Assembly (NCBI GenBank): GCA_013696745.1
Contig: JACCXZ010000194.1
Location: 1 to 35,500, forward strand
DNA length: 35,500 nucleotides
Direction of reading: 5' to 3'
DNA from: Nocardioidaceae bacterium
GTDB taxonomy: Bacteria > Actinomycetota > Actinomycetes > Propionibacteriales > Nocardioidaceae
Shown: piece by piece, positions 1 to 35,500 of the stretch
Position numbering within the stretch: the stretch's first letter is position 1
Layout: each line of letters starts with the position of its first letter
Program-made: the position numbers and the translations under genes
Notes under the pieces: model-generated
What the model was told of the DNA's origin: nothing
Databases searched by the model: none
What the model saw: the letters and a program-made list of their open reading frames with translations, nothing else

Positions 1-183
1 CGTGCAGGACTTCACGCTGTGGCCGTCGAGGTGCACAGTGCAGGCACCGCAGTTGGTCGTGTCGCACCCCACGAGGGTGCCGGTCTTGCCGAGCTCTTCG
101 CGCAGGTACTGCACGAGCAGTGTCCGCGGTTCGACCTCGTCGACGTAGCTCACGCCGTCGACGTTCACGGTGATACGGGTCAT
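1..183 (-). CDS. coxS: (2Fe-2S)-binding small subunit of CO dehydrogenase/xanthine dehydrogenase family (CoxS-like), N-terminal part; gene runs off the left edge
   Basis: Reverse complement reads [61 protein letters not shown]; plant-type 2Fe-2S motif C-D-T-x-x-C-G-x-C-T. Confidence 0.9.
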
Positions 184-323
184 CCCTGCCAGCCTCCACC
201 GTCGCCGTGGGCGAGTACGCAGGTGGGTGCGCGGCGACGTCGCGACCACCTTGGTCCCACCCAACCCCGACGTGACCTAGTCCACAAGTCGTGCTCCACG
301 AAAGGGACCTGTCCGCCGGGCCA

Positions 324-405
324 ACTGCCCATGGCATCTTGTGACTGCCCATGGGATGCGTCCCATGGGCAGTGCAATTCCCCAGGGGACCCTGGTAAAC
401 CGCGG
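324..405 (+). repeat. REP/MITE-like palindromic repeat, copy 1
   Basis: ACTGCCCATGGG-ATGCGT-CCCATGGGCAGT inverted repeat followed by TTCCCCAGGGGACCCTGGTAAACC; ~85% identical by eye to reverse complement of 11061..11143. Confidence 0.8.
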
Positions 406-423
406 CCGGCTCCCGGCCGGCGC

Positions 424-1560
424 TCACCCCGGGGGGTGGTGGATCCGCCCCTCCATCGAGGCCAGCCGCTCGCCGCCGCCGCCCCACCGCAACGCGATGA
501 TCTCGGCTGCGATCGACACCGCCGTCTCCTCCGGCGTACGGGCACCGAGGTCCAGGCCCACCGGGCTGGACAGCCGGGCAAGCTCGTCGGTGGTCATGCC
601 GAGCTGGTGCAGCCGCGCCATCCGGTCGTCGTGCGTGCGCCGCGACCCCATGGCTCCCACGTACGCGACCTCCGGGAGCCGCAGCGCCACCTCGAGCAGC
701 GGCACGTCGAACTTCGGGTCGTGGGTCAGCACGCACACCACCGTGCGGGGGTCGGTCGCCCCGGCCTCGACCTGGTCCTGCAGGTAGCGGTGCGGCCAGT
801 CCACGACCACCTCGTCGGCGTCGGGGAAGCGTGACCGGGTGGCGAACACCGGGCGGGCGTCGCAGACGGTGACCCGGTACCCGAGGAAGGCACCGAGCCG
901 GGCGACCGCCGCCGCGAAGTCGATGGCGCCGAAGACCAGCATCCGCGGCTTTGGCGCGTACGACGCGCAGAACACGCGCATGCCCTCTCCGCGCCGTTGA
1001 CCATCCGGCCCGTATGTGAGCAACTCGCTGCGGCCGTTGGCGAGCAGACCGCGGACGTCATCGGCGGCCGCCGCGTCGGCGCGGGGCGACCCGAACGTTC
1101 CCTGCACCGGTGTCGACGCGTCGTCGGGTCGCACGATCAACCGCCGGCCCCACCAGGTCGGGTCCGGATGCTCCACGACGGTGACGACGGCGACCGGACG
1201 CCCTGCCTCGACGTCCTCGGCCACGTCACCGAGCTCGGGGAAGGTCCGCTGCGAGACCGGCTCGACGAAGACGTCCAGGATCCCACCGCAGGTCAGGCCG
1301 ACGGCGAAGGCGTCGTCGTCGCTCACGCCGTAGCGCTGCAGCACCGGCTCGCCGGACGCGACGACCTCCTGGGTGAGCTCATAGACCGCGCCCTCGACGC
1401 AGCCGCCGGACACCGACCCGACTGCGGTCTGGTCCGGGCCGACCAGCATCGACGCACCGGGCGGCCGCGGTGCCGACTGCCAGGTGCCCACGACGGTGCC
1501 GACGCCGATCGTCTCCCCTGCCCGCCACCAGGTGACCAGCTCGTCCATGACGTCACGCAT
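424..1560 (-). CDS. XdhC/CoxI (CoxF) family protein, molybdenum hydroxylase maturation
   Basis: 378 aa ORF; N-terminal XdhC-type segment (GTVVGTWQSAPRPPGASMLVGPDQTAVGSVSGGCVEGAV) and C-terminal Rossmann segment (VGAMGSRRTHDDR). Confidence 0.88.
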   Translation of the reverse strand: MRDVMDELVTWWRAGETIGVGTVVGTWQSAPRPPGASMLVGPDQTAVGSVSGGCVEGAVYELTQEVVASGEPVLQRYGVSDDDAFAVGLTCGGILDVFVEPVSQRTFPELGDVAEDVEAGRPVAVVTVVEHPDPTWWGRRLIVRPDDASTPVQGTFGSPRADAAAADDVRGLLANGRSELLTYGPDGQRRGEGMRVFCASYAPKPRMLVFGAIDFAAAVARLGAFLGYRVTVCDARPVFATRSRFPDADEVVVDWPHRYLQDQVEAGATDPRTVVCVLTHDPKFDVPLLEVALRLPEVAYVGAMGSRRTHDDRMARLHQLGMTTDELARLSSPVGLDLGARTPEETAVSIAAEIIALRWGGGGERLASMEGRIHHPPG

Positions 1561-2665
1561 CCGAGACCACCTTCAGCAGCTGATCGAAGGCAGCCAGCGA
1601 ATGACCGGCGACCAGTGCGTCCAGATGAGGCACCGCGACCGCGATCCCGCCCTGCACCGGCTCGTAGCCGGCCTTGCCGCGGTGCGGGTTCATCCACACG
1701 ACCGCATGCGACAACCGTTGCAGCCGGGCCACCTGCTCACCGAGCATCCTGGGATCCCCGCGCTCCCACCCGTCGGACGCGATGACGACGACGGCACCGC
1801 GGGCGGTCCCCCGCTGACCCCAGCGGTCGACAAATGCGCGCAGCACCTCGCCCAGCCGGGTTCCCCCGGACCAGTCCGGCACCGCGGCTCCCGCTGCCAG
1901 CAGCGCGGCCTCGACGTCGCGGCTGCGCAGGGCGCTCGTCACCCGGGTCAGCCGGGTGCCCACGGTGAAGACCTCGACGTAGGGCATGCAGCGAGTCATC
2001 ACGTGACCCAGCCGCAGCACGGCGTCGGCGTACGGCTGCATCGAGCCGGAGACGTCGACGAGCAGGACGACCCGCCGGGCACGCGGCCGGCGGGCGCGGC
2101 GGCGCAGCGGAGCCGGTTCCCCCGCACGGCGCAGCTGGTCACGCAGCGTGCGCCGGGAGTCCACCTCCCCTCGGTGGTACGCCCGCCGGCGCATGCTGCG
2201 GCGGGTGGGAGCAGTGGGCCGCAGCGCGGCGAACAGCGCAGCAAGATGGCGACGCTCGGCAGCCGACATGCTGGCCACGTCGCGGTGACGCAACACCTCC
2301 TCGTCGCTGGACACCGTGCGCAGGAGCTGCTCGTCGCCGCGGTCCTCAGCGCCGTCCAGGGGCTCCAGCGCCGCCTGCTGGATGGTGCGCACCGCAGGTC
2401 GGCGCGGGCGTGGGAGCGACTCACGGGCGTCGAACCAGGCGCCGAACAGCGCGTCGTACACCTCGATGTCGTCGGGGCTGGAGCACAGCGTGCCCCGCCC
2501 CGACCAGTACACGCTCAGCCGGTCCCCGGCACCGGTGTGCGCCACTGCGCGCAGGAAGCTCTGCGTGCGGTCGCCACTCACCTGGATGCCGGCATGGCGC
2601 AGTGCCCGGGCAAAGGCCGCGAACAGCTCGTCCCCCACGACGTCAGCGGACGGCATGAGTGTCAT
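1553..2665 (-). CDS. VWA domain-containing CoxE-like protein
   Basis: Start MTLMPSADVV at 2665; VWA/MIDAS-like DVSGSMQPYADAVLRL; overlaps neighbours on both sides (operon). Confidence 0.85.
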   Translation of the reverse strand: MTLMPSADVVGDELFAAFARALRHAGIQVSGDRTQSFLRAVAHTGAGDRLSVYWSGRGTLCSSPDDIEVYDALFGAWFDARESLPRPRRPAVRTIQQAALEPLDGAEDRGDEQLLRTVSSDEEVLRHRDVASMSAAERRHLAALFAALRPTAPTRRSMRRRAYHRGEVDSRRTLRDQLRRAGEPAPLRRRARRPRARRVVLLVDVSGSMQPYADAVLRLGHVMTRCMPYVEVFTVGTRLTRVTSALRSRDVEAALLAAGAAVPDWSGGTRLGEVLRAFVDRWGQRGTARGAVVVIASDGWERGDPRMLGEQVARLQRLSHAVVWMNPHRGKAGYEPVQGGIAVAVPHLDALVAGHSLAAFDQLLKVVSDA

Positions 2666-3567
2666 CCCGCGAGCATCCGATCCAGCGAGTCGCGGACACG
2701 GTCGGTGTCCTCGCGGTACTTCAGCACCGCCCCGAGGGTGGCTCCGGCAGTCTCGAGGTCGAGCTCCTCGCGACCGAGCGCCTGCAACGCGCGGGCCCAA
2801 TCGAGCGTCTCGGCGACTCCGGGGGGCTTGAGCATGTCGTCGTTGTGACGGATCCGCTGCACGGTGGCGGTCACCTGCTCGGCGAGCCGAGCAGAGATCT
2901 CGGGCAACCGGGTACGCACGATCTGGATCTCGCGGGCCAGCCCAGGGTGGTCGATCCAGTGGTAGAGGCAGCGTCGTTTCAACGCGTCGTGCAGCTCGCG
3001 CGTGCGGTTGGACGTCAGCACGACGATCGGCGGGACGGCGGCCTGGACCACGCCGTACTCGGGGATCGTCACCTGGTGGGTGGAGAGGACCTCCAGCAGG
3101 AACGCCTCGAACTCGTCGTCAGCACGGTCGATCTCGTCCACCAGCAGCACCGCCGGGCTGGTCCGCAACGCCCGCAGAATGGGCCGGTCGAGCAGGAACC
3201 GGTCGGCGTACAGCGACTCCTCGAGCGCGTCCGCGTCGGTGGCACCGCCGACCGCCTCGACGGTCCGCAGGTGCAGGATCTGACCGGTGAAGTCCCAGTC
3301 GTACAACGCCTGCGTGGAGTCGATGCCCTCGTAGCACTGCAACCGGATGAGTGGTGCGCCGACAAGATCGGCGAGCGCCTCGGCCAGCGCAGTCTTGCCG
3401 GTCCCGGGCTCTCCCTCCAGCAGCAACGGCCGCTGCATCACCACGGCGAGGTACGTGATGGTGGCCAACCCGTCGTCGGCCAGGTAGCCGGTGTCCCGCA
3501 ACCGGCGCGCGACATCCGCGGCCGACCCGAGTCCTTGCTGCTCGGCCAGGCTCTGCGATGCGGACAC
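2662..3567 (-). CDS. MoxR-family AAA+ ATPase (CoxD-like)
   Basis: Walker A GEPGTGKTALAEAL, Walker B VLLVDEIDRAD, TSNRTRELHDALKRRCLYHWIDHP; GTG start VSASQSLAEQ; ATGA overlap with the CoxE start. Confidence 0.88.
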   Translation of the reverse strand: MSASQSLAEQQGLGSAADVARRLRDTGYLADDGLATITYLAVVMQRPLLLEGEPGTGKTALAEALADLVGAPLIRLQCYEGIDSTQALYDWDFTGQILHLRTVEAVGGATDADALEESLYADRFLLDRPILRALRTSPAVLLVDEIDRADDEFEAFLLEVLSTHQVTIPEYGVVQAAVPPIVVLTSNRTRELHDALKRRCLYHWIDHPGLAREIQIVRTRLPEISARLAEQVTATVQRIRHNDDMLKPPGVAETLDWARALQALGREELDLETAGATLGAVLKYREDTDRVRDSLDRMLAG

Positions 3568-3658
3568 AGCGATCCCTTCCCACGGTCGACGGTCCGAGCC
3601 TAGTTGCCGTCCGCGGTGCGGGCCGATGGCCGGTCCGGCGCTCAGGTGTCCCCGGTGA

Positions 3659-4261
3659 CTACGTGTCGCTGTCCAGGCCGCCGGCCAGGTCCGAGCAGTC
3701 GATCGCCACCACCGGATGCGAATCCAGGTAGCCCCGCGCTCCGCGATCACCGGTCGCCGAGGCCGCCACACCGGCCCAGTGTGTCCGGCCGATCAGGACC
3801 GGGTGCCCCGCACCGTCGGCATAGGATGCCCGCGCCAACACACGGTCGGGCTCGACGCCGGTGCGCGCGTGTCCGAGGACCCGGGCCACCACGTCGGCAC
3901 CCACGTCGGGCAGGTCGACCAGGTGAACCAGTGCGGCATCGGCGGCAGTAGCAACGAGCGCGTCCAGTCCGGCGCCGAGCGAGGCCCCCATGCCCTGTTC
4001 CCAGTCGGGTGACTCGACGACCCCGACGCCCTCGTCGGCCAGCAGTGACCGGACCCTGCCGGCTGCTGCGCCGACGACCACGACGACGCTGTCGCACCCG
4101 CCGGCGCGCAGGACCCGGGCGGTGCGGACCACCCAGGCGAGCCCGTCGGGGTCCACCCGCAACGCCTTGGGTCCACCGGCTCGACGTCCCCGCCCAGCCG
4201 CCAGCAGGAGCCCGGTGATGTGGCCCTGCGCAGAGTCATCGGGCACGGCGTCATCGGGCAT
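3659..4261 (-). CDS. MobA/MocA-like nucleotidyltransferase (molybdenum cofactor cytidylyl/guanylyltransferase family)
   Basis: GLLLAAGRGRRAGGPKALR nucleotide-binding signature, HLVDLPDVGADVV; next to cox accessory genes. Confidence 0.85.
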   Translation of the reverse strand: MPDDAVPDDSAQGHITGLLLAAGRGRRAGGPKALRVDPDGLAWVVRTARVLRAGGCDSVVVVVGAAAGRVRSLLADEGVGVVESPDWEQGMGASLGAGLDALVATAADAALVHLVDLPDVGADVVARVLGHARTGVEPDRVLARASYADGAGHPVLIGRTHWAGVAASATGDRGARGYLDSHPVVAIDCSDLAGGLDSDT

Positions 4262-4295
4262 GGGGCTGATCCTGGCATTCGCGCGCCACTCGGAG

Positions 4296-4350
4296 TTGGT
4301 GACGGGGTCCCCCGTGCAAATAGGTTCGCCACAGGGGACCCCCTCGCCAA
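4296..4350. repeat. 55 bp imperfect inverted repeat in divergent intergenic region
   Basis: TTGGTGACGGGGTCCCC (4296-4312), 21 nt loop, GGGGACCCCCTCGCCAA (4334-4350); 15/17 complementary. Confidence 0.7.
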
Positions 4351-4398
4351 CCGCCCCCGTGCTCGCGCGCGCGAGCGTGGACCGTCAGACTCGCCACC

Positions 4399-5691
4399 AT
4401 GACCGAGCAGGGCAGCGAATGCACGCAGGCCGAGCGCCGGGTTCTCGACGCGATCGACGAGGACCAGATCGGCGCGGACCTCGTCGCGCTGGTGGGTTTC
4501 CCCAGCATCGATGGGACCGCCGCCGAGGCCGAGGTGCAGGCGTGGTGCGCCGAGCGGTTGCGCACGTTGGGCATGGCTGTCGACCACTGGCTCACCGACG
4601 TGCGCGACCTGGCCGACGACCCCGCATACCCGGGCATGGAGGTCGAGCGCACCGGGGTCTGGGGATGTGTCGGACGTACCGGGCGGGCCGACCGTGAGGA
4701 GGCCCCGGCGCTGGTGCTCAACGGCCATGTCGACGTGGTACCGGCCGGCGACCTGGACCTGTGGCCGGATCGCGCACCGTTCACGGCGCGGCTGGCGGAG
4801 GGCTCCTGGTGGGGTCGTGGCACCTGCGACATGAAGGGCGGGGTGGCGGCCATCCTCGGCGCCGTGAATGCCCTGTCGCAGGCCGGGGTCCAGCTGACCA
4901 GGCCGCTCGCGGTCCACACGGTGACCGGCGAGGAGGACGGCGGCATCGGCACCTTTGCCACCCTGCGGCGCGGTCACGTTGGTGAGGCATGCGTGATAGC
5001 CGAACCGACCGACGGGGCGATCGTGCCGGCCAACGCCGGATCGCTCACCTTCCGCATCACTGTCGCCGGCCTCGCCACCCACGGGTCCACGCGTACCCGT
5101 GGTGTCAGCGCCGTGGAGAAGTTCGAGCGGGTGCACGAGGCACTGCGTCGGCTCGAGGCTGAGCGCAACGCCGACCTGCCCGACCTCTTCGCCCACCTGG
5201 ACGTCGGCTGGCCGCTGTCGGTCGGACAGGTGAACGCCGGTGACTGGGCGAGCACGGTGCCGGACCGGCTGATCGCCCAGGGGCGGTACGGCGTGATGCC
5301 GGGCGAGTCGGTGCAGGACGCCAAGGCTGCGCTCGATATCGCGGTCGCGCAGGCTTGCCGGGCAGACCCCTGGCTGCGTACGCACCCGGCCCTGGTCGAG
5401 TGGCCCGGCGGCCACTACGCCTCGGGCAGCCTGCCCGAGGGGCACCCGCTGCTCGACGACGTCGCGGCTGCGGTGCGAGCTGTGGGCGGTCCACGGCCGG
5501 ACGTGCTCGGGGGACCCTACGGCTCAGACTTGCGACAGTACGCAATGGCCGGAGTGCCGACCCTGCAGTACGGCCCCGGCCAGGCAGTCTTCGCGCACGC
5601 AGTGGACGAGCACGTCTCCGTCGACGAGGTGGTGCGGTGCGCCCGGGCGTACGCGGTCCTGGCACTGCGGCTGTGCGGAGAGCAGGCGTGA
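4399..5691 (+). CDS. M20 family metallopeptidase (ArgE/DapE/acetylornithine deacetylase-like)
   Basis: 430 aa; LVLNGHVDVVPAGD, WWGRGTCDMKGG, TGEEDGGIG motifs of M20 metal centre. Confidence 0.92.
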   Translation: MTEQGSECTQAERRVLDAIDEDQIGADLVALVGFPSIDGTAAEAEVQAWCAERLRTLGMAVDHWLTDVRDLADDPAYPGMEVERTGVWGCVGRTGRADREEAPALVLNGHVDVVPAGDLDLWPDRAPFTARLAEGSWWGRGTCDMKGGVAAILGAVNALSQAGVQLTRPLAVHTVTGEEDGGIGTFATLRRGHVGEACVIAEPTDGAIVPANAGSLTFRITVAGLATHGSTRTRGVSAVEKFERVHEALRRLEAERNADLPDLFAHLDVGWPLSVGQVNAGDWASTVPDRLIAQGRYGVMPGESVQDAKAALDIAVAQACRADPWLRTHPALVEWPGGHYASGSLPEGHPLLDDVAAAVRAVGGPRPDVLGGPYGSDLRQYAMAGVPTLQYGPGQAVFAHAVDEHVSVDEVVRCARAYAVLALRLCGEQA

Positions 5692-5699
5692 AATGACGG

Positions 5700-5730
5700 A
5701 GGCCCCTCCATGTATGAGATGGAGGGGCCT
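5700..5730. terminator. Stem-loop, candidate intrinsic terminator after the M20 gene
   Basis: AGGCCCCTCCAT-GTATGAG-ATGGAGGGGCCT, 12 bp perfect stem, 7 nt loop, 8 nt after stop; no clear U tract. Confidence 0.6.
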
Positions 5731-6099
5731 CGCGTTCGCGGCTGTCCCATCCGAGGCGCCGGCAGAGCCGACGACTCGGATGTTCCGGGGATGACGCCCC
5801 GACCATGTCGACCACCCCAGCCACCGAAGTGGCTGCAGTGACCGGTCTGGTCTGCACCGCCCGACCGGAATCTCGCGAACCCGACGCTGCATCATCAGCG
5901 TCGCCGTGCGGGTCGCCCCGCTCGGTGTGGCTCGTAGTTCCTCCCAGCCGTCCTTCACCACGTCGAACCGGGTGTCACCGCCAGGTCTCCCCGGCTGCTT
6001 CCCGCTCCGTCGTGCTGGAGTGATGGAACTGTAAGCCCGCACGACTGGGACCGGGCAAGGGGTTTCAGACGCCAATTTCGACACGACCGTCGAGGATGG

Positions 6100-6242
6100 T
6101 GGGGACAACGTGTGGACGACGTGTGGACGACGTGTGGACAGTCACGCACAGCGTGTGGACGCTCAGTGAGCACGGCATCACCCACCTGCGCCGACCCGTC
6201 ACCTGGCTGTGGACAACCAACTTCCCCACAGGCTGTGGACGA
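6100..6242. promoter_or_regulatory. Cluster of DnaA-box-like 9-mers
   Basis: TGTGGACAA (reverse of TTGTCCACA) perfect at 6208; 8/9 matches at 6100, 6111, 6122, 6133, 6234; 7/9 at 6154 and 6222 (other strand); first four spaced exactly 11 bp. Confidence 0.55.
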
Positions 6243-6341
6243 TCGCCACAATTGGGTATCTGTGCGTCTCATCATTTGAGACGAACGCCGGGGCGTGGCC
6301 GCCCTGGTCGGCACACAACCGACCCAGCACCGGCGGCGCCG

Positions 6342-6473
6342 TCAGGAGCGTTTGCGCCGCTGGAGAGCCCGGCGGGTGCGAGCCTCGGACTGGCCCAGCA
6401 CCTTCGCCAGCAGGGTGACGCGAAAGACGTACGCGACCGCGACCAGCGCGATGATCAGCAGGATCCACTTCAT
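6342..6473 (-). CDS. Small single-TM hypothetical protein (43 aa)
   Basis: Reads MKWILLIIALVAVAYVFRVTLLAKVLGQSEARTRRALQRRKRS*, N-terminal hydrophobic helix plus basic tail; absent from the supplied ORF track. Confidence 0.5.
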   Translation of the reverse strand: MKWILLIIALVAVAYVFRVTLLAKVLGQSEARTRRALQRRKRS

Positions 6474-6520
6474 GCCTCCACGGTACGGGACTCGGCACGG
6501 CTGGCCGTACGGCGCGCGTA

Positions 6521-6550
6521 GGGGCGGCCCCGGCTGTCCGGGACCGCCCC
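6521..6550 (-). terminator. Stem-loop downstream of groEL, candidate terminator
   Basis: GGGGCGGCCCCGG-CTGT-CCGGGACCGCCCC; the single mismatch becomes a G-U wobble on the minus-strand transcript. Confidence 0.6.
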
Positions 6551-6598
6551 TCGCGAGCAGACGCTCTGCCTACCTCATGGAGCTCTGAACGGACTTGT

Positions 6599-8239
<1,641 letters not shown>

Positions 8240-8345
8240 TCACGCGTCGAAGTGATTGGCCCGGCGATGCCCGCGACGGACGACCCCCGCCGCGACAGAC
8301 CCTTCCCGCCACGGCCGCAAGGCCTCATCGGCCCGGTCCACTTGG

Positions 8346-8372
8346 TTGGCACTCTCATGGGCAGAGTGCCAA
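8346..8372 (-). promoter_or_regulatory. CIRCE element 1 (HrcA operator)
   Basis: TTGGCACTC-N9-GAGTGCCAA, perfect 9 bp arms, upstream of groEL. Confidence 0.93.
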
Positions 8373-8380
8373 CTCAATGT

Positions 8381-8407
8381 CTAGCACTCTGTCCGGGTGA
8401 GTGCAAA
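8381..8407 (-). promoter_or_regulatory. CIRCE element 2 (HrcA operator), imperfect
   Basis: CTAGCACTC-N9-GAGTGCAAA, 8 bp downstream of CIRCE 1. Confidence 0.85.
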
Positions 8408-8421
8408 CGATGACCTCCGGT

Positions 8422-9696
8422 TCAGCTCAGATCGGCTGCGAGGAAGGCGGCGTAGTCGGGTTCGATCGTGGCACCGGGGCCGACCCGGCCGGCCACCGCG
8501 TCGAGGGTCTTGAGCCCGTCACCAGTGTTGAAGACCACGGTCTCCGCCTCGGGGTCGAGCTGCCCGGCGTCCACCAGCTTCTTCAGCGTCGCGACCGTCA
8601 CCCCGCCTGCCGTCTCGGCGAAGATTCCCTCGGTGCGAGCGAGCAGGGCGATGCCCGCCCGTACCTCCTCGTCGGTGACGTCCTCGAGCGCCCCGTCCGT
8701 ACGGCGAACGGTGTCCAGCACGTACGGCCCGTCGGCGGGATTGCCGATGGCCAGAGACTTGGCGATCGTGGCCGGCTTCACCGGTCGCACCACGTCGTGG
8801 CCCTGCTTGAAGGCAGTCGACACGGGCGAGCACCCCTGCGCCTGGGCGCCAAAAATCCGGTACGGGCTGTCCTCGACGAGGCCGAGTGACACCAGCTCGC
8901 CGAAGCCCTTGTCCACCTTGGTGAGCTGAGACCCGGACGCGACGGGGATGACCACCTGGTCCGGCAGTCGCCAGCCCAGCTGTTCGGCCACTTCGTAACC
9001 CAGGGTCTTGGAGCCCTCCGCGTAGTATGGGCGGACGTTGACGTTCACGAACGCCCAGTCCTCCTGCTCGCTGGCGATCTCCTGGGCGAGCTTGTTGACG
9101 TCGTCGTAGCTCCCACGGACCGCGACGAGTGTGCCGCCGTAGACGGCCGTCGTGACGACCTTCGGGCGCTCGAGGTCCTCGGGGATGAGCACCACGCTCC
9201 TGATTCCGGCCCGCGCGGCCGCCGCGGCCACGGCGTTGGCGAGGTTGCCGGTCGAGGGACAGGCGAGGACCTTCATGCCCAGCTCCCGGGCAGCGCTCAG
9301 GGCCACTGCGACGACCCGGTCCTTGAAGGAGTGGGTCGGGTTGCCCGAGTCGTCCTTGACCCACAGCTTCGCGAGACCGAGCTCGCGAGCGAGATTGTCG
9401 GCGCGCACGAGCCGGGTGCCGCCGGGGTCCATGGTGCGAAAGCTGCCTACGTCGGCGGGTACCGGCAGCAGCGGCTGGTAGCGCCAGATGCTGCGGGGGC
9501 CGGCCTCGATCTGCTCCCGGGTGACAGACGGGAACGCGTACCCGACCTCGAGCGGACCGAAGCACTCCAGACAGGCGTAGTGCGGTCCGAGCTCGGCGCT
9601 GGCGCCGCAGGCGCGACATCGCAGGTGGGTTGCGTTGCCGAAAGCGCCCGCACGCACACTCCCGGCGGTACGGTGCGTCGCAGTGTCGATGCTCAC
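8422..9696 (-). CDS. thrC: Threonine synthase
   Basis: 424 aa; PLP-binding KDDSGNPTHSFKDRVV, CPSTGNLANAVAAAAARAG. Confidence 0.93.
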   Translation of the reverse strand: MSIDTATHRTAGSVRAGAFGNATHLRCRACGASAELGPHYACLECFGPLEVGYAFPSVTREQIEAGPRSIWRYQPLLPVPADVGSFRTMDPGGTRLVRADNLARELGLAKLWVKDDSGNPTHSFKDRVVAVALSAARELGMKVLACPSTGNLANAVAAAAARAGIRSVVLIPEDLERPKVVTTAVYGGTLVAVRGSYDDVNKLAQEIASEQEDWAFVNVNVRPYYAEGSKTLGYEVAEQLGWRLPDQVVIPVASGSQLTKVDKGFGELVSLGLVEDSPYRIFGAQAQGCSPVSTAFKQGHDVVRPVKPATIAKSLAIGNPADGPYVLDTVRRTDGALEDVTDEEVRAGIALLARTEGIFAETAGGVTVATLKKLVDAGQLDPEAETVVFNTGDGLKTLDAVAGRVGPGATIEPDYAAFLAADLS

Positions 9697-10119
9697 GAGG
9701 CCTCCTGGTCATCTTCCCCGCGGGCGGATCTCGCCGCGGGACGGACGTGGCACCGTGACCGCCGATGGCCTCGTCCCCAAAAGGACATTGCTGGTCAAGA
9801 TCGGTGGCGGGTTGCCGGGGCTTCAGCGGGCCGTGTCCCTCTGCCCCTCGTGATGAACGCCATCATCGTAGGGAGACGGCACCTGCCGTCACGAACCTGG
9901 TGTCCAACAAGTAAGACGATAGTCCGCAATATGGATGGTCTGCCAGGGCGGCTGACCGGAGACCGCGTGGAGCTGGCCGTCTACCCCGAGCCGGCAGCCG
10001 TCGTGCTGACCGTGCGCTCGGCCGGCACGGAGGGGCGGGCTCGGCCCCCGGCTGTTGCGGCATCGCACCAACGCGCCCTGCCAGGACGGCGGCACGACGG
10101 GCCGGGTGTGACCGGGCCT

Positions 10120-10290
10120 AGGCCGACGACATCATCCTGATCGGCAGCCCCACCGCCGGCGACGCCGACCATGCCGAGGACCACGTGTGGGTCGGCTCGG
10201 CCGCCGCGACCCGATCACTTTCCTGGGAGGCCAGGGCTGGGTCGACCTCAGCGATGTGAGCCTGGGCAACGACCCGGCCGAGGACGACTT
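10120..10290 (+). pseudogene. Remnant of DUF1023-type alpha/beta hydrolase
   Basis: ADDIILIGSPTAGDADHAEDHVWVGSAAA in one frame (in-frame TAG just upstream), DPITFLGGQGWVDLSDVSLGNDPAEDDFGA in another; resembles the C-terminal DUF1023 pattern DDLVLVGSPG...HVW.G....DP...GNDP...FG. Confidence 0.55.
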
Positions 10291-10299
10291 CGGAGCCGG

Positions 10300-10511
10300 T
10301 GCACGACCTGCACCGACGACGGCAGCGCCTGGTCCTATGACGGCAACGGGCGGGCCGAGGTGGCACCCGGACGCCCGACGGACGCAGCCGAGGTCCTCGA
10401 GACAGCGCTCATCGGGACGGACTGGGCCATCACGGGCTCCGACCGGCGGCCGAGCGGTCGCCTCACCGTCCGGGCGGAGCAGGCGGGTACGCGCTCAAGG
10501 TCGACGCCTAG
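10300..10511 (+). pseudogene. Decayed coding remnant (unknown, possibly a lipoprotein C-terminus)
   Basis: TDDGSAWSYDGNGRAEVAPGRPTDAAEVLETALIGTDWAITGSDRRPSGRLTVRAEQAG continues as GYALKVDA* only after a frame change. Confidence 0.35.
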
Positions 10512-10641
10512 CCGTCCGTTCGTGCTCATGCAGGTGTTCGGTCCGTGCATGGACGCCAGTGAGGAGCAGCGCGCCCGTACGACAGCACGGCGCCGGAGGA
10601 CATCAGGCTCGCCTGAGTGGCGGAGCTCCCATACTGGGCGG

Positions 10642-11124
10642 GTGCACCGTGTCAGCCGCGCCGCCCTGCGGGCCGGCGTCAACTGGGTCAACGGCTCGAC
10701 CCTCCTGGGCCTGGGCATCGCCCGCGTCGGACGCGCTGACCTGCACCGCGACGGCCAGCGCCGGTGGCACGCGGCCGGCTACCGCGGTCCCAACTCCTCG
10801 CGGGTCTTCACCGTCGGCAACGTGATCCTGCACAAGCACGATCCTGACTACCTCGACTGCCGGCCCGAGCTGCTGCGCCACGAGACTGCTCATTGCACCC
10901 AGTGGGCCGGCTTCGGACCGGTGTTCGTCCCGGTCTACTACCTCGAGTGCGCGATCAGCTGGCTGCTGACCGGCGATGCAGCGAACGGCAACGCCTTCGA
11001 GGTGGGCGCCGGGCTGCGTCGGGGTGGCTACCGGTCCCCGGCCCTGCAGCGACGCCGCCCGCGCGGTTTCCCAGGGTCCCCTGGTAAACCGCACTGCCCA
11101 TGGGATGCAACCCATGGGCAGTGA
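10642..11124 (+). CDS. HExxH-containing hypothetical protein; C-terminus runs into repeat copy 2
   Basis: GTG start VHRVSRAALRAGVNWVNGSTLLGLG...; LLRHETAHCTQWAGFGPVFVPVYYLE zincin-like motif. Confidence 0.7.
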   Translation: MHRVSRAALRAGVNWVNGSTLLGLGIARVGRADLHRDGQRRWHAAGYRGPNSSRVFTVGNVILHKHDPDYLDCRPELLRHETAHCTQWAGFGPVFVPVYYLECAISWLLTGDAANGNAFEVGAGLRRGGYRSPALQRRRPRGFPGSPGKPHCPWDATHGQ

Positions 11125-11143
11125 CGACGTGCCATGGGGAGTG
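11061..11143 (-). repeat. REP/MITE-like palindromic repeat, copy 2 (inverted relative to copy 1)
   Basis: GGTTTCCCAGGG-TC-CCCTGGTAAACC then CACTGCCCATGGG-ATGCAA-CCCATGGGCAGTG; its reverse complement aligns with 324..405. Confidence 0.8.
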
Positions 11144-11166
11144 CGAAATGTCGGCTGCACCGAGCG

Positions 11167-11997
11167 TCAGACACCGAGCCGTGACGCCAGATCATCGAGG
11201 AACGCCACCAGCCCGTCCGGCCCGTCAACCACGAGGTCGGCGTGCCCGGCCATCTGTCCCTGCTCGCCTGACACCGAGCAGATCCGCAGGCCGGTCGTAC
11301 CGGTGCCGTCGTCACGCAGCTCCGCGACGACGTCGAAGGCCGGGATGTCGCCTAGGTCGTCGCCCCCGAAGACCACGCACCGTGCCCCGACCTCGTCGAC
11401 GAGGCTGCGTAGCGCGGCACCCTTGTCCATGCCCTGCGCCCGAATCTCGATGATCTGCCGGCCGGGCTCCACGACCAGCTGGTGCCGCTCGGCCAGGTGC
11501 TTCAACGGACCCACGAGTCGGTCGTACGCTCCCTGCGGATCCGGCAGCCGGCGCACATGGACGCCGAGTGCGCGACCCTTCTCCTCGATGTGAGCACCCG
11601 CCAGTTCGAGCCCGGCGAGCAGCACGGGCAGTTCCTCGCGGACCGCTGCGATGCCGTCAGGTGGAGGCGGCTCCACGTGCTGGCCGGTGGTGGCATCCCA
11701 CCGCTCGACGCCGTACTGTCCCAGCACCACGAGGTTGTCCAGTCCGGCTGTTCCCTCGAAGCCGCCGAGCTCGACCACCGTGCGCACCGGGCGTCCGGTC
11801 ACGACCGCCACCTGTGCGACCCGATGACCGACACGACCCAGTACAGCCCCCACCTCGGGGTGGGCGTACGCCGATTCCGGATCATCGGTGATCGGCGACA
11901 GCGTCCCGTCGAAGTCGAAGGCGAGCAGGGCGGTCTCGGGGTACGTGAGCAGCTGATCCCAGGCGAGCAGGGCCTGCCCCTGCAAGTCGTACGTCAC
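11167..11997 (-). CDS. otsB: Trehalose-6-phosphate phosphatase
   Basis: 276 aa; LLAFDFDGTLSPITDDPESAY, VVTGRP, EPGRQIIEIRAQGMDKGAAL, VVFGGDDLGDIPAF (HAD motifs). Confidence 0.93.
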   Translation of the reverse strand: MTYDLQGQALLAWDQLLTYPETALLAFDFDGTLSPITDDPESAYAHPEVGAVLGRVGHRVAQVAVVTGRPVRTVVELGGFEGTAGLDNLVVLGQYGVERWDATTGQHVEPPPPDGIAAVREELPVLLAGLELAGAHIEEKGRALGVHVRRLPDPQGAYDRLVGPLKHLAERHQLVVEPGRQIIEIRAQGMDKGAALRSLVDEVGARCVVFGGDDLGDIPAFDVVAELRDDGTGTTGLRICSVSGEQGQMAGHADLVVDGPDGLVAFLDDLASRLGV

Positions 11998-12007
11998 ATC
12001 ACCAGTG

Positions 12008-12589
12008 TCACAGGTCGCCGGTGAGTATGACTGTCAGACGGTCCAGGCGCATCGGGTCGACGGCCGGCATGACCCGCTGGGTGCCGAGGTCACCGGCGAG
12101 GAGCTCGGCCTGGCCCAGTAGCCGCTGCGGGTAGTAGACGGTGCTCTGCGGGATGTCGCCGTACCAGTCGTCGGTGCCGACGACGTCCCACCCCGATCCG
12201 CCGAGCTTGTCGGCTGCTTCGGCCGCTAGACCGGTGATGGTGGAGTTGTTGAAGACCTCGACGTAGGCGCGCGGCTTGGCGGCCCGGTACTCGGCCTTTT
12301 CGGCCGGCTTTTCGGCCAGCTTCTCGGCCAGCTTCTCGACCGGCTCTTGCGCCGGCTTCTCGGCCGGCTTGGTGGTGGGCCGCTCGTCTGGCGGTGACTT
12401 CAGCGGTGTCTCCGACTGCTGCGGGGTCTGGGGCGTCGACGTGGGAAACGAACCGCCGGCCGCCTGCTTGGTGCGGTCCGGGCTGGCGGTGATGAGGAAC
12501 CCCAGCACGGCAATGGCGACCACCAGCACGCTGCCCAACAGCGTCCAGGACGGTGTCGCACGTCCGCGGCGCCGCACCTGTTCGCTCAT
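12008..12589 (-). CDS. LytR C-terminal domain protein with Lys/Pro/Ala/Glu-repeat linker
   Basis: MSEQVRRRGRATPSWTLLGSVLVVAIAVLGFLI TM anchor; KPAEKPAQEPVEKLAEKLAEKPAEKAE linker; VEVFNNSTITGLAAEAADKLGGSGWDVVGTDDW. Confidence 0.82.
   Translation of the reverse strand: MSEQVRRRGRATPSWTLLGSVLVVAIAVLGFLITASPDRTKQAAGGSFPTSTPQTPQQSETPLKSPPDERPTTKPAEKPAQEPVEKLAEKLAEKPAEKAEYRAAKPRAYVEVFNNSTITGLAAEAADKLGGSGWDVVGTDDWYGDIPQSTVYYPQRLLGQAELLAGDLGTQRVMPAVDPMRLDRLTVILTGDL
12294..12371 (-). repeat. 12 bp imperfect tandem repeat encoding the (E)K(P/L)A linker
   Basis: Repeated GGCCAGCTTCTC/GGCCGGCTTTTC-like units within the LytR_C gene. Confidence 0.7.
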
Positions 12590-12900
12590 CAGAGCTCGAT
12601 GCCCAACCGACGCGCCGAGCGGGCCTTCTGCCGCGCCATCCGCAAGCGTCGCAGCCGCTTCACCAGCAACGGGTCGTACGCCAAGGCCGCCTCGCGGTCG
12701 ATGAGCACGTTGAGCACCTGGTAGTAACGGGTGGCGGACATGTCGAACTTCTCGCGGATCGCCTGCTCCTTGGCGCCGGCGAACTCCCACCAGCTGCGCT
12801 CAAAGCTCAAGATGTCCTGGTCCCTGCTCGACAACGTCTCAGCCGCCCGGGCAGCCGAACCGGAGGTGATGACCGTGCCGGCGACATCCTGTTGGCTCAC
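12589..12900 (-). CDS. DUF3263 domain protein
   Basis: ILSFERSWWEFAGAKEQAIREKFDMSATRYYQVLNVLIDREAALAYDPLLVKRLRRLR; TGATG overlap with the LytR_C gene. Confidence 0.88.
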   Translation of the reverse strand: MSQQDVAGTVITSGSAARAAETLSSRDQDILSFERSWWEFAGAKEQAIREKFDMSATRYYQVLNVLIDREAALAYDPLLVKRLRRLRMARQKARSARRLGIEL

Positions 12901-13095
12901 AGCGTTGCTCCTGCTCTCCTACCACGGGTACGTCGACCTCGCGTGACCGACCGGCCTTCATGCTAGGCCAGAACCACAACGATGTCATTCACCCTCTGGG
13001 CGGTTTCCGCAGAGCGATCCGGTGCTCCGGCGGCGCTGCACGTCGGTCCGTGACACTGTGGCGAGGACCGTCACGCGGTCGGACTGGAGGAGTCG

Positions 13096-13623
13096 GTGAG
13101 TGGGTCAACGAGTAGGCAATCGACGACGCAACGACCGGACGTCGAACCGTCCGGGCCGCAGGGGTCCCCCGACAGCGTGACGATCATGGAGCTGCTCGAG
13201 CGATTCAACGTGCAGGCGGACCATTTCGTGGCCGCGGCCGGCGAAGCGCGCGACCTGAACCGCAGCGACCTCCGGGCGCTGTCCGCGATGCGGGCCGCGC
13301 GCACCGAGGGAGCCACCGCCAGCCCCGGCGTCCTGGCCGCCGCCCTGGACCTGAGCACGCCGGCAACCTCGGCCCTGCTCGACCGGCTTAGCCGCTCGGG
13401 GCACGTGGTCCGGAAGCGGGCTGCAACCGACGGCCGCAGGGTCGAGCTGGAGATCACAGAATCGGCGGTCGACCTGGCCATCGAAGTCTTCGCGCCCTTG
13501 CGTAACCGTCTGATGGGGCAGATCGAGTCCTTCACAGAGCCGGAGCGAGCCGTCATTGCCCGCTTCCTCCACGTGGTCACCGAGGCGACCGCGCAGGCAC
13601 GCCAGGAGCAGAAGCGCTCCTGA
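13096..13623 (+). CDS. MarR family transcriptional regulator
   Basis: 175 aa; LDLSTPATSALLDRLSRSGHVVRKRAATDGRRVELEIT winged-helix signature. Confidence 0.85.
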   Translation: MSGSTSRQSTTQRPDVEPSGPQGSPDSVTIMELLERFNVQADHFVAAAGEARDLNRSDLRALSAMRAARTEGATASPGVLAAALDLSTPATSALLDRLSRSGHVVRKRAATDGRRVELEITESAVDLAIEVFAPLRNRLMGQIESFTEPERAVIARFLHVVTEATAQARQEQKRS

Positions 13624-13671
13624 TCCTCCTGGGGTCGCGCCCGTACGCCCCTGGCTGCAAGGATCGCTGCC

Positions 13672-14661
13672 ATGTCAGAGGACCGTACGCTCGAGGAGCC
13701 CGAGCAGCGCCCGATTCGCTGGGGGATCCTGGCGACCGGCCAGATCGCTCGCAACTTCGCCGATGACCTGTCGCTGCTGCCGGACGCCGAGCTGAGCGCG
13801 GTGGGGTCCCGGTCACACCAGGGGGCTGAGACGTTCGCCCACCAGCACGGTGTACGCCGGGCCTACGGGTCGTACGAGCAGCTGGCTGCGGACGCCGAGC
13901 TGGACGTGGTGTACGTGGCGACCCCACACTCGCGGCACGCCGAGGACGTCATGACGTGTTTCGAGGCGGGCAAGTCGGTGCTGTGCGAGAAGGCGCTGAC
14001 CCTGGACGCCGACACCAGCGCCGAGCTGGTGGGCGAGGCCCGGGCTCGCGGTCTGTTCTTCGCCGAGGCGATGTGGATGCGCACCATCCCGGCCATTCGC
14101 AAGGCCGTCACCATGGCGCAGGAGGGCCACTGCGGACACCTCCGCCAGGTCCGGGCAGACCTCGGTTTCATGGCACCGTACGACCCCACCAGCCGGCTCT
14201 GGGATCCCGCGCTCGGTGCGTCGGCCCTGCTCGACGTCGGCATCTACCCGTTGACGTTGGCGCACCTCGTGCTGGGTCCGCCGCTCGACGTGTCCGCCGC
14301 TGCCGTCGTGTCGCAGGCAGGGGCCGACATCAACGGTGGGGCCACGCTGACCTACGCCTCGGGTGCGGTCGCCTCGCTGTCATGGACGCAAACCGCGTGC
14401 TCCCCGGCGGGTGCCTCCATCGCCGGCGACACCGGTCGAATCGAGCTCCCGACGCGCTTTCACCACTGCGAGTCGTTCAGTTACGTGGACGCCGATCAGG
14501 TGCGCACCTTCTCCGAGCCGATCAGCGGTCGCGGCTACGTGCACGAGGCCCAGGAGGTCCACCGGTGCCTGCGCGAAGGGTTGACCGAATCTGGCTTGCT
14601 GCCGTTGGACGAGACGGTCGACATCATGCGGGTGATGGATCGCATCCGCGCCTGCTTCTGA
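13672..14661 (+). CDS. Gfo/Idh/MocA family oxidoreductase
   Basis: 329 aa; IRWGILATGQIARNFADDL, VYVATPHSRHAEDVMTCFEAGKSVLCEKALT. Confidence 0.92.
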   Translation: MSEDRTLEEPEQRPIRWGILATGQIARNFADDLSLLPDAELSAVGSRSHQGAETFAHQHGVRRAYGSYEQLAADAELDVVYVATPHSRHAEDVMTCFEAGKSVLCEKALTLDADTSAELVGEARARGLFFAEAMWMRTIPAIRKAVTMAQEGHCGHLRQVRADLGFMAPYDPTSRLWDPALGASALLDVGIYPLTLAHLVLGPPLDVSAAAVVSQAGADINGGATLTYASGAVASLSWTQTACSPAGASIAGDTGRIELPTRFHHCESFSYVDADQVRTFSEPISGRGYVHEAQEVHRCLREGLTESGLLPLDETVDIMRVMDRIRACF

Positions 14662-14715
14662 CCCGCCCGACCCCGGCGCGACGCTGCGATCACGGTTAGG
14701 GTCACAGGGCACAGC

Positions 14716-14739
14716 GCCCCGGGACCGTCGTTCCGGGGC
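14716..14739. terminator. Stem-loop between Gfo/Idh and otsA
   Basis: GCCCCGG-GACCGTCGTT-CCGGGGC, 7 bp perfect stem. Confidence 0.4.
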
Positions 14740-14798
14740 ATCGGGGTCTCGGGTGGCGCGAAGGAGCATCGACCGACGATGGCGGAGTCCGACCGACC

Positions 14799-16241
14799 AT
14801 GAGCACCTCCGACACCAAGGCCGACCTGGTCGTGGTCGCCAACCGGCTGGCGGTCGACCGGGTGGTCGCTGCCGATGGCAGCATCTCCTGGCGCTCGTCC
14901 CCCGGGGGACTGGTGACCGCGCTGGAGCCGGTGATGCGTGCCAACGAGGGGGCCTGGATCGGCTGGCACGGCGCTCCGGACGAGGACCTCGAGCCGTTCG
15001 TCGAGAACGGACTCACGCTCGTCCCCGTCCCGTTGCAGGCCGAGGAGGTCGAGGACTACTACGAGGGCTTCTCCAACAGCACGCTGTGGCCGCTCTATCA
15101 CGACGTGGTCGCGCCGCCGTCGTACCACCGTCGATGGTGGGACGCCTACGTCCGGGTGAACCAGCGGTTCGCCGACCGGGCTGCCGAGGTGGCTGAGGAC
15201 GGCGCCGTCGTGTGGGTCCAGGACTATCAACTGCAGCTCGTGCCGAAGATGCTGCGAGCGATGCGGCCGGACCTCCGGATCGGCTTCTTTCTGCACATCC
15301 CGTTCCCCCCGACCGAACTGTTCCAGCAGCTGCCCTGGCGTCGACAAATCCTGGAAGGACTGTTGGGGGCCGACCTGATCGGTTTCCAGGCCCGCGGAGG
15401 AGCACAGAACTTCGTCCGGCTGGTCCGCCAGCACGTCGGCGACAAGACGCACCGCGAGACCGTGTACCTGCCTGACGGGCGGGTGGTCACCGCGGGAACC
15501 TTCCCGATCTCGATCGACGCCGCGGAGCTCGAGGAGCTGGCCAAGCTGCCCGAGACCATCGAGCGCGCACAGCAGATCCGTGCCGATCTCGGCGACCCTG
15601 AGCACTTGTTGCTGGGCGTCGACCGGCTCGACTACACCAAGGGCCTGCGTCAGCGGCTGCGTGCGATCGGGGAGCTGTTCCGCGAGGGGACGCTGACCCT
15701 GGCCGACACCGCGTTCATCCAGGTGGCGACACCCTCGCGCGAACGCGTCCGGGAGTACAAGGTGCTGCGTGACGACATCGACATGCTGGTCGGACGGCTC
15801 AACGGTGACCTCGGCGCGATCGGTCGTCCCCCCATCACGTACCTGCACTCGTCGTTTCCCAAGTCGGAGATGGCGGCCCTCTACAGCGCCGCTGACGTCA
15901 TGCTGGTGACCCCGCTGCGCGATGGCATGAACCTGGTGGCCAAGGAGTACGTTGCCTGCCGCACCCACGACACCGGCGCCCTCGTGCTGAGCGAGTTCGC
16001 CGGTGCCGCCAAGGAGCTGACCCAGGCCCACCTCGTCAACCCGTACGACATCAACGGTCTGAAGTCCGCGATCACGTCCGCGCTGGACACCGACCTCAGA
16101 GAGCATCGCCGCCGGATGAGAGCCATGCGCAAGCAGGTCTTCGAGCACGACATCGCCTCGTGGGCGGGTCGGTTCCTGGACGAGCTGCGCCAGGTGAAGC
16201 CGGCCCACTCCACGCACCCACACCCGGCTTCGTCGCCTTGA
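14799..16241 (+). CDS. otsA: Alpha,alpha-trehalose-phosphate synthase (UDP-forming)
   Basis: 480 aa; GT20 motifs VWVQDYQLQLVPKMLR, GFFLHIPFPPTELF, LLGVDRLDYTKGL, RDGMNLVAKEYVACR. Confidence 0.95.
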   Translation: MSTSDTKADLVVVANRLAVDRVVAADGSISWRSSPGGLVTALEPVMRANEGAWIGWHGAPDEDLEPFVENGLTLVPVPLQAEEVEDYYEGFSNSTLWPLYHDVVAPPSYHRRWWDAYVRVNQRFADRAAEVAEDGAVVWVQDYQLQLVPKMLRAMRPDLRIGFFLHIPFPPTELFQQLPWRRQILEGLLGADLIGFQARGGAQNFVRLVRQHVGDKTHRETVYLPDGRVVTAGTFPISIDAAELEELAKLPETIERAQQIRADLGDPEHLLLGVDRLDYTKGLRQRLRAIGELFREGTLTLADTAFIQVATPSRERVREYKVLRDDIDMLVGRLNGDLGAIGRPPITYLHSSFPKSEMAALYSAADVMLVTPLRDGMNLVAKEYVACRTHDTGALVLSEFAGAAKELTQAHLVNPYDINGLKSAITSALDTDLREHRRRMRAMRKQVFEHDIASWAGRFLDELRQVKPAHSTHPHPASSP

Positions 16242-16266
16242 CCGGGCGGGCGTGGCCTGCGACGGG

Positions 16267-16773
16267 TCAGGAACGTCCACCCGAGGTGCGGCGCCCGGAC
16301 CGGCGGAAGAACACTGCGGATTCCCAGCGATAGAGCAACGTGAGAACGACGATCGACGGCACGGAGTTGGCCACCGCGAGGTACTGGTACCACCACGGTC
16401 CCGGGAACAACAGCGCCAGCGGCAGGCCCAGCGCCGCGATGCCGCACGGAATCGTCGTGACCGCGCGCACCCAGGCGGCCCCGCGCGTCAGCACAGTCGC
16501 GCCGGGCAGCAGCAACAGGCCGCTGCTCACCAGGACGATCAGGGTCAACGACGTCGATCCGCGCCGGCTGTCCTCCAGCAGGGCCTGACCCTCGGAGCTA
16601 TCCGGGTCGATGCCCATCGGCTGCAGGTGGTACCCCAGCAGCAGATCCTGCTCGGCCAGGCTGATGCCGGCACGGACCAGCAGCAGGACAAGCAACAAGC
16701 GCACCAGGCGGGAGGCCCGCAGCACAGGTCGGGGTGCGGCTGCGGCGTCTGGACCGCCGGTCGGGCACATCAT
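16267..16773 (-). CDS. Hypothetical multi-TM membrane protein
   Basis: MMCPTGGPDAAAAPRPVLRASRLVRLLLVLLLVRAGISLAEQDLLLGYHLQPMG...; several hydrophobic segments. Confidence 0.65.
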   Translation of the reverse strand: MMCPTGGPDAAAAPRPVLRASRLVRLLLVLLLVRAGISLAEQDLLLGYHLQPMGIDPDSSEGQALLEDSRRGSTSLTLIVLVSSGLLLLPGATVLTRGAAWVRAVTTIPCGIAALGLPLALLFPGPWWYQYLAVANSVPSIVVLTLLYRWESAVFFRRSGRRTSGGRS

Positions 16774-16851
16774 GGCAGCAGGATGCCACCGGCTGTCTGC
16801 GTGCGGTGACACAGTGGGCCGAGACGACGACCGAAGGAGACCCGATGCCTC

Positions 16852-17505
16852 ATGGTGCTCACACGAGGGCACTGCACCTCGACAGGCGTCGCCGCGGTCC
16901 TGGTCGGGCTGCTCGCGATCGCAACCCTGCTGGCGGCGCCCTCCCCGTCTCGGGCGTCGGCCGCGCCCGAGCAGTTCAGGACGAGCGTCCTGGAAACCCA
17001 CCCGCACGGGCGGACCTTCTGGGTCAAGGACAAGCACTTCTACCGCTCGCCGTGGTACGCCGGACGACACCGCAAGATGATCAACTTCGGTTGCACCCGG
17101 GCGCCCTACTACCCGCCCAGCGACCGGTGTCGTGACGACCGGGGGTTCCATCACGGGCTCGACATCCACATGGGGTGCGGCGTGCGCCTGTTCGCCGGCT
17201 TCACCGGTGTCGTCGTCCGCCCGTCCTCGGCCGGTGCACTCGGGCCGGCGTACGGAAGCAAGGCGTTCAGGATCCGCAACCACCGCAAGGGGATCGACGT
17301 GGTGATCGGGCATCCCGGGCGGGTGTACGTGCGACCCGGTGAGCGGGTCCACCGCGGCGACCTGATCACCCGCGCGTCCGACGACGGCGCTCCCGACGGC
17401 TGCCACCTGCACTTCGAGACCCGGCCGGTCGCCGCGTCCTACACGAGCGCCGTGCGGCCACATCGGTACCTTGACCTCCGACGGGCCCGGAAGCCCCGCG
17501 GCTGA
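16852..17505 (+). CDS. Secreted M23 (LytM-like) peptidase
   Basis: Signal peptide-like N-terminus; HHGLDIHMGCG (HxxxD) and CHLHFETRP (HxH); VRPGERVHRGDLI. Confidence 0.85.
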   Translation: MVLTRGHCTSTGVAAVLVGLLAIATLLAAPSPSRASAAPEQFRTSVLETHPHGRTFWVKDKHFYRSPWYAGRHRKMINFGCTRAPYYPPSDRCRDDRGFHHGLDIHMGCGVRLFAGFTGVVVRPSSAGALGPAYGSKAFRIRNHRKGIDVVIGHPGRVYVRPGERVHRGDLITRASDDGAPDGCHLHFETRPVAASYTSAVRPHRYLDLRRARKPRG

Positions 17506-17570
17506 GCTGCGCTTGCGTCGGCGGAGCGAGCAGGTGAGGCTGGGCACGGTCCGGACTGGAGGGGGCGAAC

Positions 17571-18893
17571 ATGGCCGCACCGAGCGTGGCGAGCACCTCC
17601 TCGAACGCGGGTCCGCGCACCGATCCGGACCGGCCACTGGACGTGCAGCGAGCTCTCGAGCACGTCGCGGCCGGCGCGCTGCGAGCGGCGTCCCCTGGCG
17701 TCGTCGGGCTCGAGCTGGAGTCTCAGCTCGTCGACCTGACTCGCCCCGCAGCCCGGGTCGGCTGGACCCGCACCTGTGACGTCCTTCGCGCCCTGCCAGC
17801 ACTGCCGGGTGGTAGCGCTGTCACACTCGAGCCCGGTGGACAGGTCGAGCTGTCCACGCCGCCCGCCGAGGACGTCGCGGGCGCCGTGCGGGCCCTGCGC
17901 GGTGACGCCACTGCCGTACGAGGGGCCTTGCGGAGCGAGGGACTCGGTCTGGCGTGGCTGGGGTTGGACCCGGTGCGCCCACCGCAGCGGGTCAACCCGA
18001 GCACGCGGTACGCCGCGATGGAGCGGCACTACCGCGCGACCGGCCAGGAGGCTGCAGGTCTGGCGATGATGAGTTCGAGCGCGTCGCTGCAGGTCAACCT
18101 CGAAGCCGGCACCCCGGCACAGTGGAGCGAGCGGGTCACCCAGGCGCACCGGCTGGGACCGGTGCTGGTCGCGATCTCGGGCTGCTCCCCCCTGCGGGCG
18201 GGTCGGCCCACCGGCTGCTCGTCCACCCGCCACCGGCTGTGGAGTGAGATGGACCAGGCGCGCTGCGGACCGCTGACGGGCACCAGCGACCCGACCCATG
18301 CGTGGGCGCAGTACGCGCTGCGAGCACCGGTCATGTTCGTGCGAGCCGGAACCGGGCCGTTCGAACCCGACCTGGAACCCATGCTGGTGCGGGTGCCGTT
18401 CGGTGACTGGGCCTCCGGTCAGGTCCGCCTCGGTGGGCGACTCCCGGTGCTCGATGACCTCGACCTCCACCTCAGCACGCTGCTGCCACCGACCCGGCTG
18501 CGCGGATTCCTCGAGCTGCGCTACCTCGACGCGGTGCCTGCGCGTTGGTGGCCGGGGCTGGCGACAACGGTGGCGCTGCTCATGGACGACTCCCGGGCGG
18601 CGCAGGTCGCGGCGCAGGCCTGTGCACCGGTGGCGGTGTGCTGGGACGACGCTGCGCGCGAGGGGCTTGCCCGTCCCGCCCTGGCTCGCGCTGCCGGAGC
18701 ATGCATGCGGGCAGCCGTGGCGGCGTCCCCGGCCTCCCTGCGCCCGGACGTCGAGGCACTGGCCGACCTGGTCCTGTCCGGCCGCTCCCCCGGCGACCTG
18801 GTGGCCGCTCGGGCACGGCAGATCGGTCCGGTGGCGCTGCTGGCGGAATCCGCCCGCGCCGAGCACGACGTCTGGACCCAAGAAGAGGCCTAG
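17571..18893 (+). CDS. egtA: Glutamate--cysteine ligase, ergothioneine-type (EgtA-like)
   Basis: 440 aa; NPSTRYAAMERHYRATGQEAAGLAMMSSSASLQVNLEAG, SGCSPLRAGRPTGCSSTRHRLWSEMD. Confidence 0.85.
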   Translation: MAAPSVASTSSNAGPRTDPDRPLDVQRALEHVAAGALRAASPGVVGLELESQLVDLTRPAARVGWTRTCDVLRALPALPGGSAVTLEPGGQVELSTPPAEDVAGAVRALRGDATAVRGALRSEGLGLAWLGLDPVRPPQRVNPSTRYAAMERHYRATGQEAAGLAMMSSSASLQVNLEAGTPAQWSERVTQAHRLGPVLVAISGCSPLRAGRPTGCSSTRHRLWSEMDQARCGPLTGTSDPTHAWAQYALRAPVMFVRAGTGPFEPDLEPMLVRVPFGDWASGQVRLGGRLPVLDDLDLHLSTLLPPTRLRGFLELRYLDAVPARWWPGLATTVALLMDDSRAAQVAAQACAPVAVCWDDAAREGLARPALARAAGACMRAAVAASPASLRPDVEALADLVLSGRSPGDLVAARARQIGPVALLAESARAEHDVWTQEEA

Positions 18894-18931
18894 CGCGAAG
18901 ACATCCGGTGCTCAGTACGTGCCGAACGTTG

Positions 18932-19690
18932 TCAGCGAGGAGCCATCCGCAGCGCACCGTCCATCCGGATGGTCTCGCCGTTGAGGTAGTCGTGCTCCAC
19001 GATCATCGTGACCAGGCGGGCGTACTCTTCGGGTCGTGCCAGTCGTTGCGGGAACGGCACCCCGGCCGCGAGCCCGGCGCGGAAGTCCTCGCTCACCGTC
19101 GAGAGCATCGGGGTGTCGACGATGCCGGGCGCGATCGTGCACACCCGGATGCCCTGTGAGGCCAGGTCGCGAGCCGCGGGCAGTGTGAGGCCGACGACTC
19201 CTGCCTTCGATGCGGCGTAGGCAGCCTGTCCGACCTGGCCGTCGAATGCGGCGATGGAGGCTGTGTTGATGACGACACCGCGCTGGCCGTGCTCATCGGC
19301 CTCGGTGTCGGCGACCGCTGCCGCCGCGAGTGTCATGACCTGGAACGTGCCCACCAGGTTGACCGCGACGACCCGGGCGAACAGGTCGACGTCGTGCGGA
19401 CCCCTGCGCCCGACGATGCGCATGGACGGGCCGATCCCGGCGCAGTTGACGACCGTGCGCAACGGGAGACCCGATGCGACGACGGCGTCGACCGCGGCCT
19501 GCACCTGCCTCACGTCCGTCACGTCGGCAGGAACACAGCTCACGCGGTCCATCGGCGTCGCCTGCTCGCACGCGCCAGGAAGGTCGAGCGCGAACACCTT
19601 CGCGCCTCCCGCCGCCAACGAGGCCGCGGTGGCGGCACCCAGCCCGGAGGCGCCACCGGTGACGAGCGCGGCGGTGTCGGTCAGCTGCAT
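18932..19690 (-). CDS. SDR family NAD(P)-dependent oxidoreductase (3-hydroxyacyl-CoA dehydrogenase type 2-like)
   Basis: 252 aa; ALVTGGASGLGAATAASLAAGGAKVFALDLPG, INTASIAAFDGQVGQAAYAASKAGVVGLT. Confidence 0.92.
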   Translation of the reverse strand: MQLTDTAALVTGGASGLGAATAASLAAGGAKVFALDLPGACEQATPMDRVSCVPADVTDVRQVQAAVDAVVASGLPLRTVVNCAGIGPSMRIVGRRGPHDVDLFARVVAVNLVGTFQVMTLAAAAVADTEADEHGQRGVVINTASIAAFDGQVGQAAYAASKAGVVGLTLPAARDLASQGIRVCTIAPGIVDTPMLSTVSEDFRAGLAAGVPFPQRLARPEEYARLVTMIVEHDYLNGETIRMDGALRMAPR

Positions 19691-20871
19691 CAGCGGATCT
19701 CCCTCACCACGTCCGTCGTGGCCTTGTCGGCTCGGGCCAGTGCCCGGCTGATGACCACGCGCTGGATCTGGTTGGTGCCCTCGAAGATCTGCATGACCTT
19801 CGCCTCACGCATGTAGCGCTCGACCGGGAAGTCCCGGGTGTAGCCGTAGCCACCCAGAACCTGCACAGCCTGGGTGGTGACATCCATGGCGTTGTCGGTC
19901 GCCACCAGCTTGGCGATGCTGGCCTGGGGACCGTACGGCAATCCAGCGTCCTTGCGCCGCGCGGCAGCGAGGTACGTCGCGCGTGCGGAGTCGACTGCGG
20001 CGGCCATGTCGGCCAGCAGGAAGCCGAGGCCCTGGTGGTCGATGATGCAGCTGCCGAAGGTCTCACGCTCGCGGGCGTAGGCCACGGCGTCGTCGAGCGC
20101 AGCCTGGGCCAGGCCGGTCGCAACTGCGGCGATCCCGAGCCGTCCGGCGTCGAGGCCGGCCAATGCGATCGACAGGCCCTGGCCCTCCGTGCCGAGCCGT
20201 CGTGCGGTCGGGATCCGGACGTCCTCGAAGCGCATGGTGGCGGTGACCGACCCGGTGAGGCCCATCTTGCGCTCGGGTGGATCGGCCACCAGTCCGTCGG
20301 CGTCAGCGGGCACCAGAAAGCACGAGATGCCGCGGCTGCGGTGCTCGGACGTGCGCGCCAACACCTTGTAGAAATCCGCGCAACCTCCATGCGTGGTCCA
20401 TGCCTTGGTGCCCCGCAACACGTAGTGGTCCCCGTCCCGGGTGGCCTGCGTGGTCATCGCCGCCGGGTCCGACCCAGCATGCGGCTCGGACAGGCAGTAC
20501 GCCCCGAGCAGGCCACCGCCGAGCATCTCCGGCAACCAGGCGGATCGTTGCTCCTCGGTGCCGAACTCCGCGAGTCCGAAGCAGGACAATCCGTGCACGC
20601 TGACACCGACGGCGACGCTGGCCCAGCGGGCGGCGAGCTCCTCGAGCACCTGCAGGTACACCTCGTACGGCTGGCCGCCGCCGCCGTGCTCCTCGGGGTA
20701 CGGGAGCCCGAGCAGCCCGGACTTCCCGAGAGTCGTGAACACGTCGCGAGGGAACCGCCCGTCGGCCTCGTCCGCAGCGGCGCGGGGCGCCAGCTCCGCG
20801 TCGCCGATCTGCCGTGTCAGCGCGATCAGGTCGACCGCGTCCTGGGTGGGCAACAGGCGGTCAGCCGGCAT
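19690..20871 (-). CDS. Acyl-CoA dehydrogenase
   Basis: Start MPADRLLPTQDAVDLIALT; YCLSEPHAGSDPAAM, QVLGGYGYTRDFPVERYMREAKVMQIFEGTNQIQR; TGATG overlap with SDR. Confidence 0.95.
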   Translation of the reverse strand: MPADRLLPTQDAVDLIALTRQIGDAELAPRAAADEADGRFPRDVFTTLGKSGLLGLPYPEEHGGGGQPYEVYLQVLEELAARWASVAVGVSVHGLSCFGLAEFGTEEQRSAWLPEMLGGGLLGAYCLSEPHAGSDPAAMTTQATRDGDHYVLRGTKAWTTHGGCADFYKVLARTSEHRSRGISCFLVPADADGLVADPPERKMGLTGSVTATMRFEDVRIPTARRLGTEGQGLSIALAGLDAGRLGIAAVATGLAQAALDDAVAYARERETFGSCIIDHQGLGFLLADMAAAVDSARATYLAAARRKDAGLPYGPQASIAKLVATDNAMDVTTQAVQVLGGYGYTRDFPVERYMREAKVMQIFEGTNQIQRVVISRALARADKATTDVVREIR

Positions 20872-20909
20872 GGTCGCTCCTCGAGACGGATTCCGGGTGT
20901 GTACGAAAC

Positions 20910-20939
20910 ACTGTACTGGAGGACGCTTGGCCGTACAGT
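20910..20939. promoter_or_regulatory. Divergent promoter/operator region between acyl-CoA dehydrogenase and TetR
   Basis: ACTGTAC (20910-20916) ... GTACAGT (20933-20939) inverted repeat; both arms contain TACAGT, a plausible -10 for each direction. Confidence 0.5.
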
Positions 20940-20946
20940 CGGGCCC

Positions 20947-21525
20947 ATGACGCAGATCTCGACGTCGATCCGGAAGGAGCACCTGCTCGACGAGCTGGTG
21001 GCGTTGTTCCTGGCCGAGGGTTTCCGCTCGTTCACCCTCGACGACCTCGCGCACCGGCTGCACTGCTCGAAGTCCACGCTGTACGCACTCGCAGGCAGCA
21101 AGGAACAGCTCGTGGTCCGCGTGGTGCGCCAGTTCTTCGCGTCCGCCACCCAGCGGGTCGAAGCAGAGGTGGCGGCGAGCGAACGGGGTCCCCGGGCGAT
21201 CGCGGCCTACCTGCGTGCAGTGTCAGCAGCTCTCGCACCGGCCTCGGCGCAGTTCTTCCTCGACCTGTCGACGTTCGCCCCGACTGACGAGATCTACGCG
21301 CACAACACGTCTGTGGCGGCACGACGCGTGCAACAGCTGATCGACGAAGGTGTCGCCGCGGGCGCCGTCCGCCCGGTGCATGCCGGCTTCGTCGGCGCCG
21401 CAGTCTCAGCGGTGATGACCGCCATTCACGCCGGTGACATCGCGCGCGCGTCCGGCCTGGACGCCGCCGCTGCGTACGACCAGCTCGCCGAGCTGGTCGT
21501 GTCCGCCCTGCAGCCGCCGGCCTGA
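20947..21525 (+). CDS. TetR/AcrR family regulator
   Basis: FLAEGFRSFTLDDLAHRLHCSKSTLYALAGSKEQLVVRVVRQFF HTH. Confidence 0.9.
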   Translation: MTQISTSIRKEHLLDELVALFLAEGFRSFTLDDLAHRLHCSKSTLYALAGSKEQLVVRVVRQFFASATQRVEAEVAASERGPRAIAAYLRAVSAALAPASAQFFLDLSTFAPTDEIYAHNTSVAARRVQQLIDEGVAAGAVRPVHAGFVGAAVSAVMTAIHAGDIARASGLDAAAAYDQLAELVVSALQPPA

Positions 21526-21831
21526 GGCGGGTCCCTCGAGCCCGACGAACGCGGACTCGACCGGCTCGCGATATCCCAGCCCCAGACTGGGCAGGTAGTA
21601 CCTGCTCTCGGTGTCTGGATCCTGTCCAGGATCTCCAGAGTCACTGCCCGCTCGTGAGACGTGCAGGGCACGCGGTCTCGAGCGAATGCCTGCTCATCGC
21701 CTTCCACCCGCTCAGCGACGACCAGGTCGACATCCCCACCAAGGAGCTGGCGCAGCTCCAGCAGTGCCGACGCTTCATCGGTTCCCTGGCCGCACCGCCC
21801 GGTATCCCTTCTCGCAGGCTGAGCCCAGAGT

Positions 21832-22071
21832 TCAGCCGCGGTCGATCGTCCCGTCCTGGATCGCCTCGGCGTACACGCGCAGGTCCGGGCCCGGCGAGAA
21901 GTCGATGAACTTGGGTTGCAGCCGCGCGAACAGCTGCTCGTACACGTCGGACCACGGCTGACCAGACATCTCGGCATCCAGCTCGAGCACCACCTCCTGC
22001 AGCACCCGGTCCGCGTCTCGCAGGAGCTTCTCCCTCGTCTGCTCGTTCCAACTGATCTCTGAAGCCTTCAT
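21832..22071 (-). CDS. Small hypothetical protein (79 aa)
   Basis: MKASEISWNEQTREKLLRDADRVLQEVVLELDAEMSGQPWSDVYEQLFARLQPKFIDFSPGPDLRVYAEAIQDGTIDRG; balanced composition. Confidence 0.6.
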   Translation of the reverse strand: MKASEISWNEQTREKLLRDADRVLQEVVLELDAEMSGQPWSDVYEQLFARLQPKFIDFSPGPDLRVYAEAIQDGTIDRG

Positions 22072-22135
22072 GGCTTCACGGTGCTACACATCGGCCGCGG
22101 CCGCAGGACGCGTGCTGCCGTGCGGGGTGATCGCG

Positions 22136-23392
22136 TCAGCAGGCGCCGTCGGTCGGACGTGGACGGCTCAGCCCGAACCAGGGCCGCGCCCGTAGTCCGA
22201 ACCACGTGCCCACCAGTGCCATCAGACCCCAGACCCACCCGTGCAGGCTCTGCGAGGCGATGCCTCCGAGATAGGCGCCGATGTTGCACCCGTACGCCAA
22301 CCGCGCGCCGTACCCCATCAAGAGTCCGCCGACCACGGCCCCCAGCGCCAGCCGTACCGGGACGCGTCGGTGCAGTCGGAACGCGCCGGCGAGGGCCGAG
22401 GCGATCATCGCGCCGATCATGATCCCGAGGTTCGTCAGGCCGGTCGCTTCGGCCAGCACCGATCCACTGAGCATCTCCGCCCGCGATCCGGACCAGAAGT
22501 CCCAGGTCGCGGGTTCGGCGATCCCGAGGGCTCCTGCCGCCTTGGAGCCCCACAACGAGAAGGCGGTGGTGACACCCCACGGAGATCCGGAGACCAGCAG
22601 GACCCCGAGGTTGAGCACTGCCAGGGCGAGGGCACCCACCCACAGTGGCCAGGCACCTCGTACGACCCGCCAGGCCCCTGAGGCGGTGGCGACCGGCTCG
22701 ACCGGCGGTGGGTTGCGGCGGCGCGCGATCACGACGGTCAGCGCGGCGATCAGGCTGAGCAGCAGCAGCGTGACGGCTACTGCGCCGAGGACGCCGCCGA
22801 AGACCTCGGCCAGGTTCACTGCGCCGGCGGACGGCGTCGTGTCCCACCAGCCGAGATGGGCCGCACCCAGTGTCGCGCCACCGACGAAGCCGGCGAGCGC
22901 GAGCAGGATGGACGTCTGGCCGCTGCCGACGGCGTAGAGCGTGCCGGACGCGCAGGAGCCGGCGATCTGCATCCCGAGCCCGAACAACGTGGCGCCGAGC
23001 AGCAGCGCGATGCCGACAGGCGCCACGTTGCCGCCGACCTGGGCACCGGTGGGGCTGACGCCGGATGCGAGGAAGGGCGCGAAGAGGACCGCGGTGGCAC
23101 CGAGCAACAGGGTGTGTGCACGCAGCGCCCTGCCCTGTCCGACCGCCACGAGCTGACGCCAGGCCGAGGTGAACCCGAAGCGGGCGTGGAACAACGAGAA
23201 CCCGAGGCCGACACCGAGCAGCACCAGAACAGTCGGCGCCCACCCCTGGGTGAGGAGAGTCAGGGCAACCAGCGACGCCCCGATCGACACCCCCACCAGC
23301 GCGACCCGGGGCTGCGCGGCAGGCGCGGACGGGGCAGGCGGAGCGGGCCGCCTGGTGGGCGCCACCTCGCCGGTGTGCGTGGACATGCTCAT
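22136..23392 (-). CDS. YeeE/YedE family (sulfur-transport) membrane protein
   Basis: ARFGFTSAWRQLV, GMQIAGSCASGTLYAVGSGQ, MGYGARLAYGCNIGAYLGGIASQSLHGWVW duplicated-domain motifs with conserved Cys. Confidence 0.9.
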   Translation of the reverse strand: MSMSTHTGEVAPTRRPAPPAPSAPAAQPRVALVGVSIGASLVALTLLTQGWAPTVLVLLGVGLGFSLFHARFGFTSAWRQLVAVGQGRALRAHTLLLGATAVLFAPFLASGVSPTGAQVGGNVAPVGIALLLGATLFGLGMQIAGSCASGTLYAVGSGQTSILLALAGFVGGATLGAAHLGWWDTTPSAGAVNLAEVFGGVLGAVAVTLLLLSLIAALTVVIARRRNPPPVEPVATASGAWRVVRGAWPLWVGALALAVLNLGVLLVSGSPWGVTTAFSLWGSKAAGALGIAEPATWDFWSGSRAEMLSGSVLAEATGLTNLGIMIGAMIASALAGAFRLHRRVPVRLALGAVVGGLLMGYGARLAYGCNIGAYLGGIASQSLHGWVWGLMALVGTWFGLRARPWFGLSRPRPTDGAC

Positions 23393-23794
23393 CGTGTTCC
23401 CCTGGTCGTTCTGGGAAGGGCCATCCGGTGCAGCGTCGCCGGGGCTTGTGGTGTTCCCGAGCGGTTCGAGCGGAGGAGTGCGAGCGAACCCGGACGGCCT
23501 TCGGCAGCTGCTGGAGCGGCGGGTGGTCGAGCTCCAGCTGTCCGGGCCGACCGTTCCTGCTCGCGACGGCACTGCAGCGGGTCTAGCGTCGGAGGATGAC
23601 GAAACGACCCGGTGACGACCAGAGGTCCGCGCACGGCTCCGACGAGGTGGAGCAGCCCATGCAAGGTGTCGACGCCCACGGCAGCCCCACACGCAGGCTG
23701 CTCGGCGAGGATGCACCTCGCCTGGCCGGAAAGCGAGCCGACGAACGCGATGCCCAGCTGCAGGACGACGCCGACGTGGACCCGTAGCGCTGGC

Positions 23795-23843
23795 GGTAGA
23801 GAAGTTGTGCGACACGCCGGGCGTTTCGCACGGTTTCTCTACC
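23795..23843. repeat. 49 bp imperfect palindrome overlapping the stop codon of the GGR-like gene
   Basis: GGTAGAGAAGTTGTGCGACACGCC-G-GGCGTTTCGCACGGTTTCTCTACC; 20/24 complementary positions. Confidence 0.7.
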
Positions 23844-24963
23844 CCCAGCGGGGTGCCATGCCGGCCAGAACGCGCGGGGTGAGGCGCCCGCGGCCGAGCC
23901 CTATCTCGACGAGGTCGTCGAAGACGCCCTGGTCGGCTGCAGCGGCACGCAGGGCGCCGGCCACCACGCCAGGTGCTGCGAGCAGCCGGGATGCCAGTGC
24001 CGTGTGCCGCAGGTGGCGACCGAGCAGCGCTCGCACCGCAGCGCGATGACGTGCACCGGCGTCCGCTGGGCCAGACCCGACGGCGACGGCGGTCCGGCCG
24101 GCCAGCATCCCGGTGGCCACCGCGTAGTAGATGCCCTCGCCGGTCATCGGGTTGATCAGGTGCGCTGCGTCCCCGGCGAGCAGGATCCTCCCGTCGGGCT
24201 GTCGCCACCGCCACGACGACAGCGGCAGGTGGTGCCCGCGCCAGGATCCTCCGTCGGACGTCGAGCCGGGCAGCAGCTGCTCGAGGCGCTCGAGGAGCTC
24301 CCGCCGTTGTGGCGCCCGGGCCTGCAGCAGCTCGCCGTACCCGACGTTGGCCAACCCGTCGCCACGGTCGAAGGACCAGGCGTACGACGGCTGCCGACCT
24401 GACCCGAACACGATCACCTGTCGGCCTCGGCGCTGCGACGGAGTCGGGGCGTAGCCACGCAGCGCGAGAGCCGTGCGCCCGGCCGGCGGCAGAGCGAGCC
24501 GCGCGCGCAGCACCGAGTGGGCACCGTCAGCTGCGACGACGTGCCTGCCCTCCACTTCGTCGTCGACGACCAGGCGGTCAGGCAGCTGGCGTACCGCCCG
24601 GACCCGGTGACGGGCCAGCGTCGCGCCCGCTCGCACGGCTGCCTCGACCAGCCGGGCATCGAGCACCGCACGGGGCACTACCCAGGCCGGCCGGGCCATG
24701 CGCCGCCGCACGGCATCCGGCCCACGGGCGAGCTCAAGCTGCTCGACGGCCACCCGGTCGTCCAACAGCCCGGTGACACCGACCTCGTCGAGCAGGTCCA
24801 GCACATGGGGGGCGACGCCGTCACCGCAGGCCTTGTCCCGGGGGAAGTCCGAGCGGTCGAGCAGCAGCACCCGCGCGCTCGGACGTGCCGCGAGGGCGGC
24901 CAGCGCCGCCGACGAGCCGGCCGGTCCGGCTCCGACGACGACCAGGTCCCACATGCCGGTCAT
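23839..24963 (-). CDS. Geranylgeranyl reductase family / FAD-dependent oxidoreductase
   Basis: VVVGAGPAGSSAALAALAARPSARVLLLDRSDFPRDKACGDGVAP, GRILLAGDAAHLINPMTGEGIYYAVATG. Confidence 0.88.
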   Translation of the reverse strand: MTGMWDLVVVGAGPAGSSAALAALAARPSARVLLLDRSDFPRDKACGDGVAPHVLDLLDEVGVTGLLDDRVAVEQLELARGPDAVRRRMARPAWVVPRAVLDARLVEAAVRAGATLARHRVRAVRQLPDRLVVDDEVEGRHVVAADGAHSVLRARLALPPAGRTALALRGYAPTPSQRRGRQVIVFGSGRQPSYAWSFDRGDGLANVGYGELLQARAPQRRELLERLEQLLPGSTSDGGSWRGHHLPLSSWRWRQPDGRILLAGDAAHLINPMTGEGIYYAVATGMLAGRTAVAVGSGPADAGARHRAAVRALLGRHLRHTALASRLLAAPGVVAGALRAAAADQGVFDDLVEIGLGRGRLTPRVLAGMAPRWG

Positions 24964-25787
24964 CCCCTCAGCGTCAGCATGGCGACATCGATGAACGCGA
25001 TGGCGATCGTGGCGCGGAACGGCGCCCTGCCCGTCCCGCCCAATCCGACCAGCGCCAGGGCCACGGCGCACGCCAGCACGACCCAGGCCCACGCCGGGGT
25101 CGGACCCGCAGGACCGACGACGGTGACCACGGAGGCAATGGTGAGGAGTACGGCTGCGACGACTGTTGCCGCGCGGAGGCCGAGGCGGTGCGGGAGTCCC
25201 CGTACGTCGGTCGCAGCATCGTCGGCGAGGTCGGGCAGGGCGTTGACCAGGTGCGCACCGACGCCGAGCAGTGCGCCCGCACCGACCATCCACACCGGCG
25301 GCAGCACGGGCTGCGGGAGCGCCAGGGTGACCCACGCCGGTAGCGACCCGAAGGCCACTGCGTACGGCAACCAGGACCATGCGGTCCGCTTGAGCCGCAG
25401 GTTGTACGCCCAGCCCGAGGCCACTCCCAGCACGAGATGGGTCACGCCGGAGCGCACCCCGCCCAGCAGGGACAGCGTGACGCACGCCGGCAGGGTGACG
25501 GCCAGTGCGATCCGGACGACGTGCTCGGGAAGCTCGCCGGTCGCGACCGGCTTGTCCCGACGGCCCACCCGTCGGTCGCGTGCCGCGTCGACCAGGTCGT
25601 TGGACCAGCCGATGCTCAGCTGGCCGGCCAGCACCGCAGCAGCAAGCAGCGCGATGGTGGGAGAGTCGAGCTCGACCGCCGAGGCCAGGACGGTGACCAG
25701 GGCGGTCACGGCCGCGGTCGGACCGGGGTGGCTCGCTCGGAGCAGCCGTGTGCACAGGAGCAGGGACGTGCCGGTGCGATTGGACAC
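24960..25787 (-). CDS. UbiA family prenyltransferase
   Basis: GTG start VSNRTGTSLL; NDLVDAARDRRVGRRDKP (NDxxDxxxD) and DLADDAATD motifs; multi-TM; ATGA overlap with the GGR-like gene. Confidence 0.9.
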   Translation of the reverse strand: MSNRTGTSLLLCTRLLRASHPGPTAAVTALVTVLASAVELDSPTIALLAAAVLAGQLSIGWSNDLVDAARDRRVGRRDKPVATGELPEHVVRIALAVTLPACVTLSLLGGVRSGVTHLVLGVASGWAYNLRLKRTAWSWLPYAVAFGSLPAWVTLALPQPVLPPVWMVGAGALLGVGAHLVNALPDLADDAATDVRGLPHRLGLRAATVVAAVLLTIASVVTVVGPAGPTPAWAWVVLACAVALALVGLGGTGRAPFRATIAIAFIDVAMLTLRG

Positions 25788-25820
25788 GACAAGAGCGTAG
25801 GCCGCGCCTAGGCTCCTGAC
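25788..25820. promoter_or_regulatory. 33 bp bidirectional, apparently leaderless promoter
   Basis: Plus: TAGGCT-N6-ATG (25809-25823); minus: TACGCT-N6-GTG (25799-25785). Confidence 0.55.
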
Positions 25821-26909
25821 ATGTCGCAGCTCCTGGCGGTACGCGGGGTCCTGCCCGACCACCGCTACAGCCAGGCGGACGTGACCGAGGCCTTCGCGCA
25901 CGTCATCGGGTCCGGGCCGGCCACCCGCCACCTGCTGGAGCGAGTCCACGGCAATGCAGGGGTCAGTTCGCGGCATTTGGCGCTGCCGCTGGAGGAGTAC
26001 GCCGGGCTGTCGGACTTCGGCAAGGCCAACGACGCTTTCATCGAGGTGGCGGTCGACCTGGCATCCCGCGCCGTGACGGACGCCCTGCATGCGGCCGGCC
26101 TGTCGCCCGCGGACGTCGACCTGATCGTGTCCACAACCATCACCGGTCTCGCGGTGCCCTCCCTGGACGCGCGGGTCAGCACCCGGATCGGTCTACGACC
26201 CGACGTGAAGCGGGTGCCGATCGTGGGCCTCGGCTGCGTCGCCGGGGCGGCGGGGATCGCCCGGTTGCACGACTACCTGCTCGGGCACCCCGAGGACGTC
26301 GCGGTGCTCGTCGCCGTGGAGCTGTGCTCACTGACCGTGCAGCGCGACGACACCTCGGTGCCCAATCTGGTCGCCAGTGGACTCTTCGGAGACGGTGCTG
26401 CCGCCGTCGTGGCCGTCGGGTCGGCGCGCCAGACCGGTGACGCAGGCCGGTCGTACCCGTCGGGGCAGGCCCCGCAGCCCACCGTGCTGGCCAGCCGCAG
26501 CCGTCTGTACCCGGACACCGAACGGGCAATGGGCTGGGACGTCGGGTCCTCCGGGCTGCGGATCGTGCTCGGCGTGGAGGTGCCCTCGCTGGTCGAGACG
26601 TACGTCTGCGACGACGTCGACGGCTTCCTTGCCGGGCATGCCCTCACCCGTGCCGACGTGGAGTGGTGGGTGTGTCACCCCGGTGGTCCCAAGGTGCTGG
26701 AGGCGTTGCAGCGCGCTCTACGCATCGACCGGGAGGCGCTGTCGCTCACCTGGGACTCGCTGGACCGGATCGGCAACCTTTCCTCGGCGTCGGTCCTGCA
26801 CGTGCTCGCGGACACGCTGCGGCTGCGTCCTCCCCGGCCAGGTTCGTACGGCATCGCCATGGCGATGGGGCCCGGCTTCTGCCTCGAGATGGTGCTGCTG
26901 CGTGGGTGA
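25821..26909 (+). CDS. Type III polyketide synthase (chalcone/stilbene synthase-like)
   Basis: 362 aa; nucleophile [12 protein letters not shown] (C139), [12 protein letters not shown] (H286), [14 protein letters not shown] (N319), [11 protein letters not shown]. Confidence 0.95.
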
Positions 26910-26918
26910 GGACGCCGC

Positions 26919-27461
26919 ATGACGTCGGTCGTCCTGTTCAGCGTGCTCGTGGCGGCGGTCGGGCTCGAGCGGGTCGCCGAGCTGGTGGTGTCCCGGCGCA
27001 ACGCGGCGTGGAGCATGGCCCGAGGTGGCGTCGAGACGGGACGACGGCACTACCGGGTGATGGTCGTCCTGCACACCGGCCTGCTGGTGGGCGCCCTGGT
27101 CGAGGTGTGGATCAGGCACCCGACGCTGCTGCCCCTGCTCGCCGCCAGCATGTTCGTGCTCGTGCTCGCCTCGCAGGGGTTGCGCTGGTGGTGCATCAGC
27201 ACGCTCGGTCCCCGCTGGAACACCCGGGTGATCGTCGTGCCGGGTCTGCCGCTGGTCGGCAGTGGCCCCTACCGGTGGCTGCGCCACCCCAACTACGTGG
27301 CAGTCGCCGTGGAGGGTCTGGCCCTGCCGCTGGTGCACTCGGCCTGGATCACCGCGGCCGTCTTCACCGTGCTCAACGCCGTCCTGCTGGCTGTCCGCAT
27401 CCGGGTGGAGGACACGGCCCTGGACGCCGCGGCGCAGCGACAGCGCGAGGCCGCGCGATGA
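26919..27461 (+). CDS. Isoprenylcysteine carboxyl methyltransferase (ICMT) family protein
   Basis: GPYRWLRHPNYVAVAVEGLALPLVHSAW motif; multi-TM. Confidence 0.88.
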   Translation: MTSVVLFSVLVAAVGLERVAELVVSRRNAAWSMARGGVETGRRHYRVMVVLHTGLLVGALVEVWIRHPTLLPLLAASMFVLVLASQGLRWWCISTLGPRWNTRVIVVPGLPLVGSGPYRWLRHPNYVAVAVEGLALPLVHSAWITAAVFTVLNAVLLAVRIRVEDTALDAAAQRQREAAR

Positions 27462-28480
27462 TCGACCTGGTGGTGGCCGGTGGTGGACCGGTGGGGCTGG
27501 CGACCGCGCTGTACGCCGCACGCGCCGGACTGCAGGTCGTCGTCCACGAACCGCGCACCGGGACGATCGACAAGGCCTGCGGCGAAGGGCTGATGCCCGG
27601 CGCAGTGGCGTTGCTCGCCGGGCTCGGTGTGGACCCGGAGGGGCGGCCGCTGACGGGGATTCGTTACCACTGCGACGGCGCGTCCGCCGAGGCCCGGTTC
27701 CGGGACGGAGTGGGCCGTGGCGTCCGTCGCACGGTCCTGCACGCCGCGCTGCGATCCGCGGTGGCTGGTGCCGGCATCAGGGTCGTCGGCGCATCGGTGA
27801 CACACGTCGACCAGCACCCGACGGCGGTGGTCGTGGACGGGACCAGCGCCAGGTACCTCGTGGCAGCTGACGGGTTGCACTCCCCCACCCGCCGCCGGCT
27901 CGGCCTCGACCTGCCGAGGGGGCTGCTGCGCCGGCACGGCTTGCGTCTGCACGCGACGACCGCCCCGTGGTCCGAGCACGTCGAGGTGCACTGGGCGGTC
28001 GACGCCGAGGCATACGTGACGCCGGTCGCCGACGACCTGGTGGGGGTCGCCCTGCTCAGCTCACGGCGCTGTTCGTTTCAGGAGCAGCTGGCCTCGTTCC
28101 CTACCCTGCGGGAGCGGCTGCAGGGAGCCGACCTCTCCTCCGTCCGGGGTGCGGGACCGCTGCACCAACGATCCTCGCGGCGGGTCGCCGGGCGGGTGCT
28201 GCTCGCCGGCGACGCCAGCGGGTACGTCGACGCGCTCACTGGTGAGGGGATCGCCTTGGGGCTGGCCCAAGCCAAGGCGGCGGTGGCCGCGATCGTGGCC
28301 GACGACCCGTTGTCCTACGAGCACGCGTGGCGCCGGATCACCTGGCGCTACCGGTGGCTCACCACTGCCCTGCTGCAGGGCACCCGGCTACCACTGCTGC
28401 GCCGACAACTGGTGCCGACCGCGGCGGCACTGCCAGGTGTGTTCTGCTCCGCGGTCAACCAGCTGGCTCGTCCGGTCTGA
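27458..28480 (+). CDS. FAD-dependent oxidoreductase/monooxygenase
   Basis: MIDLVVAGGGPVGLATALYAARAGLQVVVHEPR, DKACGEGLMPGAV, RVLLAGDASGYVDALTGEGIALG; ATGA overlap with ICMT gene. Confidence 0.9.
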   Translation: MIDLVVAGGGPVGLATALYAARAGLQVVVHEPRTGTIDKACGEGLMPGAVALLAGLGVDPEGRPLTGIRYHCDGASAEARFRDGVGRGVRRTVLHAALRSAVAGAGIRVVGASVTHVDQHPTAVVVDGTSARYLVAADGLHSPTRRRLGLDLPRGLLRRHGLRLHATTAPWSEHVEVHWAVDAEAYVTPVADDLVGVALLSSRRCSFQEQLASFPTLRERLQGADLSSVRGAGPLHQRSSRRVAGRVLLAGDASGYVDALTGEGIALGLAQAKAAVAAIVADDPLSYEHAWRRITWRYRWLTTALLQGTRLPLLRRQLVPTAAALPGVFCSAVNQLARPV

Positions 28481-29558
28481 GTGCCGGCGCAGTGTCTGCC
28501 CTGTCCTCGTTCCAGGTGGTGACCGCGGTCCAGGCGACGGCGGCCAGCGGCACGGACAGCAGCGCACCGATGATCCCGGCGAGGATCGTGCCGACCGTCA
28601 GAGCGAGCAGGATCGCCAGCGGGTGGAGGGACAACGCCCTGCCGAGGACGACCGGCGCCAGCACGTCGCCCTCGATCTGGTTCACGGCGATGACGACCCC
28701 GAGGACGATGAGCGCGGTCACCGGGCCGTTGGCGACCAGGGCGATCAGCGCCGCCAGCGCCCCGGCGACCGTCGCCCCGACGAGTGGGATGAACGCACCC
28801 ACGAAGACCACCAACGCCAGGGGTAGGGCCAGTGGCACGCCGAGCACGACCAGCGCGATGCCGATGATGACCGAGTCCACCAGCGCGATGATCGCGGTGC
28901 CGCGCACGTAGCCTCCCAGGACGTCCACGGAGCGTTCTCCCACCAGCCGCATACGGCCCAAGCGGTTGCCCGACAGCGGGCGCAGCAGGAACTCCCAGAT
29001 CCGCTCGCCGTCCTTGAGCAGGAAGAACAGGATCACCGCACCCAGGAACACGCCGGCGACCGCCTCCACGGCCACCGTGGCACCTTGGATGGCGCCGGTG
29101 CGGAACTGCTCACCCTGCAGCGCCTCGACGACCGCGCTCCGGGCCTGGTCGAGCTGGCCCTCGTCGATCGGCACCGGCCCCGAGGCGAGGTAGCGCTGCA
29201 GCTCACCCAACCCCTCCTCAGCTTCGGTCCGCAGATCTTCCCACTGGCTTCGCACCCCGGCGACGACGATCCCGACCACTGCGCCGATCGCCAGGAACCC
29301 GCTGAGCATGGACACCCACACGGCCAGGGCGGGCGGCAGCCCTACTCGCTGCAGCAGCCGTACCAACGGGCTGATCGCCGCAGCCAGCAGGATGGCGATC
29401 AGCACCGGGACGACGACCAACCTCAACCGCACCATCACGACGACCAGCAACGCCCCCAGCGCCAGCACCAGCAGGGTCTGGGTGCATCTCACGGCGAGCC
29501 GGCCCAAGCCGTCCGCCCACGGCGACGCCTGCGCTGACGAATGCGTTGCCTTGTCCAC
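28455..29558 (-). CDS. AI-2E family transporter (PerM/YdiK-type permease)
   Basis: 367 aa; VVPVLIAILLAAAISPLVRLLQRVGLPPALAV, FVGAFIPLVGATVAGALAALIAL, NQIEGDVLAPVVLGRALSLHPLAILLAL. Confidence 0.92.
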   Translation of the reverse strand: MDKATHSSAQASPWADGLGRLAVRCTQTLLVLALGALLVVVMVRLRLVVVPVLIAILLAAAISPLVRLLQRVGLPPALAVWVSMLSGFLAIGAVVGIVVAGVRSQWEDLRTEAEEGLGELQRYLASGPVPIDEGQLDQARSAVVEALQGEQFRTGAIQGATVAVEAVAGVFLGAVILFFLLKDGERIWEFLLRPLSGNRLGRMRLVGERSVDVLGGYVRGTAIIALVDSVIIGIALVVLGVPLALPLALVVFVGAFIPLVGATVAGALAALIALVANGPVTALIVLGVVIAVNQIEGDVLAPVVLGRALSLHPLAILLALTVGTILAGIIGALLSVPLAAVAWTAVTTWNEDRADTAPALRPDEPAG

Positions 29559-29585
29559 GATGGGGACCTACCGGCAGCTACGTGA

Positions 29586-29605
29586 CTGCGGGGAGCTCCC
29601 CGCAG
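29586..29605. promoter_or_regulatory. Perfect 20 bp palindrome in divergent intergenic region
   Basis: CTGCGGGGAGCTCCCCGCAG, between AI-2E permease start and GAF-ANTAR start. Confidence 0.6.
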
Positions 29606-29736
29606 CGGTCTGTGTCCGCAACGAACCTACGCGGCGATCCGCCCGCCGACTCGGTTATGCTGCGTGGGCCGGTATGTGGTCCGCGATAGGTGCGGGGAGC
29701 GCGTCGCCGACTGCGCACGAGGGCGGAGCAGCTACC

Positions 29737-30480
29737 GTGGCCGATCACCGGACGACCCCCGAGTCCCAGGGTGACGCCCGCACGGCCATGGGACGCAGCT
29801 TCGCCCAGGTTCTCGGCGAGCTGGCCGAGGACCCCGAGGAGCAGCCCGCTCTCGAGCGCATCGTGCAGCAGGCGGTCGAGGCGGTGCCCGGCTGTGACTA
29901 CTGCGGGGTGTCGTTGCGGCGCGGCCGGGACAAGGTCGAGACGCCTGCGTCCACCGACCCGCTGGTCGACGAGGCGGATTCCCTGCAGTACGACCTGCAG
30001 GAGGGGCCGTGCCTGGATGCGATCTACGTCGACGACACCTATGTGGTCGACGACCTGAGGACCGACGACCGCTGGCCCCGATGGGCTCCGCGTGCCGCCG
30101 CGCTGGGGATGCGCTCCATCCTGAGCGTCCGGCTCGCCACCACGTCGGGCACGCTGGGCGGGCTCAACCTGTATGCACGTGAGACACACGCCTACACGCG
30201 GCACGACGTCGACGTCGCCCACCTGTACGCGTTGCACGCGACGTCGGCCCTCGTGATGACCCAGAAGGTCGCCGGCCTGCAGACAGCGCTGGGCACCCGG
30301 CACGTGATCGGGATAGCACAGGGCATCCTGATGCAGCGCTACGGCGTCTCCAAGGAGCGCGCGTTCGAGGTCCTGCGGCGGTACTCCCAGCACCACAACC
30401 TCAAGCTGCGTGACGTCGCCCAGGAGCTGGTCGACCGGGGCAGCATCCCAGCGCACGGCCCCGCCATCGGAGATGGCTGA
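29737..30480 (+). CDS. GAF and ANTAR domain protein (1)
   Basis: GTG start VADHRTTPES (ATG at 29674 is an alternative); GAF DYCGVSLRRG...LQEGPCLDAI; ANTAR GTRHVIGIAQGILMQRYGVSKERAFEVLRRYSQHHNLKLRDVAQELV. Confidence 0.9.
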   Translation: MADHRTTPESQGDARTAMGRSFAQVLGELAEDPEEQPALERIVQQAVEAVPGCDYCGVSLRRGRDKVETPASTDPLVDEADSLQYDLQEGPCLDAIYVDDTYVVDDLRTDDRWPRWAPRAAALGMRSILSVRLATTSGTLGGLNLYARETHAYTRHDVDVAHLYALHATSALVMTQKVAGLQTALGTRHVIGIAQGILMQRYGVSKERAFEVLRRYSQHHNLKLRDVAQELVDRGSIPAHGPAIGDG

Positions 30481-31201
30481 TCGGCTCAGCATGACGAACA
30501 AGGCAACGGTGCTCGTGCAGCTCGCCCGGGCGATGTCACACGCCGACACCCAGCGGTCAATGGCCTGGCGGCTGTGCCTCGCCTGCACGAGAGTCCTGGG
30601 AGCCGACAGCGGGGCCATCACGCTGGCCTACACCCGGCCGGAACGGGTGACCCTGTGCGCGACCGATGACACCGCCGCCCGCCTGGAGGATTTGCAGGAT
30701 GTCCTGGGCGAGGGGCCGGGAGCCGACGCCTTCGAGTCGGGTCGGGCCGTGCGGTGCTCGCTGGGAGACCAAGCAGCGCACCGTCGGTCGATGTTCGCCG
30801 ACTCCGCACGGCAGGCGGTCGGGCCGCTGGAGATACATGCGTTCCCGATGCGTCAGGGTCGCTCGGTGATCGGTGTGCTCACGCTGTACCACGCAAGCGG
30901 TCACCGCCTTCGGCGTGAACCGGCTGAGGCACAGTTCCTCGCCGATGCCGTCGTCGCGGCGTTGCTGCACGAGCCGGGCACGACGAAGACGCCCTCACCC
31001 TGGAGCGCACGGGCCAGCATCGACCAGGCCACGGGGATGGTGGTCGCGCAGCTCGCCATCTCTCCTCAAGACGCGTTGGTGCTCTTGAAGGCGCATGCTT
31101 ACGCAGACGACACCAGCCTGGACCTTGTCGCCGAAGCGGTCGTGGACCGCCGATTCGACTTCCGCCACTACGACGACAGCTTCGGGAGCGACCCTTCATG
31201 A
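30473..31201 (+). CDS. GAF and ANTAR domain protein (2)
   Basis: LGEGPGADAFESGRAVRCSLGD...; ANTAR ARASIDQATGMVVAQLAISPQDALVLLKAHAYADDTSLDLVAEAVVDRR; overlaps previous stop. Confidence 0.88.
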   Translation: MADRLSMTNKATVLVQLARAMSHADTQRSMAWRLCLACTRVLGADSGAITLAYTRPERVTLCATDDTAARLEDLQDVLGEGPGADAFESGRAVRCSLGDQAAHRRSMFADSARQAVGPLEIHAFPMRQGRSVIGVLTLYHASGHRLRREPAEAQFLADAVVAALLHEPGTTKTPSPWSARASIDQATGMVVAQLAISPQDALVLLKAHAYADDTSLDLVAEAVVDRRFDFRHYDDSFGSDPS

Positions 31202-31905
31202 TCCCCAGGACTCCCGCACAGGCTCTTGCCGACGCGGCCTCAGCCCTGGTGCACGAGCAGCACGTGACCGACATCCTGGCTCGACTGCTGCGTGACTGTG
31301 CCGCAACGGTGTCCGCGGACGCGATCGGCCTGATGGTGGTGACGCCCGGCGGTGACCTGGAGCTGCTCAGCTCAACGTCACACCGCGTCAAGGAGCTCGA
31401 GCTCTTCCAGATCCAGCAGGACCTGGGCCCTTGTGTGGACGCCATCTCCAACGCCGAGACTGTGGGCGTGTGGGACGACGACGCGTTGCGGGAGCGGTGG
31501 ACCGACGTCGGTTCCGCGATCGTCGAGGCGGGGTATCACGCGGTGCACGCCTTCCCGCTGCGCTGGCAGCAGCAGGTGGTGGGCGGCCTGAACGTGTTCT
31601 GGACCAAGCCCGGCCCGCGTGATCGACAGGACGCCGAGCTCTGTCAGGCCTTCGCCGACGTGGCCACGCTGGCCATCGTGCACAGCGTGCGTCCCAGTGC
31701 CGACGACGTGGGGGAACGGGTGCATCTCGCGCTGGAGGGCCGTCACGTCATCGAGCAGGCCAAGGGACTCGTGGCCTACCAGCAGGACCTGCCGATGTCC
31801 GACGCCTATGACTGGCTGGTCACGACGGCGGCGAAGGACGGCGGCGACCTGACTGCCACCGCGGCAGGGATCCTGCGCCAGGCCCATCAGCACGAGCCCG
31901 GCTGA
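31198..31905 (+). CDS. GAF and ANTAR domain protein (3)
   Basis: QQDLGPCVDAISNAETV; ANTAR EGRHVIEQAKGLVAYQQDLPMSDAYDWLVTTAAKDGGDLTATAAGIL; ATGA overlap. Confidence 0.88.
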   Translation: MIPRTPAQALADAASALVHEQHVTDILARLLRDCAATVSADAIGLMVVTPGGDLELLSSTSHRVKELELFQIQQDLGPCVDAISNAETVGVWDDDALRERWTDVGSAIVEAGYHAVHAFPLRWQQQVVGGLNVFWTKPGPRDRQDAELCQAFADVATLAIVHSVRPSADDVGERVHLALEGRHVIEQAKGLVAYQQDLPMSDAYDWLVTTAAKDGGDLTATAAGILRQAHQHEPG

Positions 31906-31960
31906 GGAGCGCGCTGCAGGTGCGCCCGTTTGGAGGATACAGAATGGGGAACCGGAGACC

Positions 31961-32443
31961 ATGTCGCCCCGTCTGGAGTCTGCGGTCACCGTCGGCGACA
32001 TCATGGTGCGCCCGGCGCCGTTCATCCGATGCGCCGACCACATGGTGTCCGCGGCGCGGCTCATGCGCGACCTTGATCTCCGGGCCCTGCCGATCTGTGA
32101 GTCCGATGGCCGGGTCGTCGGCATGCTGCGTGACCGAGACATCGTCACCTGCTGCGTGGCGGAGGACGACGACCCGGGCACGGTGACGGCCCTCGAGTTC
32201 GCGGAAGGACCACCGGTCCGGGTCCGCACCTGGCTGCGGGTCCACCACGCCCTGCACCTCATGCTGTGCCAGCGGCTGACGTACCTGCCCGTGGTGGAGC
32301 ACGAGCGCCTCGTCGGGTTCATCGACCTGGGAGGGGTGCTGGACGCCACCGCGGCACTACCGACGCGGGAACCACGCGACCTGGTCGACCTGGCCGACGT
32401 GGTCGATCTCGACGAGCGCCGCAACGACCGGGCGCAGGTCTGA
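31961..32443 (+). CDS. CBS domain protein
   Basis: TVGDIMVRPAPFIRCADHMVSAARLMRDLDLRALPICESDGRVVGMLRDRDIV ... LTYLPVVEHERLVGFIDLGGVL. Confidence 0.88.
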   Translation: MSPRLESAVTVGDIMVRPAPFIRCADHMVSAARLMRDLDLRALPICESDGRVVGMLRDRDIVTCCVAEDDDPGTVTALEFAEGPPVRVRTWLRVHHALHLMLCQRLTYLPVVEHERLVGFIDLGGVLDATAALPTREPRDLVDLADVVDLDERRNDRAQV

Positions 32444-32487
32444 TCCCTCACCACTCACCGAACGACCACCGACAAGGGAGTCACACT

Positions 32488-33672
32488 GTGAAGGCTGTCA
32501 CCTGGCAGGGCAAGCGCGACGTACGGGTGGAGGAGGTTCCCGACCCGGTGATCGAGCAGCCGACCGACGCCATCATCCGGGTGACCTCGTCCGGCCTGTG
32601 CGGCTCGGACCTGCACCTGTACGAGGTGCTCGCACCCTTCATGACCGAGGGCGACATCCTCGGTCACGAGCCGATGGGCGTCGTCGAAGAGGTGGGCTCA
32701 CAGGTCACCGGCCTGGCCCCCGGCGATCGGGTCGTGGTGCCCTTCAACATCTCGTGCGGCAGCTGCTGGATGTGTGACCAGAAGCTCTACAGCCAGTGCG
32801 AGACGACACAGGTCAGCGACGAGGGCATGGGCGCGGCCCTGTTCGGCTACACCAAGCTGTACGGCCAGGTGCCCGGCGGTCAGGCGGAGTACCTGCGGGT
32901 GCCCCAGGCTCAGTTCGGACCGATCAAGGTGCCCGACGGCCCCAGCGACGATCGCTTCGTGTACCTCTCCGACGTGCTGCCCACGGCCTGGCAGGCCCTC
33001 GAGTACGCCGGAGTCCCCGACGGCGGCAGTGTGGCGGTGATCGGTCTCGGCCCGATCGGCGACATGGCCTGCCGGATCGCCCTGCACCGCGGGCACCGGG
33101 TCTTCGGCCTCGACCACGTCCCCGAACGGCTGGCACGCGCACGCGACCGCGGGGTGCAGACCGTGGACGTCTCCGACAGCGACACCGACGCAGGCGACGT
33201 CGTACGCGAGCTCACCGGCGGACGCGGGCCCGACTCGGTCATCGACGCGGTCGGCATGGAGGCGCACGGGTCCACCGGGTCGAAGATCGCCCAGCACCTG
33301 GCCGGCCTGCTTCCGGACGCGGTATCACAGCCGATGATGGCCAAAGTCGGCCTGGACCGCCTCTCAGCCTTCTATGCAGCCATCGACATGGTGCGGCGCG
33401 GCGGCACGATTTCACTCAGCGGCGTCTACGGCGGTCAGACCGATCCGCTGCCGATGCTGACCCTCTTCGACAAGCAGGTACAGCTGCGGATGGGGCAGGC
33501 CAACGTGCGCCGCTGGAGCGACGACATCCTGCCGCTGCTGGTGGACGACGCCGACCCGCTGGGCGTCGAGAGCTTCGCCACGCACCATGTCCCGCTGAGC
33601 GAGGCGCCGAGCGCGTACGCGGACTTCCAAGCCAAACGCAACGGCACGGTGAAGGTGCTCTTCAAGCCCTGA
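32488..33672 (+). CDS. Zinc-dependent alcohol dehydrogenase (MDR superfamily)
   Basis: GTG start; GLCGSDLHLYE, GHEPMGVVEEVG, CGSCWMCDQKLYSQCE, VAVIGLGPIGDMACRIALHRG. Confidence 0.93.
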   Translation: MKAVTWQGKRDVRVEEVPDPVIEQPTDAIIRVTSSGLCGSDLHLYEVLAPFMTEGDILGHEPMGVVEEVGSQVTGLAPGDRVVVPFNISCGSCWMCDQKLYSQCETTQVSDEGMGAALFGYTKLYGQVPGGQAEYLRVPQAQFGPIKVPDGPSDDRFVYLSDVLPTAWQALEYAGVPDGGSVAVIGLGPIGDMACRIALHRGHRVFGLDHVPERLARARDRGVQTVDVSDSDTDAGDVVRELTGGRGPDSVIDAVGMEAHGSTGSKIAQHLAGLLPDAVSQPMMAKVGLDRLSAFYAAIDMVRRGGTISLSGVYGGQTDPLPMLTLFDKQVQLRMGQANVRRWSDDILPLLVDDADPLGVESFATHHVPLSEAPSAYADFQAKRNGTVKVLFKP

Positions 33673-33970
33673 GCTGGTGGGCCATCTCCGTGAGTTCGTC
33701 GGGGGTACGCGCGTCCGTCAGGGAGCGGATCCGCTGCCAGGTCAGCCCCGTATCCGGCGGATCACCTGAGTCACTCTGGTCGCCAGCGCGTACCCGCACC
33801 GAGGCGGTCAGTGGTGCAGGAGCGGGGTCGCCGGGCATGCGATAGCCCGGTTCGCGCCACCTGCGCCACTGGTGCACCGCCCGGACCTGAATCCCGACGA
33901 ACTTGCGGGCGCGGACGCTGGTCCCTGCCCTGTCGGGCGTGAAATCGCTTCGGGTGGGTACGGCGGACGC

Positions 33971-34234
33971 ATGTCGAACCCATCGCAGGACCAGCCGGTC
34001 GAGGGGCTCGAGAACCTCGACGCGGCGTCGATGCACGATGACCTCGAGCGTGCCCCGGAGGAGAAGTCCTCCCGCGAGCAGCAACCGACCCAGCAGATCG
34101 ATGAGCCGGCGCCGGGTGACGACCCGCAGCAGGAGCGTCGGGGTCAACACGCCATGGAGAGTCCTACGGACCCACCCGAGCTGCCCTCGGAGCAGCGGGA
34201 CAGCCACAGTGAACGGACAGACCGACCCGAATAG
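33971..34234 (+). CDS. Small hydrophilic, low-complexity hypothetical protein
   Basis: MSNPSQDQPVEGLENLDAASMHDDLERAPEEKSSREQQPTQQIDEPAPGDDPQQERRGQ...; E/Q/D/P-rich. Confidence 0.45.
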   Translation: MSNPSQDQPVEGLENLDAASMHDDLERAPEEKSSREQQPTQQIDEPAPGDDPQQERRGQHAMESPTDPPELPSEQRDSHSERTDRPE

Positions 34235-34305
34235 GACTCGACGCGCTGGGTACGGAAGTTCAGCCGTCACCTGGGTCCAACAGCGTGGCCCGGGTGGCGG
34301 TCCAC

Positions 34306-35133
34306 TCACGCCTCGAGCTGTCGGCGCACCCGCTGCAAGATGCCGGCGAGCAGCCGTGAAACCTGCATCTGAGTCACCCCGAGCTGATCGGCGATCGTGG
34401 TCTGCGTCTGGTCGTGGAAGAAGCGGAGATTCAGGATCAACCGGTCCCGCTCCGGCAGCGCACGGATTACCGGGGCGAGGGCGACGTGCGTCTCCATACG
34501 GGTCATGTCCGGGTCGTCGCAGCCGAGCAGGTCGCCCAGTGACGAGCTGCCCTCCGCGCCGACGGGGTGGTCCAGCGAGGCCGGCGTGAAGCAGCCGTTG
34601 CTGGCCAGGGCCTCGGTCACGTCGTCGATCGGGGCATCGAGGGAGCTGGCGATCTGCGTCGCGGTCGGCGAGTGGGCGAGTTCTTGATGCAGCTCACTGG
34701 CAGCCGCTGCGATCCTGCCCTGCATGTCCTGGATCCGACGAGGTGGACGCACCGCCCACGAGCAGTCACGGAAGTGCTTCTTGACCTCCCCGGAGATCGT
34801 CGGCACGGCGTAGGACAGGAAGCTCTTGCCGTAGTCGGGCTCGAAACCGTGGACCGCCTTGGACAGACCCACGCAGGCCACCTGCTCGAGGTCCTCGATC
34901 GGCTCACCGCGGCCGCGGTAACGGGAGGCGATGGAGCGGGCGACGTCGAGATGCAGGACCACTACCTCGTCGAGCAGTTCGCGGCGTTCGGCCTCGCTGT
35001 CGCAACGCGCGGCCTCGCAGAGCAGCCGGGCGGCCGACTCGTCTCGGGCCGCGCTGCCGACCCGGCAAGCCGAACGACGCCGGGGATTGGCCTGCGCCGG
35101 AACAACGGGCGCGTCGATGGAGTGTGCAGTCAC
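34306..35133 (-). CDS. SigB/SigF/SigG family RNA polymerase sigma factor
   Basis: SRYRGRGEPIEDLEQVACVGLSKAVHGFEPDYGKSFLSYAVPTISGEVKKHFRDCSWAVRPPRRIQ; region 4 LNLRFFHDQTQTTIADQLGVTQMQVSRLLAGIL. Confidence 0.95.
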   Translation of the reverse strand: MTAHSIDAPVVPAQANPRRRSACRVGSAARDESAARLLCEAARCDSEAERRELLDEVVVLHLDVARSIASRYRGRGEPIEDLEQVACVGLSKAVHGFEPDYGKSFLSYAVPTISGEVKKHFRDCSWAVRPPRRIQDMQGRIAAAASELHQELAHSPTATQIASSLDAPIDDVTEALASNGCFTPASLDHPVGAEGSSSLGDLLGCDDPDMTRMETHVALAPVIRALPERDRLILNLRFFHDQTQTTIADQLGVTQMQVSRLLAGILQRVRRQLEA

Positions 35134-35260
35134 GTGTACACCACCTCAGAACAAGAGGATGTGGCACGACTGCTTGACCACTGGCGCCAACACAACCACC
35201 AGTGGGGCACGCTGTGCAACCCGACCGAGGCCGGGGGCGACGGTGTTGCATGATGTGGCG

Positions 35261-35500
35261 ATGAGCAACGTGAGCAACCTGAGCGACGTGAACGACATGA
35301 GCGACCTCAGTGCCCAGCTGGCCGGCGTGGCCCGTGCGCTGTTGGCCGAAGATGACGTGCAGCAGACACTGGACAAGGCCGTTGCGATGGCGACGGACGT
35401 CGTTCGCGGTTGTGATCATGCGGGCGTCTCCCTGGTCCGCCGCAGTCAAGGCATCGACACCCGAGCGGCGACCCACAGCATCGTCCGACGTGGTGACGAG
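35261..35500 (+). CDS. GAF domain protein (likely GAF-ANTAR), truncated by window end
   Basis: MSNVSNLSDVNDMSDLSAQLAGVARALLAEDDVQQTLDKAVAMATDVVRGCDHAGVSLVRRSQGIDTRAATHSIVRRGDE. Confidence 0.75.
   Translation, partial: MSNVSNLSDVNDMSDLSAQLAGVARALLAEDDVQQTLDKAVAMATDVVRGCDHAGVSLVRRSQGIDTRAATHSIVRRGDE

What the first reader, a model, noticed from the sequence alone, without database searches (positions are those of the whole stretch)
6100..6242. Helically phased array of DnaA-box-like 9-mers far from any dnaA/dnaN
Against the actinobacterial consensus TTGTCCACA (reverse TGTGGACAA): one perfect site (6208-6216), five 8/9 sites (6100, 6111, 6122, 6133, 6234) and two 7/9 sites within ~145 bp. The first four are spaced exactly 11 bp, so they lie on one helix face. 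The gap has no long credible ORF and no replication genes nearby. Inference: a DnaA titration or regulatory cluster, functionally like datA/DARS or Bacillus/Streptomyces DnaA-box clusters.
Basis: partly seen in the sequence, partly recalled or inferred. Interest (0 to 1): 0.62.

Follow-up and report, generated by a model that had tools for sequence, protein, structure and literature searches.

The report
DnaA-box array upstream of unknown RNA
In a small group of uncultured actinobacteria, a dense, helically phased row of binding sites for the replication starter protein DnaA sits just upstream of a previously undescribed, strongly folded RNA gene of about 320 bases, suggesting that DnaA controls this RNA or that the two form one replication-linked control unit.

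Summary
Six sites at most one mismatch from TTGTCCACA, plus GCGTCCACA, lie in 143 bp (6100-6242), all on the minus strand; four are exactly 11 bp apart. In 27 relatives' origins the commonest boxes are TTGTCCCCA, TCGTCCACA and TTGTCCACA, the array's own variants. Scored with that oriC-derived matrix, the array holds 7 strong boxes; no relative's origin has more than 4 in 143 bp, and no 250-bp window in 241 kb of control DNA reaches 4.

The boxes, all pointing the same way, lead into a conserved ~320-nt structured RNA (about 6021-5699, minus strand) ending in a strong hairpin: folding z -7.7, 25 of 101 pairs with compensatory changes, no Rfam family. Among 298 relatives the RNA occurs only in four genomes of three related genera. 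All four have boxes at the same distance upstream, although flanking genes differ. The related genus g22 lacks both.

Best reading: a DnaA-bound regulatory region of a new non-coding RNA gene. A datA-like titration site is the main rival. DnaA binding and RNA expression are inferred, not shown. Extra-oriC DnaA clusters are known; one paired with a new RNA family is not, as far as I could search.

The parts
6234..6242 (-). DnaA box TCGTCCACA (most distal from the RNA)
   Evidence: 14.7 bits by oriC-derived matrix
6222..6230 (+). weak opposite-strand box TTCCCCACA, doubtful
   Evidence: 2 mismatches, not among sites >=8 bits
6208..6216 (-). perfect DnaA box TTGTCCACA
   Evidence: 15.8 bits
6154..6162 (-). 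DnaA box GCGTCCACA (2 mismatches)
   Evidence: 12.2 bits
6133..6141 (-). DnaA box CTGTCCACA, first of four at 11-bp period in the direction of transcription
   Evidence: 12.9 bits
6122..6130 (-). DnaA box TCGTCCACA, 11-bp period
   Evidence: 14.7 bits; tandem unit
6111..6119 (-). DnaA box TCGTCCACA, 11-bp period; with the next box it forms the pair whose counterpart is kept in relatives
6100..6108 (-). DnaA box TTGTCCCCA, closest to the RNA gene
   Evidence: (commonest box variant in relatives' oriC), 28: 13.5 bits
6028..6058 (-). tentative promoter of the RNA: TTGCCC (6058-6053), 19-nt spacer, TACAGT (6033-6028)
   Evidence: read from sequence; relatives have CATAGT, TATGGT, TAGTGT at about the same place; the generic scan found no promoter, so weak
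5699..6021 (-). conserved structured non-coding RNA gene of about 320 nt (start approximate)
5699..5731 (-). 13-bp perfect hairpin GAGGCCCCTCCAT-ctcatac-ATGGAGGGGCCTC, 3' end of the RNA (likely terminator, no T-tract)
   Evidence: the 36-bp match to G015 is 100% identical
6342..6473 (-). small conserved membrane-protein ORF (43 aa, MKWILLIIALVAVAYVF...), between groEL and the array; not part of the module
6599..8224 (-). groEL (flanking gene)
   Evidence: TIGR02348, 815 bits
4399..5691 (+). M20-family deacylase/peptidase gene, convergent with the RNA (flanking gene)

Best explanation
The array is a DnaA-binding upstream regulatory region of a small non-coding RNA gene. DnaA, probably ATP-DnaA, binds head to tail on one face of the helix at same-facing 9-mers separated by 2 bp. 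This is the geometry that lets DnaA load cooperatively on the E. coli oriC arrays. The filament ends about 75-80 bp upstream of the start of a ~320-nt structured RNA and would change its transcription with DnaA level or nucleotide state, and so with replication or growth. The locus would also hold several DnaA molecules, so mild titration is a likely by-product. Shown by computation: the sites, their match to family oriC boxes, the phasing, the RNA's conserved structure, its strand and its linkage to the boxes. Inferred: DnaA binding, promoter position, expression, direction of regulation, and what the RNA does.
For: Sites match oriC boxes of the family in exact variants and in matrix score. 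The RNA has folding z -7.7 and -6.3 with its hairpin; without the hairpin the sense strand gives -5.0, -3.9, -4.4, -3.2, antisense is weaker in each, and ten control segments scatter around 0. 92% of cells pair, and 25 pairs have compensatory changes against 11.4 in shuffles and 2-6 in slid controls. No reading frame of the sense strand is open in all four. Boxes occur upstream of the RNA in 4 of 4 genomes: 7, 6, 4 and 1 sites of at least 8 bits, with one at about -100 in each, while no 250-bp window of 241 kb control DNA has 4. Three genomes have a pair of scored sites 11-12 bp apart at that place; in G029 the partner is a 2-mismatch site. Flanking genes differ while boxes and RNA stay together: groEL-ORF43-[module]-M20 here, groEL-nucleotidyltransferase-[module] in G007, groEL-[module]-nucleotidyltransferase in G029 and G015. 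Genomes without the RNA, including related genus g22, lack box clusters downstream of groEL. E. coli arrays have same-facing sites separated by exactly 2 bp (PMC4451416).
Against: No binding or expression data. dnaA is not on this incomplete assembly (85%), so its own DnaA and oriC cannot be checked. The promoter is weak and found by eye. G029 has only one or two good boxes. Only four sequences of the RNA were found in what I could search. Boxes 80-220 bp upstream are far for a classical repressor.
Confidence: 0.55

Rival explanations
1. datA-like or Streptomyces/Bacillus-like DnaA titration or inactivation cluster: the boxes act on DnaA, and the adjacent RNA gene is only a neighbour, or its transcription tunes DnaA occupancy, as tRNA read-through does at E. 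coli datA.
For: More strong boxes than any relative's oriC. datA is an intergenic box cluster whose state is tuned by transcription from the neighbouring tRNA operon (PMC10950094), and such clusters repress untimely initiation in B. subtilis and S. coelicolor (PMC5742627). In complete relatives groEL lies roughly 0.46-0.82 Mb from dnaA (coordinates), so the locus may be copied early.
Against: Boxes keep a fixed place relative to the RNA and not to groEL; G029 retains only one or two good boxes, poor for titration; absent from most of the family.
Confidence: 0.25
2. The sites bind another regulator with a GTCCAC-like motif that controls the RNA; DnaA is not involved.
For: DnaA binding was not measured; spacing of 11-13 bp would also suit other head-to-tail binders.
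Against: TTGTCCCCA, TCGTCCACA and TTGTCCACA are the three commonest box types in relatives' oriC; the oriC-trained matrix gives 12-16 bits to all seven.
Confidence: 0.1
3. Local 11-bp tandem-repeat expansion without function.
For: Units at 6110, 6121 and 6132 are near identical.
Against: Strong boxes at 6154, 6208 and 6234 lie outside the repeat; a phased pair with different linkers is kept at the same place in relatives.
Confidence: 0.06
4. A displaced oriC or second origin.
For: Box density exceeds that of relatives' oriC; own dnaA-dnaN region is missing from the assembly.
Against: No dnaA or dnaN nearby; no AT-rich unwinding region (lowest GC 0.53 per 60 bp); relatives carrying the module have boxes after dnaA as usual (G007, G015, G029).
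Confidence: 0.04

Closest known systems
E. coli oriC low-affinity arrays (R5M-tau2-I1-I2 and C3-C2-I3-C1)
   Same: Four same-facing 9-mers with 2-bp gaps on one helix face (PMC4451416)
   Different: Here the four are near-consensus boxes, not in an origin, and lie upstream of an RNA gene
E. coli datA
   Same: Intergenic DnaA-box cluster outside oriC next to a transcribed stable-RNA gene
   Different: No IHF site known; different neighbours; position and DnaA-ATP hydrolysis untested; here the RNA is downstream of the boxes and of unknown type
Streptomyces coelicolor and B. subtilis DnaA-box clusters (Smulczyk-Krawczyszyn 2006, Okumura 2012, cited in PMC5742627)
   Same: Clusters of DnaA boxes outside oriC; S. 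coelicolor is also an actinobacterium
   Different: Original papers not held here, so gene context not compared; no linked structured RNA mentioned in the passages of the review I read
Ms1 RNA of actinobacteria (PMC9130861, PMC4191392)
   Same: Stand-alone ~300-nt RNA with a 3' hairpin
   Different: Ms1 lies beside a HAD hydrolase gene and is reported in Nocardioides, Marmoricola and Aeromicrobium; this RNA lies by groEL, is absent from most of the family, and is multi-branched

Membership tests
DnaA-box cluster outside oriC (general kind) | Several boxes matching the species' own oriC boxes, in excess of chance, away from dnaA/dnaN | tested here: met
   own oriC not on the assembly, family oriC used instead
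DnaA-box cluster outside oriC (general kind) | Binds DnaA and alters initiation | not testable with these tools
   needs EMSA/ChIP-seq and origin:terminus ratio
E. coli datA | IHF-binding site among the boxes | not tested
   no IHF-like site was looked for; the actinobacterial IHF-type protein has no agreed site consensus (own knowledge)
E. coli datA | Stimulates hydrolysis of DnaA-bound ATP | not testable with these tools
   biochemical assay needed
DARS | Core of three boxes with box I opposite to II and III at fixed spacing | tested here: not met
   all seven strong boxes face one way; definition from PMC5742627
oriC | Next to dnaA/dnaN with an AT-rich unwinding region | tested here: not met
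   neighbours are groEL and an M20 gene; lowest GC 0.53
Ms1 RNA | Beside HAD hydrolase/oxidoreductase genes | tested here: not met
   groEL, M20, nucleotidyltransferase neighbours; definition PMC9130861
Ms1 RNA | Sequence similarity to Ms1 of other Nocardioidaceae | tested here: inconclusive
   model R1 hits 4 of 298 relatives only, whereas Ms1 is reported in several genera of the family; no Ms1 sequence was at hand for a direct comparison
Any Rfam 15 family | Score above the family's cut-off | tested here: not met
   best is Ms_IGR-8, 22.9 bits against a cut-off of 44, over the 3' hairpin end only

The most novel reading that the evidence does not exclude
A replication-initiator-controlled non-coding RNA: DnaA polymerises on a phased array and switches a new RNA family on or off with replication, and the RNA in turn adjusts replication, DnaA or growth functions, making an RNA arm of the initiation control circuit in actinobacteria.
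Probability: 0.3. Interest if true: 0.8.

Novelty: new variant of a known kind. Interest (0 to 1): 0.6.

Why it matters
DnaA is known to regulate several genes, but the review of DnaA as a transcription factor that I searched has no mention of sRNA or non-coding RNA. A conserved module of phased boxes plus a structured RNA would give a concrete, testable link between replication initiation and RNA-based control, and adds an RNA family absent from Rfam. It also suggests that 11-bp phased same-facing boxes are a reusable DnaA platform outside origins, since similar arrays precede dnaB in Propionibacteriaceae.

Tried and rejected
Own dnaA/oriC search: absent from the assembly. Family-wide RNA model searches with n=400 and n=350 failed on the server; replaced by searches of genera g8 and g16. 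Protein explanations of the gap: frames in the gap have no family match and no sense frame of the RNA is open in all four. Mobile origin: no match of the RNA region in phages or plasmids. Ms1/6S identity considered and not supported. The Kribbella-like box cluster (L007) was checked for a neighbouring structured RNA: none (z about 0 to -1.9). Literature searches for DnaA boxes with sRNA promoters returned nothing; the Streptomyces cluster paper is not held.

Full report
Setting. The window is contig C93 of an incomplete metagenome-assembled genome (2.6 Mb, 202 contigs, 85% complete). The three public records that share the module are titled 'Nocardioidaceae bacterium' MAGs, and they are placed in the same family as the window's genome. 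The array sits between an M20-family gene (4399-5691, plus) and groEL (6599-8224, minus).

Observation. All claimed sites are real and at the claimed places. Four are exactly 11 bp apart, all strong ones face the same way, and the cluster is the densest of its kind in the assembly by a pair test (4 of 5 TGTGGAC pairs within 30 bp).

Are they DnaA boxes? I took dnaA plus downstream DNA from relatives and read the boxes in 27 origins: TTGTCCCCA 12, TCGTCCACA 11, TTGTCCACA 9. These are the array's own variants. A matrix trained on those origins scores seven array sites at 12.2-15.8 bits. No relative's oriC holds more than four such sites in 143 bp, and the Poisson chance of seven is about 3e-16. 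The DnaA proteins of module-bearing relatives end in the canonical DNA-binding domain (recognised by eye). DnaA binding is therefore likely, though unmeasured.

What lies next to them. A DNA comparison of the gap showed 71% identity over about 320 bp to a relative, on the far side of the boxes. Reading four genomes side by side gave one layout: boxes, then about 80-95 bp, then a conserved ~320-bp stretch ending in a perfect 13-bp hairpin. That stretch folds far better than shuffled versions (z -7.7 and -6.3). Without the hairpin the sense strand gives -3.2 to -5.0, the antisense strand is weaker in all four, and ten other window segments scatter around 0. The common structure pairs 92% of cells, with 25 compensated pairs against 11.4 in shuffles and 2-6 when the partners are slid. 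It has no Rfam match above cut-off, no shared open sense frame, and no phage or plasmid copy. I conclude that it is a non-coding RNA gene; its transcription has not been seen.

Linkage. A covariance model finds the RNA once each in four genomes of 298 relatives: this one, two of genus g8 and one of g16. The groEL tree groups g1, g8 and g22, and the DnaA tree groups g8, g16 and g22, both with moderate support. Genus g22 has neither boxes nor RNA after groEL, and a second g16 genome gave no match, possibly an assembly gap. All four carriers have boxes upstream of the RNA: 7, 6, 4 and 1 scored sites, with a box at about -100 in each. Three have a pair of scored sites 11-12 bp apart there; in G029 the partner is a 2-mismatch site. 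Such sites are rare elsewhere near groEL in the family: no 250-bp window of 241 kb has four. Flanking genes change between the four genomes while boxes and RNA stay together, so the boxes belong with the RNA gene rather than with groEL.

Mechanism. Same-facing sites with 2-bp gaps are the geometry of the E. coli oriC arrays, which support progressive cooperative loading (PMC4451416). Here such a filament would end close to the putative promoter (TTGCCC-19-TACAGT, weak). The simplest account is that DnaA regulates the RNA gene. A titration role is the main rival, and the two can coexist: at datA, transcription and DnaA occupancy influence each other (PMC10950094). Whether DnaA activates or represses, and what the RNA does, is open.

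Origin of the array. Units at 6110, 6121 and 6132 are nearly identical, so this lineage probably expanded an ancestral phased pair; the pair's linkers differ in relatives.

Verdict. Observation confirmed; interpretation partly supported and incomplete. New variant of a known kind: an extra-oriC DnaA cluster tied to a new RNA family. The weak points are four sequences only, no experimental data, and an assembly without its own dnaA.

Noticed in passing
L010:1499-1529 (G085) and L011:1499-1560 (G095): Genomes of family f2 of the same order (probably Propionibacteriaceae) carry DnaA-box arrays (G085: CTGTCCACA, TTGTCCACA, TTGTCCACA exactly 11 bp apart) directly upstream of a gene that reads as the replicative helicase dnaB.
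   Followed up: partly
L007:1501-1593 (G081): A large-genome relative of the same order (probably Kribbella) has five near-consensus DnaA boxes in 93 bp between a cupin-like gene and a ptsI-like gene; no structured RNA follows.
   Followed up: partly
window 6342-6473, minus: A 43-aa membrane-protein ORF downstream of groEL is conserved in about ten family genomes, in some a few kb from groEL; family libraries were not searched with it by itself.
   Followed up: partly
window 9706-9859, minus: SAM riboswitch directly upstream of a gene that scores as threonine synthase.
   Followed up: no
L009:1501-1529 and L014:1501-1529 (G013): An identical TGTGGA(G/C) triple at 11-bp period occurs at two places 1.5 Mb apart, in duplicated DNA next to the same small secreted-protein-like gene.
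   Followed up: no
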